From Klebsiella pneumoniae (GTDB lineage: Bacteria; Pseudomonadota; Gammaproteobacteria; Enterobacterales; Enterobacteriaceae): 64,000 nucleotides of DNA. Of the stretch, positions 1 through 64,000 are shown in pieces. The translations under genes were made by a program, and so were the position numbers. Below the pieces are notes generated by a model. It had not been told where the DNA came from. It ran no database searches and saw only the letters and a list, made by a program, of their open reading frames with translations. Positions within the stretch are counted from its first letter, which is position 1. Each line of letters begins with the position of its first letter. The DNA lies in contig NZ_KN046818.1 of NCBI RefSeq assembly GCF_000742135.1, forward strand, positions 1,426,841 through 1,490,840, in the 5' to 3' direction.

Positions 1-1938
1 GAGGAACAAAAAACGCTGGTGGTCAGCACCGCCAACGTCGCCCTGCAGGATCAAATCTACAGTAAGGACCTGCCGCTGCTGCGTAAAATCATTCCCGACC
101 TGCGCTTTACCGCCGCCTTCGGTCGTGGGCGCTACGTCTGTCCGCGCAACCTGACGGCGCTGGCCAGCACCGAGCCGTCGCAGCAGGATCTGCTGGCCTT
201 TCTCGATGACGATCTCACCCCGAATAATCAGGCGGAGCAGAAGCTGTGCGCGACCCTGAAGCAGGATCTCGACAGCTACCGCTGGGACGGCCTGCGCGAC
301 CATACCGACAAAGCCATCGACGATGGGCTATGGAGCCGGCTGAGCACCGATAAGGCCAGCTGCCTGAACCGCAACTGCCACTACTATCGCGAGTGCCCGT
401 TCTTTGTGGCGCGGCGGGAAATTCAGGAGGCGGAAGTGGTGGTGGCCAACCATGCGCTGGTGATGGCGGCGATGGAGAGCGAAGCGGTGCTGCCGGAGCC
501 GAAAAACCTGCTGCTGGTCCTCGATGAAGGCCATCATCTGCCGGACGTCGCCCGCGACGCGCTGGAGATGAGCGCCGAGATCACCGCCCCCTGGTTTCGC
601 CTGCAGCTGGATCTGTTCTGCAAGCTGGTGGCCACCTGCATGGAGCAGTTTCGTCCGAAAACCACGCCGCCGCTGGCCAATCCGGAGCGGCTCACCGCTC
701 ATTGCGAAGAGCTTTTCGAGCTGATTGCCTCGTTGAATAATATTCTCAATCTCTATATGCCCGCCGGTCAGGAAGCGGAGCATCGCTTCCCGATGGGCGA
801 ACTGCCGCAGGAGGTGATGGAGATCTGCCAGCGGCTGGCGAAGCTCACCGAGTTGCTGCGCGGCCTGGCGGAGCTGTTCCTGAACGATCTCAGCGAAAAG
901 ACCGGCAGCCATGACGTGGTGCGCCTGCATCGGGTGCTGCTGCAGATGAACCGCGCCCTTGGCATGTTTGAAAGCCAAAGCAAGCTGTGGCGCCTGGCGT
1001 CGCTGGCGCAGTCCTCAGGCGCGCCGGTAACCAAATGGGCGACGCGGGTGGTGCGCGATGGCCAGATCCACGTCTGGTTCCACTGCGTCGGGATCCGCGT
1101 CAGCGATCAGCTTGAACGGCTGCTGTGGCGCAGCGTGCCGCATATCGTGGTGACGTCAGCGACGCTGCGCTCGCTAAACAGCTTCTCGCGCCTGCAGGAG
1201 ATGAGCGGTCTGAAGGAGAAAGCGGGGGACCGCTTCGTGGCGCTGGATTCGCCGTTCAACCACGTGGAGCAGGGGAAAATTATTATTCCTCAAATGCGTT
1301 ATGAACCGCTGATGGATAACGAAGAGCAGCACATTGCCGAGATGGCGGCCTATTTTCGCCAGCAGGTGGAGAGCAAAAAACATCTCGGGATGCTGGTGCT
1401 GTTTGCCAGCGGGCGGGCGATGAACCGCTTCCTCGAGCATGTGACCGATCTGCGCCTGATGCTGTTGGTGCAGGGCGACCAGCCGCGCTACCGGCTGGTG
1501 GAGCTGCATCGCAAACGGGTGGAAAGCGGCGAGCGCAGCGTGCTGGTGGGTCTGCAGTCCTTTGCCGAAGGTCTCGATTTAAAAGGCGATCTGCTAAGCC
1601 AGGTGCATATCCATAAAATCGCTTTTCCGCCCATCGACAGCCCGGTAGTGATCACCGAAGGCGAATGGCTGAAAAGCCTCAATCGTTATCCCTTCGAGGT
1701 ACAGAGTTTGCCCAGCGCCTCCTTTAATCTTATTCAGCAGGTGGGGCGTTTGATCCGTAGCCATAACTGCTGGGGAGAGGTGGTGATTTACGATAAGCGT
1801 CTGTTGACCAAAAACTACGGCGCGCGTCTACTGAACGCGTTACCTGTTTTTCCCATAGAGCAGCCGGGCGTTCCGGAGGTTATAGTAAAACGGAAAGCAA
1901 AACAGACAGCAAAACAGACGGGCCGCAAACGTCGCTGA
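1..1938 (+). CDS. dinG: ATP-dependent DNA helicase DinG (5'-partial)
   Basis: DinG is a 5'-to-3' superfamily 2 DNA helicase of the XPD/Rad3 type that resolves R-loops, D-loops and G-quadruplexes during repair; it is SOS-induced in E. coli. The frame is open from base 1 and about 645 codons remain, so roughly the first 70 residues, including the Walker A motif, lie before the window. Visible here are motif Ia (VVSTANVALQ), the Fe-S cluster region with C-x5-C-x5-C spacing (CLNRNCHYYREC), the DEGHH Walker B box, and near the C-terminus a QxxGRxxR motif (QQVGRLIRS). The tail is basic (KRKAKQTAKQTGRKRR). ybiB follows 29 bases later on the same strand. Confidence 0.97.
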   Translation, partial: EEQKTLVVSTANVALQDQIYSKDLPLLRKIIPDLRFTAAFGRGRYVCPRNLTALASTEPSQQDLLAFLDDDLTPNNQAEQKLCATLKQDLDSYRWDGLRDHTDKAIDDGLWSRLSTDKASCLNRNCHYYRECPFFVARREIQEAEVVVANHALVMAAMESEAVLPEPKNLLLVLDEGHHLPDVARDALEMSAEITAPWFRLQLDLFCKLVATCMEQFRPKTTPPLANPERLTAHCEELFELIASLNNILNLYMPAGQEAEHRFPMGELPQEVMEICQRLAKLTELLRGLAELFLNDLSEKTGSHDVVRLHRVLLQMNRALGMFESQSKLWRLASLAQSSGAPVTKWATRVVRDGQIHVWFHCVGIRVSDQLERLLWRSVPHIVVTSATLRSLNSFSRLQEMSGLKEKAGDRFVALDSPFNHVEQGKIIIPQMRYEPLMDNEEQHIAEMAAYFRQQVESKKHLGMLVLFASGRAMNRFLEHVTDLRLMLLVQGDQPRYRLVELHRKRVESGERSVLVGLQSFAEGLDLKGDLLSQVHIHKIAFPPIDSPVVITEGEWLKSLNRYPFEVQSLPSASFNLIQQVGRLIRSHNCWGEVVIYDKRLLTKNYGARLLNALPVFPIEQPGVPEVIVKRKAKQTAKQTGRKRR

Positions 1939-1967
1939 CGCCGGCGCGTGATGCACCAGGGGGAGCC

Positions 1968-2936
1968 ATGGAGTACAGCAAAATTATAAAAGAGGTGGGT
2001 CGCGGTAAGAATCATGCCCGCGATCTCGATGAAGAGACCGCCCGTGCGCTCTACGCGCGGATGCTGAACAGCGAGGTGCCGGAGCTGGAGCTGGGGGGAA
2101 TATTAATCGCCCTGCGCATTAAAGGCGAAGGCGAAGCGGAGATGAAAGGTTTTTACGCCGCGATGCAGCAGCATACGCTGCGCCTGACCCCGCCGGCCGG
2201 CAAGCCGATGCCGATCGTTATCCCCAGCTACAACGGCGCGCGCAAGCAGGCGAACCTCACGCCGCTGCTGGCGATGCTCCTGCACAAGCTGGGATTTCCG
2301 GTGGTGGTTCACGGCGTCAGTCACGATCCCACCCGGGTGCTGACCGAAACCATTTTTACCCTGCTGGACATTCCGGCCACCCTGCACGCCGGACAGGCTC
2401 AGGCGCAGCTGGAGGGCCATGAACCGGTGTATATCCCGGTGGGGGCCTTCTGTCCGCCGCTGGAGAAACAGCTGGCGATGCGCTGGCGGATGGGCGTACG
2501 CAACAGCGCCCATACCCTGGCCAAGCTGGCCACGCCGTTTGGCGAAGGGGAGGCATTGCGTCTCTCCAGCGTGTCGCATCCGGAATATGTTCCCCGGGTG
2601 GCGAACTTCTTTCGCGAGACCGGTGGCCGCGCGCTGCTGATGCATGGTACCGAGGGCGAAGTGTACGCCAACCCGCAGCGCTGTCCGCAGATCAGCCTGA
2701 TTGATGAGCAGGGCGTGCGGGTGCTGTACGAACGCCAGACTGAGATGGCAGCGGAGGCGGTGGTCCTGCCGACCTCGAAAGACCCTGAGGTCACCGCGCG
2801 CTGGATTGAACGCTGCGTCGCTGGCGTCGAACCGGTGCCCAACTCGTTGAAGATCCAGCTTGCCTGCTGTCTGCTGGCCTGCGGGGAAGTCACCTCGCTG
2901 GAGCAGGGCCTCAGCCGCGTCAACGACTGTTGGTGA
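1968..2936 (+). CDS. ybiB: YbiB, nucleic-acid-binding protein of the anthranilate phosphoribosyltransferase fold
   Basis: YbiB has the fold of anthranilate phosphoribosyltransferase (TrpD), but the E. coli protein is known to bind nucleic acids rather than make tryptophan precursors. The 322-residue product has the short helical N-terminal domain (about 1-65) and the phosphoribosyltransferase-like body. The glycine-rich PRPP loop typical of TrpD is not obvious. ATG is preceded by GGGGGAG. It follows dinG closely and is probably cotranscribed with it; in E. coli ybiB is reported as an SOS gene with dinG. E. coli has ybiC after it; here that gene is absent and ybiJ follows directly in the opposite direction. 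Confidence 0.93.
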   Translation: MEYSKIIKEVGRGKNHARDLDEETARALYARMLNSEVPELELGGILIALRIKGEGEAEMKGFYAAMQQHTLRLTPPAGKPMPIVIPSYNGARKQANLTPLLAMLLHKLGFPVVVHGVSHDPTRVLTETIFTLLDIPATLHAGQAQAQLEGHEPVYIPVGAFCPPLEKQLAMRWRMGVRNSAHTLAKLATPFGEGEALRLSSVSHPEYVPRVANFFRETGGRALLMHGTEGEVYANPQRCPQISLIDEQGVRVLYERQTEMAAEAVVLPTSKDPEVTARWIERCVAGVEPVPNSLKIQLACCLLACGEVTSLEQGLSRVNDCW

Positions 2937-2951
2937 TCGGATCTGCAGGAT

Positions 2952-2983
2952 AAAAAAAAGCCCGTCCGGTGGCTCGGACGGGC
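2952..2983 (-). terminator. Terminator of ybiJ
   Basis: Perfect 8-bp stem GCCCGTCC/GGACGGGC (2960-2967 with 2976-2983) next to an A8 run at 2952-2959, which is a U-run when read on the minus strand. It ends ybiJ transcripts and sits between the convergent ybiB and ybiJ; on the plus strand there is no T-run. Confidence 0.85.
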
Positions 2984-3045
2984 AAGGCAAGGGTATTAAA
3001 GGTCTTTTCAGGGTTAATTCAGTGGCTTACAGATGGGTGCAGCGA

Positions 3046-3306
3046 TTATTTATAGATAACCGCAGTACCGCTCAGTTTGTTGTTGGTGTTAGCGGAAGTA
3101 ATGCTGTAGCCGGTCGCGCCAGCGGCTTCGGCTTTAGCAGCCAGTTTTGCTTCCAGACCATCTAAAGTGGTTGCGCCTTGCGCAGACACCACGCCGATCT
3201 TATTCATGCTTTCAGCCTGAGCGGGGGTAACCGGTTCGGCGGCAAAGGCGCCGAAGGAAAGAGCGGTCAGAGCGATGGCAGCGGCAGCATATTTGATGTT
3301 TTTCAT
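3046..3306 (-). CDS. ybiJ: YbiJ, periplasmic BhsA/McbA-family (DUF1471) protein
   Basis: Small secreted protein of the YdgH/BhsA/McbA-like family, linked in enterics to stress and biofilm phenotypes; the biochemical role is unknown. The 86-residue product begins MKNIKYAAAAIALTALSFGAFA, a clear signal peptide with cleavage after AFA, followed by the compact DUF1471 domain with the IGVVSAQGATTLDGLEAKLAAKA segment split by a conserved TTLD turn and ending in the family's TAVIYK. An upstream in-frame start would destroy the signal peptide, so ATG at 3306 is chosen. It is transcribed alone toward a strong terminator. A paralogue (mcbA) lies on the other side of ybiI. Confidence 0.93.
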   Translation of the reverse strand: MKNIKYAAAAIALTALSFGAFAAEPVTPAQAESMNKIGVVSAQGATTLDGLEAKLAAKAEAAGATGYSITSANTNNKLSGTAVIYK

Positions 3307-3591
3307 AGTTAATCTCTCGCAGGTTGTTCTGTTCAGGGGACGATGTTCCGTCGATGTGATAAGTATCACGCTTTTCTGCGGGAGATAAAATCGAAGGAAA
3401 TTCACAGTCTTCATCGAATTTTTTGAATGATTAATAATTTACTGATTATTAATAAATTATTTCTCATTCTTTTCGTCACGAAGCGTAGCGAGGAAGACCG
3501 ACGCGTTTAAGGGCACATATTGCGACTTTTTCCGCCAAAAAATGTGCGCGAAAAGATAATGCGAAAGGCTGTCATAATCGGTAAAGGAAAG

Positions 3592-3858
3592 TCAGCGTAG
3601 CTGGCTATCCTTGGATCCGCGACGATTATATCCTGAAAATGTATTGTTATGTAAATCTTTCTCCTGCTGGCACTTCACGCAGTATCTGACCCCTGGGATG
3701 GCCTGTCGACGGGCCTCCGGAATCGGCTCTCCGCATTCATCACAAAATTTGTTGCTTTCGCCGCGCGGAAGCTCGCGGCGGGCGCGAGCCACCGCATCGT
3801 CAATAGTGCTGTCGATCTGATCCTGTACGGCGCCGTCGCCTGCCCAACCTGATGCCAT
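3592..3858 (-). CDS. ybiI: YbiI, DksA/TraR-type zinc-finger protein
   Basis: Eighty-eight residues with a C4 zinc finger at C39-x2-C42 and C60-x2-C63, matching the C-terminal finger of DksA/TraR proteins. Members of this family can enter the RNA polymerase secondary channel, but YbiI lacks the long coiled-coil of DksA and its function is not established. ATG at 3858 follows an ideal AGGAGG. In E. coli ybiX and fiu lie upstream; both are missing here, so ybiI sits directly between two DUF1471 genes. Confidence 0.9.
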   Translation of the reverse strand: MASGWAGDGAVQDQIDSTIDDAVARARRELPRGESNKFCDECGEPIPEARRQAIPGVRYCVKCQQEKDLHNNTFSGYNRRGSKDSQLR

Positions 3859-3878
3859 CGTCTGCCTCCTGTAAAAGG

Positions 3879-4139
3879 TTATTGATAAATTATAGCTGAA
3901 CCGTACAGCCGGTTACCGCTGCTGGCGGCATTGATCCGCCAGACTATCGCCCCATGACGGTGGGCCTTATCCGCGAGGGCGGCCGCCAGGTCGTCCAGGG
4001 TGCTGGCGCCGAAGGCGGAGACGGTGCCGACAGGGCGGAGCGGCCCGGCATAGGGCAGTACGGGTGGCGGTGGCAGGGGAGAGGCCGCGGTGGCATGAGC
4101 GGTGAGCGCCGCGGCGAACAGCAGCGAGACGAATTTCAT
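3879..4139 (-). CDS. mcbA: McbA-like periplasmic DUF1471 protein
   Basis: Eighty-six residues starting MKFVSLLFAAALTAHATA, a signal peptide, then a proline-rich linker and the DUF1471 domain LRPVGTVSAFGASTLDDL...GSAIIYQ. From memory this resembles E. coli McbA (LRPAGTVSATGASNLSDL), and it sits in McbA's position, between ybiI and rlmF. McbA in E. coli affects colanic acid and biofilm formation. The ATG at 4139 is seven bases after AGGA; an alternative ATG two codons earlier has almost no spacing, and the farther upstream start lacks a ribosome site. The protein is cysteine-free. Assignment to McbA rather than another paralogue is likely but not certain. Confidence 0.8.
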   Translation of the reverse strand: MKFVSLLFAAALTAHATAASPLPPPPVLPYAGPLRPVGTVSAFGASTLDDLAAALADKAHRHGAIVWRINAASSGNRLYGSAIIYQ

Positions 4140-4278
4140 CAGCATATCCTCATAAACCGCATGGGACATAGCTTAAGTGTAGGTCTTTCCAGACCGCGCG
4201 ACAGGGAATGTTTAATGCAAAACAGTGCGTTTTGCATGCTACCGGCGCAGGGGAGCGCTACTCTGGCCGGTAGATTAT

Positions 4279-4893
4279 TTAGCGGGCGTCAGGGCGGATC
4301 ATGTCAAAGCGCAGGCTGTCATCAATACCGTAATAGGCGCTCGGGCCACCGGCGCGCAGGATCGGCTGGGCGCGGGCGGTTTGATAGATACCGTTGTCCA
4401 GTAGTGATTCATCGATATGCACGGCGACCACTTCACCGAGCACCAGCCACGTATCGACAGGGTTGCCGTCGGCGGTGGTGAGTTGAATACACTGCGACAG
4501 ACGGCACTCAAAGTTCACCGGACTCTCCGCGACCCGTGGAGCGCTGACCAGGCGGCTGGCGGCGGCGGTGAGGCCGGCGCGCACGAATTCGTCCTCATGG
4601 TGCGGAATCGAGGCTGACGTTTCATTCATCGCCATGGCCAGCGGTCGCGTCGCCAGGTTCCAGACGAACTCCTTTGTTTCGACGATATTTCGCACGCTGT
4701 CTTTCCAGCCGCTACTGGCGAAACCAATGATTGGCGGCCGATAGTTAAAGCAGTTAAAAAAGCTGTATGGCGCCAGATTACGCTGGCCCTCGGCGTCCTG
4801 GGAGGCGATCCAGCCTATCGGGCGAGGCCCGATTATCGCGTTCAGCGGGTCATGCGGCAGGCCGTGGCCCTGCGAAGGTTGATAAAAGTACAT
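4279..4893 (-). CDS. Flavin reductase-like (FMN-binding split barrel) protein
   Basis: The 204-residue protein fits the flavin reductase/DIM6-NTAB family, whose members bind FMN in a split barrel and reduce flavin or act as flavoprotein oxidoreductases. Visible family features are the N-terminal [24 protein letters not shown] (the FMN phosphate loop), DSVRNI, and later [12 protein letters not shown] and [12 protein letters not shown]. No signal peptide. ATG follows AGGTGCAGC. It is divergent from rlmF with about 100 bases between. I do not recall it at this position in E. coli K-12, so it is an insertion relative to that genome. Substrate is unknown. Confidence 0.82.
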
Positions 4894-4989
4894 GCTGCAC
4901 CTGTCACGGATAATGGAGATATCCAGACTCCCTTATTTACCGCGCCGCCGTCAACGGGTATCTTACGCGGCTGTTCAAAGGAGATTGTC

Positions 4990-5904
4990 ATGAAAGCCCA
5001 GAAACCGGGGTTACACCCGCGTAACCGCCACCATCAACGCTACGACCTGCCCGCGCTCTGCCAGGCCCATCCTGACCTGCAGGGCTACATTACGCTCAAT
5101 CCGCTGGGTGAGCAGACCATTGATTTTGCCAATCCGCAGGCGGTGAAGGCGTTGAATAAAGCGCTGCTGGCGCATTTCTACGCGGTCAAACACTGGGACA
5201 TTCCTGACGGCTTTCTCTGTCCGCCGGTGCCTGGGCGGGCCGACTATATTCATCATCTGGCGGATCTGCTGGCCGGGGATAGCGGCGAGGTGCCGAAGGA
5301 TGCCACGATCCTTGATATTGGCACCGGCGCCAACCTCATCTATCCCCTGATCGGCGCTCACGAGTATGGCTGGCGCTTTACCGGCAGTGAAATCAACCCG
5401 CAGGCGTTCGCCAGCGCGCAGGCGATTATCAATGGCAACCCGGGCTTGACCCGGCAGATCCGCCTGCGCCGGCAAAAAGAGAGCCAGGCTATCTTTCACG
5501 GCGTGATCCATAAAAACGAGACCTACGACGCCACGCTGTGTAATCCGCCGTTCCATGACTCCGCAGAGAGCGCCCGGGCGGGGGGCGAGCGCAAGCGCCG
5601 CAACCTCGGACTCGGCGCCGAAAGTGGCCTCAATTTTGGCGGTCAGCAGCAGGAGCTGTGGTGCGAAGGGGGCGAAGTAGCCTTTATCTCGCAGATGATC
5701 CGCGAAAGCCAGGCCTTCGCCCGCCAGGTGAAATGGTTTACCTCGCTGGTGTCGCGTGGCGATAATCTGCCGCCGCTCTACCGCCTGCTGACCGAGGTCG
5801 GCGCAGTGAAAGTGGTGAAAAAGGAGATGGCCCAGGGGCAAAAGCAAAGTCGCTTTATCGCCTGGAGCTTTATGGACGACGCCAAACGCCGTCGTCCATT
5901 CTAA
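4990..5904 (+). CDS. rlmF: 23S rRNA (adenine1618-N6)-methyltransferase RlmF
   Basis: RlmF (YbiN) methylates N6 of A1618 in 23S rRNA using S-adenosylmethionine. The 304-residue protein shows the SAM-binding [16 protein letters not shown] loop and the amino-methyltransferase catalytic motif NPPF (in [15 protein letters not shown]). The start at ATG 4990 ([15 protein letters not shown]) gives the E. coli-like length and is preceded by AAAGGAG; a longer frame upstream is not supported. It converges with ybiO with only two bases between the stop codons. Confidence 0.96.
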
Positions 5905-5906
5905 CG

Positions 5907-8102
5907 CTACTCGGCGGCCGGGCTGTCGGCGCCCGGCATCGGCAGCTGCTGCCAGGTCTGTACCGGCGCGCGAACCCCGGCGCGGTCGAAGTGCTTTTTC
6001 ACCTGGGTGTCGAGGGCAAAACGCACCGTCCACTGCTTCAGCGGCAGGGTGGTGAAGCTGACGCGTAGCGTAAAGGCGGTATTGCTCAGCCCCACCAGCC
6101 CGGCGAACGACGGTTCGCCAATGATCAGACCGCGGATCTCCTCCTGGGCCAGCAGATCGTCCACCGCCGCCTTCAGCGCCTGGCTGGCTTTATCCAGATC
6201 CTCATGGCGGTCAACGTCATAGTTAGCCACAACCGAGCCAATGCCGCGCACGAAGTTGGCAAAGGTGGTGATCGAGGACCAAGGAATAATGTGATAGGCG
6301 CCGGTATCCTGACGTACCCCCACTGAGCGAATCGACATTCGTTCCACGGTGCCGGTCAAAGGACCGATGGTGACCAGGTCGCCGGTGTTCATCCCGTTCT
6401 CAAACTGGATAAATATGCCAGTGATAATGTCTTTGACCAGGGTTTGCGCACCAAACGAAATGGCCAGCCCTAACGCCCCGGCGCCCGCCAGCAGCGGCGC
6501 AATGTTTACCCCAATTTCCGAGAGCAGGATCATCACCGTGATGGTGCTGATCACCACCGCCAGCGCGTTGCGAAACAGCGTCAGCAGCGTCCGGGCCCGC
6601 GCGCTGGGCAGCGGACGGCCATGAATATCCGATGCCAGCCGGTTTTCAATCAGGCTGGCCAGAACCGTCCAGCCAATGGCAGAGAAGAAGAGGATCAGGG
6701 CGATGCGGATCAGCACATCCACCGTTTTTTGCCCGGCATCGTTGTGCAGCCATTCCCGGAAGTCAAACAGGCCCCAGGCGCTCAACAGCAGCATGATGGC
6801 GACACAGACGGTGAGAATGCGCGCCGCCTTCAGCGAGGCGGAGATCCAGCCATTTAGACGCTTTTGCAGTTCAGGGTAGTTGCGCTGAGTGGCGGGCGAC
6901 AGGGTGATGGTTTTGGCTATCCAGCGCGACAGGATGCCAGACACCAGCGCCGCGCCGCCGATAATCGCCAGGCTTTGCAGGGTGGCGCCCATCATGAATT
7001 TCAGGCTGTTGCCCGGGTCGAACAGCGAAAAGAAAAAAAGCACCACAAAGTAGGCGCAGGCCAGCCAGTGCCAGACCAGCGCGAAGGCGCGGATAAACAG
7101 GCTAAAGAAAGCGAGTGAGTGGTCGGCCAGGTGGATCAACCCTTGAGTAATCACCGCTTTGTTATGAAAAATCAGGTACAGCGCCCACAGCGTAATGCAC
7201 AGCATGATGACGACGTTAGCCAGCGCGCCAACCTGAACATTCACCTGATTGGAAATAATCGGCACCGCGACGATCAGACCGTAACCAATCAGGCTGCTGA
7301 GCGCGCTCAGGCGCAGGCTCCAGTATGACGCGGCCTCGTCGCTGAGGTTAAAGGGCCGCAGGGCAGGAATGCGCGGGCAGAAAATGAGCCGCAGAATAGC
7401 TTTAAAAAACTCGATCAGCGCGAAGGCGTTGAGGAAAAGGCTCTGCTGGAAGGCGATGGTAGGGTTATTCCCATTCAGGCGATCGCTTAGCAGCTGACCG
7501 ACAAACAGGGTTAGCGCCAGCAGCAGCAGGTCGATGATAAACGCCCCGGCGATGGTCAGGGGCAGCTGAAGCCAGTTACCGCGATCGCGGTTTTTATGCC
7601 GTCCCCATTCGCCCATTTTGCGATACAGCGGCAGCGCCGCGAGGCGTACCAGCCACCAGAAGGCAAACACCAGCCCGGCCAGCAGTAAAAAATGCCAGGC
7701 CGCGCTGGTAAAGGTTTGCGGATTAAAGGGCTTATGCGGTGAGCCGGTGATATTGCGCCACAGCTGGGAAAAGCGTGATGAGAGCTGTTCGCCATATTCC
7801 CGGCTTATCTGGGTGACGTTCTCCAGTACCGTGGTCTCTTCTTTCACCGCCGGTGGCGTCAGCGTCGGGGTGCTGTCGGGCGGCGGCGTGGCGGCTGCTT
7901 TACGCAGCTGGTCAATGAGCTCCTGACGGGCGGAGTCGTTGGCCAGCACATCGGCCAGTGCGGCATAAGCCGCTCTTTTCTGTTCCACATCGGGTTCGCT
8001 GGCGCTGTTTTTATCAGTGTTAGCCGTCGGCACGCCGGGGAGGGTGGCGGCGGAAAGCGGGGCAGTAAACAGTGCAGCGAGCAAAAGCAGGATCCACGGC
8101 AT
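5907..8102 (-). CDS. ybiO: Moderate-conductance mechanosensitive channel YbiO
   Basis: YbiO is an inner-membrane MscS-superfamily channel that relieves turgor under osmotic downshock. The 731-residue protein has a signal peptide (MPWILLLLAALFTAPLSAA), a periplasmic domain to about residue 130, many membrane spans between about 150 and 540, and the MscS pore/beta region PLLAGAGALGLAISFGAQ...FIQFENGMNTGDLVTIG near 560-620, then the C-terminal alpha-beta domain. ATG at 8102 follows GGAGGTGCCC; a longer frame to 8189 adds residues without a ribosome site and buries the signal peptide. Transcribed alone. Confidence 0.95.
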   Translation of the reverse strand: MPWILLLLAALFTAPLSAATLPGVPTANTDKNSASEPDVEQKRAAYAALADVLANDSARQELIDQLRKAAATPPPDSTPTLTPPAVKEETTVLENVTQISREYGEQLSSRFSQLWRNITGSPHKPFNPQTFTSAAWHFLLLAGLVFAFWWLVRLAALPLYRKMGEWGRHKNRDRGNWLQLPLTIAGAFIIDLLLLALTLFVGQLLSDRLNGNNPTIAFQQSLFLNAFALIEFFKAILRLIFCPRIPALRPFNLSDEAASYWSLRLSALSSLIGYGLIVAVPIISNQVNVQVGALANVVIMLCITLWALYLIFHNKAVITQGLIHLADHSLAFFSLFIRAFALVWHWLACAYFVVLFFFSLFDPGNSLKFMMGATLQSLAIIGGAALVSGILSRWIAKTITLSPATQRNYPELQKRLNGWISASLKAARILTVCVAIMLLLSAWGLFDFREWLHNDAGQKTVDVLIRIALILFFSAIGWTVLASLIENRLASDIHGRPLPSARARTLLTLFRNALAVVISTITVMILLSEIGVNIAPLLAGAGALGLAISFGAQTLVKDIITGIFIQFENGMNTGDLVTIGPLTGTVERMSIRSVGVRQDTGAYHIIPWSSITTFANFVRGIGSVVANYDVDRHEDLDKASQALKAAVDDLLAQEEIRGLIIGEPSFAGLVGLSNTAFTLRVSFTTLPLKQWTVRFALDTQVKKHFDRAGVRAPVQTWQQLPMPGADSPAAE

Positions 8103-8172
8103 GGGCACCTCCGTTGCAACGTAAACGGGTAAGTATAGAAGCCGCTGGCGGAAGGGGAGGGAAGAGGATTCT

Positions 8173-8207
8173 GGAAAAGCGGCTCTCATCGTGGGAGAGA
8201 GAGCCGT
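8173..8207 (-). terminator. Terminator of glnHPQ
   Basis: Stem GGCTCTC/GAGAGCC (8199-8205 with 8181-8187) with an 11-base loop, followed on the minus strand by GCTTTTCC. It lies just after glnQ and before ybiO. Confidence 0.6.
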
Positions 8208-8213
8208 TGCGGG

Positions 8214-8936
8214 TCAGGCGACGTGTTGCAGGAATTCACGCAGGCGCGGGCTGGGCGGGTTCTTCACCAGCTCCTGGGGATTGCCGTCTTCAGCAATTCG
8301 TCCTTTGTCGATGAAGATTAGTCGCGAGGCCACTTTTTCGGCAAAGCCGATTTCGTGGGTCACAATCACCATCGTCATGCCCTCTTCCGCCAGGTCCTGC
8401 ATCACCTTGAGCACTTCATGGCGCAGCTCCGGGTCGAGCGCGGAGGTCGGTTCATCAAACAGCATCATCTTCGGCTTCACCGCCAGCGCGCGGGCGATGG
8501 CCACACGCTGTTGCTGGCCGCCGGAGAGTTCGGACGGATAGTGATGCGCGCGCTCAGCCAGACCGACTTTCGCCAGCAGCTCTTTCGCCTGCTTCTCTGC
8601 CGCCTGCCTGCTGGCGCCGCGTACCCGCAGCGGGCCAAACATCACGTTTTCCAGCGCCGTGAGGTGCGGGAACAGATAAAACTGCTGGAAAACCATCCCG
8701 GCTTCCTGACGAATCAGACGTTCGTCCACCTTCGGGTCGTTGACCTTCAGACCATCGACAATCAGATCGCCGCTGGTGATCTCTTCCAGCTTATTGATGC
8801 AGCGCAGCATCGTTGATTTACCGGAACCGGAAGGGCCGATAATGACCACCACTTCACCCTGATTAATTTTCAGAGAGATATCGTGTAGCACCTGGGTCGG
8901 ACCAAAGTGCTTGGAGACGTTTTTAAATTCAATCAC
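8214..8936 (-). CDS. glnQ: Glutamine ABC transporter ATP-binding protein GlnQ
   Basis: Cytoplasmic ATPase that drives high-affinity glutamine import with GlnP and GlnH. The 240-residue protein has Walker [10 protein letters not shown] (about 34-42), Q-loop [12 protein letters not shown], signature LSGGQQQR, Walker [14 protein letters not shown] and the switch histidine in VTHEIG. Its start overlaps the end of glnP by four bases (ATGA-type coupling), so translation is linked. Last gene of the glnHPQ operon. Confidence 0.98.
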
Positions 8937-9592
8937 AGGATTTTCATCCTTCTTTCAAGACGACGCAGAATAAAGCTCAGGACCAGGGTGATAATCAGGT
9001 AGATCACAGCTACGGCGCTCCAGATTTCCAGCGCGCGGAAGTTGCCCGCGATGATCTCCTGTCCCTGACGGGTCAGTTCGGCGACGCCGATGACGATGAA
9101 CAGCGAGGTATCCTTGATGCTGATGATCCACTGGTTGCCCAGCGGCGGCAGCATGCGGCGCAGCGCCAGCGGCAGGATCACGTGGCGAATGGTTTCGCGA
9201 CGCGACAGGCCAAGCGCCAGGCCCGCTTCGCGGAAGCCTTTATGTATGGAGAGCACCGCGCCGCGGGTGATTTCCGCGATATAGGCGCCCGAGTTTATCA
9301 TGATGGTCACTACCGCCGCGGAGAAGGGGTCGATGCGCAGATCGCTAAAGGCCATCGGCAGCGCAAAGTAGATGAACATAACCTGCACCACAATCGGGGT
9401 GCCGCGAATGATTTCAATAAAGACCAGCGCGATGTGGTTGGCGATCCAGCCGCCGAAGCAGCGGGCGAAACCGGCCACCAGACCAATTATCAGACCGCCG
9501 GCCAGGCCGAGGACGGAAATCCACAGCGTCATTTTGGCGCCTTCCAGCAAAATCGGAATGGCAGGCCAGATGGCACTCCAGTCAAACTGCAT
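8933..9592 (-). CDS. glnP: Glutamine ABC transporter permease GlnP
   Basis: Inner-membrane permease of the polar amino acid (HisM/GlnP) family; 219 residues with about five hydrophobic spans and the EAA loop [36 protein letters not shown] split around the conserved EAGLALG...ILP that contacts GlnQ. It follows glnH after about 125 bases that contain a stable hairpin and is coupled to glnQ by overlap. Confidence 0.98.
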
Positions 9593-9683
9593 AATACGTT
9601 CCTGTTACCGTGTCGAGAGCAGAGGAAAGCCTCCGCCAAAATACCGTCTCCCGCTGAGCCTGTGCCGGAAGACCGTTGTGGGG

Positions 9684-9705
9684 TCGCCGGACCTCGGTCC
9701 GGCGA
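9684..9705 (-). other. Intercistronic hairpin between glnH and glnP
   Basis: Perfect 10-bp inverted repeat TCGCCGGACC / GGTCCGGCGA with a two-base spacer and no T-run. Placed between the abundant binding protein gene and the membrane component genes, it could stabilise the glnH part of the mRNA or attenuate read-through, a common arrangement in ABC transporter operons. That function is inferred. Confidence 0.6.
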
Positions 9706-9717
9706 AGTACGTTTTTA

Positions 9718-10536
<819 letters not shown>

Positions 10537-10606
10537 TTACAAGCTGTTGTTTTTCAACAAACGAAGCGTAAGTCGTTGCACAAGAACGATCATTTCAGGC
10601 AGTGAC

Positions 10607-10636
10607 TGCACCATGATGGGGCGTCATTTTGGTGCG
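10607..10636 (-). promoter_or_regulatory. Tandem overlapping NtrC (NR-I) sites upstream of glnH
   Basis: Two 17-bp NtrC-like dyads overlap by four bases: TGCACC-N5-GGGGCG at 10607-10623 and GGCGTC-N5-GGTGCG at 10620-10636 (consensus TGCACC-N5-GGTGCA). Their centres are 13 bp apart and roughly 105-125 bp upstream of the expected sigma-54 start, close to the -109/-122 layout I recall for E. coli glnHp2. Confidence 0.7.
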
Positions 10637-10872
10637 TCATAAGGGTGCTGAATTACCAGCCCATTTTTAGCGCAAACCCTGATGGGAAAACAATCTCGAC
10701 GTAACGATTGTGTGAGGTGATTATTACAATCTTTTTACTTTTGCGCGCATTTTCATCAATCTGGTGCCCTGAAACGGTGCAAGGCCAGTGGGGGATGAAA
10801 AGCAAAGGATGGAATATAGGGCAGGGAGAAACGCTGAGGCGCCGCCGACCGCGCTGGGCCGGCGGCAAAGCC
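10637..10872. other. Gene-free stretch between glnH control region and dps
   Basis: About 240 bases with no supported gene. A GC-rich inverted repeat, GCCGCCG / CGGCGGC, lies at about 10843-10865 just after dps, on the side expected for a dps terminator, but it has no U-run. Confidence 0.4.
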
Positions 10873-11403
<531 letters not shown>

Positions 11404-11460
11404 TCATCACACTTCAGATCTGAATGATGTGGAGCGTTGTCCCAAATGACTTCGGAAATA

Positions 11461-11470
11461 AGTATAGCAA
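11461..11470 (-). promoter_or_regulatory. Extended -10 promoter of dps
   Basis: Minus-strand TTGCTATACT (TGn-TATACT), about 85 bases before the dps start, with no good -35 box. That pattern suits the sigma-S/sigma-70 dps promoter, which in E. coli is activated by OxyR and IHF. Confidence 0.7.
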
Positions 11471-11613
11471 GGGTTTTCAAGAGTGAGGCATCGGCAGGCT
11501 ATATCACTCCGATAGCGCAAAGTGGTTGGTTATTTTAAAAATATTTAAATATCAGGTATTTATATTTGGCTGAACGGCCCGGATTTCTCTCGGGCCGGCG
11601 CCGTAACAGAATG

Positions 11614-12501
11614 TTAATTGATATCGACCTGCTCGACTTTACTCTGCCGTTGCATAGTCAGCGTGGCGCCCATCGAGGCGATAATGATCGCGCCGAGCGC
11701 CAGGGTCTGGGAGAGCTTCAGCGTTTCACCGAGGAAGATCATACCGGAGAGGGCAGCTAACGCTGGCTCAAGGCTCATCAGCGTGCCGAAGGTGCGCGTC
11801 GGCAAGCGCGTCAGGGCCATCATCTCGAGGGAGTAGGGCAGCGCGGTGGAGAGAATCGCGATCCCCAAACCCAGCGGCAGCAGCGACCACTGCCACAGCG
11901 TATCGGTGGCCTGCGCCATGCCTAACGGCACAAACACCAGCGAGGCGATGAGCGACCCCATCGCTACCGTGGCTGGACCATGCTCTTCACCGGCACGCTG
12001 TCCGGTCAGAATATAGACCGCCCAGCACGCCCCGGCGCCGAGGGCGAACAGCGCGCCGGTTAAATCGACCTGCGCCACGTTCTGCCCCAGCGGCAGAAGA
12101 TACCATAGTCCGAGGATCGCCAGCGCCACCCAGACAAAATCCAGCGGGCGGCGCGAACCAAACAGCGCCACCGCCAGCGGGCCGGTAAACTCCAGGGCCA
12201 CCGCCACGCCGAGCGGAATACGCTGCAGGGATAAATAAAAGAGATAGTTCATCGCCCCGAGCGCCAGGCCGTACAGTAGCAGCGGCACGCGCTGCGCCGG
12301 GGAGAAACGTAGCCGCCATGGCTTGAATACCACCACCAGAATCAGCGTTCCCAGCGCCAGACGCAGGGCGGTGACGCCCGGGGCGCCGACCACCGGGAAC
12401 AGCGATTTAGCAAGCGATGCGCCGCTTTGAATCGAGGTCATGGCGACTAAAATCACCAGTATCGGCAACCATGCCGCCGCTTTTCTGGATGGACCGGGCA
12501 T
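11614..12501 (-). CDS. rhtA: Threonine/homoserine exporter RhtA
   Basis: Inner-membrane drug/metabolite-type (EamA) exporter of threonine, homoserine and related amino acids. The 295-residue protein has about ten hydrophobic spans arranged as two EamA repeats. The EamA helix PTRTFGTLMSLEPALAALSG is visible near residue 235. ATG follows AGGAGAAAGG. It is divergent from ompX, and GC-rich dyad GGCCCG/CGGGCC lies just past its stop (about 11577-11597). Confidence 0.93.
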   Translation of the reverse strand: MPGPSRKAAAWLPILVILVAMTSIQSGASLAKSLFPVVGAPGVTALRLALGTLILVVVFKPWRLRFSPAQRVPLLLYGLALGAMNYLFYLSLQRIPLGVAVALEFTGPLAVALFGSRRPLDFVWVALAILGLWYLLPLGQNVAQVDLTGALFALGAGACWAVYILTGQRAGEEHGPATVAMGSLIASLVFVPLGMAQATDTLWQWSLLPLGLGIAILSTALPYSLEMMALTRLPTRTFGTLMSLEPALAALSGMIFLGETLKLSQTLALGAIIIASMGATLTMQRQSKVEQVDIN

Positions 12502-12852
12502 CCTTTCTCCTGTCAGGTTTTGTCAAAAGGGGTAAAAGTTCCAGTGTACTGGAATTACCTGCCGGCGGTTGAGCTAATGTTGAAAAAAACAGGGGCAAAA
12601 ACAGTACAATGGCGAAAACTGCTGAGAAATTCACCAGGCGGTTAGGATTAATCTGGATGCTTGCGAATTTCTTAATGAGCGTTAAGATGTAAGTTAACGC
12701 CAAAAATTGTTGTTTTCCATATTGTTACAGAAATATGGAAACTTTTGGTTACATGAAAAAGTATGTTAGACAATGTAAACTCCAAAGAGTTTCCCAAAAG
12801 TTTTTGATATATTTAAGGCTTAGGACTTATTAGAAACACATTTGAGGTGGTT
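12502..12852. promoter_or_regulatory. rhtA-ompX intergenic region with ompX leader
   Basis: About 350 AT-rich bases. A perfect 9-bp inverted repeat TTTCCATAT / ATATGGAAA (12714-12722 and 12733-12741) stands upstream of the likely ompX promoter region, and a long leader runs to a GAGGTGG ribosome site at 12844-12850. In E. coli and Salmonella this ribosome-site region of ompX is a target of the CyaR sRNA; whether that holds here is inference. I see no gene. Confidence 0.5.
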
Positions 12853-13365
12853 ATGAATAAAATTGCACGTCTTTCAGCACTGGCCGTTGTTCTGGCTGCA
12901 TCCGTAGGTACCACTGCATTTGCTGCAACTTCTACCGTAACCGGCGGTTACGCGCAGAGCGACATGCAGGGTAAAGCGAACAAAGCTGGCGGTTTCAACC
13001 TGAAATACCGTTACGAGCAAGATAACAACCCGCTGGGCGTTATCGGTTCCTTCACCTACACCGAGAAGGATAACAACAGCAACGGTACTTACAACAAAGG
13101 TCAGTACTACGGCATCACCGCTGGTCCGGCTTACCGTCTGAACGACTGGGCAAGCATCTACGGCGTAGTGGGTGTTGGTTACGGTAAATTCCAGAACAAC
13201 AACTACCCTCATAAATCCGATATGAGCGACTACGGTTTCTCCTACGGTGCTGGTCTGCAGTTCAACCCGATCGAAAACGTTGCTCTGGACTTCTCCTACG
13301 AGCAGTCTCGTATTCGTAACGTTGACGTCGGCACCTGGATTGCTGGCGTGGGTTACCGCTTCTAA
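12853..13365 (+). CDS. ompX: Outer membrane protein X
   Basis: Small eight-stranded outer-membrane beta-barrel of the Ail/Lom family. The 170-residue precursor has a signal peptide ending TTAFA with ATSTVTGGYAQSD after it. Alternating barrel strands end with the typical C-terminal GTWIAGVGYRF, where the terminal Phe is the BAM recognition residue. The ATG at 12853 is used; the GTG two codons earlier overlaps the GAGGTGG ribosome site. Loop residues (NNNYPHKSDMSD) differ from E. coli, as usual for surface-exposed loops. Confidence 0.97.
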   Translation: MNKIARLSALAVVLAASVGTTAFAATSTVTGGYAQSDMQGKANKAGGFNLKYRYEQDNNPLGVIGSFTYTEKDNNSNGTYNKGQYYGITAGPAYRLNDWASIYGVVGVGYGKFQNNNYPHKSDMSDYGFSYGAGLQFNPIENVALDFSYEQSRIRNVDVGTWIAGVGYRF

Positions 13366-13381
13366 TCACTCCGGTGATATG

Positions 13382-13412
13382 AAAAATCCGCCTCTCGGGG
13401 CGGATTTTTTTT
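13382..13412. terminator. Bidirectional terminator between ompX and opgE
   Basis: Stem AATCCGCC / GGCGGATT flanked by A-run and T8, so it works for ompX on the plus strand and opgE on the minus strand. A second GC-rich inverted repeat (CCGGCCCGG / CCGGGCCGG) follows at about 13424-13451. Confidence 0.88.
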
Positions 13413-13455
13413 GCCTGCTGACGGCCGGCCCGGGCGACTGGCCGGGCCGGCGCGA

Positions 13456-15036
13456 TTAATTGACTGTGAACTCATCGGTACCGAGGTGAGCGTAGTCCAC
13501 CTTCTGCAGCTGGAAGTTGGTGATGTACACCGGACCGGCCTTTTGCTCAGAGATAAACCGATAGCGTGGGGTGATTTCCGCCGCCTGGATCCCGGTCCAC
13601 TGGGAGAAGAAACTGAGGAAATCATTCGCCGAACGCTGCGCCTTAATCACTTTATGCGCTTTGTCATCGCTGGATAGCACCATAAACGGCACCTGGAAGT
13701 TCTGCTGGAACTTATCATCATGCGCCAGATACTGCACCTCTTTGCCCCGTTCCTTGAACGCCAGACCATGATCGGAAAAATAGGTCAGGGAAAAAGTGTC
13801 ACCGGAATTTTGCAACTGATGATAAAGCTTAGCCAGCAGCGAATCGGTCTGCGTCATGCTGTAGAGGTAGCATGAGGTCTCTTTCGACTGAACGAAAACC
13901 GTGTATTTGCCCTTGGTCCGATCGCAGGCCTGTGGGTGAGAGCCCATCAGGTGCAGGACAATCAGCTGCGGCTGGGTACGCTGGGTTGAGAGCACCTGCT
14001 CGGTCAGCTTCAGCAACTGCTCGTCCTGGGTGTTTTTATTGGCTTCGAAATCGCCGTTTTTCAGGAACTGTACTTCATCCGCCCGTTTGGCGATGCTGGC
14101 GATAGCGGTGTCGTACTCGCCAATTTGCCCCTGATTGGAGAACCACCAGGTCTGGAAACCGGCGCGGTTGGCGAGGGTGACAAAGTTATCCTGATACTGT
14201 GGTTTGCCATCGACCACCCGGTTAAGCGTCAGGCCGAGCGATTTCTGCGTTGAGCCGCTGGCGGCGATGTAATTGTTAAACAGATAACCGTTTACCGAGC
14301 TGGCAAACGGCGTGTTGTCCCAATGGCCACCGAAAGCGCCGAGGGCATCGCGGCGCGCGCTTTCACCGATCACCACCACATAGAGATGGTATTTTGGCTT
14401 TACCGCCAGCACGTGCCAGCTGTCTTTCATGCCAGCCAGCTGCGCCATCCGCGCCTGTTCGTCCAGCACCTCGTTGTTATTCACCACCACGTCTTTGACA
14501 AAACGAAAGGCCGGATAACCGGTGTCAATCACCTTGAATACACCGCCCCAGGCAAGGTTTTGCACCGGCTGGAGAAAGAAGATCCCGATGCTGAACAACA
14601 GGCCCAGCGTATCCATTTTTCCCCAGCGTGATGGCTCAACGATCCTACGACGAACCGCAATGACCCCGAGAGCGAAGATGAAGACCGCCAGCAGATAGTT
14701 GTACCACGGGAAGATGGTCAGGATTTCCGTAGACTCTTCCACGTTGGTGGCGTGCAGCGCCAGCAGAGTGTTGAAGTTGGGGGCACCGTAGGCCTGGCCA
14801 AAGGGATAGTACAGAGCCGCCAGCAGGGAATAGGCGCCGACCACCGCTTTCTGGACGCGCGGAAAGGCGCGCCACAGCAGATGTAACACGCAGGTAAATG
14901 CCACGGTATAAAGCAGGCTAAATTCATAGCCCAGCGCCAGGTTAATTAACAGCGACTGTAAAAAGTAGAATCCCGTCCATGGGTTCAGTGCCAGTCGGCG
15001 GGCGACCAGCGTATCTTTCAGGGTGGTGACATTCAT
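13456..15036 (-). CDS. opgE: OpgE, phosphoethanolamine transferase acting on osmoregulated periplasmic glucans
   Basis: YbiP/OpgE is an inner-membrane enzyme of the EptA/sulfatase superfamily that adds phosphoethanolamine to periplasmic glucans. The 526-residue protein has about five N-terminal membrane helices (to residue ~160), then the periplasmic alkaline-phosphatase-like domain with the nucleophile motif GESARRDALGAFGGHWDNTPF (Thr after N of DNT...), SGSTQKS and the metal-site FSDHG. ATG at 15036 gives the family N-terminus; a TTG start three codons earlier is possible. Transcribed alone toward the bidirectional terminator after ompX. Confidence 0.9.
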   Translation of the reverse strand: MNVTTLKDTLVARRLALNPWTGFYFLQSLLINLALGYEFSLLYTVAFTCVLHLLWRAFPRVQKAVVGAYSLLAALYYPFGQAYGAPNFNTLLALHATNVEESTEILTIFPWYNYLLAVFIFALGVIAVRRRIVEPSRWGKMDTLGLLFSIGIFFLQPVQNLAWGGVFKVIDTGYPAFRFVKDVVVNNNEVLDEQARMAQLAGMKDSWHVLAVKPKYHLYVVVIGESARRDALGAFGGHWDNTPFASSVNGYLFNNYIAASGSTQKSLGLTLNRVVDGKPQYQDNFVTLANRAGFQTWWFSNQGQIGEYDTAIASIAKRADEVQFLKNGDFEANKNTQDEQLLKLTEQVLSTQRTQPQLIVLHLMGSHPQACDRTKGKYTVFVQSKETSCYLYSMTQTDSLLAKLYHQLQNSGDTFSLTYFSDHGLAFKERGKEVQYLAHDDKFQQNFQVPFMVLSSDDKAHKVIKAQRSANDFLSFFSQWTGIQAAEITPRYRFISEQKAGPVYITNFQLQKVDYAHLGTDEFTVN

Positions 15037-15304
15037 AGTAAACAATCAAAAAGAGGCCATGCGCATCCCCTGGCGTCAAGGGGTAAAACCTGCTGGACAG
15101 TGCGTGAAGAGGGTCTCTGCGAGCCGCGAATGTGGCAGGGCTGTGCAAAGATAGGGCTTGTAAATGGTAAGGTCAACCAGACATAACAGATTGTTTTGCG
15201 AGGGCGCTTACAAAACTTGAAAAAAGGTCAGGGAAACGGGGGGAACCGGTCATTTTACCGGCAGAAAATGACAGAAAAATGAAGCGGCGTACCGCGACGC
15301 CGCC

Positions 15305-15430
15305 TTAGGAATTGGGTTTGCCCTGCTGCGGTTTACCGTTGATCATCTCGCACAGCATACCGATCAGCATCAATCGTACTTTAAAGGGGGAATGGCTAAA
15401 CACGTTTATGCACCTCTTGAATTCATTCAT
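15305..15430 (-). CDS. mntS: MntS, small manganese-response protein
   Basis: MntS is a ~42-residue protein that in E. coli raises intracellular Mn by interfering with the MntP exporter. On the minus strand, 41 codons begin MNEFKRCINVFSHSPF, continue KVRLMLIGMLCEMING and end KPQQGKPNS, very close to the E. coli sequence as I recall it. An excellent ribosome site GGAGGAG lies 5-6 bases before ATG. The gene is divergent from mntR with an MntR-type palindrome between, which fits Mn-repressed expression. It is too short for ordinary gene finders. Confidence 0.93.
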   Translation of the reverse strand: MNEFKRCINVFSHSPFKVRLMLIGMLCEMINGKPQQGKPNS

Positions 15431-15491
15431 CTGCTCTCCTCCTGCCAGTTCGCTCCGTCATTCCCTGATGGATGTTTGCATTATATACAGA

Positions 15492-15509
15492 TATAGCACA
15501 GGCTATATT
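15492..15509. promoter_or_regulatory. MntR operator upstream of mntS
   Basis: Palindrome ATATAGCACAGGCTATAT (ATATAGC and GCTATAT arms with a four-base spacer) matches the AnATAGC-N4-GCTATnT pattern of MntR boxes in E. coli. It lies about 62 bases before mntS. A partial repeat, TAGCTATGGCTA, follows immediately on the mntR side. Confidence 0.85.
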
Positions 15510-15615
15510 TTATAGCTATGGCTAAAACGTTAATTTTTTGTGCTCTTGGCGCAATCCATTACAATGTGGATCTTTTTATATGATGCTTGACGCGTCACAC
15601 GAATGAGGAAGCACA

Positions 15616-16089
15616 ATGAACCGTCGCGCAGGTAAGCCAATAACAAAAAAAGTGACGCAGTTAGTGAATGTTGAAGAGCACGTGGAAGGGTTTCGCCAGG
15701 TGCGGGAAGCGCATCGCCGCGAGCTGATCGATGACTATGTGGAGCTGATCTCCGATCTGATCAACGAAGTGGGCGAGGCGCGCCAGGTGGATATGGCCGC
15801 GCGTCTTGGCGTTTCGCAACCGACGGTCGCTAAAATGCTCAAACGCCTGGCCAGCGTCGGTCTTATTGAACAGATCCCCTGGCGCGGGATCTTCTTAACC
15901 CCGGAAGGTGAGAAGCTAGCCCAGGAGAGCCGCGAGCGCCATCAAATCGTGGAGAACTTCCTGCTGGCGATCGGCGTCAGCCCGGAGATTGCCCGACGTG
16001 ATGCGGAAGGGATGGAGCATCACGTGAGCGAAGAGACGCTGGCGATGTTCCTGAAATTTACCCAAACACAGGGATCTCAGGAAGCATGA
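15616..16089 (+). CDS. mntR: Manganese-responsive transcriptional regulator MntR
   Basis: DtxR/MntR-family repressor that binds Mn(II) and controls mntH, mntS and mntP. The 157-residue protein has an N-terminal winged helix with the recognition segment [19 protein letters not shown] (about 56-74), then the dimerisation/metal domain with [12 protein letters not shown] carrying conserved Glu and His ligands. ATG follows GAGGAAGCACA. Its last codon overlaps ybiR's ATG by four bases (GCATGA), so the two genes are translationally coupled. Confidence 0.97.
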
Positions 16090-17198
16090 CTCTTCCCTTC
16101 GTCCAGTCGCTGCTGCGCGATCGTTTTCTCCATTTGCTGCTGATTATCGCCTGCGTGCTCAGCGCCATCGTGCCGTTTGTCCCGGCAAGCTGGCCGGCGG
16201 CCATTGACTGGCATACCATCGTCACGCTTAGCGGCCTGATGTTGTTGACTAAGGGGATCGAACTGAGCGGCTATTTTGACGTGCTGGGCCGAAAAATGGC
16301 CCGCCGCTTTGTGACTGAGCGCCAGCTGGCCATCTTTATGGTGCTGGCGGCGGCGCTGTTGTCTACCTTTCTTACCAACGACGTTGCGCTGTTTATTGTA
16401 GTGCCGTTGACGCTGACGCTAAAAAAATGGTGCGCCATCCCGGTGAACCGGCTGATTATTTTCGAAGCGTTGGCGGTGAACGCCGGTTCGCTGCTGACGC
16501 CGATCGGCAACCCGCAGAATATTTTGCTGTGGGGACGATCCGGCCTCTCTTTCTTCGGGTTTATCGGTCAGATGCTGCCTCTGGCAGCGGCGATGATGCT
16601 GACCCTGCTGGCGCTGTGCTGGTTCTGTTTTCCGGCGAAGCGGCTCAGTTACCAGAGCAGCGACAGGGCGCTGTCATGGCAACCCAAGCTCGTCTGGAGC
16701 TGTCTGGGACTGTATGTGGTGTTTCTGACGGCGCTGGAGATGAATCAGGCCCTGTGGGGGCTGGCGCTGGTGCTGCTGGGCTTCCTGGTGCTGGCCCGGG
16801 CGGTGATCGTCCATGTCGACTGGTCGCTGTTGCTGGTGTTTATGGTGATGTTTATTGACGTCCATCTGCTGACCCAGCTTCCGGCGCTGCACCAGGTGCT
16901 GAGCGGGGTGGGGACCCTCTCCGGCGGTGGACTGTGGCTGACCGCTATTGGCCTGTCGCAGGTGATCAGTAATGTGCCCTCGACTATTCTGTTGCTCAAC
17001 TATGTCCCGCCGTCAATACTGCTCGCCTGGGCGGTTAACGTGGGCGGCTTTGGCCTGCTGCCGGGCTCGCTGGCCAATATTATCGCCCTGCGTATGGCCA
17101 GCGATCGGCGCATCTGGTGGCGCTTCCATCTCTACTCCATTCCAATGCTGCTATGGGCGGCACTCAGCGGCTACTGGCTCTTCAAACTCAGCGCCTGA
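16086..17198 (+). CDS. ybiR: YbiR, ArsB/NhaD-type anion or ion permease
   Basis: Inner-membrane protein of the ion transporter superfamily; 370 residues with about ten hydrophobic spans. Family marks include [16 protein letters not shown] near residue 98 and [18 protein letters not shown], the re-entrant-loop signature of ArsB/NhaD/CitMHS carriers. Substrate is unknown. Overlap with mntR suggests cotranscription, and so a possible metal or oxyanion role, but that is inference. Confidence 0.88.
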
Positions 17199-17238
17199 TC
17201 TCAACAGAATCGCGCCATCATTCACTTCGATCGCCAGG

Positions 17239-17264
17239 ATCGCCTTTCGGGGCGATCTTTTTTT
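17239..17264 (+). terminator. Terminator of mntR-ybiR
   Basis: Stem ATCGCC / GGCGAT with loop TTTCGG followed by CTTTTTTT, a classic intrinsic terminator 41 bases after ybiR. Confidence 0.9.
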
Positions 17265-17313
17265 GTCCGGCTCACAGAAACCGATCCCGGCCTTTGCTTA
17301 CCTTTTCACTTTC

Positions 17314-17358
17314 CGGTATATGACTAGTCATTACGTTTAAATGACTAGTCATATACCG
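17314..17358. promoter_or_regulatory. Nested palindromic operator of the GH1/GntR locus
   Basis: A 19-bp arm CGGTATATGACTAGTCATT (17314-17332) and its exact reverse complement (17340-17358) flank a 7-base spacer. Each arm contains the 12-bp perfect palindrome ATGACTAGTCAT, so there are two operators in mirror arrangement. It ends ten bases before the GH1 start, over the promoter or ribosome-site region. TGAC-TAGTCA-type dyads suit HutC-subfamily GntR repressors, and one is encoded just downstream. Confidence 0.85.
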
Positions 17359-17367
17359 AGGCGCAGC

Positions 17368-18744
17368 ATGAAGAACAGACTACCGGCAGATTTTTTATGG
17401 GGAAATTCCGTCTCCAGCATGCAGACGGAGGGGGCGTGGAACGAGGGTGGCAAGGGGATGTCGGTGTATGATATCCGTCAACCGGCGGAGTTCGCCTCCG
17501 ACTGGAAGGTGGCGACCGACTCTTATCATCGTTATCGGGAAGATTTCGATTTGATGCAGGATCTGGGCATGAACTGCTACCGTTTTCAGATCGCCTGGAG
17601 CCGGGTGTGCCCTGACGGAGATGGCGAATTCAATGAACAGGGGATTGCCTTCTACCATCAATTTATAGATGAACTGATCGCCCGCGGCATTGAGCCGATG
17701 ATCTGCCTGTACCACTTCGATATGCCGCTGTCGCTGGCGGAGCGCTACAACGGTTTTACCGACCGCCGGGTGATGGACGCTTTTATCCGCTACGGCCAGA
17801 AGATGATCGCCTGCTATGGCCACAAGGTGAAATACTGGCTCACCTTTAATGAGCAGAATCTGTACCATTCGCCGGAAGCGTTTCTGATTTCCGGCTATCT
17901 GCAGGGGGAGAAGACCCTGCGCGAACTGTATCTGATCCAGCATCATGTCATGATGGCGCACGTCCATCTGACTCACTATCTGCACCAGACGAAGCCGCAG
18001 TGTCAGATGGGCGGAATGCTGGCTCACGCTCTGGTCTATCCGGCTACCTGCAAACCACGCGATATCCTCTGCGCCCAGCAGCTGGATGAGTTCTTAAACC
18101 AGAACCTGCTGCGCGCCTACGCGGGTGAGGGTTATAGCCCGGAGGTGATGCATTTTGTCGCCGCGGAAGGGTTCGATGATATCTATCGTCCGGAGGATCT
18201 CGCCCTGATGGCGACGGTGAAGGTCGATTATCTGGCGTTCAGCTATTACGCCAGCCGCACATTGAACAGCGACGCGATCCCGCCGGGAACGGCGGTCAAC
18301 AACTATATGCTGTTTGGCAACCAGGATAACCCGTTCCTGAAAGCGACGGAATGGAACTGGCAGATTGATCCGCTGGGCTTCCGGACGATCATCACTCGTT
18401 ACTATAACGATTGGCGCCTGCCGGTGTTCCCGATTGAAAACGGCATCGGGGTGATTGAGTCCTGGGACGGCGAACATCCCATTGCCGACGATTACCGCAT
18501 CGCTTACCATCGCGACCATATCAACGCCATGAAAGCGGCCATCTTTGAGGATGGGGCGCAGGTGATCGGCTATCTCGGCTGGGGATTAATCGATATCCTG
18601 AGCTCACAGGGCGATATGCGTAAGCGCTACGGCGTGGTGTACGTCAATCGCGAAAACCATGACCTCAAGGACCTGCGGCGGGTGCCGAAGAAGAGCTATG
18701 CATGGTTGAAGCAGGTGTTCCGCAGCAACGGCGAAGCGATGTAA
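17368..18744 (+). CDS. GH1 6-phospho-beta-glucosidase
   Basis: Predicted cytoplasmic glycoside hydrolase family 1 enzyme that splits phosphorylated beta-glucosides made during PTS uptake. The 458-residue protein has the acid/base glutamate in TFNEQN (E162) and the nucleophile in PIENGIG (E357, where many members have TENG). The C-terminal SSQGDMRKRYGVVYV matches the Ser-x-Lys-Tyr phosphate-binding signature of 6-phospho-glycosidases. ATG at 17368 is eight bases after GAGG; an earlier in-frame ATG at 17341 lies inside the operator and is unlikely. It is followed by its regulator, but no PTS permease lies nearby. Absent from this place in E. coli K-12. Confidence 0.87.
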   Translation: MKNRLPADFLWGNSVSSMQTEGAWNEGGKGMSVYDIRQPAEFASDWKVATDSYHRYREDFDLMQDLGMNCYRFQIAWSRVCPDGDGEFNEQGIAFYHQFIDELIARGIEPMICLYHFDMPLSLAERYNGFTDRRVMDAFIRYGQKMIACYGHKVKYWLTFNEQNLYHSPEAFLISGYLQGEKTLRELYLIQHHVMMAHVHLTHYLHQTKPQCQMGGMLAHALVYPATCKPRDILCAQQLDEFLNQNLLRAYAGEGYSPEVMHFVAAEGFDDIYRPEDLALMATVKVDYLAFSYYASRTLNSDAIPPGTAVNNYMLFGNQDNPFLKATEWNWQIDPLGFRTIITRYYNDWRLPVFPIENGIGVIESWDGEHPIADDYRIAYHRDHINAMKAAIFEDGAQVIGYLGWGLIDILSSQGDMRKRYGVVYVNRENHDLKDLRRVPKKSYAWLKQVFRSNGEAM

Positions 18745-18812
18745 CGCTGCCCTGGCGGTCAGATGGTGCATCCAGCCCGCCAGCCACTCACTGAATGGAT
18801 AAGGACCGGGAA

Positions 18813-19529
18813 ATGACGGCGAAGTATCTGCAAATCGCGCGGGAAATAAAAAAACGCATCATCAGCCAGCAGTATCCTGCCAGCGCGCCGCTACCCGACC
18901 AGTTTGCGCTGGCGGCGGAGTTCAGCACCAGCCGGATGACCATCCAGCAGGCGATGCGCCAGTTAATCGTCGAAGGGCTGATCTATACCCGAAAAGGGCA
19001 GGGCACCTTTGTGCGGAAAAATTTCCTTCAGCTGTCGCAGTGGGAGCTGCCCGGCAGCGACTATTTCGGCGCCACCAAAACCTGGGAGCATCTTGGCGAG
19101 GTGCAAAGCGAAGTGGTGCGCTTTGCGGTGCGCTTTCCCAGCGACAAGGAGCAAAGTTCGCTGCTTATCGACGCCGATGCCCCGGTGTATGACTTTGTTC
19201 GCCTGCGGCTGCTCAACGGCGAGCCGGTATCGCTGGATCTGACGGTCATGCCGGTGGGGCTGGTGCCGGGGTTAACCAAAAGCCATCTGGAAGGTTCCGT
19301 GTTTCGCTATGTGCAGGAGACGCTGGGGCTGAAGCTGATGGGATCTTACCGCGTGGTGCGGGCGATGAAGCCCGGGGAACTGGATAAACAGCATCTTCAC
19401 TGCGAACCGACCGATCCGGTGCTGGAGGTGGAGCAGGTTATCTATCTGGAGGATGGCACGCCGCTGGAGTACGCCCACTGCCATTATCGCTACGATCACG
19501 GCGGGATTATTCTGGTGAATAACGGCTAG
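18813..19529 (+). CDS. GntR-family (HutC/UTRA) transcriptional regulator
   Basis: The 238-residue protein has an N-terminal GntR winged helix: YLQIAREIKKRIISQQYPAS, then PDQFALAAEFSTSRMTIQQAMRQL split by the recognition helix STSRMTIQQAM, and GLIYTRKGQGTFV. A UTRA effector domain follows from about residue 90. HutC-type members sense phosphosugars or similar small molecules. ATG at 18813 lies seven bases after AGGA; the earlier ATG at 18795 has no ribosome site. It is in the same direction as the GH1 gene, 68 bases after it, and presumably represses both genes through the palindromes at 17314-17358. Confidence 0.88.
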   Translation: MTAKYLQIAREIKKRIISQQYPASAPLPDQFALAAEFSTSRMTIQQAMRQLIVEGLIYTRKGQGTFVRKNFLQLSQWELPGSDYFGATKTWEHLGEVQSEVVRFAVRFPSDKEQSSLLIDADAPVYDFVRLRLLNGEPVSLDLTVMPVGLVPGLTKSHLEGSVFRYVQETLGLKLMGSYRVVRAMKPGELDKQHLHCEPTDPVLEVEQVIYLEDGTPLEYAHCHYRYDHGGIILVNNG

Positions 19530-19626
19530 GCCGGGGCTCCTGCTGGCGCTGCGCATAGCGGGGTTACGGCGTGGTAGGGTTTGGTAGCCCGGGCGAGCGT
19601 TAGCCGCCTCGAGGGAAAATGCCGAT

Positions 19627-19659
19627 AAAAAAACGGCGGGCATCAGGCCCGCCGTTTTT
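19627..19659. terminator. Bidirectional terminator between gntR-type gene and ldtB
   Basis: Perfect stem ACGGCGGGC / GCCCGCCGT around ATCAG, with an A7 run on the left and T5 on the right, serving the convergent regulator and ldtB. Confidence 0.9.
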
Positions 19660-19674
19660 CTTGTCATGCACAAC

Positions 19675-20589
19675 TTAGTTCAGACGCACCGGCATACCGG
19701 AGCGGTTCTGGATAGCCTGCTCAACCACGTTCTGATCGACATCAGACTGGCTGGTAACTGCCTGTACCGGCTGAGTCAGGGTGATCGGCACGATCTCGCC
19801 GCCCTGGAACTGCGCTTCGGTGGTCGACAGCGGGTTGTGCACCTCGATGTAACGGCTGCCGTCCGGCTCGGTGGTCGCTTTTACCGGCTCATCGATAAAC
19901 TGTACGCGGGTGCCGACCGGCACGTTCTCAAACAGGAATTTGATGTCATCGTTACGCAGACGCACGCAGCCGTGGCTCACGCGCAGGCCGATACCGAAGT
20001 TAGCGTTGGTGCCGTGGATGGCGTACAGACGGCCGATATACAGCGCGTACAGCCCCATCGGGTTATCCGGACCGGCCGGTACGACGGCTGGCAGCGGGTT
20101 GCCGGCGGCGGCGTATTCAGCATGCATTTTGGCGGTCGGTGTCCAGGTCGGGCCGGCCTTCTTGCGTTCGACTTTGGTGGTCCAGTTGATCGGCGTATCT
20201 TTACCTAACTGGCCGATACCGATCGGCAGAACGATCACGGTATTGGTGCCTTTCGGGTAGTAGTACAGACGCATTTCCGCGCTGTTGATAATGATCCCTT
20301 CATGCACGGTATCCGGCAGAATCAGCTGCTGAGGGATGTTCAGGACGCTACCGCCCTTCGGCAGGTAAGTATCCACCCCCGGGTTGGCTTCCAGCATGTT
20401 GGAAAGCCCCATCTGATATTTCGCCGCGAAGTATTCCAGCGGCTGTTTGTTATCATCCGGAATGGTAATGACCTGATTCTGACCAACCAAACGGCTGCCA
20501 TCGGTTGGCAAAGGATAGGTGACAGCAGACGCTGTATTGCAAAAGCCTACGATGGCGAAGGCTGCCGCTAAGAGTGTAGATAATTTCAT
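19675..20589 (-). CDS. ldtB: L,D-transpeptidase LdtB
   Basis: LdtB (YbiS) is a periplasmic YkuD-type transpeptidase that attaches Braun lipoprotein to peptidoglycan. The 304-residue precursor has a signal peptide ([22 protein letters not shown]), a LysM-like segment around residues 38-87 and the YkuD catalytic domain, with the active site [10 protein letters not shown]...SHGCVRLRN (His192, His206, Cys208). ATG at 20589 begins the signal peptide; the longer frame to 20712 adds a non-secretory leader. Identity with E. coli YbiS as I remember it is very high. Insensitive to most beta-lactams except carbapenems as a family trait. Confidence 0.96.
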
Positions 20590-20789
20590 AGTCTTTAATG
20601 TCGTGTGCGAAATCAACGCCACACAGGCCTTTGTTAATGATTGAGACAGTAGATGGGAGCGCATTATATGTGCATTCCGCTGAACAGGTAAATCAGATGT
20701 GTACGAAATCACATTTTTTTCCCTGTCGCCTCGGCTGCCGCGGTCCGGCAGGCGGCCGAAGCATCGCTCGCCGCGCGGGTAAAGGGCGG

Positions 20790-21575
20790 TTACTCTTCCA
20801 GCAGCCGGGCCTGCAGCGCGGCGCGAACCGGCGCGGTAAGCTGGTACTCTGCCGCCAGCCAGGCGTCGACGGTGCCATAGCGCTGGTGAATAGCCGACAG
20901 CGCGGCGGCGAGATAGGACTCTTTTACCGTCAGAATATCCGCCAGGCTTTGGCGCCCCTGGGCAGTGAGGTCGTTGCCGAGCAGCTCCAACATCCAGGCC
21001 TCCACCTGCGTCAGCATGCCGTGGGTAAGGAGATACTCCTCCATCACCGTTTCGCTGTCGCAGCCGACGGCGAACAGCGTTAACGCGCAGCCGACGCCGG
21101 TGCGATCTTTGCCGACCGCGCAGTGTTGCAGTAAAGCGCCTTCAAAAGGCGTGGTCAGCCAGGCGGCGAGCTGGCGATAGGCCGGGTTGTTAAACGGCAG
21201 CTGGCGGTAGAGTTGCAGCATAAACTGCTCGCCGTTCAGCGCGTTAAGGGTGGCGGCATTCAGCTCGGTGACCTTCGCATTTACCTCGCTCACCGGCGGA
21301 TTGGCCGGCGCGTTAAGATAATGGGTAAGCGGGCTAAGCTTGTCCGGAGTACGGGCTACCTCTCCGGGGTCGCGATAGTCGAGCACCCGGCTGAGCGGCA
21401 AAGTATCGAGGTGGTTGAGATCCTCCGCCGTTAACCGGTTTAGCGCGCCGGATCGCAATAGCTTGCCGCTGCGGACGCGGCGTCCGTCGGCGGCAAGCTG
21501 GCCGCCCAGGTCGCGAAAATTGATGCCGCCCTGCAGGGATAAAAAAGCCGGGTGTCGCGATAGGCTGCTGGTCAT
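20790..21575 (-). CDS. Tyrosine-phosphatase-like protein (Y_phosphatase3 family)
   Basis: The 261-residue protein contains the Cys-based phosphatase P-loop [10 protein letters not shown] (C152, R158), of the HCxxGKDRTG type seen in tyrosine/lipid phosphatases such as MptpB and LipA. FRDLGG near residue 20 is the other family signature, and DYRDPGE (67-73) is the usual substrate-binding strand. No signal peptide is seen. ATG at 21575 follows AAGGAGTCCC; the longer frame lacks such a site. It lies between ldtB and divergent ybiT and is not at this position in E. coli K-12. The substrate (phosphotyrosine, phosphoinositide or sugar phosphate) is unknown. Confidence 0.85.
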
Positions 21576-21753
21576 GGGACTCCTTATAAATACGTACAGA
21601 ATAACCGTTTGAGCGCGGGTTTCCGGCTCATCTGACAAAGACCTTAGCACAAGCGCCGCGGTGGAATTTACCGCAGGCCGTGAAAAGTGTGTCATTTGCT
21701 GGCATAATGTCTGCTGTATCACACCCCTCATACTCTTTTTTCAGGATATCCCC

Positions 21754-23346
21754 GTGCTAGTATCCAGCAACGTTACCATGCAGTTTGGCAGTAAGCCGCT
21801 GTTCGAAAATATCTCCGTTAAATTTGGCGGCGGCAACCGTTATGGTCTGATCGGCGCCAACGGCAGCGGTAAATCGACCTTTATGAAGATCCTCGGCGGC
21901 GATCTCGAACCGACGCTGGGCAACGTTTCTCTCGACCCGAACGAGCGCATCGGTAAGCTGCGTCAGGATCAGTTCGCCTTTGAAGCGTTCACCGTGCTGG
22001 ATACGGTCATCATGGGCCACGGCGAGCTGTGGGAAGTGAAGCAGGAGCGCGATCGCATCTACGCCCTCGCTGAGATGAGCGAAGAAGATGGCTACAAAGT
22101 GGCCGACCTGGAAGTCAAATATGGCGAAATGGACGGCTACTCGGCGGAAGCGCGCGCCGGCGAACTGCTGCTCGGCGTCGGCATTCCGGTTGAACAGCAT
22201 TATGGCCCGATGAGCGAAGTCGCGCCGGGCTGGAAGCTGCGCGTCCTGCTGGCGCAGGCGCTGTTTTCCAATCCGGATATCCTGCTGCTCGATGAACCGA
22301 CCAACAACCTGGACATCGACACCATTCGCTGGCTGGAGCAGACGCTGAACGATCGCGACAGCACCATGATTATCATTTCGCACGACCGTCACTTCCTTAA
22401 CATGGTCTGCACCCACATGGCGGATCTCGACTACGGCGAGCTGCGCGTGTATCCGGGCAACTACGACGAATACATGACCGCGGCCACCCAGGCGCGTGAG
22501 CGTCTGCTGGCGGACAACGCCAAGAAAAAAGCGCAGATTGCGGACCTGCAGTCCTTCGTTAGCCGCTTCAGCGCCAACGCCTCTAAATCGCGTCAGGCCA
22601 CCTCGCGCGCGCGCCAGATTGACAAAATCAAGCTGGAAGAGGTTAAAGCCTCCAGCCGTCAGAACCCATTTATCCGCTTCGAGCAGGATAAGAAACTGTT
22701 CCGTAACGCGCTAGAAGTGGAAGCCCTTACCAAAGGCTTTGATGAAGGTCCGCTGTTCAAAAACGTCAACCTGCTGCTGGAAGTGGGCGAAAAGATCGCC
22801 ATTCTGGGCGCCAACGGCGTGGGTAAATCCACCATGCTGAAAACCCTGGTAGGCGAACTGCAGCCGGACAACGGCAGCGTGAAATGGTCTGAAAACGCGC
22901 AAATCGGCTACTACGCGCAGGACCATGAGTACGAGTTCGAAAACGACCTGACGGTCTTCGAATGGATGAGCCAGTGGAAGCAGGAAGGCGACGACGAGCA
23001 GGCAGTACGCAGCATCCTCGGCCGTCTGCTGTTTAGCCAGGACGATATCAAAAAGCCGGCGAAGGTGCTTTCCGGTGGCGAGAAAGGGCGCATGCTGTTC
23101 GGTAAGCTGATGATGCAGAAGCCAAACATCCTGGTGATGGACGAACCGACCAACCACCTGGATATGGAGTCGATTGAATCGCTGAACATGGCGCTGGAGA
23201 TGTATCAGGGCACCCTGATCTTTGTCTCCCACGACCGTGAGTTTGTCAGCTCGCTGGCGACCCGCGTCCTGGAGATCACTCCGGACCGCGTGATCGACTT
23301 CAGCGGCAACTACGAAGACTACCTGCGCAGCAAAGGTATCGAGTAA
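21754..23346 (+). CDS. ybiT: YbiT, ABC-F family ATPase
   Basis: ABC-F proteins are soluble tandem-ATPase translation factors that act at the ribosomal E site. The 530-residue protein has two ABC cassettes: Walker [10 protein letters not shown] and GANGVGKST, both followed by [14 protein letters not shown] Walker B boxes, and the charged linker ([16 protein letters not shown]...) between. The GTG start at 21754 follows AGGATATCCCC and gives exactly the E. coli-length protein; a longer frame to 21661 runs through the promoter region. Followed by REP-like repeats. Confidence 0.95.
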
Positions 23347-23356
23347 TCCCTGTCCG

Positions 23357-23453
23357 TTACCCGGGTAGCGGCTACGCCTTACCCGGGCGACACGCGGTGC
23401 CGTTTTTTTGTCGGGTGGCGGCTAACGCCTTACCCGACCTACGGTTCTTGCGA
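23357..23453. repeat. REP-like repeat pair after ybiT
   Basis: Two related imperfect palindromes in the same orientation: ACCCGGGTAGCGGCTACGCC followed by TTACCCGGG, and GTCGGGTGGCGGCTAACGCC followed by TTACCCGAC, joined by a stretch with T7. The pattern (GGTGGCGGCTAACGCCTTACC core) is that of enterobacterial repetitive extragenic palindromes, which often stabilise or terminate the upstream mRNA. Between convergent ybiT and the GH31 gene. Confidence 0.75.
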
Positions 23454-23501
23454 CCTGCCTTTAATGTCTTCACCGCGCTGGCTGAAACTACCGGCCTATG
23501 G

Positions 23502-25865
23502 TCAGAACCTCCACTCCGTTCCTTCAACGCCATTCACCAGCAGCTTACGCTTTTCTCCTACCGGTAATGACAGCTTCAGCGCTTTCCACGCCGGGCGATA
23601 GTTGCCGCGGGCGTTGATATCCAGGTTTATGCTGCTGGCGCTGCAGGTCATTTCCCACTCCAGCCATAGCGCATCCCCCTGTTTATAGCCCCAGCTTTCG
23701 CCGTCGTCTTCAAACAGCAGACCGCGGGTTGAGCCGGTACCTTTCAGCGGGAACAGCTGCAGTTCGCGACGATCGTCTTTTTGCGCATCGACATGGCTGA
23801 TACGTTCACTAAGCGGCAGACCGGCGCCGGCGCGGACCAACAGCGGCAGTTTTTCCAGCGGCGCGTCCAGCGTCACCCACTGGCCGCCGGCGAACCACTG
23901 ATGGCTGTAGAAATCGTACCAACCGGCCTGATTATCTGGCAGCCATACTTCACGCTGGCGGGCGCCCGGATCGACCACGCTGGCCACCAGCAGGTCGCGG
24001 CCCAGCAGGAAGTCATCGCATTCGGCGAAGGTCTGCGCATCGTGCTGGTGATCGAGGAAGGTCGGGCGGAGCATCGGCTCATCATCAGCATGCGCCTGCC
24101 ATAGCAGAGTGTACAGATAGGGCAGCAGGCGGTAGCGCAGCTCAATGGCTGAGCGGATCGCCGGAGTGATGGCCGGATACATCCATGTTTCGTTTACCGT
24201 CTGGTCGTCATTCCACGAGTGAATGGTAAAGCGCGGATGCATGACGCCATTTTGTACCCAGCGCACAAACAGTTCCGGCTCGGGTTTATCGCCGGAGAAA
24301 CCGCCGACGTCGTGGCCGACGTTAAACAGCCCGGAAAGGCTCATCCCTAGGCCCATGCGGATGTTATAGCGCAGCGTATCCCAGTTGGTGCGGTTGTCGC
24401 CGCTCCAGGTCTGGACGTAGCGCTGCATCCCGGCGCAGCCGGAGCGGGAGATCAGATATGGGCGCTTTTGCGGCGCAAAGCGCTGCTGGGCTTCCAGCGA
24501 GGCGCGCATCATCAACAGCGGCATCACCGGGCGAATATGTTTGATGGCGATTTCGCGGCCAAAGCCGTAGCAGCGGGCTTCGCCGTCCCATACTTCGTAT
24601 TCGTTATTATCGTTCCAGGTCGAATCGATGCCCATCTCCAGTAGCTGGGTGGTCACGCCTTCCTGCCACCAGGCCACGGTTTGCGGATTGGTGAAATCGA
24701 GATGCGACCCTTCATCATCCCAGAAGCTGGAACGCTCCGGAGCGTCAGTTTGCGAATCGCGAATGAAGAGACCGCGCTCCGCCACCTCGCCGTAGCGCGG
24801 GTGATCCTGCAGCAGGCACGGTTTGATATTGGCGGCCAGCTTCAGCCCGGCATCGTGAAACGACTGGCTCATCACTTTGGGCTGCGGCACCTTGTCGTAG
24901 TTCCAGTTAAAGACGTAGCGCTTGCCGTTGATTGAGGTATAGCCGGAAGAGAGCTGGAACGAATCGCAGGGGATCGCGTGCTGCTCGCACAGGCGGATAA
25001 AGTTCATCAGCTGATTTTGCGCATCCGGCGCGTCGGTATAGTGCATGGTGGAGCCGCTGTAGCCGAGGCTCCATTTGGGTCCAAACAGCGTTTTACCGGT
25101 CAGGCGAACGAAGGCTTTGGTCACATCCAGCACCTGCTTACCGGTAAACAGGTAATAATCGATGTCGCCGGCTTCCGCCTGCCAGCGGCGATAGGCGGTG
25201 TGGTAGTTGTCGATCTCGTTCCCCAGATCCAGCCAGCAGCTGCTCAGGTTGTCATAGAACAGGCCGTAGCTGATATCGCTGCGCTGGGTGATGGTGAACG
25301 GAATATGTTTATACAGCGGGTCAGTGCTGACGGCGTTGTAGCCCATGGCATCGAGGTTACGCATCTCATAGCGTTTACCGGTGCGCTGCAGGTCGCCGGC
25401 CTTTTCGCCCAGGCCGTAAAAACGCTCATCTTTGCGGCGGCTCAGATAATGGGCGACGCCGTCGCCGTGGGCATTCGCCAGGTAGGCGCTGGTCGGACGG
25501 TCATTGGCAAGCGGCTGCCATTCGCCGGCCTCGTCGCGATAGCTCCACTCCAGCCACAGCGGCTGGTGAACGGTGACGCGCAGCTGGCGGGTGGCGATAG
25601 TCAGCGTATCGCCCTCCTGGGCCAGCTGCCAGGCCGGGAGACTAAAACCGCTGAGGTCATCCCGGGCGCGGCCTTCCCACGGCACATCCTGCTGCGGAGC
25701 GATGCTCCAGGTGCGATCCAGCGCCAGCTGGCCCTGGCGTTTTAGCAGGACGCGGAACAAATTCTCTTCCAGTACATACAGGCACAGGGTGTGCTGGCCA
25801 TCGACCGTCAGTTCAACGTGATGCTCCAGCTGTTGATGCAAACTCCAGTGTTTCAGCGTCTTCAT
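23502..25865 (-). CDS. GH31 alpha-glucosidase/alpha-glycosidase
   Basis: Glycoside hydrolase family 31 enzyme of 787 residues; no signal peptide, so it acts in the cytoplasm. The catalytic core shows GYSGSTMHY, the nucleophile aspartate in STWNDNNEYE (D419) and the acid/base aspartate in TWSGDNRTNW (D490), then MHPRFTIHSW. N-terminal and C-terminal beta-sandwich domains flank it. It is 15 bases downstream of an MFS permease gene and probably in one operon under the divergent LacI-type regulator. The nucleophile context (WNDNNE) resembles alpha-glucosidases more than alpha-xylosidases. Exact substrate is not known. Absent here in E. coli K-12. Confidence 0.87.
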   Translation of the reverse strand: MKTLKHWSLHQQLEHHVELTVDGQHTLCLYVLEENLFRVLLKRQGQLALDRTWSIAPQQDVPWEGRARDDLSGFSLPAWQLAQEGDTLTIATRQLRVTVHQPLWLEWSYRDEAGEWQPLANDRPTSAYLANAHGDGVAHYLSRRKDERFYGLGEKAGDLQRTGKRYEMRNLDAMGYNAVSTDPLYKHIPFTITQRSDISYGLFYDNLSSCWLDLGNEIDNYHTAYRRWQAEAGDIDYYLFTGKQVLDVTKAFVRLTGKTLFGPKWSLGYSGSTMHYTDAPDAQNQLMNFIRLCEQHAIPCDSFQLSSGYTSINGKRYVFNWNYDKVPQPKVMSQSFHDAGLKLAANIKPCLLQDHPRYGEVAERGLFIRDSQTDAPERSSFWDDEGSHLDFTNPQTVAWWQEGVTTQLLEMGIDSTWNDNNEYEVWDGEARCYGFGREIAIKHIRPVMPLLMMRASLEAQQRFAPQKRPYLISRSGCAGMQRYVQTWSGDNRTNWDTLRYNIRMGLGMSLSGLFNVGHDVGGFSGDKPEPELFVRWVQNGVMHPRFTIHSWNDDQTVNETWMYPAITPAIRSAIELRYRLLPYLYTLLWQAHADDEPMLRPTFLDHQHDAQTFAECDDFLLGRDLLVASVVDPGARQREVWLPDNQAGWYDFYSHQWFAGGQWVTLDAPLEKLPLLVRAGAGLPLSERISHVDAQKDDRRELQLFPLKGTGSTRGLLFEDDGESWGYKQGDALWLEWEMTCSASSINLDINARGNYRPAWKALKLSLPVGEKRKLLVNGVEGTEWRF

Positions 25866-25880
25866 ATCTTACATCCACTC

Positions 25881-27182
25881 TCAGGCGCGCTTGGCGCGAC
25901 GTTCAGCAATAAATGCCACCAGGAAAACGGCGCCAATCAGGTCAAAGAAACCCATGGCGATAAATAGCGGGTTGAAGCCGATTTTGTCGGCGGTCACCCC
26001 GATTAATAACGAGAACAAGAAGCTGGCGATCCACGCTGCGGAGCCGCGCATACCGTTGACCGTCGCCATTTGTCCCTTGTCGAAAGACTCCACCACCAGC
26101 GCGCTGAGCATGCAGGAGATGATCTGATGGCCGAAGCCGCCAATGGAGATCAGGATGATGGTGATATAGGGATCGCGGGTGATGGCGACGAGGGCCAGGG
26201 AGAGCATCAGGAACGCGCCGGTTACCGAGCTGGCGATCACCGAGTTCACTCGCGTACAGCCGAACCAGCGAACATACAGGCGGGTGAGGTAGCCGCTGAC
26301 CACGCTGCCGAGATCGGCGGCGAGAAACGGCAGCCAGGCGAACATGGCGATCTGCTTCAAATCCATGCCGTGCTCTTTCGCCAGGTACAGCGGCACCCAG
26401 AAACTCAGCACCGCCCAGGCGGGCTCGGCCATAAAGGCGGGAATGGCGATCCCGTAGAAACGTTTATTTTTCGAGACGGTTTTGAGCGCGGTAAAGAAGG
26501 GCTGTTTTACCGGCGGGGCTTCGTTATCCTGTTTGATGTACTCCAGCTCGCTTTTGCTGAGATTGGGGTGCTTTTCCGGGGTCTGATAGAAGGCCCACCA
26601 TAGTACTACCCACAGTAGCGCCAGCGCGCCGGTAAACATAAATGCCCCTTGCCAGCCGAAGGAGGCGTGGGCGAAGTAGATGATCGGCGGGGCCAGCATC
26701 GCGCCGATGGAGAACCCAACGCCAGCCCAGCCGGCGGCAATCGGGCGTTCAGATTTCGGAAACCATTCGCCGATGGTTTTGGCGTTGGCCGGAGTAGCGG
26801 CCGCCTCGGCCCCACCCATAAAGAAGCGCAACATAGCCAGGTGCAGCCAGCTACCGGCCCCGGCGTGGGCGATACAGGCCAGCGCCCACAGGGTGGCGCA
26901 GATCATAAAGCCAAGCTTCAGGCCGATGACGTCGATAAGCCAGCCGCACAGCGGCTGGAAAATCGTGTAAGCCAGCTGAAACGCGCCGACGATCCACGAG
27001 TATTGTTCGGTAGTAATGCCGAGGGTCGCTTTCAGTTCCGGCGCGATAATTCCCAGCGAGTTGCGTGTGATGTAGTTGACGGTAACGCCAAGTAAAAACA
27101 GGACCAGCACCCACCAGCGCAGGTTTTTCACTACCCGGCGCGTTTTGCTGACGGCGATATCATTGTTGAGGCCTTGACTCAT
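25881..27182 (-). CDS. MFS transporter, anion:cation symporter (ExuT-like)
   Basis: Twelve-span major facilitator of 433 residues. YITRNSLGIIAPELKATLGIT and the motif WLIDVIGLKLGF are typical of the anion:cation symporter branch that includes hexuronate, galactonate and glucarate carriers. NAKTIGEWFPKSERPIAAGW (about 131-150) is a strong mark of that branch. ATG at 27182 follows GGAG; the longer frame upstream is not supported. It precedes the GH31 gene and likely imports its substrate. That an acid-sugar type carrier is paired with an alpha-glycosidase hints at an acidic alpha-glycoside, which is inference. Confidence 0.85.
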   Translation of the reverse strand: MSQGLNNDIAVSKTRRVVKNLRWWVLVLFLLGVTVNYITRNSLGIIAPELKATLGITTEQYSWIVGAFQLAYTIFQPLCGWLIDVIGLKLGFMICATLWALACIAHAGAGSWLHLAMLRFFMGGAEAAATPANAKTIGEWFPKSERPIAAGWAGVGFSIGAMLAPPIIYFAHASFGWQGAFMFTGALALLWVVLWWAFYQTPEKHPNLSKSELEYIKQDNEAPPVKQPFFTALKTVSKNKRFYGIAIPAFMAEPAWAVLSFWVPLYLAKEHGMDLKQIAMFAWLPFLAADLGSVVSGYLTRLYVRWFGCTRVNSVIASSVTGAFLMLSLALVAITRDPYITIILISIGGFGHQIISCMLSALVVESFDKGQMATVNGMRGSAAWIASFLFSLLIGVTADKIGFNPLFIAMGFFDLIGAVFLVAFIAERRAKRA

Positions 27183-27254
27183 AGCACACTCCACAAGACG
27201 TTTGTAGGGGGAAAGTGACGGTCTCACTCCCTGAGCGGTCACGTAGATTTATTA

Positions 27255-27268
27255 ACTATTTGAATAGT
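27255..27268. promoter_or_regulatory. Candidate operator in the MFS/lacI-type divergent promoter region
   Basis: Dyad ACTATT-TG-AATAGT lies 73 bases before the MFS start. A second dyad, ATGAAA-ATTC-TTTCAT (27441-27456), lies 26 bases before the regulator start. Either could bind the LacI-type regulator, though neither has the usual central CG of that family. The rest of this 300-base intergenic stretch shows no gene. Confidence 0.4.
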
Positions 27269-27481
27269 CTATTTTTTATCTCAGCATCATTGGTATAACT
27301 AGTATGGGAGATGTTGGACCAATTCAGGCTAGGGCAGAAAAATCGTCTGGCAAAGCGCTATTTATGCAAGTTTTTTCATGAAATGAGCGAGATCGCATAT
27401 TTGACAGCGGAATTTGCTTGTAACGTGTGCTTTGGCGATTATGAAAATTCTTTCATTTTTCAATCGGAGCTGGATCACAAA

Positions 27482-28555
27482 ATGGATAAAAAGCTGCGCG
27501 TCGCCGAAATTGCCGCCCGCACCGGGCTATCGCCCAGCACCGTTTCACGCGTCCTGGCCGGGAAAGCGAATACCAGCGACAAGGCGCGCCGGGCGGTGCT
27601 GGACTGCGCCCGCGAGCTGGGTGTCATGCAGGGGTTGGCCGCCGGGCGTCTGCTGCTCAATCATCTGCTGGTGTTTGCCCCGCAACGCGCATTCGATGAG
27701 CGATCGGATATCTTCTACTACCGGGTGATCCAGAGCATCAATAACGCGCTGGCGGCGCATGAAGTGCGCCTGCGCTACTGCGCGCTGGACGAGAACGACA
27801 GCGACGCCAATCTGTTTCTTGCCCGCATGAATGAACCTGAGACCCAGGCCGCGGTGCTGCTGGGGATCGACGATCCGCATATTCATGGCCTGGCGGCGGA
27901 TCTGGGCAAACCCTGCGTATTGATCAACTGTCGGGATGAAGGGATGCGGCTGCCGTCCATCGCTCCCGATCATCGGCTGATCGGCCAGTGCGCGGCCCGC
28001 TATCTGTTTGATATGGGGCATCGGGCGGTGATGAACGTGATGTGCCTGCGCCGCTATACCATGGAGCTGCGGCTGGGGGGGATTCAGGAGGCGTGGCGCG
28101 CGCGTAATCTGCGCTTTACCGCCAGCCGGGATCTTATCAGCGTCGCCAACTTTAGCGCCAGAGAGACGGAAGAGCAGGTGGGCGCCTGGCTTGACGGCTT
28201 ACAGGGCAGGCCGTTGCCCACCGCCTTCCTGGTGGGCGGCGATTTTATGGCCGCCGGCACCGTCAGCGCATTGCAAAAGCGTGGCCTGCGGGTGCCGCAG
28301 GATGTCTCGGTGATGAGCATTGACGGATTTAATCTGGCGGCGATTCAGGAGGTGCCGCTGACCGCGGTGCATGTGCCGCGGGATGAGCTGGGCAGCGAGG
28401 CGGTGCATCTCCTGCAGCAGCGCCTGCTGCGCCCGGAGGCGCCGCACGGCTCGCTACTGCTGCATGGCACGCTGGTGGTACGCGATTCGGTACGGCGGAT
28501 CCGGCCGGGCAAAGGCCATACCGCCGTCGAGCCGCAGGGGCTGTATGACGATTAG
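27482..28555 (+). CDS. LacI-family transcriptional regulator
   Basis: The 357-residue protein has an N-terminal LacI helix-turn-helix (VAEIAARTGLSPSTVSRVLA, residues about 6-25) and hinge region, then a periplasmic-binding-protein-like effector domain with DVSVMSIDGFNLA and PLTAVHVPRDELG. ATG at 27482 places the helix-turn-helix at the very N-terminus as in the family. An upstream in-frame start at 27311 would add 57 atypical residues. It is divergent from the MFS-GH31 pair, which it likely controls in response to the sugar. Confidence 0.9.
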   Translation: MDKKLRVAEIAARTGLSPSTVSRVLAGKANTSDKARRAVLDCARELGVMQGLAAGRLLLNHLLVFAPQRAFDERSDIFYYRVIQSINNALAAHEVRLRYCALDENDSDANLFLARMNEPETQAAVLLGIDDPHIHGLAADLGKPCVLINCRDEGMRLPSIAPDHRLIGQCAARYLFDMGHRAVMNVMCLRRYTMELRLGGIQEAWRARNLRFTASRDLISVANFSARETEEQVGAWLDGLQGRPLPTAFLVGGDFMAAGTVSALQKRGLRVPQDVSVMSIDGFNLAAIQEVPLTAVHVPRDELGSEAVHLLQQRLLRPEAPHGSLLLHGTLVVRDSVRRIRPGKGHTAVEPQGLYDD

Positions 28556-29817
28556 ACCGGCATACCCAGCGCCCGTTTGCCGTGGATATTCAGATCCTCC
28601 AGGGTGAAGCGCCCCTGCCAGCTGGCTTCATAGTCCTCGCGCGGGAAATCCCCCGGCGAGGCGCCTTTTTCCAGGGCGATTTTCACTTTCTGCGCGTAGG
28701 CGAGGTTCTTCTCGCACATCGGCGCGGCCGGAATGTACATCACATTTCCCCAGCCCTGCTGATTTTCCACCGGCGCCACCGAGTGAATGATGTCGCAGTG
28801 CCACCAGACGGAGTCCCCGGCATTCAGCGCTGGAATCGAGCTTAACGCTTTAATTAAGAGCGGGTGCCACTGCTCAGAGATCGGCAGCACTCTGCCCGGC
28901 GCAACGCCGCACAGCTCATCTTCCGGCACATCGTCGAGCAGGGGGCGCAGCAGCACATAAGCCATCGCCTCCGGGATCGGCACCACGTGCAGCAGCCCCT
29001 GACCCGGGATCATGTCCGACAGCGCGGTCCAGCCCTGGAAGGTGCGGAACACCGAGCATTTGGTGGTGTTGTCGACGGTATACTCTTCCACTTCGGTACG
29101 GTGCGCGGCGTCCCACGGGTCGTAGGCGTCGATATTGCCATTAAAAACGTTGGCGAAAACCTGCTGATAGGCGGGAAGCAGCCAGCGCTCCAGCGCGCCG
29201 GAATCGGTATGCGCCCCCAGCCCCTTCGAAGTGGTTCCCGGCGGGCGGCGGCGGATGCGGTCGGGATAGATCACGCTGACGTCCGGATCGAACCAGCGTT
29301 TGCCATTCTGTTCAAAACGCCACAGGCGGTTGAGGAAAGATTGCACCGCCGCCATTTCATCGCTCTGCCGCGCCTGCATTTGCGAGGGCGACCAGTAGAT
29401 CGGGTAGATCTCCGGGCGCGAAGCCTCCAGCGAACCGAAGAAGCTGTCGCCAGGCCCTTTGTAAACATCGTCGAAATGGTTGCGATCCAGATATTCCAGC
29501 ATCGCGGTATCCCACGCCAGCGCCTGTTCGCGTGGGAAGTGGCCTTTAATCACCGCGCAGCCACGGCGCTTAATGGCCGCGCGCTGCTCATCGCTCACTG
29601 TTCCTTCGGCGATATCGCGGAACGGAATGGTTGGCCAGACCTCCTGGCCTGCGGCTTTCAGTGTCTCAATCTCCTGCAGCCGCTCGCTGATGCGCGCTGA
29701 GAGCTTATCGAACACCGCCTGGACGTCGCCAATTTGCGCCCGCAGGGCCTGTTTCATCTGGCGAATCGCCGCTTTGTGATCGGCGGGAAGTGTTTCGTGG
29801 GTCGGGAGAGCAGCCAT
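28552..29817 (-). CDS. ybiU: YbiU, DUF1479 protein (Fe/2-oxoglutarate-dioxygenase-like fold)
   Basis: The 421-residue protein closely matches E. coli YbiU along its length. DUF1479 proteins have a double-stranded beta-helix fold with a likely iron site; here the candidate ligands are the HxD of GAHTDSGALERWL and the later histidine in WWHCDIIHSVAP. Substrate and reaction are not known. Its last four bases overlap the end of the LacI-type gene on the other strand. Upstream, a 14-bp dyad of the type shared with ybiV and ybiY sits 17 bases before the ATG, right at a TATACT -10 box. Confidence 0.9.
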   Translation of the reverse strand: MAALPTHETLPADHKAAIRQMKQALRAQIGDVQAVFDKLSARISERLQEIETLKAAGQEVWPTIPFRDIAEGTVSDEQRAAIKRRGCAVIKGHFPREQALAWDTAMLEYLDRNHFDDVYKGPGDSFFGSLEASRPEIYPIYWSPSQMQARQSDEMAAVQSFLNRLWRFEQNGKRWFDPDVSVIYPDRIRRRPPGTTSKGLGAHTDSGALERWLLPAYQQVFANVFNGNIDAYDPWDAAHRTEVEEYTVDNTTKCSVFRTFQGWTALSDMIPGQGLLHVVPIPEAMAYVLLRPLLDDVPEDELCGVAPGRVLPISEQWHPLLIKALSSIPALNAGDSVWWHCDIIHSVAPVENQQGWGNVMYIPAAPMCEKNLAYAQKVKIALEKGASPGDFPREDYEASWQGRFTLEDLNIHGKRALGMPV

Positions 29818-29833
29818 AATAACCTCGCTGTAC

Positions 29834-29847
29834 CTTTCATTCGAAAG
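29834..29847. promoter_or_regulatory. Shared dyad operator, ybiU copy
   Basis: CTTTCATTCGAAAG on the plus strand (CTTTCGAATGAAAG on the minus strand). It directly abuts a minus-strand TATACT box, so a bound protein would block ybiU transcription. The same core occurs upstream of ybiV and ybiY. Confidence 0.7.
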
Positions 29848-29924
29848 TATAAAATCTTACAAACGTTAATTTAAGTTAAAATGGAGTTAATGCAAGTTTA
29901 AAATCTTGCTGCGGCGCACAAAAT

Positions 29925-29949
29925 GGAAAACCGGGGCGCGATGCCCCGG
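29925..29949 (-). terminator. Terminator of ybiV
   Basis: Stem CCGGGGC / GCCCCGG with loop GCGAT, followed on the minus strand by TTTT. Eight bases after ybiV. Confidence 0.78.
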
Positions 29950-29956
29950 CGAAGGG

Positions 29957-30772
29957 TCAGGCGTTGAAGGGCGGGGTGTTATCGAGGACGGCCTGGATAA
30001 CGTTCAGCGCGCCGTCATGGTTATTATCGTCGGTAGCGTAGCCGGCGATGGCCTTGATGCTGTCGGCAGCGTTACCCATGGCGAAAGCGTATTTCACCAG
30101 CTTCAGCATTTCGGCGTCGTTGCCGCTGTCGCCGATGGCGACGCATTGCTGCGGCGAAAGATCCCAGCGCTTGAGCAAACGGCTGATGCCGTTGGCTTTA
30201 TGCAGGCCAGGGATAATCAAATCGACAAAGCCAAAGCCGCTGGTGACCGGCTTCATGATGCCGTCGAGCGACACGTGCAGTTTATCAATCAGCTGTGGGA
30301 TCTCGCTGTCCGGCAGGTTGAGAGAGAATTTAAACAGCGTATCGTCGATGGCGTGATAGTCGCTCACCCGCTGTAGGCGATGGTAGTGCTTCGACATCAG
30401 CTCAACAAAGGCGTCCGGAGCTTTATCGCTGACGTAGGCGCTCTGCAGGCCGCAGGCGACAAAGTTGAGCTGCGGATCTTTGAGCAATTCGCCAATCACC
30501 ACTTGTGATTCGTGGCGGGTCAGTTCGCCGTGGAACAGCTGCGTGCCATGTTCATAAACCAGAGCGCCGTTTTCTGCGACGAACGAAATCTGCTCGCGGA
30601 TCTCCGGGAAGAAGGAGATCAGCTGATAGTACTGGTTGCCGCTGGCGACAACAAATTCAATGCCGCGCTGCTGCAACTGGGCGAATTGCGCCAGAAACCG
30701 TGAGCGATCGTAGGTTTTGGCGTCATTGAGAAAAGTTCCGTCCATATCGGTGACGATAACTTTAACGGTCAT
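29957..30772 (-). CDS. ybiV: Sugar phosphatase YbiV (HAD, Cof type)
   Basis: Cytoplasmic HAD-superfamily phosphatase; the E. coli enzyme hydrolyses ribose-, fructose- and glucose-phosphates among others. The 271-residue protein shows motif I DMDGTF (Asp9, Asp11), motif [12 protein letters not shown], the lysine of HKANGI, and motif [13 protein letters not shown]. The IIB-type cap lies between about 85 and 190. A close paralogue, YbjI, lies 25 kb away in the window. It carries the shared dyad 70 bases upstream, before a plausible promoter. Confidence 0.95.
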
Positions 30773-30841
30773 AAGAGAGTGCTCCTGGCTTAACTTCGAC
30801 CAGTAACATTCTAATTACAATGTGATGAGGAGCACAAATTT

Positions 30842-30856
30842 ATTTCGAATGAAAGT
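30842..30856. promoter_or_regulatory. Shared dyad operator, ybiV copy
   Basis: Plus-strand ATTTCGAATGAAAGT, one base off the perfect 16-bp dyad seen at ybiY. It lies just upstream of a possible -35 (TTGTGC) and -10 (TAGAAT) of ybiV on the minus strand. Confidence 0.65.
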
Positions 30857-30868
30857 TCACGCATTCAG

Positions 30869-30901
30869 AAAATGCCGGAAGGGCATGTCTTTTCCGGCCT
30901 G
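30869..30901 (-). terminator. Terminator of ybiYW
   Basis: Stem GCCGGAA / TTCCGGC with an 11-base loop and ATTTTC after it on the minus strand, about 50 bases past ybiW. Confidence 0.6.
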
Positions 30902-30948
30902 CAGAACAGGGTTGGCCCGCTAAGCATAGCGCCAGCGGGCACGAAGGA

Positions 30949-33381
30949 TTACAGCGTATGTTCGGTACGGGCGATGATATCGTCCTGGGTATCCGGCGAC
31001 AGGGCGGTGAAGAACGCCGAGTATCCAGCGACGCGGACCACTAAATCGCGGTACTGGTCAGGATGTTTCTTGGCTTCCAGCAGCGTGTCGCGCGACACGA
31101 TGTTGTACTGGATATGCCAGCCTTTGTGCACCTCGAAGAAAGTGCGCAGCAGCACCATCAGCTTCTGCTTATCGGACTCGTTCTCCAGCGTTGACGGATT
31201 CAGCTTCTGATTAAGCAGCACGCCGCCGAGGATCGCCCCGGTCGGCAGCTTGCCCACCGAACTGATAACCGCCGTCGGCCCCAGATGGTCGGTACCGGAG
31301 GCCGGGCTGGCCCCCTCCGCCAGCGGGGTATGCGCTTTACGGCCATCCGGCGTCGCCATGGTCTGCGCGCCGAACGGGACGTTAGCGGAAATAGAGGAGG
31401 TACCAGCGTAATAATTGCCGCCAATCGGGCCGCGGCCATAGCGCGGATTGTGATACTGCTTCAGCTCGTCGATATAGGTCTGGTAGGCCCGCGCCAGCAG
31501 TTGGTCGACGCTGTCATCATCGTTACCATACTTCGGCGCGCCGTTGATCAACCGCTGGCGCAGCTGCTCGTGGGTCAGACCGTCGAAATCTTCCGCCAGC
31601 GCCTTCGCCAGCTCCTGCTGGCCGATGGCGCCCTGATCGAAGACCAGTTTTTTCACCGCCGCGAGGCTGTTGCCGAGGTTGGCGATACCCACCTGCAGGC
31701 CGGAAACCCAGTCATACTTCGCGCCGCCTTGCTTAATGCTTTTCGCCCGTTCGATGCAGTCATCGACCAGCGCCGAGCAGAGAATATCGTGGACGTTCTC
31801 TTCCAGCATGGTATCGACCACGTACTCAATCTCGATGGATTTACGGGTGTAGTAACGAATCTGGCGGTCCCAGTCGGCCAGCACCTGATCGAAGTTAGCG
31901 AAGTTGCCTTTCGACAGGGCGTGCTCCTGCGGCAGGAACACCTGACCGCTGGTGGCATCGCGGCCGCCTTCCAGCGTCGCCAGCATCACCCGCGCGAAGT
32001 TAATAAAGCTCATGCCGGTGCAGCGGTAGCCCCACTTACCGCCGACCGCGGTTTCGATACAGCCGATAGCCGCGTAATCGTAGGCGTCCTGCGGCTCAAT
32101 GCCCAGCTTAATGAATTCCGGGATGACGATTTCATCGTTGTTAAACGCCGGCATGCCGAAACCGCAGCGGATCACCTGGACGCAGGCGTCTAGGAAGTCG
32201 TTGCTCATCCCGGCGTGGTAGCGCACGCTGAGGTTCGGCTGGGTAGAACGCAGGCGACCGCAGGATTCCAGGATCGCATACGACAGCGGGTTGACCGCGT
32301 CCTGCGGCTTACCATCCACCAGATTCTGGCCGCCGATGGTGACGTTCTGGTATAGCGGGCTGCCGGCAGAGGCTTTGGAGTGCGAGCCGGAACGGATCTT
32401 ATTGACCTCCAGCAGCTTCAGCCAGCAGCTGTGCAGCAGCTCAATGGCCTGTTCGCGATCCTGCGACTGTTGCAACTCAACGTCGCGGCGGTAGTACGGG
32501 TAGAGGTACTGGTCCATACGGCCAAAGGATACCGAATGGCCATTGGATTCAATCTGCAGGATAAGCTGAATGAAGTAGCACAGCTGCAGCGCCTGCCAGA
32601 AGGTTTTCGGCGGCTCATGGGCGATGACGTCGCAGTTTTCGGCAATCGTCAGCAGTTCGTGGCGGCGTGATTCGCGGGATTCTGCTGTCGCCATCTCGCG
32701 CGCCAGCGCGGCGAAGCGTTTGCTGTGATCGCTGACCGCTTCCAGCACGATATCAATCGCTTTCAGGAACTGCTCGCCGTGCAGGTCTTCCAGTACCGTC
32801 AAATTGATACGCGAGCGGCGTTCGGCGACTTTCGCACGCATCCCGTCGAGCCCTTTCTCCAGCAGCAAGGGGTAATTGACCGCGAGGTGAGCATCCCCGG
32901 AGGTCATATTGCCTTCCGCCTTAATAATGCCGGTGGCGAGCAGCGCCTTTTGCTCATCGGTGAACATACCGTAGCAGCGGTCTTGTACGGTCTGGCCGCG
33001 CCACCATGGGCACACTTCATGCAATACGCGTTTATTCTCCTCGCTGACCGAGAAGCCGGCGCCGGGGCGGTCGGCGAGATCGTCGATCTCTTTCTCAATC
33101 CAGCTGACGGTGTATTCCGGGAAAATAGGCGCGGCGCGCACTTCGCTGGCCTGGTTACCGACGATCAGCTCATCGTGCTTGATCCAGATGGTGCGCTCCG
33201 CCAGGTGGTGAGCCAGCGCCAGCGCGCGGCGCACCGGGATCGGTTTATCGAGATGCCGCTGATACATCTCCGTATAGTGGCGGGCGCGCTCGGTACAGAC
33301 CGGCGGCTTGACGATATGCACCAGCGCCATTTTATGGGCCTGGATACGGGCGCTGAGGGTGTTGAGCTTCAGGGTAGTCAT
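30949..33381 (-). CDS. ybiW: YbiW, glycyl radical enzyme (pyruvate formate-lyase-like)
   Basis: An oxygen-sensitive glycyl radical enzyme of 810 residues, best compared with the B12-independent diol/glycerol dehydratase branch; its substrate in E. coli is not established. The radical-bearing glycine is in VRVAGYSAFF (G786) and the thiyl cysteine with the catalytic glutamate in AIGCIETAVGG (C441, E443), the GCxE pattern of dehydratases; PFL itself has two adjacent cysteines. ATG is four bases before the end of ybiY's stop region, so the activase and enzyme are cotranscribed. An FNR-like site upstream of ybiY fits anaerobic expression. Confidence 0.93.
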   Translation of the reverse strand: MTTLKLNTLSARIQAHKMALVHIVKPPVCTERARHYTEMYQRHLDKPIPVRRALALAHHLAERTIWIKHDELIVGNQASEVRAAPIFPEYTVSWIEKEIDDLADRPGAGFSVSEENKRVLHEVCPWWRGQTVQDRCYGMFTDEQKALLATGIIKAEGNMTSGDAHLAVNYPLLLEKGLDGMRAKVAERRSRINLTVLEDLHGEQFLKAIDIVLEAVSDHSKRFAALAREMATAESRESRRHELLTIAENCDVIAHEPPKTFWQALQLCYFIQLILQIESNGHSVSFGRMDQYLYPYYRRDVELQQSQDREQAIELLHSCWLKLLEVNKIRSGSHSKASAGSPLYQNVTIGGQNLVDGKPQDAVNPLSYAILESCGRLRSTQPNLSVRYHAGMSNDFLDACVQVIRCGFGMPAFNNDEIVIPEFIKLGIEPQDAYDYAAIGCIETAVGGKWGYRCTGMSFINFARVMLATLEGGRDATSGQVFLPQEHALSKGNFANFDQVLADWDRQIRYYTRKSIEIEYVVDTMLEENVHDILCSALVDDCIERAKSIKQGGAKYDWVSGLQVGIANLGNSLAAVKKLVFDQGAIGQQELAKALAEDFDGLTHEQLRQRLINGAPKYGNDDDSVDQLLARAYQTYIDELKQYHNPRYGRGPIGGNYYAGTSSISANVPFGAQTMATPDGRKAHTPLAEGASPASGTDHLGPTAVISSVGKLPTGAILGGVLLNQKLNPSTLENESDKQKLMVLLRTFFEVHKGWHIQYNIVSRDTLLEAKKHPDQYRDLVVRVAGYSAFFTALSPDTQDDIIARTEHTL

Positions 33382-33385
33382 AGGG

Positions 33386-34285
33386 TTATCCTCGTAATAT
33401 CGCCGTTAGCCCCTTGCTTTGCGCATAATCCTGCGCGAAGGCGAGCAGCTCAGGAGCGTCCAGCGGTTTGTCCGGTGCGGTGTAGGGCTGACTGAGTAAC
33501 TGGTATTTGTTCATTCCCAGCGTGTGGTACGGCAGGTAATGGATCTCGCTGACCTGCAGGCGATCGGCGGCAAAATCGGTGATCGCGGCAATGTCGGCTT
33601 CGCTGGCGTTGAATCCCTGGATCAACGGCACGCGAATAATCATTTTTTTCCCCGCCTGCGCCAGACGCTGCAGGTTATCCAGCACCCGGCGGGCGCTGCC
33701 GTCGGTCCACTGCTGAAAAACGGCCTCGTCAACGTGCTTCAGATCGGCGAGAAACAGGTCGACAAAGGGTAAAGACGGTTCAATGTATTTCCACGGCACG
33801 TGCAGGCAGGTTTCCACGGCGGTGTGAATGCCTGCCTGATGACTGGCTTCGAACAGCGCTTGCGCCAGCGTTGGGTTCATAAAGGGTTCGCCGCCGGAAA
33901 GAGTGATGCCGCCGCCGCTGCGATCGTAGAATGGTTTATCACGCAGCACCGTCGCCATGATCTCCTCGACGCTCTTCTCCTCGCCGCACACCGTGAGCGC
34001 GGTGGTGGGGCAGCAGTCGCGCAGCGCGGCGATATGGCTGTCGTTAACGTTTTGCCGGTGAATGATCAGGCCATCGAGGGTGCGGGTGATAACCGCCGGC
34101 GCCGCCTGCTGGCACAGCTCGCAGCCGGGCAGGCACAGCCGCGAGTCATACAGCAGATCTTCGCTACGGGCGCGGCTCTCCGGGTTCTGGCACCAGCGGC
34201 AGCCCAGCGAGCAGCCTTTCAGGAAGACGACGGTGCGGATCCCTGGGCCGTCATGGGTGGAATAGCGCTGGATGTTGAAGATCAT
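33386..34285 (-). CDS. ybiY: YbiY, glycyl-radical enzyme activase (radical SAM)
   Basis: Radical SAM enzyme that installs the glycyl radical in YbiW. The 299-residue protein has the activase CxxxCxxC motif in [17 protein letters not shown] near residue 30, followed by a ferredoxin-like cysteine segment (CLPGCELC and more) that carries extra Fe-S clusters, as in glycerol-dehydratase and benzylsuccinate-synthase activases. [15 protein letters not shown] is the SAM-binding GGE motif. First gene of ybiYW. In E. coli fsaA follows on the upstream side; here it is missing and moeB is next. Confidence 0.94.
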
Positions 34286-34320
34286 GGCTTATCCTCTTGT
34301 TTGCGTATGAACATAAAAAC

Positions 34321-34336
34321 ACTTTCGAATGAAAGT
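34321..34336. promoter_or_regulatory. Shared dyad operator, ybiY copy
   Basis: ACTTTCGAATGAAAGT, a 16-bp dyad with perfect ACTTTC/GAAAGT arms, 36 bases before the ybiY start and close to its likely -10 region. The TTTCGAA-type core resembles operators of DeoR-family repressors; the regulator is not identified. Confidence 0.72.
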
Positions 34337-34340
34337 TATG

Positions 34341-34354
34341 TTGACGCAAATCAA
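34341..34354. promoter_or_regulatory. FNR-like site upstream of ybiYW
   Basis: Minus-strand TTGATTTGCGTCAA matches TTGAT-N4-ATCAA at nine of ten positions. It lies just upstream of the shared dyad and, with a -10 near 34311-34316, would be centred about -43, suiting activation by FNR under anaerobiosis, when glycyl radical enzymes work. Confidence 0.7.
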
Positions 34355-34404
34355 CAAGCGGGATGGGGATAAGTCAGAGAGGAGAAAATAACGAGAGCGG
34401 TCAC

Positions 34405-34433
34405 AAAACCACCGGCGACTCTCGTCGCCGGTG
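34405..34433 (-). terminator. Terminator of moeAB
   Basis: Perfect 10-bp stem CACCGGCGAC / GTCGCCGGTG with loop GAGA, followed on the minus strand by GTTTTG. Seven bases after moeB. Confidence 0.85.
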
Positions 34434-34439
34434 TGGGGG

Positions 34440-35195
34440 TCAGTGCGAGCCGCATACCTCGCACTGCGGGTGACGCATCAGCCTCATTTCGCGAAACTGG
34501 CAGGTCATGGCATCGTAGATGACGATTTTTCCGCTGGCAGGGGTGCCGTAGCCGCTCAGCAGCTTAATCGCCTCCATCGCCTGCAGCGAACCGATGGTGC
34601 CCACCAGCGGGGCCATTACCCCGGCTTCGACGCAGGTGAGGGCATTTTCGCCGAACAGACGGCTCAGGCAGCGGTAGCAGGGTTCGCCATCCTGATAGGT
34701 AAAGACGCTGATTTGCCCCTCCATACGGATCGCCGCTCCGGAGACCAGTGGGGTTTTGTGCTGAAAGCAGCCGACGTTAAGCTGGTTGCGAATGGCGACG
34801 TTGTCGGTGCAGTCGAGCACCAGATCGTGATCGGCAATCTGCGCCGCCAGCGCGGTCTCATCCAGCAAGGCATTGAGCGGGACCAGACGGACGTGCGGGT
34901 TAATGCGCGCCAGCGCCTCGCGGGCGGAATCCACCTTCGGCTGGCCGAGGGTGGCGTCGCTGTGCAGCGTCTGGCGCTGCAGGTTGGAGAGCGAGACAGT
35001 GTCGAAATCGAGCAGGGTGAGCTGCCCGACCCCGGCGGCGGCCAGATACTGCGCGGCGGCGCAGCCGAGCCCGCCGAGGCCGACCACCAGCACGCGAGCG
35101 GCTTTTAACCGCTCCTGACCGTCAAAATCAAAATCGCGCAAGACGATCTGCCGGTTATAGCGCAGCATCTCTTCATCGCTCAGCTCAACGGTCAT
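34440..35195 (-). CDS. moeB: MoeB, molybdopterin-synthase adenylyltransferase
   Basis: MoeB adenylates the C-terminus of MoaD so that sulfur can be loaded for molybdopterin synthesis; it is the ancestor of ubiquitin E1. The 251-residue protein has the nucleotide loop VLVVGLGGLGCAAAQYLAAAGVG split around GLGGLG, the DFDTVSLSNLQRQTL motif, the CTDN segment, and two CxxC zinc pairs (CYRC and CEVC). Its start codon shares one base with the moeA stop (TAATG), so translation is coupled. Confidence 0.97.
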   Translation of the reverse strand: MTVELSDEEMLRYNRQIVLRDFDFDGQERLKAARVLVVGLGGLGCAAAQYLAAAGVGQLTLLDFDTVSLSNLQRQTLHSDATLGQPKVDSAREALARINPHVRLVPLNALLDETALAAQIADHDLVLDCTDNVAIRNQLNVGCFQHKTPLVSGAAIRMEGQISVFTYQDGEPCYRCLSRLFGENALTCVEAGVMAPLVGTIGSLQAMEAIKLLSGYGTPASGKIVIYDAMTCQFREMRLMRHPQCEVCGSH

Positions 35196-36430
35196 TACAG
35201 CCCCCCAAACAGGTGACTGAAGGGTTCGACCTCGACCCATTCACCTGCTTCAACATGGCCGCGCTCACGCTCCAGCACGATAAAGCAGTTGCCGAGGCTG
35301 AAGGAGCTGAAAATGTGCGAGCCCTGATGGCCGGTGGTGTTCACCACCAGTTCGCCGTCCGGGTTGCGCTGCAGAATACCGCGCTGAAAATCGAGGCGGC
35401 CAGGCGACTTTTTCAGGCGCGTGGCGGCGCGGACCCGCAGGCGGGGCGCCTGAAGCGGGCCGTGCTTGCCCGAGAGTTTCGCCAGCAGGGGTTGCACCAG
35501 CTGACAGAAGGTGACGGTGGCGGACACCGGGTTACCCGGCAGGCCGCAGAACCAGCTGCTGCTGAGCTTGCCGAAGGCGAAGGGTTTCCCCGGCTTAATC
35601 GCCAGCTTCCAGAAGCCGATCTCCCCCAGCTCTTCGAGGATAGTTTTGGTGTAATCGGCTTCGCCCACCGAGACGCCGCCGGAGCTAATGACCACATCGG
35701 CCTGCTGGTCGGCGTCGATAAAAGCGTCACGCAGCTTCGCCGGGTCGTCAGGAATAATGCCGAGGTTAATGACCTCGTAGCCCAACTGCTGCAGCATCAG
35801 GTGCACTGCCAGGCGGTTGGTATCGTAAATCTGGCCGTCGCCGAGCGGTTGACCCGGCAGCTGCAGCTCATCGCCGGTTGAGAAGACCGCGACGCGTACC
35901 TTGCGCACCACCTCGACCTCGGCAATGCCGAGCGAGGCCAGCACCGGCAGCTCGGCCACCGTCAGGGGTGTCCCCGCCGGGAAGACCACCGCGCCGTGGG
36001 CAATATCTTCTCCGCGGCGGCGAATATGCTGCCCGGCTTTTACCGGCGCGATAAAGCGCACGCCGGCGTCGGTCTGTTCGGTCTCTTCCTGCATCACCAC
36101 CGCATCGCAGCCTTCCGGCACCGGCGCGCCGGTCATGATGCGGATACAGGTGCCCGACGGCCAGGCGTCGTTGAACGGCTGGCCGGCGAAGGCCTTACCG
36201 GCGACCGGCAGCGCCGCGCCGTCGCGAAGGTCGTTCAGCCGGACGGCATAGCCATCCATCGCCGCGTTATCAAAGCCGGGCACATCCAGCGGGGAGACGA
36301 TGTCATGGGCGGTCACACGCGAGAAGGCCTGCAACAGCGGTACAGTTTCCGTCGCGTTCAGCGGCGTAATACGATCGAGCATCTGGGCGAGGGCTGTGTC
36401 GAGCGGCATCAGTCCGGCGGTAAAATCCAT
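35195..36430 (-). CDS. moeA: MoeA, molybdopterin molybdenumtransferase
   Basis: MoeA inserts molybdate into adenylated molybdopterin to give Moco. The 411-residue protein shows [13 protein letters not shown], the [19 protein letters not shown] segment split around TGAPVP, the MoCF-domain [12 protein letters not shown] and [12 protein letters not shown] follows GGAGTGACCC. First gene of moeAB, divergent from iaaA. Confidence 0.97.
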
Positions 36431-36665
36431 GGGTCACTCCTGCGGGCAAAACAGCGAAAACGCCTATTATGGCAGAAAAGCGGCGCGGGCTGTATGCCAC
36501 CTGGGTACGAGGCTTTACATCGCCCGCCGCTCTTTCTATATTCAAAAATTGTATAAGACATTCAGCAATATAATGATATCAATACCCTTATTCATGACGT
36601 GACCGGCGCCGCGCCGCGGTACGACAGGGCAGGGGCGATCCACTTCATCGTTAAGGACTGGCGAA

Positions 36666-37607
36666 ATGGGCAAGGCGGTTATAGCAATTCACGGCGGCGC
36701 AGGGGCGATTTCTCGCGCGCAAATGACGCCGGAGCGGGAGCGAGAGTATGTGGCGGCGCTGTCGACTATCGTCGAAAGCGGGCAGAAAATGTTGGCCGCG
36801 GGCGCCAGCGCGCTGGATGCCGTGACCGAGGCCGTTCGGCTGCTGGAGGAGTGTCCGTTGTTCAACGCCGGAATGGGCGCGGTATTTACCCGCGATCAAA
36901 CCCACGAGCTGGACGCCTGCGTAATGGACGGCTACAGCCTGCAGGCGGGCGCGGTAGCCGGGGTCAAACATTTGCGTAATCCGGTGCTGGCGGCGCGTCT
37001 GGTGCTGGAGAAGAGTCCGCACGTATTACTGATCGGCGAGGGGGCGGAAAATTTTGCCATCTCCCACGGGATGGCGCGCGTGGATAACGATCTCTTTTCC
37101 ACTCCTGAAAGGCTGCTGCAGCTGCAGGAGGCGAAAGCGGGCGGGGAGATTATCCTCGACCACCACGCCGCTCCCCTCGACGAACGCCAGAAAATGGGCA
37201 CCGTCGGCGCGGTGGCGCTCGATCTGGCCGGCAATCTGGCGGCGGCGACCTCCACCGGCGGCATGACCAACAAACTGCCCGGACGCGTCGGCGACAGCCC
37301 GCTGCCGGGCGCGGGGTGTTATGCCAATAATGCCAGCGTGGCGGTCTCCTGTACCGGCACCGGCGAAGTCTTTATGCGTACCCTGGCGGCCTACGATATC
37401 GCCGCCCTGATGGAGTATGGGCAGCTCAGTCTCTATTCCGCCTGCGAGCGGGTGGTGATGGAGAAACTGCCGGCTCTCGGCGGCAGCGGCGGGCTGATAG
37501 CCGTCGATCGCGAAGGCAACGTCGTTTTACCGTTTAACAGTGAAGGCATGTACCGCGCCTGGTGCTATGCCGGCGATACGCCGACCATTGGCATTTATCG
37601 CGAATAG
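36666..37607 (+). CDS. iaaA: IaaA, isoaspartyl peptidase/L-asparaginase
   Basis: N-terminal nucleophile hydrolase that cleaves beta-aspartyl dipeptides and asparagine. The 313-residue precursor self-cleaves before Thr179 in [11 protein letters not shown], giving alpha and beta subunits; IHGGAGA at the start and [18 protein letters not shown] later are family marks. It is 17 bases before gsiA; in E. coli iaaA and gsiABCD form one operon connected with glutathione and peptide use, and the same arrangement holds here. Confidence 0.96.
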
Positions 37608-37624
37608 AACAAGGGAGAGGGCGA

Positions 37625-39484
37625 GTGTCGCAAACTCACGAAACCGATACCTGCGAAGTGCTGGTGGTGCGCAACCTGAACGTGGCGTTCCGCCAGCAGG
37701 ATGCGCCGGAGGTGCAGGCCGTGCGTCAGCTTTCCTTCAGCCTGCGCCGCGGCGAGACGCTGGCGATAGTGGGTGAGTCCGGTTCGGGAAAATCGGTGAC
37801 CGCGCTGGCGCTGATGCGTCTGCTAGACGCGGCCAGCAGCGAGGTGAACAGCGAGGGGCTGTGGTTGCGGCGGCGTAACCGGCAGGTGATCGCGCTCAAT
37901 GAGCAAACGGACGCTGAGATGCGCCGGGTGCGCGGCGCGGATCTGGCCATGATTTTTCAGGAGCCGATGACCTCGCTGAATCCGGTTTTTACCATCGGCG
38001 AGCAGATTGCCGAATCCCTGCGCCTGCACCAGGGGTTGGGGCGCGAAGAGGCGCTGCGCGCGGCGAAAAAGATGCTCGATCAGGTGCGTATTCCCCAGGC
38101 GGAAGAGATGCTCTCGCGCTATCCGCACCAGCTCTCCGGCGGCATGCGCCAGAGGGTGATGATCGCCATGGCGCTCTCCTGTCGGCCGGCGGTGTTGATA
38201 GCCGATGAGCCAACCACGGCGCTGGATGTCACCATCCAGGCGCAAATTCTGCAACTCATTGCCGTTCTGCAAAAGGAGATGGCGATGGGGGTGATCTTTA
38301 TCACCCACGATATGGGCGTCGTGGCCGATATCGCCGATCGGGTGTTGGTGATGTATCGCGGTGAGGCGGTAGAGACCGGCAGCGTTGAGGAGATCTTTCG
38401 TTCGCCGCAGCACCCGTATACGCAGTCGCTGCTGGCGGCGGTCCCGCGGCTGGGGGAGATGCGTGGCCAGGATCTGCCGCGCCGTTTTCCGCTGCCGGGC
38501 CAGCCGCTGGCGGAGAGCGAAACGCCCGATACGGTAGTCGCCGGCGAGCCGATCCTGCAGGTGCGTGACCTGGTGGCCCGTTTTCCGGTGCGCGGCGGGC
38601 TGCTCAATCGCGTGACGCGCGAAGTGCATGCGGTGGAGAAGGTCAGTTTTGATCTCTGGCCGGGAGAGACCCTGTCGCTGGTGGGCGAGTCCGGCTGCGG
38701 CAAGTCGACCACCGGCCGGGCGCTGCTGAGGCTGGTAGAGACCCAGGGAGGCACCATTACCTTCGACGGTCAGCGGATCGATACCCTCGCCGGCGGCAAG
38801 CTGCAGGCTCTGCGGCGCAATATTCAGTTTATTTTTCAGGATCCTTACGCCTCGCTTGATCCGCGTCAGACGGTCGGCGATTCGATTATGGAGCCGCTGC
38901 GGGTGCATGGCCTGCTGCGTGGGGAAGCAGCGCGTGAGCGGGTCGCCTGGCTGCTGAAGCGCGTGGGGTTGCAGCCGGAGCATGCCTGGCGCTATCCCCA
39001 TGCCTTTTCCGGCGGCCAGCGGCAGCGGATCTGCATTGCCCGCGCGCTGGCGCTGAATCCGAAGGTGGTGATAGCCGACGAGTCGGTGTCGGCCCTGGAT
39101 GTCTCCATTCGGGCGCAGATTATCAATCTGATGCTCGACCTGCAGCGCGAGATGGGCATCGCGTTTCTGTTTATTTCCCATGATATGGCGGTGGTGGAGC
39201 GCATCAGCCACCGCGTGGCGGTGATGTATCGCGGTCGCATTGTCGAAATAGGCCCGCGCCGCGCGGTGTTTGAAAACCCGCAGCACCCCTATACCCGTAA
39301 GCTCATGGCCGCCGTACCGGTGGCCGATCCGGGCCACCGTCATCCGCAGCGGGTTCTGCTGTCTGATGACGTCCCGGGCAATATTTATAAGCGGGGCGAG
39401 GAGATCGCCAGCGTGCCGTTGCAGCAGGTCGGGCCGGGCCACTTCGTCGCCCGCGAATCCGCCGATGTGCTGGGCAGAACATAA
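37625..39484 (+). CDS. gsiA: Glutathione ABC transporter ATPase GsiA
   Basis: Double ATPase subunit of the GsiABCD glutathione importer. The 619-residue protein contains two full ABC domains: Walker A GESGSGKS and GESGCGKST, signatures LSGGMRQR and FSGGQRQR, Walker B boxes [10 protein letters not shown] and [10 protein letters not shown], and the oligopeptide-type C-terminal loops (QHPYT...). In the second Walker B box Ser replaces the usual Pro/Ala. The GTG start at 37625 follows AGGGAGAGG and matches the E. coli N-terminus in length; the longer frame overlaps iaaA. Confidence 0.95.
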
Positions 39485-39516
39485 CAACACATAACGCATC
39501 TTTTCAGGAGAACACG

Positions 39517-41058
39517 ATGACACAACCTGTTTCACGCAAATGGTGGCTGGCGCTGAGTATCGCGGCAGCCCTGGCGAGCGCTCCCGCCTTTGCCGCCAAA
39601 GATGTGGTGGTGGCGGTCGGGTCTAACTTCACGACCCTCGACCCCTATGATGCCAACGATACTCTGTCGCAGGCGGTGGCGAAGTCCTTTTATCAAGGCC
39701 TGTTCGGCCTTGATAAAGAGATGAAGCTGCAAAACGTTCTTGCTGAGAGCTATACCGTGTCACCGGACGGCCTGGTGTACACCATTAAGCTGCACAGCGG
39801 GGTGAAATTCCAGGATGGCACTGACTTTAACGCCGAGGCGGTAAAGGCTAACCTCGATCGCGCGAGTAACCCGGATAACCATCTCAAGCGCTATAACCTG
39901 TATAAAAATATCGCCAGTACCGAGGCGGTCGATCCGACTACGGTCAAAATTACCCTGAAGCAGCCCTTCTCGGCGTTTATTAACATTCTCGCCCATCCGG
40001 CGACAGCGATGATTTCGCCGGCGGCGCTGAAAAAATATGGTAAGGATATCGGCTTCCACCCGGTGGGCACCGGGCCGTATAAGCTCGACACCTGGAACCA
40101 GACGGATTTTGTGAAGGTCAGCAAGTTCGATGGGTACTGGCAGCCGGGGCTGCCAAAGCTGGATTCTATCACCTGGCGTCCGGTGGTGGATAACAATACC
40201 CGGGCGGCGATGCTGCAGACCGGCGAGGCGCAGTTCGCCTTCCCGATCCCTTACGAACAGGCGCCGCTGCTGGCGAAAAACAGCAAACTGGAGCTGGTGG
40301 CCAGCCCGTCGATCATGCAGCGCTACATCAGCATGAACGTGACGCAGAAGCCGTTCGATAATCCGAAGGTACGGGAAGCCATCAACTATGCGATTAACCG
40401 TCAGGCGCTGGTGAAGGTAGCGTTCGCCGGATACGCCACCCCGGCGACCGGAGTGGTGCCGCCGTCGATCGCCTATGCCCAGACCTACCCCGCCTGGCCA
40501 TACGATCCGGCGAAAGCGCGCCAGCTGCTGAAAGAGGCGGGCTACCCTAACGGTTTCAGCACCACGCTGTGGTCATCACATAATCACAGCACCGCGCAGA
40601 AAGTACTGCAGTTCACCCAGCAGCAGCTGGCGCAGGTGGGGATTAAGGCGCAGGTGACGGCGATGGACGCTGGTCAGCGGGCGGCGGAAGTGGAAGGTAA
40701 AGGGCAGAAAGAGAGCGGGGTACGGATGTTCTATACCGGCTGGTCCGCCTCCACCGGTGAAGCCGACTGGGCGCTGTCGCCGCTGTTCGCCTCGCAAAAC
40801 TGGCCGCCGACGCTATTTAATACCGCGTTTTACAGCAACCCGCAGGTGGATAACGCGCTGAGCGAGGCGCTGAAAACCACCGATCCGCAACAGAAAACCA
40901 AACTCTATAAAGAGGCGCAGGATATTATCTGGAAAGAGTCGCCGTGGGTGCCGCTGGTGGTCGAGAAACTGGTCTCCGCCCACAGCAAGAACCTCACCGG
41001 TTTCTATATCCAGCCGGATACCGGCTTTAGCTTCGAACAGGCGGACCTGACGCCGTGA
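39517..41058 (+). CDS. gsiB: Periplasmic glutathione-binding protein GsiB
   Basis: Family-5 solute-binding protein of the glutathione importer. The 513-residue precursor has a signal peptide ([26 protein letters not shown]) and the oligopeptide-binding signature region [21 protein letters not shown], with later [10 protein letters not shown] and YNGF-type ligand segments. ATG follows CAGGAGAACACG. Expected to deliver glutathione to GsiCD. Confidence 0.96.
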
Positions 41059-41104
41059 TCATGTTCATCTTCATGCGTCCTCTCTCCCGGAATGGGAGGG
41101 AGCG

Positions 41105-42025
41105 ATGCTGAATTATGTGATTAAGCGCCTGCTGGGCCTGATCCCCACTCTGCTTATCGTCGCGGTGCTGGTGTTTCTGTTCGTCCATATGCTGCCCGGT
41201 GACCCGGCGCGGCTGATTGCCGGACCTGAGGCCGATGCCCAGGTGGTGGCAATGGTGCGCCAGCAGCTGGGGCTTGACCAGCCGCTGCATGTCCAGTTCT
41301 GGCACTACATCACCAACGTGCTGCGCGGCGATTTTGGCATTTCCATGGCCTCGCGGCGTCCCGTTGCCAGTGAGATTGCCAGTCGCTTTATGCCCACGCT
41401 GTGGCTGACGCTGGCCAGCATGAGCTGGGCGGTACTGTTCGGGATGGCGGCGGGGATTGCGGCCGCGGTGTGGCGCAATCGCTGGCCCGACCGTCTGGGA
41501 ATGGCGCTGGCGGTGAGCGGCATTTCGTTTCCGGCTTTTGCCCTTGGTATGCTGCTGATGCAGGTGTTTTCGGTTGAGCTGGGCTGGCTGCCGACGGTGG
41601 GGGCCGACAGCTGGCGGCACTATATTTTGCCGTCGTTGACCCTTGGCGCGGCGGTGGCGGCGGTCATGGCGCGCTTTACCCGCGCGTCATTCGTCGATGT
41701 GCTGCATGAAGACTATATGCGCACCGCCCGGGCGAAGGGGGTGAGCGAAACGCGGGTGGTGCTCAAGCATGGTCTGCGCAATGCGATGATCCCGGTGGTG
41801 ACCATGATGGGGCTGCAGTTCGGCTTTCTGCTCGGCGGGTCGATCGTTGTGGAGAAGGTGTTTAACTGGCCGGGGCTTGGGCGCTTGCTGGTCGATTCGG
41901 TGGAGATGCGCGATTATCCGGTGATTCAGGCGGAAGTGCTGCTCTTTTCGCTGGAGTTTATTCTTATCAATTTAGTGGTGGATGTGCTGTACGCGGCCAT
42001 AAACCCGGCTATCAGGTATAAGTAA
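41105..42025 (+). CDS. gsiC: Glutathione ABC transporter permease GsiC
   Basis: DppB/OppB-type permease of 306 residues with six membrane spans. The EAA loop is [25 protein letters not shown] (around 205-230), contacting GsiA. Preceded by GGGAGGGAGCG. Between gsiB and this gene an imperfect hairpin (CTCTCCCGGAATGGGAGGG) could modulate expression relative to the binding protein. Confidence 0.96.
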
Positions 42026-42026
42026 G

Positions 42027-42938
42027 GTGCGATTGCTTAACTGGAGAAGGCAGGCGGCGCTGAACGCCATGCCGGGCATCAGACCCGGCGAGATCCATAC
42101 CCCCTGGCATGAGTTCTGGCGGCGCTTTCGTCGCCAGCCGGTGGCGATGGGCGCTGGTATTTTCGTGCTGTTGCTGATTGCGGTAGCCATCGTTGCCCCA
42201 TGGATAGCGCCGTACGATGCGGAAAATTATTTCGACTACGACCGACTGAACGAGGGACCTTCGCTGGTGCACTGGTTCGGAGTCGACTCCCTGGGACGGG
42301 ATATTTTCAGCCGGGTGCTGGTCGGGGCGCAGATCTCGCTGGCCGCCGGGGTGCTGGCGGTGCTGATTGGCGCGGCCATCGGCACGGTGCTTGGGCTGCT
42401 GGCTGGCTACTATGAGGGCTGGTGGGACCGGCTCATTATGCGACTTTGCGACGTGTTGTTCGCCTTTCCGGGGATCCTGCTGGCGATCGCGGTGGTCGCC
42501 GTCATGGGCAGCGGGATGGCCAACGTGATCATCGCCGTGGCGATCTTCTCGATTCCGGCGTTTGCTCGTCTGGTGCGCGGCAATACGCTGGTTCTGAAGC
42601 AGCAGACCTTTATTGAATCGGCGCGCAGCATCGGCGCCAGTGATGCCACCATTCTGTTCAACCATATTCTGCCGGGGACGGTGTCATCGATCGTGGTTTA
42701 TTTCACCATGCGCATTGGGGTATCGATTATTTCGGCGGCCAGTCTGTCGTTTCTCGGCCTCGGCGCGCAGCCGCCCACCCCGGAGTGGGGCGCGATGCTC
42801 AACGAAGCGCGGGCGGATATGGTGATGTCTCCGCACGTGGCGCTCTTTCCGGCGGTGGCGATTTTCGTGACCGTACTGGCGTTTAATCTGCTGGGAGATG
42901 GCCTGCGCGATGCGCTGGATCCGAAGTTAAAGGGGTAG
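42027..42938 (+). CDS. gsiD: Glutathione ABC transporter permease GsiD
   Basis: DppC/OppC-type permease of 303 residues, the partner of GsiC. It has a cytoplasmic N-terminal helix, six membrane spans and the EAA loop [22 protein letters not shown]. The GTG start, one base after the gsiC stop and with AAGTAAG before it, gives [10 protein letters not shown] as in E. coli. The first copy of the 100-bp direct repeat begins at its stop codon. Confidence 0.95.
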
Positions 42939-43038
42939 GGTGAGGGAAAGCTCCGCCGGGAGTCCTTTATGTTATCTGCGGCTTCAGCGCACATTGCGCT
43001 TCCGGTTAATTTTCTGCGTTAGGTCTCTCATGGCGCAG
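42937..43038 (+). repeat. Direct repeat after gsiD, copy 1
   Basis: About 102 bases starting AGGGTGAGG at the gsiD stop codon. The last 78 (42961-43038, AGTCCTTTATGTTATCTG to TGGCGCAG) align without gaps to 43123-43200. No coding potential is visible. Its period of about 162 bp with copy 2 suggests a tandem duplication. Confidence 0.85.
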
Positions 43039-43097
43039 GGAGCGGTGTGAGGCGGAAACGACCGCTGGACGGTTCCCTCTCCTCCCGGGAGAGGGCC

Positions 43098-43200
43098 AGG
43101 GTGAGGCGAAGCATCGCTGGAAAGTCCTTTATGTTATCTGTGGCTTCTGCGTAGTTTGCGCTCCCGGTTAATCGTCTGCGTTATGTCTCTTATGGCGCAG
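43098..43200 (+). repeat. Direct repeat after gsiD, copy 2
   Basis: Second copy of the same unit, diverged at scattered positions in the 78-base core. A short inverted repeat, CCCTCTCC/GGAGAGGG, lies just before it (about 43075-43095) and reads into AGGGTGAGG, a motif often seen in Klebsiella intergenic repeats. The remaining bases to rimO (43201-43341) hold a hairpin AGCCTACGGG/CCCGTAGGCT at 43282-43306 that could end rimO transcripts, but without a U-run. Confidence 0.8.
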
Positions 43201-43341
43201 CAAAATAACGGCGCAACAGGGCTGCCTGGAAGGTAATCAATGCTTGCCCGTGGCGCTGCGCTTGCGCGGACCTGGGGGGTGAGCCTACGGGAGGACCCCG
43301 TAGGCTGGGGAATGCGCTAAGCCGCTATCCGGGAAGCTGGA

Positions 43342-44667
43342 CTAGACCCGGGTACCCCAGAGGTCGTATTCGTCGGCGTGCTCGACTTTCACCCGCACCA
43401 CGTCGCCCGGCTTAACGCGGGTTTCGCCGTTCAGGTACACCGCGCCGTCGATTTCCGGAGCGTCGGCCATGCTGCGGCCAATGGCGCCTTCTTCATCAAC
43501 TTCATCTACCAGCACCAGGATTTCGCGCCCCACTTTTTCCTGCAGACGCTCGGCAGAGATCTGCTGCTGCAGCTGCATAAAGCGGTTCCAGCGCTCTTCT
43601 TTCACCTCTTCCGGCACCTGGTCCGCCAGCTCGTTGGCGGTAGCGCCTTCAACCGGGCTGTACTTGAAGCAGCCGACGCGGTCGAGACGCGCCTCTTTCA
43701 GGAAGTCGAGCAGCATCTGGAAATCTTCTTCCGTTTCGCCCGGGAAGCCCACAATAAAAGTGGAGCGCAGGGTCAGATCCGGGCAAATTTCACGCCACTG
43801 CTTAATGCGCGCCAGCTGACGGTCCGCAGAACCAGGACGCTTCATCAGCTTCAGAATACGCGGGCTGGCGTGCTGCAGCGGGATATCGAGGTACGGCAGA
43901 ATCTTGCCTTCCGCCATCAGCGGGATCACATCGTCAACGTGCGGGTACGGATAGACATAGTGCAGGCGCACCCAGATGCCGAGCTTCGCCAGCTCTTCGC
44001 ACAGACTGACCATGCTGGTCTTCACCGGCATACCGTTGTGGAAACCGGTGCGGTGCTTGACGTCGACGCCGTAGGCAGAGGTGTCCTGCGAAATCACCAG
44101 CAGCTCTTTCACGCCGGCGTCAGCGAGGCGTTTGGCTTCGGCCAGCACTTCGCCAATCGGACGGCTCACCAGATCGCCACGCATGGACGGGATGATGCAG
44201 AAGGTGCAGCGATGGTTGCAGCCTTCAGAAATTTTTAAGTAGGCGTAGTGGCGCGGCGTCAGCTTAACCCCCTGTTCCGGCACCAGGCTCAGGAACGGGT
44301 TGTGCTTCGGCTTCGGCGTATAATGGTGGACATGCTCCAGCACCTGCTCATAGCTGTGCGGACCGGTGATCTCCAGCACCTTCGGATGCACTTCGCGGAT
44401 CTGATCCTCTTTCGCCCCGAGACAGCCGGTGACGATTACCTTGCCGTTCTCTTTCAACGCTTCGCCGATCGCTTCCAGCGATTCCTGCACAGCGCTATCA
44501 ATAAAGCCGCAGGTGTTAACGATCACCATATCGGCGTTGTCGTAGGTCGGTACGACGTCATAACCTTCGGTGCGCAGTTCGGTCAGGATACGCTCTGAGT
44601 CCACGAGGTTTTTCGGGCAGCCCAGGGAGACGAAGCCGATTTTCGGCTGATGCGTGACATTGCTCAT
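43342..44667 (-). CDS. rimO: RimO, ribosomal protein S12 methylthiotransferase
   Basis: Radical SAM enzyme that adds a methylthio group to Asp88 of ribosomal protein S12. The 441-residue protein has the N-terminal MTTase domain with cluster cysteines C17, C53 and C82, the radical SAM motif CNHRCTFC (C150, C154, C157) and a C-terminal TRAM domain from about 375. Nearly the same as E. coli RimO as I recall. The E. coli neighbours yliE and yliF are absent downstream; the direct repeats occupy that place. Confidence 0.97.
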
Positions 44668-44899
44668 AGCTTAAAAAGTGTTCAATTATTGGAATGGTCA
44701 GGGCAGGAATTCTACAGATCTTTGCGAAAAAGAGTATAGCTCCGTCGCGGTTAATGGTGAAAAAGCGCCCCCGACCTGTCTTTTACGCCCCCCACCGCCA
44801 GAGCGGATCCCACACGCCCCGGAGCAGAGGGGCGGGACACGCTTCTGACAAGCCGTGCGCACAGGCGGCTCAAGCCCGGCGTGGCTGCCGGGCAGAGAC

Positions 44900-46141
44900 T
44901 TATTGCGCCGGGTTAATGGCTGCGGAGGGCGTGGCGCCGGTTTTTTTCGGCTCGCGCTTATCCTGCAGCGTGAAAATAGAGATCAGGGTAAAGAGCCCGG
45001 CGACGCTGCCGAGAATCAGATAGGTGTTGGCGAAGCCAATGGTATCGTACAGATAGCCTGCCAGCGGAGAGTAAATGGCGGTGGCGATCGAGGCGACGAA
45101 CAGCACCAGCAAATAGACCGTCGAAGAGAGCTTGTGGTCGAAGTTGGCGGCGATGAATTTAAAGACCGATACCAGAATCAACGGCTTCTCCAGAGCATGC
45201 ATCATTTTCACCGCACCAATCCACACCGGGCCGAGGGGCACGGCTGAGCCGACAATACGTACCGACATGATCAGCCCGGCGATGATCAGCGCCCATTTGG
45301 CGCCGGTCCGGTTAACAAACCATGGCATCAGGCAGAGGAACAGGGTTTCACCGCAGACCTGAATAGACGCGAGGATCCCGTACCAGCGGTTGCCTTCCTC
45401 CGGCGTCGGGAACTGTAGCGAGAAGTACTGGGCAAACTGCTGATCGTAGGTGTCGTAAATCTGCGTGACGAACAGGGTAAAGAGCAGCAGCATCCAGAAC
45501 TGACCATTCTTCGCCAGCTCAAGGGCATGAGAGACCTTCAGCGATTCGCTTCGCGCCACATCGGCGTCGGTTAATTCAATTTTGGTTAGCATAAAGCAGA
45601 TGGCGGCGATGACAATGGCGAGGCTGGCGAGCCAGAAGGCCAGATTAGGATTGCTGTCGATATATTTACCCACAATCCAGGCCGCCGCTGCCCAGCCTAA
45701 CGAGCCCCACATCCGCACACGACCATATTCGAACTGATAGCGCCGGGAAATCTTATCGATATAAGAGTCGATTACTCCGCAGCCGGAGTTAAAGATGATC
45801 CCCAGATAGATCCCTCCCAGCAAGGCGCCAAACCAAAAGTTGTGCACCAGCAGCGGCGCGTAAACGTAGATAAAGAAGGGGCCCACCGGCAGGAGCAGGG
45901 CGACCAGCAGCCAGATAAGCCGTTTTTTCAGGCCGAACTTGTCAGAGATAAAGCCGAAGAAAGGCTGCATCAGCAGGGCGATAAAGGCGTTGACCGAGTA
46001 AAGCAGCCCGGTCTTCGTGGCGCTGATGCCAAGATGCTGGGTGGTCCAGATAACGAAGAAAGCCATGGTCGACGACCAGGCGAACAGGTAGAGGAAATCG
46101 AAAAGACTCAACAGAAGGTAGTTTCTTTTACCGGACGTCAT
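44900..46141 (-). CDS. Oligosaccharide:H+ symporter (LacY/CscB/RafB family MFS)
   Basis: Twelve-span sugar/proton symporter of 413 residues. By hand alignment with LacY, the transport residues are kept: D for E126 (in GVIDSYIDK, as in CscB), R144 (RVRM), E269 (VCGETLF), R302 (MSVRIVGS), and K319/H322/E325 (VKMMHALE). It is thus likely functional, importing a disaccharide or trisaccharide. No glycosidase or regulator gene adjoins it. A LacI-type dyad and promoter-like sequences lie upstream. It is inserted between rimO and bssR relative to E. coli K-12. Which sugar it carries cannot be told. Confidence 0.87.
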   Translation of the reverse strand: MTSGKRNYLLLSLFDFLYLFAWSSTMAFFVIWTTQHLGISATKTGLLYSVNAFIALLMQPFFGFISDKFGLKKRLIWLLVALLLPVGPFFIYVYAPLLVHNFWFGALLGGIYLGIIFNSGCGVIDSYIDKISRRYQFEYGRVRMWGSLGWAAAAWIVGKYIDSNPNLAFWLASLAIVIAAICFMLTKIELTDADVARSESLKVSHALELAKNGQFWMLLLFTLFVTQIYDTYDQQFAQYFSLQFPTPEEGNRWYGILASIQVCGETLFLCLMPWFVNRTGAKWALIIAGLIMSVRIVGSAVPLGPVWIGAVKMMHALEKPLILVSVFKFIAANFDHKLSSTVYLLVLFVASIATAIYSPLAGYLYDTIGFANTYLILGSVAGLFTLISIFTLQDKREPKKTGATPSAAINPAQ

Positions 46142-46206
46142 GTTTCAGTTCCTTGCAAATGGGCAGAGAGAATGTCAGCGATCCGCGGGCCGCGTTCGCT
46201 GTTTTC

Positions 46207-46235
46207 TTGACATGTTATACGTATTACATTAATTA
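46207..46235. promoter_or_regulatory. Promoter and LacI-type dyad upstream of the symporter and bssR
   Basis: The dyad TGTTATACGTATTACA (46213-46228), with a central CG as in LacI-family operators, lies 72 bases before the symporter start. It fills the spacer of a plus-strand promoter-like pair, TTGACA (46207-46212) and TAATTA (46230-46235), 17 bp apart, that would fire toward bssR. A minus-strand TTGTCA / TAATAC pair overlaps the same site. The rest of the 380-base intergenic region (46142-46519) is AT-rich and shows no gene. Confidence 0.6.
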
Positions 46236-46519
46236 TTTGTTATGACATCCTAATTGACGATGGTGCAACAGGTCATATGAGGTATTGTGATCATTTCTGC
46301 ACTAATTTTGTCTCTTATTGCCATTTTCTGTTTATTAATTTCAGATTGAAATTAATTGTGATCGTATAACATTGTTTTTGTCATACACCCTACAATGCGT
46401 TAAAGTTGCCACATTGTAAATGATGTTAAAGAACTGGGGATTATTGACCTGGCGCATCATTTTGCACAAAAAATAACCGTATTATGGAAAGGGTAAAGGA
46501 CGACAGAGGAGGAACCGTG

Positions 46520-46903
46520 ATGACCGTTGACAGACTATACCGCCACCTTCTGCAGAAGCTTATTAACGCCAATATCGATATTGACGCCTATCTGCAACTG
46601 CGAAAGGCCAAAGGCTACATGTCAGTCAGCGAAAATGACCATCTGCGTGATAACTTGTTTGAGCTTTGCCGTGAAATGCGTGCGCAGGCGCCGCGCCTGC
46701 AGAATGCCATTTCACCGGAGGAGAGGGATGTCCTTCGCCTGGCCGGCGAATCGGTCGCCGCCGCTGCACTATGCCTGATGAGCGGGCATCATGATTGTCC
46801 GCTATACATCGCTGTTAACGTAGAGAAGCTAGAACGCTGTCTGACAGGATTGACCTCAAATATTCATAAATTGAATAAATTGGCGCCAATCACTCATGCC
46901 TGA
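46520..46903 (+). CDS. bssR: Biofilm regulator BssR
   Basis: BssR (YliH) influences biofilm formation and indole/AI-2-related signalling in E. coli. The 127-residue protein has the same length as E. coli BssR and the identical stretch QLRKAKGYMSVSE as well as CLMSGHHDCP; no known DNA-binding domain is obvious. ATG at 46520 is seven bases after GGAGG. A perfect stem CAGGGGAAG/CTTCCCCTG follows at 46916-46939. Confidence 0.92.
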   Translation: MTVDRLYRHLLQKLINANIDIDAYLQLRKAKGYMSVSENDHLRDNLFELCREMRAQAPRLQNAISPEERDVLRLAGESVAAAALCLMSGHHDCPLYIAVNVEKLERCLTGLTSNIHKLNKLAPITHA

Positions 46904-46915
46904 TCGGCTGAAACC

Positions 46916-46943
46916 CAGGGGAAGTGAACGCTTCCCCTGTTAA
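46916..46943 (+). terminator. Probable terminator of bssR
   Basis: Nine-bp perfect stem CAGGGGAAG / CTTCCCCTG with loop TGAACG, followed by only TTAAAGG, so the U-run is weak. Confidence 0.5.
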
Positions 46944-47018
46944 AGGTTATGTAAAAATCCCCGCGCAAATTTCCCCGCTGGCTACCCTTTAGCCCAGAGC
47001 TGACGAAAGGAGAATGCC

Positions 47019-48128
47019 ATGCGTCCGATCCCACTGCTGTTGATATTGAGCGCCTTAGCGCTACCAGCCCTGAGCCAGGCCGCGGTGCGGGTGGAGGTAT
47101 TGCAAAACCGGCTGGCCCAGCCGTGGGGCATGGCCTTTCTGCCTGACGATCAGGGCATACTGATCACCCTGCGCGGCGGCGAGCTCAAGCGCTGGCAGCC
47201 GGGCAAAGGTCTGTCGGCGCCGATAGCCGGCGTGCCGCAGGTATGGGCCAACGGCCAGGGTGGCCTACTGGACGTGGCGCTGGCCCCGGATTTCGCCCAG
47301 TCGCGGCGGGTGTGGCTGAGCTATGCGGAAAGCGACGCCAGCGGTAAGGCGGGCACCGCGGTGGGCTATGGGCGGTTGAGCGAGGATGCCACGCAGCTGA
47401 CGAACTTTACCGTGGTCTTTCGCCAGCAGCCGAAGCTCTCCGTCGGCAATCATTTTGGCGGCAGGCTGGTGTTCGACGGCAAAGGATATTTGTTTATCGG
47501 GCTGGGCGAAAATAATCAGCGCGCCACCGCCCAGGATCTCAGCAAGCTGCAGGGGAAAGTGGTCCGCCTGACGGAGACCGGAGGTGTACCGCCGGATAAC
47601 CCTTTTGTCGGCCGGGCTGACGCCAGGCCGGAGATCTGGGCTTACGGCATCCGTAATCCGCAGGGCATGGCGATGAATCCCTGGAGCGAGGCGCTGTGGC
47701 TGAACGAGCATGGCCCGCGCGGCGGAGATGAAATTAATATTCCGCAGGCGGGGAAAAATTACGGCTGGCCGCTGGCGACGCACGGTATTAACTACAGCGG
47801 CCTGCCCATTCCGGAAGCAAAAGGCAAAACGGTTCCGGGGACCGAACCTCCCCTGTATGTCTGGCCGGTCTCTCCCGGGGTGAGCGGGATGGCCTTTTAT
47901 TCGGCGCCGACCTTTCCCCAGTGGCAGCATAAGCTGTTTATCGGCGCGCTGAAGGAGACATCGCTGATTGTCCTGGCGGTGGACGGTAATCAGGTCCGCG
48001 AGGAGGGGAGATTACTGGAGGCGCGCGGAAAACGCATCCGCGATGTTCGCGTGGGACCCGACGGCTATCTGTACGTTTTAACCGACGAGTCTAACGGCGA
48101 GCTATTACGGTTGAGTCCCGAGGCTTAG
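47019..48128 (+). CDS. yliI: YliI, PQQ-dependent aldose sugar dehydrogenase
   Basis: Periplasmic six-bladed beta-propeller dehydrogenase (soluble glucose dehydrogenase fold) that oxidises aldoses with PQQ; the E. coli protein works only when PQQ is supplied. The 369-residue precursor has a signal peptide (MRPIPLLLILSALALPALSQA), then EVLQNRLAQPWGMAFLPD, GNHFGGRLVF, YGIRNPQGMAMNPWS and NEHGPRGGDEIN, which bear PQQ and calcium ligands. Klebsiella can make PQQ, so this enzyme may be active in the host organism. ATG follows AAAGGAGAATGCC. Confidence 0.93.
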   Translation: MRPIPLLLILSALALPALSQAAVRVEVLQNRLAQPWGMAFLPDDQGILITLRGGELKRWQPGKGLSAPIAGVPQVWANGQGGLLDVALAPDFAQSRRVWLSYAESDASGKAGTAVGYGRLSEDATQLTNFTVVFRQQPKLSVGNHFGGRLVFDGKGYLFIGLGENNQRATAQDLSKLQGKVVRLTETGGVPPDNPFVGRADARPEIWAYGIRNPQGMAMNPWSEALWLNEHGPRGGDEINIPQAGKNYGWPLATHGINYSGLPIPEAKGKTVPGTEPPLYVWPVSPGVSGMAFYSAPTFPQWQHKLFIGALKETSLIVLAVDGNQVREEGRLLEARGKRIRDVRVGPDGYLYVLTDESNGELLRLSPEA

Positions 48129-48130
48129 CC

Positions 48131-48757
48131 TCAGGTCACCGGGATCTGCACTACTTCGCGCCAGGCAGGACGTTGGCTAATCTGCTGATACCAGCGCTGC
48201 AGATGGGGCCGCGGTTGCCAGCTGTCGAGGATCGACAACAGATTGTAGACGAAGGGAGCGACGGCAATATCGCCAAGGCCGAACTGCTCGCCGGAGAGCC
48301 ACGGCGTTTTGGCCAGTTCGTCATCCAGCATGGCGAACAGCGCTTCGCAGGCGCTGATCCCCGCGGCGATGGCCGCCGGGTCGCGCTGCTCCGGCGGCGT
48401 TCTCACCAGGCCCATTAATACCGGGCGATGGGCGGGAGAGAGGGTGCCGTTGGACCAATCCATCCACTTTTCCCCTTGCGCGCGCTGCGCCGGCGCGGCC
48501 AGCCACAGACGGTCAACGCCATACTGGGCCGCCAGGTAGCGAATAATCGTATTTGATTCCCACAATACCACCCCGGTGGCATCGTCCTTTAACAACGGCA
48601 CCAGCCCGTTCGGGTTCATCGCCAGATATTCCGGGTCATGATTGAGACCAAACTCCAGCCCGGCGAGGATCTGCTGATAAGGCAGATCCAGCTCCTCCAG
48701 CACCCAGCGTACTTTCTTCACGTTGGTCGAGTTATTACGTCCCCACAGTGTAATCAT
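48131..48757 (-). CDS. gstB: Glutathione S-transferase GstB
   Basis: Cytosolic glutathione transferase (YliJ); the E. coli enzyme has bromoacetate-dehalogenating activity. The 208-residue protein has the N-terminal thioredoxin-like domain ([18 protein letters not shown], then NPNGLVPLL and [10 protein letters not shown]) and the helical C-terminal domain with the family motif [13 protein letters not shown] at 48757 follows CAGGAGCG; the longer frame upstream is not supported. It converges with yliI, two bases apart. Confidence 0.94.
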
Positions 48758-49282
48758 TTTCGCTCCTGAGTTTGTTTCACTGCCGTTGCAGCGCGATCGG
48801 CGATCATGTTGGGATAAAGTTAAAAATCCGGCAAGCTTTTTTATTTGGCTGTTATTAAAGGTTTTTATGCTTACTCCCTTCAGCCAGGGGCACTCCTGGG
48901 TCACAGGGCCCGGAAAGTGTTTTTACTATTTTACAGGAGTAATATCTATAGGGTGTTACGCTACGAAGGAAAGGGCGTGATCATGGTGTATCTTATTGAT
49001 AATTAAAGCTTTAAATCATGCACGCATCTATAAAAACGCTCCCTCTCCGTCTCGGTTAAAATCTCAATGTCGCCTGAGGGTATAATTTGATGCTGATTAT
49101 TGCATCGCAATCATCTGAGGAACACAGGTTAATATTAATAAATAGAAAGTCGGTGAAAGAATTATTTTTTTACAGGGATGAACTGTTGTTTTTATCGATC
49201 GGATATACATCTTTTTCATCCCACCCAGAAAAAATAGACCATGAGAGGCGCCGACTGGCTGGAAGATATTCTGAAAAATAGC
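48758..49282. other. Gene-poor AT-rich stretch upstream of gstB
   Basis: About 525 bases. A 64-codon open frame at 49087-49281 (+) has no ribosome site and no recognisable motif, and I do not call it. Base composition is much more AT-rich than the flanking genes, as expected for acquired or decayed DNA. Confidence 0.5.
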
Positions 49283-49283
49283 A

Positions 49284-49492
49284 AAAAAAACCCAGTGTCT
49301 GGCACTGGGGAGTAAATTTACTCAGGGTTGCATGCTGTTCTCAAGATAATATTCGAGTCTCGAAGTATGGGTTAACCAAAGGTAACCATCAACTTCCATA
49401 CAGACTACATGGGAAATATACTGTATTAAATAACCAGGAATCCACCCTTACTTTTGTGCTATTTATCTTACCTGGGTAATCACTGCGGGGGT
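49284..49492 (-). ncRNA. Putative structured small RNA, element A
   Basis: Minus-strand element of about 210 bases. It ends in an intrinsic terminator: stem CCCAGTG/CACTGGG (49291-49309) followed by U8. It shares with element B (49922-50126) the order: ATTAC..., GTAAG-ATAAATAGCACA, AAGGGTGGATTCCTGGT, ATACAGTATA, TTTCCC, then a long hairpin, then the terminator. The hairpin has closing stem GTATGG/CCATAC where B has TTTATGGAA/TTCCATAAA, and inner stem GGTTA/TAACC where B has GCGGGT/ACCCGC, so base pairs change together. A -10-like TATATA at 49499-49504 sets the approximate 5' end. No conserved reading frame. Family unknown to me; the enteric RyfA/PAIR3 family is worth testing. Confidence 0.6.
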
Positions 49493-49613
49493 AAGTGGTA
49501 TATAATGCAATAATCAGTATTTGAATCTGTAGCGTTAAACGAGCAGAGCCTGGTAGAGGACTTTACTTTCCCGGAAGGATTTGAAAAAGGCGGTTAAAAT
49601 GAATGACTGATAA

Positions 49614-49798
49614 GGATGGCCAGCATACTATCGCGGTGCTATCAAAACATCCCTGCAAAACGAAATAGGGATAAAAGAAGCACTGGCGAACTGCAGTCTG
49701 GAAGAGCGAGTCGTAGAGCTCGATATGGCATCGGACGAGAAGGGTAGGAGATTACCCGGGAAGAGATGTTAATCTTTTCATCAAACCGGCGTGATTAA
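49614..49798 (+). pseudogene. Frameshifted gene remnant
   Basis: A startless frame from 49614 reads WPAYYRGAIKTSLQNEIGI, then EERVVELDMASDEKG. A shift of frame near 49747 continues EITREEMLIFSSNRRD and a stop at 49798. The two parts join to a plausible protein C-terminus, which argues for a real gene broken by a frameshift. I do not recognise the family. Just upstream, EQSLVEDFTFPEGFEKGG (about 49541-49597) before a stop could be another fragment. Confidence 0.4.
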
Positions 49799-49921
49799 TA
49801 ACGGGCAACAGAATCAGAGCGGCTCGGGGTTTTGAGAGCAATACTTCTGTAAAGGCCACGGCTGTGGATGCGCTGTTATGAATGTATTTGTAAAATTTAT
49901 CACCATCCAGAGTCGCCTTGA

Positions 49922-50126
49922 AAAAAAAAGCCCAGCGACAGGCTGGGGTGTAATTACACGCATAAAGGGATATGCCATTTTCAACACAATATGCGAATCT
50001 TAATTTATGGAATAACTGCGGGTGAGCTACCCGCTTCCATAAAGATTGCAGGGGAAACTATACTGTATTTAATGACCAGGAATCCATCCTTATCGATGTG
50101 CTATTTTTCTTACTTGTGTAATACGG
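49922..50126 (-). ncRNA. Putative structured small RNA, element B
   Basis: Second minus-strand copy of the element described at 49284-49492, about 205 bases. The terminator is CCCAGC/GCTGGG (49931-49947) with U9. Its long hairpin has a 9-bp closing stem TTTATGGAA/TTCCATAAA and a 6-bp inner stem GCGGGT/ACCCGC around AGCTC. Conserved blocks with A include AAATAGCACA and TGGATTCCTGGT. A -10-like TATTTT at 50133-50138 marks the approximate 5' end. A nine-codon frame (ATGGATTCC...) is not kept in copy A, so the product is most likely RNA only. Confidence 0.6.
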
Positions 50127-50138
50127 AAAGTGAAAATA

Positions 50139-51067
50139 GCCCGATAAACTATCTTTTACCGATATGCCGACTAAAACAGGAAAGCCGTCTGCCTGCTTAT
50201 CCAGTGGGCGAATAATTCATATCATTAGCGGGAGGCTCTCCCTTCCTGACCTCAATTCCTGATGGTGGCGTATAGGGGGATAGCTGATTGATATGCTTTA
50301 TCAAGGATATTGCGCCTCCATCGGCGGAATGCTGTGGCAATCGAAGCCCTGCTGAACATGGCGATCGGGCAGGCCCGATGGAGAGAAAAGTGCGGGCGTT
50401 GTTGCTAATTTCCTGAGACGGGCGTAATGACCGTCTCAAGCATACCCCGGGAATTCTCAACTGCATTTCAGGCGTAAATAGGGCCTACAGAACCTTCAGG
50501 TTTATATATAAGCGTCTGAGACTTCTACAGCAGCAAGCCAGATGTGGTTATTGTGAGTTCGGAAGTTGAACTGGGCCTCATGGAATGCAACCGGGCCGAC
50601 ATTTTGAGTTTTGTGAAGGGTATCAGCAGTAACAACCATCCCCGGTTCTCAGGTGAAGGGGGTAGGGGCGAGGCGACTGGATATCACTGGCCAGGCTTTC
50701 GCTTACCCCACACGCCCCGCCATAATGTGAATCTATGACCAGGCAAACCACAATGAAAGACACGCTTGCGACGTCTCTTTAGTAGCATTTTTCCCGAAGA
50801 GAAGTGAGCTATGTCATTGAAATTTCGGTGACTAATTGGTTTTGAAAGGCGATTTTTTTCTTGCCATAATAAAGTTAACATTAAGGCGATTACGATCAAA
50901 AAAATTGTTCTGATTAAAGCACAGCGGCATGTTATTGCGTAAACTTTAAAAACTTTACCAACTCGCTGTTTCTTTAAGGTCATTTGTACGCTTTACTCAC
51001 CGGTTGCTGCGGCGCGGTCAGAGTGGCGCGGCATATTTTGTTTGGAAAGGATACTTGGGTGGCTCTT
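50139..51067. other. Gene-free island upstream of dacC
   Basis: About 930 bases without a supported gene. It holds two perfect inverted repeats: ATCGGGC-AG-GCCCGAT (50363-50378) and TGAGACGG-N9-CCGTCTCA (50414-50438). A short plus-strand frame near 50540 reads SKPDVVIVSSEVELGLMECN and on to ADILSFVKG before degenerating, which may be coding debris. The last 200 bases are AT-rich and should include the dacC promoter. Confidence 0.45.
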
Positions 51068-52270
51068 ATGATGCATGACGCTTTTTCCCTTCGCGGCCTC
51101 GCGGCAGGTTGCGCGCTGTTATTTCTTGTCGCACCTGCGGTGCAGGCTGCGGAACAACTCCCCGACGCCCCTTCAATTGACGCTCGCGCCTGGATCCTGA
51201 TGGACTATGCCAGCGGGAAGGTGCTCAGCGAAGGCAATGCCGATGAAAAACTCGACCCGGCCAGTCTGACGAAGATCATGACCAGCTACGTGGTAGGGCA
51301 GGCAATAAAAGCAGGAAAAATCAAACTGACCGATATGGTGACCGTTGGGCGCGATGCCTGGGCGACCGGCAACCCGGCGCTGCGCGGCTCATCGGTGATG
51401 TTCCTCAAGCCTGGCATGCAGGTTTCCGTAGAAGATCTGAACAAAGGGGTCATCATTCAGTCCGGTAACGACGCCAGCATTGCGATTGCTGACTACGTAG
51501 CGGGCAGCCAGGACGCTTTCGTTAGCCTGATGAACGGCTACGCCAAAAAAATGGGGCTGACCAACACCACCTTTATGACCGTCCACGGCCTTGACGCGCC
51601 GGGGCAGTTCAGCACCGCCCGCGATATGGCGCTGCTGACCAAAGCGATGATCCACGACGTACCGGAAGAGTATGCGGTACATAAAGAGAAAGAGTTCACT
51701 TTCAATAAAATTCGCCAGCCGAACCGCAACCGCCTGCTGTGGAGCAGCAACCTCAACGCCGATGGCGTGAAAACCGGGACCACCGCCGGGGCCGGCTATA
51801 ACCTCGTCTCCTCGGCCACTCAGGGTGATATGCGTTTGATCGCCGTGGTGCTGGGGACCAAAACCGACCGCATTCGCTTTAACGAGTCAGAAAAACTGCT
51901 GACCTGGGGCTTCCGCTTCTTTGAAACCGTGACGCCGATTAAACCAGATGCCACCTTCGTTACCCAGCGCGTGTGGTTTGGCGATAGCAATGAAGCGAAA
52001 CTGGGGGCTGGCGAGGCGGGCTCTATCACTTTGCCGAAGGGCCAACTGAAAAACCTGAAAGCCAGCTATACCTTAAATCAGCCGCAGCTTACCGCGCCGC
52101 TGGAGAAGGGGCAGGTGGTCGGGACTATCGACTTTAAGCTAAATGATAAAACCATTGAACAGCGTCCGCTGATTGTCATGGAGCCGGTAAAAGAGGGCGG
52201 CTTCTTCAGCCGGATGATCGACTTCGTGCTGATGAAACTGCACGGCTGGTTCGGCAGCTGGTTCTCCTGA
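51068..52270 (+). CDS. dacC: D-alanyl-D-alanine carboxypeptidase DacC (PBP6)
   Basis: Membrane-anchored low-molecular-weight penicillin-binding protein that trims the terminal D-Ala of peptidoglycan stem peptides. The 400-residue precursor has a signal peptide ending VQAAEQ, the active-site SxxK in SLTK (S66, K69), SGN in IIQSGNDAS and KTGTT, then the beta-rich domain and a C-terminal amphipathic anchor ([15 protein letters not shown]). The ATG at 51068 gives the family length; a second ATG follows directly. An open frame runs upstream to 50984 but lacks secretory sense. Confidence 0.95.
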
Positions 52271-52273
52271 TGC

Positions 52274-52301
52274 CTGCCCGCGCCCTGCGGGGCGCGGGCA
52301 G
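52274..52301. terminator. Hairpin between convergent dacC and deoR
   Basis: Perfect 11-bp stem CTGCCCGCGCC / GGCGCGGGCAG with a 6-base loop, directly between the two stop codons. It lacks a T-run on either side, so it may block or protect rather than terminate fully. Confidence 0.5.
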
Positions 52302-52308
52302 CGACGCT

Positions 52309-53067
52309 TCAATACAGTAGGGAAATCTGCTGCGCCTTCGCCAGCGCGACCAGCTCATCATCCGGGCAGATATCGCTGGCGATCACGTCAAATTTCGCTA
52401 ACGCCCCCATGCGCGCCGGACGCACTTTGCCAAACTTGCTGTGGTCGACCACCAGCACGTGATAGCGCGCGTGACGCATCGCCCAGTGCTTAACCGGCAG
52501 CTCTTCCAGGTTATAGCAGGTCGCCCCCTGCTCGCAGTCGATCCCCGCCGCCGAGTAAAAGGCGATATCAGGGCTCAGATGGCTGAGGGTATCCTCAAGG
52601 CTCAGCGGCATAAAAATCGCGTTGCTGGCATGAAACTCCCCACCGCACAGGACCGCGCGGCACTGGGGTTTTTCCTGCAGGGCCAGAAAGGTGTTCAGGG
52701 AGTAGCAGACGCCGGTGAAGGGCAGGGCATCGTCAATGGCGTCAATAATCCACGGCGTGGTGGTCCCGCAGTCGAAGAAGGCCATCTGATGGGCCTCCAG
52801 CAGCGCGGCCGCATGGCGAGCGGCACGGCGTTTTTCCTCGACCAGCCGGGTTTTTTGATCGCTGAGCAGGTAATGGGTGGCGCTGCGCGGCTCCAGCACA
52901 ATGTATCCGCCGAGCAGCACAACCGGGCCGCTGTGGCCATTGAGGTCGCGACGAATGGTCATTTCCGACACCCCAAGCAGGGAAGCGGCTTCTTTCAGAT
53001 GCAGCTTATCGCTGCGTTTAAGTGCCTGAATGAGCTGACTGATACGTTCGTCACGGCGAGTTTCCAT
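52309..53067 (-). CDS. deoR: Deoxyribose operon repressor DeoR
   Basis: Repressor of nucleoside catabolism (deoCABD, nupG, tsx), relieved by deoxyribose-5-phosphate. The 252-residue protein has the DeoR N-terminal helix-turn-helix (HLKEAASLLGVSEMTIRRDL, residues about 23-42) and the DeoRC sensor domain with FFDCGTTTPWIIDAI-type phosphosugar loop (here AFFDCGTTTPWI) and VVDHSKFGKVRPARMG. The deo operon itself is elsewhere. Confidence 0.95.
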   Translation of the reverse strand: METRRDERISQLIQALKRSDKLHLKEAASLLGVSEMTIRRDLNGHSGPVVLLGGYIVLEPRSATHYLLSDQKTRLVEEKRRAARHAAALLEAHQMAFFDCGTTTPWIIDAIDDALPFTGVCYSLNTFLALQEKPQCRAVLCGGEFHASNAIFMPLSLEDTLSHLSPDIAFYSAAGIDCEQGATCYNLEELPVKHWAMRHARYHVLVVDHSKFGKVRPARMGALAKFDVIASDICPDDELVALAKAQQISLLY

Positions 53068-53080
53068 ATTCCCTCTGCGC

Positions 53081-53106
53081 TAAAATCGCCCTGCGGGGGC
53101 AGGGCG
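53081..53106 (-). terminator. Terminator of ybjG
   Basis: Stem CGCCCTGC / GCAGGGCG with a four-base loop, followed on the minus strand by ATTTTA; 63 bases after ybjG and before the deoR start. Confidence 0.65.
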
Positions 53107-53168
53107 TTAGCGGGATTTTACCTGTCGCTTGCGGGTTAGTCACGCGGTGGCCGCAGCGACGGCGGCGT

Positions 53169-53762
53169 TTAGCCGCGCACCCAACCTTTGCGGATTGGCA
53201 AGGAGAAGCAGAGACGATACAGCCGCTGCAGCTGATGGTATAGCGCCGGGCCGAACGTATGCCAGATCAGCGCCGCGCCAAGGCAGCCGCACATCCCGGC
53301 CAGCAGCCCGCCGACCATATCCAGCGGCCAGTGCACGCCGAGATAGACACGGGACCAGGCGATGGCGGCGGCAATGGCCATCAGCAGGGCGCCGGACCAC
53401 AGGCGATGCCAGAACAGGAAGGCCAGGGCAAAGGTAAAGCTGACGGTGCCATGGTCGCTGGGGAAGGAGTCGTCCGCCGCGTGGTGCAGGAAGTTATAGC
53501 CTACGCCGGCGACAAACGGCCGATCGTGCGGATAGAGGTGGCCGATCGCCCACGACACGGTCAGGCTGATCGTCAGCGCCAGCATCAGCTTAAACACCAT
53601 CTGCCGCTGGGCAGGCCCCCACAGCCACAATGTCACCACCAGCAGAGGTACGATCAGAATCAGATCTTTAGCGATGAAGATCGCCATCTCAATGGCCCAC
53701 TGCGGCGAGGCAGGCGTCGCGTTGAGCAGGGCGAACAGCGCATAGTTAATTTTTTCCAGCAT
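53169..53762 (-). CDS. ybjG: Undecaprenyl-diphosphate phosphatase YbjG
   Basis: Inner-membrane PAP2-family phosphatase that recycles the undecaprenyl carrier; extra copies confer bacitracin tolerance in E. coli. The 197-residue protein has several spans and the three PAP2 motifs: PHDRPF (motif 1 end), SFPSDHGT and SRVYLGVHWPLDM, with the catalytic histidines. ATG at 53762 begins MLEKINYAL as in E. coli; the frame to 53792 is not supported by a ribosome site. Confidence 0.95.
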   Translation of the reverse strand: MLEKINYALFALLNATPASPQWAIEMAIFIAKDLILIVPLLVVTLWLWGPAQRQMVFKLMLALTISLTVSWAIGHLYPHDRPFVAGVGYNFLHHAADDSFPSDHGTVSFTFALAFLFWHRLWSGALLMAIAAAIAWSRVYLGVHWPLDMVGGLLAGMCGCLGAALIWHTFGPALYHQLQRLYRLCFSLPIRKGWVRG

Positions 53763-54089
53763 AGACTTCCAGGCTCGTTGGTCCGATAGCAATTAAGCCG
53801 CCTACCCTAAATAAAAGCGGTGCGGAGTTAAAGGCGGCATTGTCTTAAAGATCAGGTTGTTATGAAATCCACTACCATAAAGTCTACGGCTAACAGCCTG
53901 AAAAACGTCAGTATATCGTTTGTCACATTGCTGAAACATAAACGGAATATATACACAGGCTGAATAACAGGGGAGAGGCAGGACGATGGCGCACGGCTCG
54001 TAATATTGTGCGGTGTCACCCACAATTCACTATCTCCGCGCCGGGAGTTTCATTACACTTTGCGCGATTTTTGATAGATAAGAGATTTC
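53763..54089. other. ybjG-mdfA intergenic region
   Basis: About 330 bases between divergent genes. It must contain both promoters, but I find no convincing operator. GTTTA-like half sites occur (minus strand CCGTTTATGTTTC near 53934-53946), yet not in a proper PhoP-type direct repeat. Confidence 0.4.
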
Positions 54090-55322
54090 ATGCAAAATTA
54101 TTCGCTTTCAGGCCGCCGCCTCGGAAGGCAGGCGCTGTTGTTCCCGTTATGTCTGGTGCTGTACGAGTTTTCCACTTATATCGGCAACGATATGATTCAG
54201 CCGGGCATGTTAGCCGTGGTGCAGGAATTTCAGGTGGGCAACGAATGGGTACCTACCTCAATGACTGCCTATCTGGCAGGCGGCATGTTTTTACAGTGGC
54301 TGCTGGGGCCGCTGTCGGATCGTATTGGCCGCCGTCCGGTGATGTTGACCGGCGTAGTATGGTTCATCGTCACCTGCCTGGCGACGCTGCTGGCGCAGAC
54401 CATTGAGCAGTTTACCCTGCTGCGCTTCCTGCAGGGGATCAGCCTGTGCTTTATCGGCGCGGTGGGCTATGCGGCGATACAGGAGTCCTTTGAGGAGGCG
54501 GTGTGTATCAAAATCACCGCCCTGATGGCTAACGTGGCGCTGATAGCCCCGCTGCTGGGGCCGCTGGTGGGCGCCGCCTGGGTGCATATCCTGCCGTGGG
54601 AGATGATGTTTGTCCTGTTCGCCGTGCTGGCGGCCATCTCGTTCTTCGGCCTGCAGCGGGCGATGCCGGAGACCGCGACGCGGCTGGGCGAAAAGCTGTC
54701 GGTGAAAGAGCTGGGCCGCGACTATCGGCTGGTGCTGAAGAACCTGCGCTTCGTCGCCGGCGCGCTGGCCACCGGCTTTGTCAGCCTGCCGCTGCTGGCG
54801 TGGATTGCCCAGTCGCCGGTGATTATTATCAGCGGCGAACAGGCCACCAGCTATGAGTACGGCATGCTGCAGGTGCCGATTTTCGGGGCGCTGATTGCCG
54901 GCAACCTGGTGCTGGCGCGCCTGACTGCGCGCCGGACCGTGCGCTCGCTGATTATCATGGGCGGTTGGCCGATCATGTTTGGCCTGATCCTCTCTGCGGC
55001 GGCGACCGTGGTCTCTTCCCACGCTTATCTGTGGATGACGGCCGGTCTGAGCTTCTACGCCTTCGGGATTGGCCTCGCGAACGCCGGCCTGGTGCGTTTA
55101 ACCCTGTTCGCCAGCGAGATGAGTAAAGGCACGGTCTCGGCGGCGATGGGAATGCTGCAGATGCTGATCTTCACCGTCGGCATCGAGCTCAGCAAACATG
55201 CTTACGAGCTGGGCGGCAACGGGCTGTTCAGCCTGTTTAACCTGCTGGGTGGGGTACTATGGCTGGGGCTGATGATTTACTTTCTGAAAGATAAAAGCGT
55301 CGGCAATTCGCAGCAGGGGTAG
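54090..55322 (+). CDS. mdfA: Multidrug efflux MFS transporter MdfA
   Basis: Twelve-span drug/proton antiporter (Cmr) that exports chloramphenicol, quaternary ammonium compounds and other lipophilic cations, and supports alkaline pH tolerance. The 410-residue protein keeps the membrane-embedded acidic residues Glu26 and Asp34 ([15 protein letters not shown]) that E. coli MdfA uses for cation recognition, the motif A-like [12 protein letters not shown] and motif [13 protein letters not shown]. Intrinsic chromosomal gene in enterics. Confidence 0.96.
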
Positions 55323-55331
55323 TTGTTTTCA

Positions 55332-55355
55332 ACCCGGATGCGCTCGCATCCGGGT
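55332..55355. terminator. Hairpin between convergent mdfA and ybjI
   Basis: Perfect 11-bp stem ACCCGGATGCG / CGCATCCGGGT with a two-base loop, centred between the stop codons. On the minus strand it is followed by TGAAAAC, without a strong U-run. Confidence 0.5.
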
Positions 55356-55359
55356 CTTA

Positions 55360-56172
55360 TCAGGCGAACGGCACTTCGCGATCCAACACCTTATCAATAA
55401 TCTGCAGGACACCTTCTTCGTTGTTATGCGGCGCCTGATAGCGGGCGACGGCTTTGACGTCTTCCCGGGCGTTGGCCATGGCAAAGCCAAACCCGGCGTG
55501 CTGCAGCATTTCGATATCGTTGCCGCTGTCGCCGAACGCCACTACCTCGTGATCCTCAATGCCCCAGCGCTGCTGCAAAATGCGCAGCCCGTTGGCTTTG
55601 TGCACACCCGGGATAATTAAGTCGATGCTGCCGTAGCCGGTGGCCACCGCGGTGACCATGTCCCCCAGCGCCGCGTGCAGCTTCGGCTGAATTTCCGGGA
55701 TCAGGCTGTCTGGCACGTTGAGACCAAATTTGAGGATGGTGTCATCGAGATGGTTAAAATCATCCACCAGTTCAAGGCGGTGATAATACTTCGCCGCCAC
55801 CGTCTTCAGCGCGTCGTTGTAGCGATTGAGGGTGTAGGCGCTGCGCTTCCCGCAGGCGATGATTTCGATATTCGGCAACGTCTGCAGATGGTCGACCACG
55901 GCGTTGAAGTGGTGAACCGGCAGTTGGCAGTTGAAGACGTCTTCATTGCCGCTCACCACCCAGCCGCCGTTTTCCGCCACGAAGGCGATCTGATGGGCGA
56001 TCTCCGGGAAAAAGGAGATCAGCTGATAATATTGGTTGCCGCTGGCGACCACGAAGCGAATATTCTGTTCGCGCATTCGCTGGTACTGGGCGAGGAAGCG
56101 CGGCCGGTTGTAAGTTTTGGCATCGCTTAAAAAGGTGCCGTCCATATCCACCGCAATCAGTTTGATGCTCAT
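55360..56172 (-). CDS. ybjI: YbjI, HAD-superfamily phosphatase
   Basis: Cof-type HAD phosphatase of 270 residues; the E. coli protein hydrolyses FMN and sugar phosphates such as erythrose-4-phosphate. Motifs are DMDGTFL (Asp9, Asp11), [16 protein letters not shown] and FGDSGNDIEML. It is strongly similar to YbiV in the same window (the segments [13 protein letters not shown] and LIIPG-HKANG are shared), an old duplication. Its ATG shares one base with the ybjJ stop, so they are one operon. E. coli ybjH, expected next to mdfA, is absent. Confidence 0.94.
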   Translation of the reverse strand: MSIKLIAVDMDGTFLSDAKTYNRPRFLAQYQRMREQNIRFVVASGNQYYQLISFFPEIAHQIAFVAENGGWVVSGNEDVFNCQLPVHHFNAVVDHLQTLPNIEIIACGKRSAYTLNRYNDALKTVAAKYYHRLELVDDFNHLDDTILKFGLNVPDSLIPEIQPKLHAALGDMVTAVATGYGSIDLIIPGVHKANGLRILQQRWGIEDHEVVAFGDSGNDIEMLQHAGFGFAMANAREDVKAVARYQAPHNNEEGVLQIIDKVLDREVPFA

Positions 56173-57374
56173 TAGCTGTTCTCCATAACGGGTTCAGATT
56201 GTGGCTTAGCCACCGCGCGGGCGACCAGCGCCGCCACCATCACCAGACCCAGCACCACCATCATGGCGCTGCGCAGGCCGAAGTGTTCGCCGAGGAAACC
56301 CAGCAGCGGCGGCCCGACGAGGAAAGCGAGATAGCCGGTGATCGCCACCACGCTGACGCGCTTGGGCGCGTCCGGCCCGGTATCGCTGGCGGCGGAGATG
56401 GTCAGCGGGAAGCCGAGCGAGGCGCCAATGCCCCACAGCAGCACCGAGATGCCCGCCACCCAGGGGTTATCGACGAAGATGATCAGGCCTATGCCGAGGG
56501 CGCCCATCACTGCGCTGCCGCGGACCACCGCCACCCGGCTGTAGCGATCGATAAACCAGCCGCCGGTAAAGCGGCCCAGCGTCATGCCGAGGGTGAAACC
56601 GGCATATATCAGGGAGCCGGAGGTGGGGCTAAAGCCGTGGCCATCCACCATCAGCAGCGGCAGCCAGTCGTTGGCCGAGCCTTCGGCAAAGGCCATCGCC
56701 AGGACAATGACGCCGATCAGCAGCAGCTGCGCGTCGCGCCACACCGGCAGACCTTTCGCCTCACCGTGGGCGACTTCGGCGGCATTTTTACCGGTGCCGT
56801 CGGGAATGGCGCGGATAGCAATGGCGATGGGCAGGATAGCCACCAGCGCAGCCGCCAGGATGTGCGGGGCGGCCGGCAGACCGAATCCGGTCACTGCCAT
56901 GCCCACCCCGGCGCCGAACAGGGTGCCAAAGCTGTAGAAGCCATGCATCATCGGCAGCACCGTTTTATTCATCTCCCGCTCGATCGCCGCGCCTTCGACG
57001 TTAATAGCGACCTCTGCAGAGCCGAAGCTGGCGCCGAAGATAGCCAGACCGAAGGCGAACAGCGGGGCGGAAGTGACCCACAGCGCCAGGCTGAGCACCA
57101 GCATGCCAAGCACGGCGAAGGACATGGTGGTGCGGATGACCTTGCGGGTACCAAAGCGCTTCACCAGCCACGCCGAGCAGAGAATACCGCTCATCGACCC
57201 CACCGACAGACCAAACAGCACCACGCCCATCTCTGCGGTGGATAGCGCCAACAGATCGCGGATCGCCGGCGTGCGGGTGGCCCAGGAGGCCATTAACAAG
57301 CCGGGGATGAAAAAGAACATAAACAGCGCCCATAGCCGAAGCTGTAGCGCTCTGCGCGAGGATTGCGTCGTCAT
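56172..57374 (-). CDS. ybjJ: YbjJ, MFS transporter
   Basis: Major facilitator of 400 residues with about twelve spans; FKMT/YbjJ family of unknown substrate. Marks include [21 protein letters not shown] and [11 protein letters not shown] near the N-terminus and [16 protein letters not shown] in the middle, typical of fucose-permease-like carriers. ATG at 57374 lies behind TTAAGGCGTTTACGG; the longer frame overlaps the divergent regulator. Heads the ybjJI operon. Confidence 0.9.
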
Positions 57375-57418
57375 CCGTAAACGCCTTAAAGGAGAAGAGT
57401 GAAGACAACAGTAGCAAG

Positions 57419-57438
57419 TATGTGTACATTTGTACATA
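57419..57438. promoter_or_regulatory. Dyad between divergent ybjJ and rcdA
   Basis: TATGTGTACATTTGTACATA, containing two TGTACA palindromes two bases apart. It lies 18 bases before the rcdA start and about 45 before ybjJ, a typical place for a TetR regulator to control itself and its divergent neighbour. Confidence 0.6.
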
Positions 57439-57456
57439 AACCGGAAGAGGAAAATC

Positions 57457-58020
57457 ATGGCCCGTAGACCAAACGATCCGCAGCGCCGCGAGCGCATCCT
57501 GCAGGCGACGCTGGATACCATCGCGGCGCACGGCATCCATGCGGTGACGCACCGTAAAATCGCCACCTGCGCGAATGTGCCGCTGGGATCGCTGACCTAC
57601 TATTTCAGCGGCATTGAGGCGTTAATTGAGGAGGCGTTCAGCCTGTTTACCGCCGAGATGTCGGCGCAGTATCAGCAAGGCTTCGTCGGGGTAACGAACC
57701 GGGAACAAGCCTGCGATGCCATCGCGGATCTGATCTTCAGCGCCCAGGTGACCACGGCGCGCAATATGGAGCTGATGTACCAGCTGTACGCGTTCTGCAG
57801 CAGTCAGCCGGCGCTGAAGGCGGTGATGCAGAACTGGATGCGGCGCAGCCAGCAGACGCTGGAGCAGTGGTTCGCCCCCGATACCGCCCGCGGCCTCGAC
57901 GCCTTTATTGAAGGGATGACCTTGCACTTTGTCACCGACCGCGCGCCGCTGTCGAAGGCGGCAATCCGCATGATGGTCGGGCAGCTGGCGGGGGAGAGGG
58001 CGCAGGAAGAGGGGCGCTGA
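57457..58020 (+). CDS. rcdA: TetR-family regulator RcdA (YbjK)
   Basis: TetR-type transcription factor; in E. coli RcdA activates csgD and several stress genes. The 187-residue protein has the N-terminal helix-turn-helix ([20 protein letters not shown] then [19 protein letters not shown], residues about 9-47) and a ligand/dimer domain. ATG at 57457 follows AAGAGGAAAATC. Divergent from ybjJI. Confidence 0.9.
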
Positions 58021-58057
58021 AGCGGCGTTTCACCCGGAATGGCTAAACGCAGGCAAC

Positions 58058-58136
58058 AAAAAACCCATCAACCTTGAACCGAAGTGGCGGGGTTGATGGG
58101 CTCCACAAAATGGGGACATCAAAGAAAAGCAGTGGC
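58058..58136 (-). ncRNA. rybB: RybB, sigma-E-dependent small RNA
   Basis: Hfq-binding small RNA of 79 nt that represses many outer-membrane protein mRNAs when sigma-E is active. The minus strand begins GCCACTGCTTTTCTTTGATG, the conserved 5' seed, and ends with the stem AACCTTGAACC.../GGTTGATGGG-type terminator and U6. It differs from the E. coli sequence I remember by about one base. Location between rcdA and ybjL is as in E. coli. Confidence 0.96.
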
Positions 58137-58141
58137 ATTAC

Positions 58142-58169
58142 TTATGACTGATGCCCTGAGAAAAAGTTC
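58142..58169 (-). promoter_or_regulatory. Sigma-E promoter of rybB
   Basis: Minus-strand GAACTT (58164-58169) and TCATAA (58142-58147), 16 bases apart, about 6 bases before the RNA start. GAACTT is the canonical sigma-E -35 element. Confidence 0.85.
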
Positions 58170-58197
58170 TGCCTGTGACGGCTTTTTTCTCAAAAAA

Positions 58198-59883
58198 TTA
58201 TTGTAGCCCTGGCCAGATGATCACGATGAGCGTCCCGGCAAGGGTAAGCAGCACGTTGGCGATGGCGTAGGTGCCTGCGTAGCCGAGCGCTGGAATATTG
58301 CTGCGCGCGGTATCGCTGATGATCTCCATCGCCGGGGCGCAGGTGCGGGCCCCCATCATGGCGCCGAACAGCATCGCCCGGTTCATGCGCAGCACGTAGG
58401 CGCCGAACAGGAAGCAGATCACCACCGGCACCAGGCTGACGATAAGCCCTGCCGCCAGCATCTGGCCGCCGACGGCGCCCAGCCCGTTATTGATCCCGGC
58501 CCCGGCGCTGAGACCGACCCCGGCCATAAACACCATCAGACCAAACTCTTTCACCATGTTCAGCGCCCCCTGCGGGATATAGCCGAAGGTTGGGTGGTTG
58601 GCGCGGAGGAAGCCAAGCATGATGCCGGCGAACAGCAGGCCGGCGGCGTTGCCGATGCCGAAGCTGAAGGAGCTGAACTGGAAGGTGATCATGCCGATCA
58701 TCAGGCCAACGATAAAGAAGGCGCAGAAGGCCAGCAGATCGGTCACCTGGCTGTGAATGGAGATAAAGCCGATGCGGTCGGCCACGGTTTTTACGCGGCG
58801 GGCGTCGCCGCTGACCTGCAGCACGTCGCCTTTGTTCAGTACGACGTTATCGTCGATAGGCATCTCGATCTGGCTGCGAATAACCCGGTTTAAGAAGCAG
58901 CCGTGGTCGGTAAGCTTGAGCTGCGCCAGGCGGCGGCCGACGGCGTTGTGGTTTTTGACCACAATCTCTTCAGTGACGATGCGCATGTCGAGCAGATCGC
59001 GGTCGAACACCTCTTTACCGTTGCGGAAGCTCGGGTCGAGGCGGGCGTGGGCGTCCGGGTAACCCACCAGCGCAATATCGTCACCCATCTGCAGCACCGC
59101 GTCGCCGTCCGGGTTGGCCAGAATGCCGTTGCGACGAATGCGTTCAATATAGCAGCCGGTCTGGCGGTAAATACCCAGTTCGCGCAGATTTTTGCCATCC
59201 GCCCAGGCCACCAGCTCCGGGCCGACGCGGTAGGCGCGGATCACCGGCAGGTAGACTTTACGTTTGGAATCGGTATCGAGGCCGCGCTCGCGGGCGATTT
59301 GCTGGGCGCTGGTCTGCAGATCCTGATGCTGCAGCTTGGGCATATAGCGGGCGCCGACGATCAGGCTCACCAGACCAACCAGATAGGTCAGGGCATAGCC
59401 GAGGCTCAGATGGTCAAGCGACTGCGCCAGCTGATCGCTGGGCAGGCCGAAATGGCGCAGGGTGTCGCCCGCGCCCACCAGCACCGGGGTGGAGGTCATG
59501 GCGCCTGCCAGCATACCGGCGGTGAGCCCGATATCCCAGCCGAACACTTTACCCAGCATCATGGCGATCAGCATCGCGCTGCCGACCATCACCAGCGCCA
59601 GCATCAGGTAGTTTTTCCCGTCGCGGAAAAAAATAGAAAAAAAGTTGGGCCCGGCTTCTACGCCAACGCAAAATATAAACAGCATAAAGCCGAGATTAAG
59701 GGCATCGGTGTTAATCGCGAAATGCTGCTGGCCTAATAATAGAGAAACGACTAAAACGCCAATGGAATTACCAAGCTGTACTGAGCCGAGACGCAGTTTT
59801 CCCAGGCATAGTCCTAATGCAAGTACAACGAATAATAACAGGATGTAATTCCCGTTTAACAAATCTGCGACGTTTATATTCAC
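58198..59883 (-). CDS. ybjL: YbjL, putative transporter (AspT/YidE family)
   Basis: Inner-membrane protein of the aspartate:alanine exchanger superfamily; 561 residues. It has two blocks of membrane spans (about 8-185 and 375-560) around a cytoplasmic part with two RCK_C (TrkA-C) domains (about 200-370), the family's layout. The GTG at 59883 ([12 protein letters not shown]) gives the E. coli length; a TTG three codons earlier is the alternative. Substrate unknown. The E. coli protein has been reported to affect glutamate/aspartate transport in engineered settings, which I cannot verify here. Confidence 0.92.
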
Positions 59884-60149
59884 GAAAGCCAACTTCTCAT
59901 TTACTAGTAAGTTGTTGAAGGAAATGGTTATTTGGTCTAAGGTTGCTCAGGCGTTCGCGTTGTCGCGAACCTATTCTGGCACCCTGTTATAACCAGCAAA
60001 AATATACCGCTAGTTTAATCCTTCCTGGATGCGGCGGCTAGTGACAATCGTTTTTAGGCTGGTAGGGGAGTTATTGGCATGGATTGCCGAAATGCTTTAT
60101 CTGACTGGGCGACGTGGACGTGAGTTAGAGGCAACATCAGGAGGATACG

Positions 60150-60533
60150 GTGAAATCTGAGCGTAGTTGGGCCGGCATTATCTGTGGCTTCGTTCTGTTC
60201 ATTGTGGTGTGCTTATCGTTGTTGTTACATATGAAAGGGGCATTTCGCGCCAGCGGCAACCCGGAGCTGGGCCTGCTCTTCTTTTTGCTGCCAGGGGCGG
60301 CGGCGAGCTGTCTCTCTCCCGGACGGCGGGTGCTGCGTCCTTTGCTCGGCGCGATACTGGCGGCGCCGGTCTGCATGGTGACGATGCGGCTGTTCTTCGT
60401 GACCCACCGGACGTTCTGGCAGGAGATGGCGTGGGTGTTGAGCGCCGTGTTCTGGTGCGCGCTTGGGGCATTGTGCTTTTTGTTTATCTGCGCCTGGCTT
60501 GATACCTGGCGCAGTCATTCATCGAGCAAATAA
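60150..60533 (+). CDS. ybjM: YbjM, inner-membrane protein of unknown function
   Basis: Small inner-membrane protein of 127 residues with about four hydrophobic spans (15-33, 43-60, 70-87, 97-120). It resembles E. coli YbjM through GLLFFLLPGAAAS and WVLSAVFWCALGALCFLFI. The GTG start follows AGGAGGATAC, a strong ribosome site, and replaces ATG. Function is unknown. It converges with grxA six bases away. Confidence 0.9.
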   Translation: MKSERSWAGIICGFVLFIVVCLSLLLHMKGAFRASGNPELGLLFFLLPGAAASCLSPGRRVLRPLLGAILAAPVCMVTMRLFFVTHRTFWQEMAWVLSAVFWCALGALCFLFICAWLDTWRSHSSSK

Positions 60534-60539
60534 ATTGAC

Positions 60540-60803
60540 TCAGGCAAACAGGCCGAGATTCTCTTTTGCCCAGGCTTCAAAATCGGTGCAGCCGCCGATG
60601 TGTTTCTGGTCGACGAAAATCTGCGGCACGGTTTCAACCGGTTTGCCAACGGTTTTTTCCAGGTCAGCTTTGCTGATGCCTTCGGCATGAATATCCACGT
60701 AGCGGTAGTTGAAATCATCACGCTCGTTGGTCAGTTTTTCTGCCAGTTCTTTAGCGCGAACGCAGTAAGGGCAGCCTGGACGACCAAAAATAACGGTAAA
60801 CAT
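60540..60803 (-). CDS. grxA: Glutaredoxin 1
   Basis: Glutathione-dependent disulfide reductase that serves ribonucleotide reductase and resets OxyR. The 87-residue protein has the redox motif GCPYC (C11, C14), TVPQIFVDQKHIGG (cis-Pro and GSH-binding segment) and CTDFEAWAK. ATG follows AGGAGAGAAGC. In E. coli grxA is an OxyR target. Confidence 0.97.
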   Translation of the reverse strand: MFTVIFGRPGCPYCVRAKELAEKLTNERDDFNYRYVDIHAEGISKADLEKTVGKPVETVPQIFVDQKHIGGCTDFEAWAKENLGLFA

Positions 60804-61005
60804 TGCTTCTCTCCTTAAACCTCAGCCGGATGGCGAATGGCGCTTATGATGCCTGGAACGGGCGGGGAGGGAAAGAAGGTTCTGCCTTTTACTTCGATGG
60901 TTTACGGCTATGTTTGATAAATGTCGGACTGTCAAAACCCGTATACTGGCCCGACGGCGCGGTGGAATTGGCTGGCGCGCCGCGTTTATCAACCGGAGAG
61001 GCGTG

Positions 61006-61293
61006 ATGCGAAAATTTGCCCCATTGCCGAAAAGCATACTGCTGGTTGAGCTCCTCGGGATGGGGCTGTTAACCCTCGCCTGGCTCTCCCTTAACCAGTA
61101 TGTCCAGCTGCCTGCGCCCATTGCCAGCCCGACCGCGGCGCTGGTGATGCTCTTTGCCGGGATCGTGCTGATGATCCCCGCCGCCCTCGTCGTGATGTGG
61201 CGGATGGCGCAGATCGTGGCCCCGCAGTTAACGCACTCTCCAAAGCCTGAATCCTTGTCTGACAGAGAAAAACGTAATGACGCCGACCATTGA
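61006..61293 (+). CDS. ybjC: YbjC, small inner-membrane protein
   Basis: Ninety-five residues, same length as E. coli YbjC, with two hydrophobic spans (about 8-28 and 44-64) and a charged tail (SLSDREKRNDADH). Function unknown. ATG at 61006 follows CGGAGAGGCGTG; a longer frame to 60910 overlaps the promoter region. Its 3' end overlaps nfsA by 17 bases, so the two are translationally coupled; in E. coli ybjC-nfsA-rimK-ybjN is a SoxS-responsive operon. Confidence 0.88.
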   Translation: MRKFAPLPKSILLVELLGMGLLTLAWLSLNQYVQLPAPIASPTAALVMLFAGIVLMIPAALVVMWRMAQIVAPQLTHSPKPESLSDREKRNDADH

Positions 61294-61999
61294 GCTGCTG
61301 CGCAGCCACCGTTCCATCCGCCACTTCACCGATGCCCCCGTGAGCGACGAACAGCGCGCAGAGATTATCGCCAGCGCGCAAGCGGCATCTACCTCTAGTT
61401 TTTTACAGTGCACCTCCATCATCCGTATTACTGACCCGGCCCTGCGTGAACGTTTGGTCCCGCTGACCGGCGGCCAGCAGCACGTCGCCCAGGCGGCGGA
61501 GTTTTGGGTCTTCTGCGCCGACTTTAATCGCCACCTGCAGATCTGCCCGCAGGCGCAGCTGGGGCTGGCGGAACAGCTGCTGATCGGCGTTGTCGATACG
61601 GCGCTGCTGGCGCAAAACGCGTTGACCGCCGCCGAGTCCCTCGGACTAGGGGGCGTCTATATCGGCGGGTTGCGCAACAGCATTGAGGCCGTCACAGAGC
61701 TGCTGGAGCTGCCGCAGCACGTCCTGCCGCTGTTCGGTCTTTGCCTTGGCTGGCCGGCGGATAACCCGGATATCAAGCCGCGGATGCCGGCGGCCATGCT
61801 GGTGCATGAGAACCGCTATCAGCCGCTGGATAACGCGCTGCTGGCGGAGTATGACGAACAGCTGGCGCACTATTATCTGTCGCGCGGCAGCAACGCCCGC
61901 CGCGATACCTGGAGCGACCATATCCGGCGCACTATCGTGAAAGAGAGTCGTCCGTTTATTCTTGACTATCTGCATAAGCAGGGGTGGGCAACGCGCTGA
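61277..61999 (+). CDS. nfsA: Oxygen-insensitive NADPH nitroreductase NfsA
   Basis: FMN-dependent NADPH nitroreductase; the E. coli enzyme reduces nitrofurans, quinones and chromate, and loss of function gives nitrofuran resistance. The 240-residue protein is full length. Conserved features are RSHRSIRHFTDAPV at the start (FMN phosphate), QAASTSSFLQCTSI, the ESLGLGGVYIGGLRN segment and the LCLGWPAD region. The frame is intact, so the gene is presumably functional. Confidence 0.97.
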   Translation: MTPTIELLRSHRSIRHFTDAPVSDEQRAEIIASAQAASTSSFLQCTSIIRITDPALRERLVPLTGGQQHVAQAAEFWVFCADFNRHLQICPQAQLGLAEQLLIGVVDTALLAQNALTAAESLGLGGVYIGGLRNSIEAVTELLELPQHVLPLFGLCLGWPADNPDIKPRMPAAMLVHENRYQPLDNALLAEYDEQLAHYYLSRGSNARRDTWSDHIRRTIVKESRPFILDYLHKQGWATR

Positions 62000-62079
62000 T
62001 TACGTGTACACTGCTGCTCCGGCCAGGTGATATCCGCCGCCGGCCGCAGGAAAGGTGAAAATGTGTTCGATAGCTGAGG

Positions 62080-62099
62080 CCCGCCAGAGCGGGTCTTTT
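62080..62099 (+). terminator. Weak hairpin between nfsA and rimK
   Basis: GCCCGC-CAGA-GCGGGT followed by CTTTTC. It could act as a partial terminator within the operon. Confidence 0.4.
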
Positions 62100-62113
62100 C
62101 GCAGAGGTGCAGG

Positions 62114-63016
62114 ATGAAAATTGCCATATTATCCCGGGATGGAACGCTTTATTCATGTCGGCGCCTGCGCGAAGCAGCGCAACAGCGCGGTCATCAGATC
62201 GAGATCCTCGATCCGCTTTCCTGTTATATGAACGTCAGCCCGGTGGCCTCGTCGATCCACTACAAAGGGCGTCAGCTGCCGCACTTTGATGCGGTGATCC
62301 CGCGCATTGGCTCGGCGATCACCTACTATGGCACCGCGGCCCTGCGCCAGTTTGAGCTCCTGGGAAGCTATCCGCTGAACGAATCGGTCGCTATTACCCG
62401 CGCTCGCGATAAGCTGCGCTCGCTGCAGCTGCTGGCGCGCCAGGGCATCGATCTGCCATTGACCGGCATCGCTCACTCTCCGGATGACACCAGCGATCTG
62501 ATCGCCATGGTGGGCGGCGCGCCGCTGGTGGTGAAGCTGGTGGAAGGCACCCAGGGGATCGGCGTGGTGCTGGCGGAGACCCGCCAGGCGGCGGAGAGCG
62601 TGATCGACGCCTTTCGCGGACTGAACGCTCATATTCTGGTGCAGGAATACATTGCCGAAGCGAAAGGGTGCGATATCCGCTGCCTGGTGGTCGGCAATGA
62701 GGTGGTGGCGGCGATCGAGCGGCGGGCGAAAGAGGGGGATTTCCGCTCTAACCTGCACCGCGGCGGCATGGCCACGGTGGCGCAGATTAGCGACGAGGAG
62801 CGGGCCATTGCCATCAAGGCAACGCAAACTCTCGGGCTGGACGCCGCCGGTGTCGATATTTTACGCGCCGCCCGCGGGCCGCTGGTGATGGAGGTGAATG
62901 CCTCGCCGGGGCTGGAAGGGGTGGAAACCACCACCGGCGTGGATGTCGCCGGCAAGATGATCGCCTGGATCGAGCGCCAGGCGACGCCGGAATTCTGTTT
63001 GAAAATAGGCGGCTAA
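62114..63016 (+). CDS. rimK: Ribosomal protein S6 glutamate ligase RimK
   Basis: ATP-grasp ligase that adds glutamates to the C-terminus of ribosomal protein S6, also able to make poly-alpha-glutamate. The 300-residue protein has the RimK N-terminal domain to about residue 95, then the ATP-grasp fold: [35 protein letters not shown] and the metal-binding end [17 protein letters not shown] follows GAGGTGCAGG. Co-directional with nfsA and ybjN. Confidence 0.97.
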
Positions 63017-63104
63017 CCGCCGGATGCAAGACGGCCATGGTATGCGGCGCTTTTTTTGCGTAAGCTATGGCGTCGTTTTTCCACTGTAAGAGGTCACAGG
63101 CACT

Positions 63105-63584
63105 ATGGATTCACTGGTCGTTCCAGGTCTGGATACGCTACGTCGCTGGCTGGACGAGATCGGCATCAGCTTTTTTGAGTGCGATTCCTGTCAGGCATTG
63201 CACCTGCCGCATATGCAGAATTTCGACGGTATTTTTGATGCCAAAATTGACCTGGTGGACAACGTGGTGCTCTTTTCCGCCCTGGCGGAGGTGAAGCCGT
63301 CTGCCCTGCTGGCGCTGTCGGCGGATCTCTCGGCCATCAACGCCAGCTCGTTAACCGTGAAGGCGTTTATCGACATTCAGGACGATAATTTGCCCAAGCT
63401 AGTGGTTTGCCAGTCGCTGTCTATCGGCCCAGGGGTGACCATGGAGCAGTTCGCCTGGTTCTTCCGCCAAAGCGAAGAGCAGATCTCGATGGTAATCCTC
63501 GAAGCCGGCGCAAATCAGCTGCTGTACAAAGGCGAAGAAGAAGAGCCTGCGGCGGAAAACGTGCAATACCATTTTCTTCACTAA
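63105..63584 (+). CDS. ybjN: YbjN, type III secretion chaperone-like stress regulator
   Basis: YbjN resembles the fold of type III secretion chaperones and, in E. coli, its dosage affects motility, biofilm and acid stress; mechanism unclear. The 159-residue protein keeps SLVVPGLDTLRRWLDE, FFECDSCQALHLPHMQNFDG and DNLPKLVVCQSLS. ATG follows TAAGAGGTCACAGGCACT. A stem CGCAGCC/GGCTGCG follows at 63601-63625. Confidence 0.92.
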   Translation: MDSLVVPGLDTLRRWLDEIGISFFECDSCQALHLPHMQNFDGIFDAKIDLVDNVVLFSALAEVKPSALLALSADLSAINASSLTVKAFIDIQDDNLPKLVVCQSLSIGPGVTMEQFAWFFRQSEEQISMVILEAGANQLLYKGEEEEPAAENVQYHFLH

Positions 63585-63932
63585 ACCTGCCTAAAATTAG
63601 CGCAGCCACTACCGCAGCGGCTGCGTATTACCCGCTTTTATTCTGCATTTAACCTTTCTTTAAAGCATTATTCACCGCCATTCAGGCCGTTTTGGCTTAT
63701 CACGTAGACCGTTATTGCATAAAAATTTGATAAAAGGCGTTTTTTTACCTGGGCTATAGCCTCTTATTCTGGCTACAGTTATTCTGGCGATGCTTCCAGT
63801 TGCGAGCAACCACTCCGGGAGAGATCCGCTCTCCTTTTCTCAGGCAATGAAAAAATATGCATGATTTTTGCATGCGTAGAAATGCGTATATTTGAGCCCG
63901 TAAGTTAACGGGCGTTGAGAAGGAAAAGAGAT
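63585..63932. promoter_or_regulatory. potF upstream region
   Basis: About 350 AT-rich bases. A short hairpin GGAGAG-ATCCG-CTCTCC with TTTT (63818-63840) lies midway. A sigma-54-like sequence ATGCAT-GATTT-TTGCA (63857-63872) has a good -12 half but only part of the -24 TGGCAC. potFGHI is nitrogen-regulated in E. coli, so this may be the promoter, but the -24 mismatch leaves doubt. Confidence 0.45.
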
Positions 63933-64000
63933 ATGACCGCCTTTGGTAAAAAATGGTTAACAGGTCTGGTTACGGGTGCGCTGATGGCCGTCTCTGCCGG
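63933..64000 (+). CDS. potF: Periplasmic putrescine-binding protein PotF (3'-partial)
   Basis: Only the first 22 codons are in the window: MTAFGKKWLTGLVTGALMAV plus SA, a signal peptide very like that of E. coli PotF, the putrescine-binding protein of PotFGHI. ATG follows GAAGGAAAAGAGAT. The position after ybjN agrees with E. coli. Confidence 0.88.
   Translation, partial: MTAFGKKWLTGLVTGALMAVSA

Follow-up and report, generated by a model that had tools for sequence, protein, structure and literature searches.

Between gstB and dacC, the window (the whole 64,000-nucleotide stretch of Klebsiella pneumoniae DNA analysed here) carries an island which, judged by its sequence, is a prophage remnant of roughly 2.0 kb. 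An earlier note on this DNA had described a gene-poor island but had missed the decayed prophage and the phage attachment site at which it lies. The main features of the island are these:

48814..48823, minus strand: attachment core copy TTAACTTTAT on the gstB side, a core repeat
48838..48904, minus strand: decayed tyrosine integrase 3' end with an attachment-site arm (77.9% identity over 68 bp to the integrase end of the intact prophage in the congener G013, E 1e-9)
49283..49474, minus strand: element A, whole unit (blastn to B, hand alignment)
49921..50116, minus strand: element B, whole unit of 5' module, structured 3' module and terminator (blastn to A, hand alignment)
50261..50680, minus strand: remnant of a gene for a Bro-N/P22AR-type antirepressor (Ant), a pseudogene that is truncated and broken in frame (tblastn)
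50869..50878, minus strand: attachment core copy TTAACTTTAT on the dacC side, a core repeat

The assignment to a prophage follows from the repeats of the attachment core, the decayed integrase end and the truncated Ant pseudogene taken together. The two core copies of the window lie about 2.0 kb apart. In 13 of 19 congeners the site is empty, with the dacC and gstB flanks directly joined, and the junction holds the core TTAACTTTAT, exact in nine of these genomes and as a close variant in four. Prophages occupy the site in three other congeners (G013, ~40.9 kb; G002, ~41.5 kb; G012, ~34.1 kb). Their bodies are unlike one another, and all three have one common integrase-end sequence beside the core at the gstB end; an integrase was identified in the G013 and G012 prophages, and phage families (tail, head, terminase, portal and integrase) were matched by nine long frames taken from the three stretches. 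The window's own integrase end and its arm are 77.9%, 73.5% and 74.2% identical to the G013, G002 and G012 prophages, respectively, and the other arm (50785-50870) is 72% identical over 90 bp to that of G012. In Klebsiella the gstB-dacC intergenic region serves as a prophage attachment site.

The other congeners differ at this position. G007 has a short insertion, and in G014 the site is interrupted by contig ends. G018 carries an unrelated stretch of 2.0 kb (L149, 600-2640) with a gene for an MliC-like lysozyme inhibitor (Pfam E 5e-13) and what looks, on visual inspection, like a gene for a small secreted protein with repeats.

The antirepressor pseudogene is matched by viral Ant proteins with E values down to 1e-15 and by E. 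coli Ant at E 7e-12 (tblastn), and by PHROG 245 and 5060, which fall in two frames and follow one another in the right order, though neither match is strong by itself (E 0.007-0.19). The E. coli Ant reference protein consists of Bro-N and P22_AR_C, and nothing resembling the P22AR_C half was seen in the island. The pseudogene lies upstream of B on the same strand, and B starts about 145 bp beyond it. When the whole island was compared with 5,426 E. coli genomes, 28 gave matches, and the ant region was included in every match listed (20 of the 28). A related-locus scan with the ant fragment found no relative, and the left part of the island had no match in the phage records. K. pneumoniae records annotate a 42-residue "hypothetical protein", WP_014342958.1, at about 50288-50416 on the plus strand, antisense to the pseudogene; this is probably a spurious gene call.

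Elements A and B were described in the earlier note as two related units on the minus strand, and their order and spacing are as given there, with a gap of about 440 bp. The relationship is far above chance: in a blastn comparison of the island with itself the two units align with 72.5% identity over 204 bp (E 4e-30), and the second-best match of the island has an E value of 0.26. A and B are neighbouring paralogous DNA units, and would be twin sRNA genes if they are transcribed. Each unit can be divided into the following parts:

49411..49474, minus strand: 5' module of A, candidate promoter (TGGATT-N18-TATATT, -10 at 49420-49415)
49284..49410, minus strand: predicted RNA of A, about 127 nt (-33.9 kcal/mol, z -2.45, 3/200 shuffles as good)
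49283..49309, minus strand: intrinsic terminator of A (stem 49309-49291, CCCAGTG..CACTGGG, then T8)
50051..50116, minus strand: 5' module of B, candidate promoter (TGGATT-N18-TATAGT, -10 at 50062-50057)
49922..50050, minus strand: predicted RNA of B, about 129 nt (-41.7 kcal/mol, z -4.36, 0/200 shuffles as good)
49922..49947, minus strand: intrinsic terminator of B (stem 49947-49931, CCCAGC..GCTGGG, then C and T9)

In either copy the homology breaks off at the U-tract of the terminator. The 400 bp upstream of A and of B have no match to each other, and the 200 bp downstream share a single 24-bp match (E 0.28). Because the homology ends at the U-tracts, the unit resembles a transcription unit rather than a random duplication. 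An intrinsic terminator at the 3' end, as expected of an intergenic sRNA gene, is present in both copies, in line with the T8 and T9 tails reported earlier; both terminators are undamaged amid decayed surroundings, and the scanned region holds four terminator-like sites against 1.7 (sd 1.2) in shuffles. A frame running across the terminator of B (49877-49945, minus strand) matches the G012 prophage over 23 residues, 13 of them identical (E 8e-4), its partner being the minus-strand frame of L162 that starts at 9325; this match is possibly due to chance or to shared terminator-like DNA.

The 5' modules, of ~65 bp, are the more conserved, with 55 of 64 positions identical (85.9%) and one gap, and neither has a fold (z 1.35 in A, 0.35 in B). 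At the same position, at the end of the module, stands TATATT in A and TATAGT in B, each matching a -10 element at 5/6 positions, and 18 bases 5' of it TGGATT matches a -35 element at 3/6, a poor score. The pair scores 8/12, the best sigma-70-like pair in the module of A and the joint best in that of B. The promoter scan of the region used a threshold of 9/12, so that this pair is absent from its list, which contains two promoter-like sites, fewer than the 3.4 of the shuffles. The 5' module is probably a promoter, as its sequence suggests. The blocks AAATAGCACA, TGGATTCCTGGT, ATACAGTATA and TTTCCC, previously pointed out as conserved, do occur in A and B, but they sit in the unstructured 5' module, outside the folded part; given that this module is unfolded and ends in TATATT or TATAGT, the blocks are probably promoter and not RNA.

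The statement that no reading frame is shared did not survive inspection, since a short frame over the 5' module is common to both copies (NSTKVRVDSWLFNTV and NSTSIRMDSWSLNTV). The two versions share NST..R.DSW..NTV, and the frame in B stops immediately afterwards. Their eight differences over the 18 codons of the frame are spread 3/3/2 over codon positions 1/2/3 (manual count), for which reason the frame does not look coding-like. Pfam gave no match for any of 20 frame pieces, and a coding function for the A/B region was rejected; outside ant, the PHROG matches had E values of at least 0.088. An SOS promoter under LexA control was rejected as well. The LexA box has the consensus CTG-N10-CAG, the spacing between CTG and CAG is N11 in both copies, and the best LexA-type 20-mer on the minus strand of 48700-50990 matches at 13/20 positions, the box being absent.

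The 3' modules are only 66.9% identical (83/124, with 11 gap columns), yet both fold, so that this part keeps its shape better than its sequence, as had been proposed. In longer pieces of 187-188 nt the z score is modest for A (-1.79) and -4.01 for B. The stems given earlier for the long hairpin, GTATGG/CCATAC, TTTATGGAA/TTCCATAAA and GCGGGT/ACCCGC, were found, but the inner stem GGTTA/TAACC of A contends with CCATAC for one C. The long stem continues to AGTCT/AGACT in A and to AATCT/AGATT in B, which the earlier note did not include. An additional hairpin with an AAUU loop lies immediately 5' of the terminator in the consensus and in the fold of A; in B the longer piece forms it, but the 129-nt piece, in its best fold, does not. 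Left to fold freely, A is predicted to adopt another structure, which is 4.2 kcal/mol more favourable than the B-like stem.

Consensus pairs were counted on a hand alignment in which the tail was aligned on its small hairpin. Of 24 pairs, 18 are unchanged, four have changed on both sides, none has changed on one side or is mismatched, and two are lost whole. The RNAalifold energy was matched by column shuffles in 2/400 cases for the whole unit, 142/400 for the 5' part, 8/400 for the long hairpin and 0/400 for the 3' part. The structure-conservation index gives weaker support than the energy, being matched in 32/400, 82/400, 69/400 and 4/400 cases, respectively. Under independent substitution at 28%, all 17 stem and terminator pairs survived in 0.03% of simulated runs. 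The 3' part thus has the conserved secondary structure expected of an intergenic sRNA gene. The claim that the paired changes reflect selection on RNA shape stands in part: slid versions of the 11-pair stem reach pairing in no more than 45.5% of cells, favouring structure, and no shuffle reached the energy of the 3' part, but when the letters of that stem were dealt between two sequences 130 of 500 deals equalled the observed covariation. The evidence for the modelled shape is therefore good for the 3' module overall; it is weaker for the precise form of the long hairpin in A.

In the collections searched, namely Rfam, E. coli, phage, viral and sampled genomes, no relatives of A and B turned up beyond K. 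pneumoniae itself. Among 31 genomes, blastn placed A in its own and in no other, and the same held for the A..B segment among 20 genomes of the genus. Among 5,426 E. coli genomes A had no match at E <= 1, and B had a 29-base match inside wzy in eight (E 2), which we take as chance; the earlier impression that E. coli has nothing comparable holds at the sensitivity used. In 50,697 phage records B had no match at E <= 1 and A matched seven records at E 8. Four DNA patterns found nothing in the IMG/VR viral contigs, and the strict pattern found nothing in genome contigs; the relaxed pattern hit three MAG contigs (Bacteroidetes, Treponema and Sedimentibacter), again taken as chance. A covariance model of the two elements, R1, reached E <= 1 in 25 of 392 genomes of the family scan: its own genome scored 178-183 bits, and none of the remaining 24, of which 17 are under 1 Mb, exceeded 25.2 bits (best E among them 0.0088). 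In the order scan its own genome was the only one of 394 at E <= 0.05. Nothing above 16.5 bits was seen at viral antirepressor loci (the best 80 of 360 relatives) together with one E. coli locus, and the best score on the same-site pieces of G013, G002, G012 and G018, with filters off, was 15.3 bits. The family and order samples overlap, were filtered more strictly and include a single genome for each species, which under-samples prophages borne by individual strains; since prophages vary between strains, the narrow range of A and B is partly a limit of this sampling.

The plasmid collection holds four K. pneumoniae records with at least one copy of A or B, all having the dacC neighbourhood, and the flanks of the window are 99.4-99.6% identical to three of them. 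CP125156.1, although 5.37 Mb long and containing dacC-gstB in its chromosomal setting, is filed as a plasmid; the region is also present in NZ_CP095250.1, NZ_OP378648.1 and NZ_MT439326.1. For the comparison of haplotypes three records are near-identical, and the fourth covers just dacC to about 49750. Comparing the window with the haplotype that the records share (CP095250/OP378648), we counted one substitution in 198 positions of A, one in 200 of B, three in 442 of the spacer, 15 in 747 of the left part of the island and nine in 448 of the right part. The single substitution in A, at 49298, lies within the loop of the terminator, and the T-tracts of CP125156 lack one base in A and two in B. 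Substitutions are scarcer in the A..B segment as a whole (5/840) than elsewhere in the island (24/1195; Fisher p 0.0074, for two haplotypes and a region chosen afterwards), and for A and B alone the difference is not significant (2/398 against 27/1637, p 0.099). The low polymorphism of A..B hints that K. pneumoniae may still keep A and B. The spacer (49481-49922) is about as invariant as the elements, although neither a gene nor an RNA could be recognised there.

On these comparisons, A and B are probably tandem paralogous sRNA genes brought in by a prophage that has since been mostly lost. The prophage would have inserted between gstB and dacC and afterwards lost nearly everything else. Each gene would comprise a promoter (the 5' module), an RNA of ~127-129 nt built around the long hairpin, and an intrinsic terminator, with transcription expected to start immediately past TATATT or TATAGT. 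By analogy with the many enterobacterial sRNAs of similar build, we infer that the two RNAs would act in trans, bound by Hfq through the U-tail of the terminator. Within the phage, they may well have taken part in the control of lysogeny near the antirepressor gene; phage RNAs such as sar, c4 and 24B_1 are known to act on antirepressors (PMC12197685), which makes a role in lysogeny a plausible origin.

The tandem candidate genes are possibly still retained. That they are domesticated twin phage sRNAs, kept by selection and regulating host mRNAs in a species-specific manner, with a family restricted to K. pneumoniae in the collections searched, is a more tentative proposal, and we hold it to be doubtful. 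A competing account has the elements as dead relics, phage RNA genes that once functioned and are now unexpressed or irrelevant, decaying like the rest of the stump, their shared structure an imprint of selection during phage life. The neighbouring ant and integrase are clearly dead, the polymorphism of A and B alone is not significantly low and the best fold of A deviates from the consensus stem, all of which suit this account; nevertheless both promoter-like modules and both terminators are undamaged, A..B varies less than the remaining island and the one substitution in A sits in a terminator loop, and we consider it rather unlikely.

The non-homologous DNA that follows each terminator would also fit a different arrangement, in which the tandem units are 5' regulatory regions of phage genes since deleted, such as antirepressor paralogs, each a promoter with a structured leader and a terminator like the leader of an ant operon, and not separate sRNAs. 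The nearby ant pseudogene lends this some appeal, antirepressors being classically controlled by RNA (PMC12197685), but the ant remnant lies upstream of both units and not downstream, and no convincing remnant of a phage protein follows either unit: after A there is one 23-residue match (E 9e-4 with 2,791 queries, as expected by chance), and over the terminator of B the one 23-residue match to the G012 prophage frame (E 8e-4). Such a cis-acting leader or attenuator is very unlikely. We give even less credence to the idea that the elements work as DNA, the 5' block being a site for a phage repressor, integrase or replication and the hairpins incidental. It would account for the 5' module being the most conserved part and for the odd palindrome ATACAGTAT present in both copies; against it, the 3' part is constrained by structure and not by sequence, and the homology stops at terminators that a DNA site would not need.

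If A and B, as the favoured tandem sRNA genes, are transcribed, they would form a pair of riboregulators restricted to one species, of major clinical importance, and a clear example of RNA genes outlasting the prophage that carried them, their promoters and terminators undamaged among dead protein genes, and the comparison of the two paralogs would separate the part constrained in sequence from the part constrained in shape. If they are not transcribed, the locus would be an ordinary prophage fossil. In either case gstB-dacC is marked as a prophage attachment site in Klebsiella.

Among known RNA families, Rfam recognised only RybB at its gathering score in the whole window (58055-58133, minus strand, 103 bits), and on the 2-kb region, at E values up to 5, it gave three weak matches, all far under the cut-off. 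A connection to RyfA/PAIR3 (RF00126), which is also paired in some strains, had been raised for checking and was ruled out: none of 31 genomes (its own and 30 relatives) has a match above the gathering score, and the E. coli control was positive. A and B are thus unlike RyfA/PAIR3, whose model matches nothing in their genome or in those relatives. OmrA and OmrB are neighbours, each with its own terminator. These twin enterobacterial sRNAs (OmrA/OmrB, PMC12692685) are like A and B in being two paralogous genes of partly diverged sequence, whereas A and B have no Rfam relation, are located in a prophage stump and are known here from their sequence alone.

Several phages control an antirepressor gene through a short RNA, such as sar in P22, c4 in P1 and P7, and 24B_1 in phi24B (PMC12197685). 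With these RNAs A and B share the antirepressor context, an ant remnant lying beside both; they differ in having no Rfam match, in being downstream of ant on the same strand and in showing no complementarity above shuffles to ant, gstB, dacC or each other (60 block shuffles each). A c4- or sar-type RNA was accordingly rejected as a candidate, the duplex energies with the truncated ant lying within those of the shuffles. Prophage sRNAs acting on host or phage genes have been described as well (AgvB, AsxR and IsrK; PMC12197685), and A and B resemble these and DicF as prophage-derived RNA genes, and are unlike them in lacking an Rfam relation and a known target.

Two sRNA surveys, as far as their main accounts go, were aimed at known families or E. 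coli relatives (PMC3536570, PMC3415461), and A and B would for this reason escape them. Among the best literature matches and the main-text passages covered, none reported an RNA gene between Klebsiella gstB and dacC. For K. pneumoniae MGH 78578, 69 conserved and 53 new candidate sRNAs have been listed, 75 of all of them intergenic and mostly with intrinsic terminators, DinR being KpnR_029 (Ruhland et al. 2024, PMC10907235). If the numbering follows the map, our guess is that candidates with numbers in the low twenties might be located somewhere around gstB-dacC. A and B are like the KpnR candidates in being intergenic and in having intrinsic terminators (PMC10907235), and one or the other may be among them.
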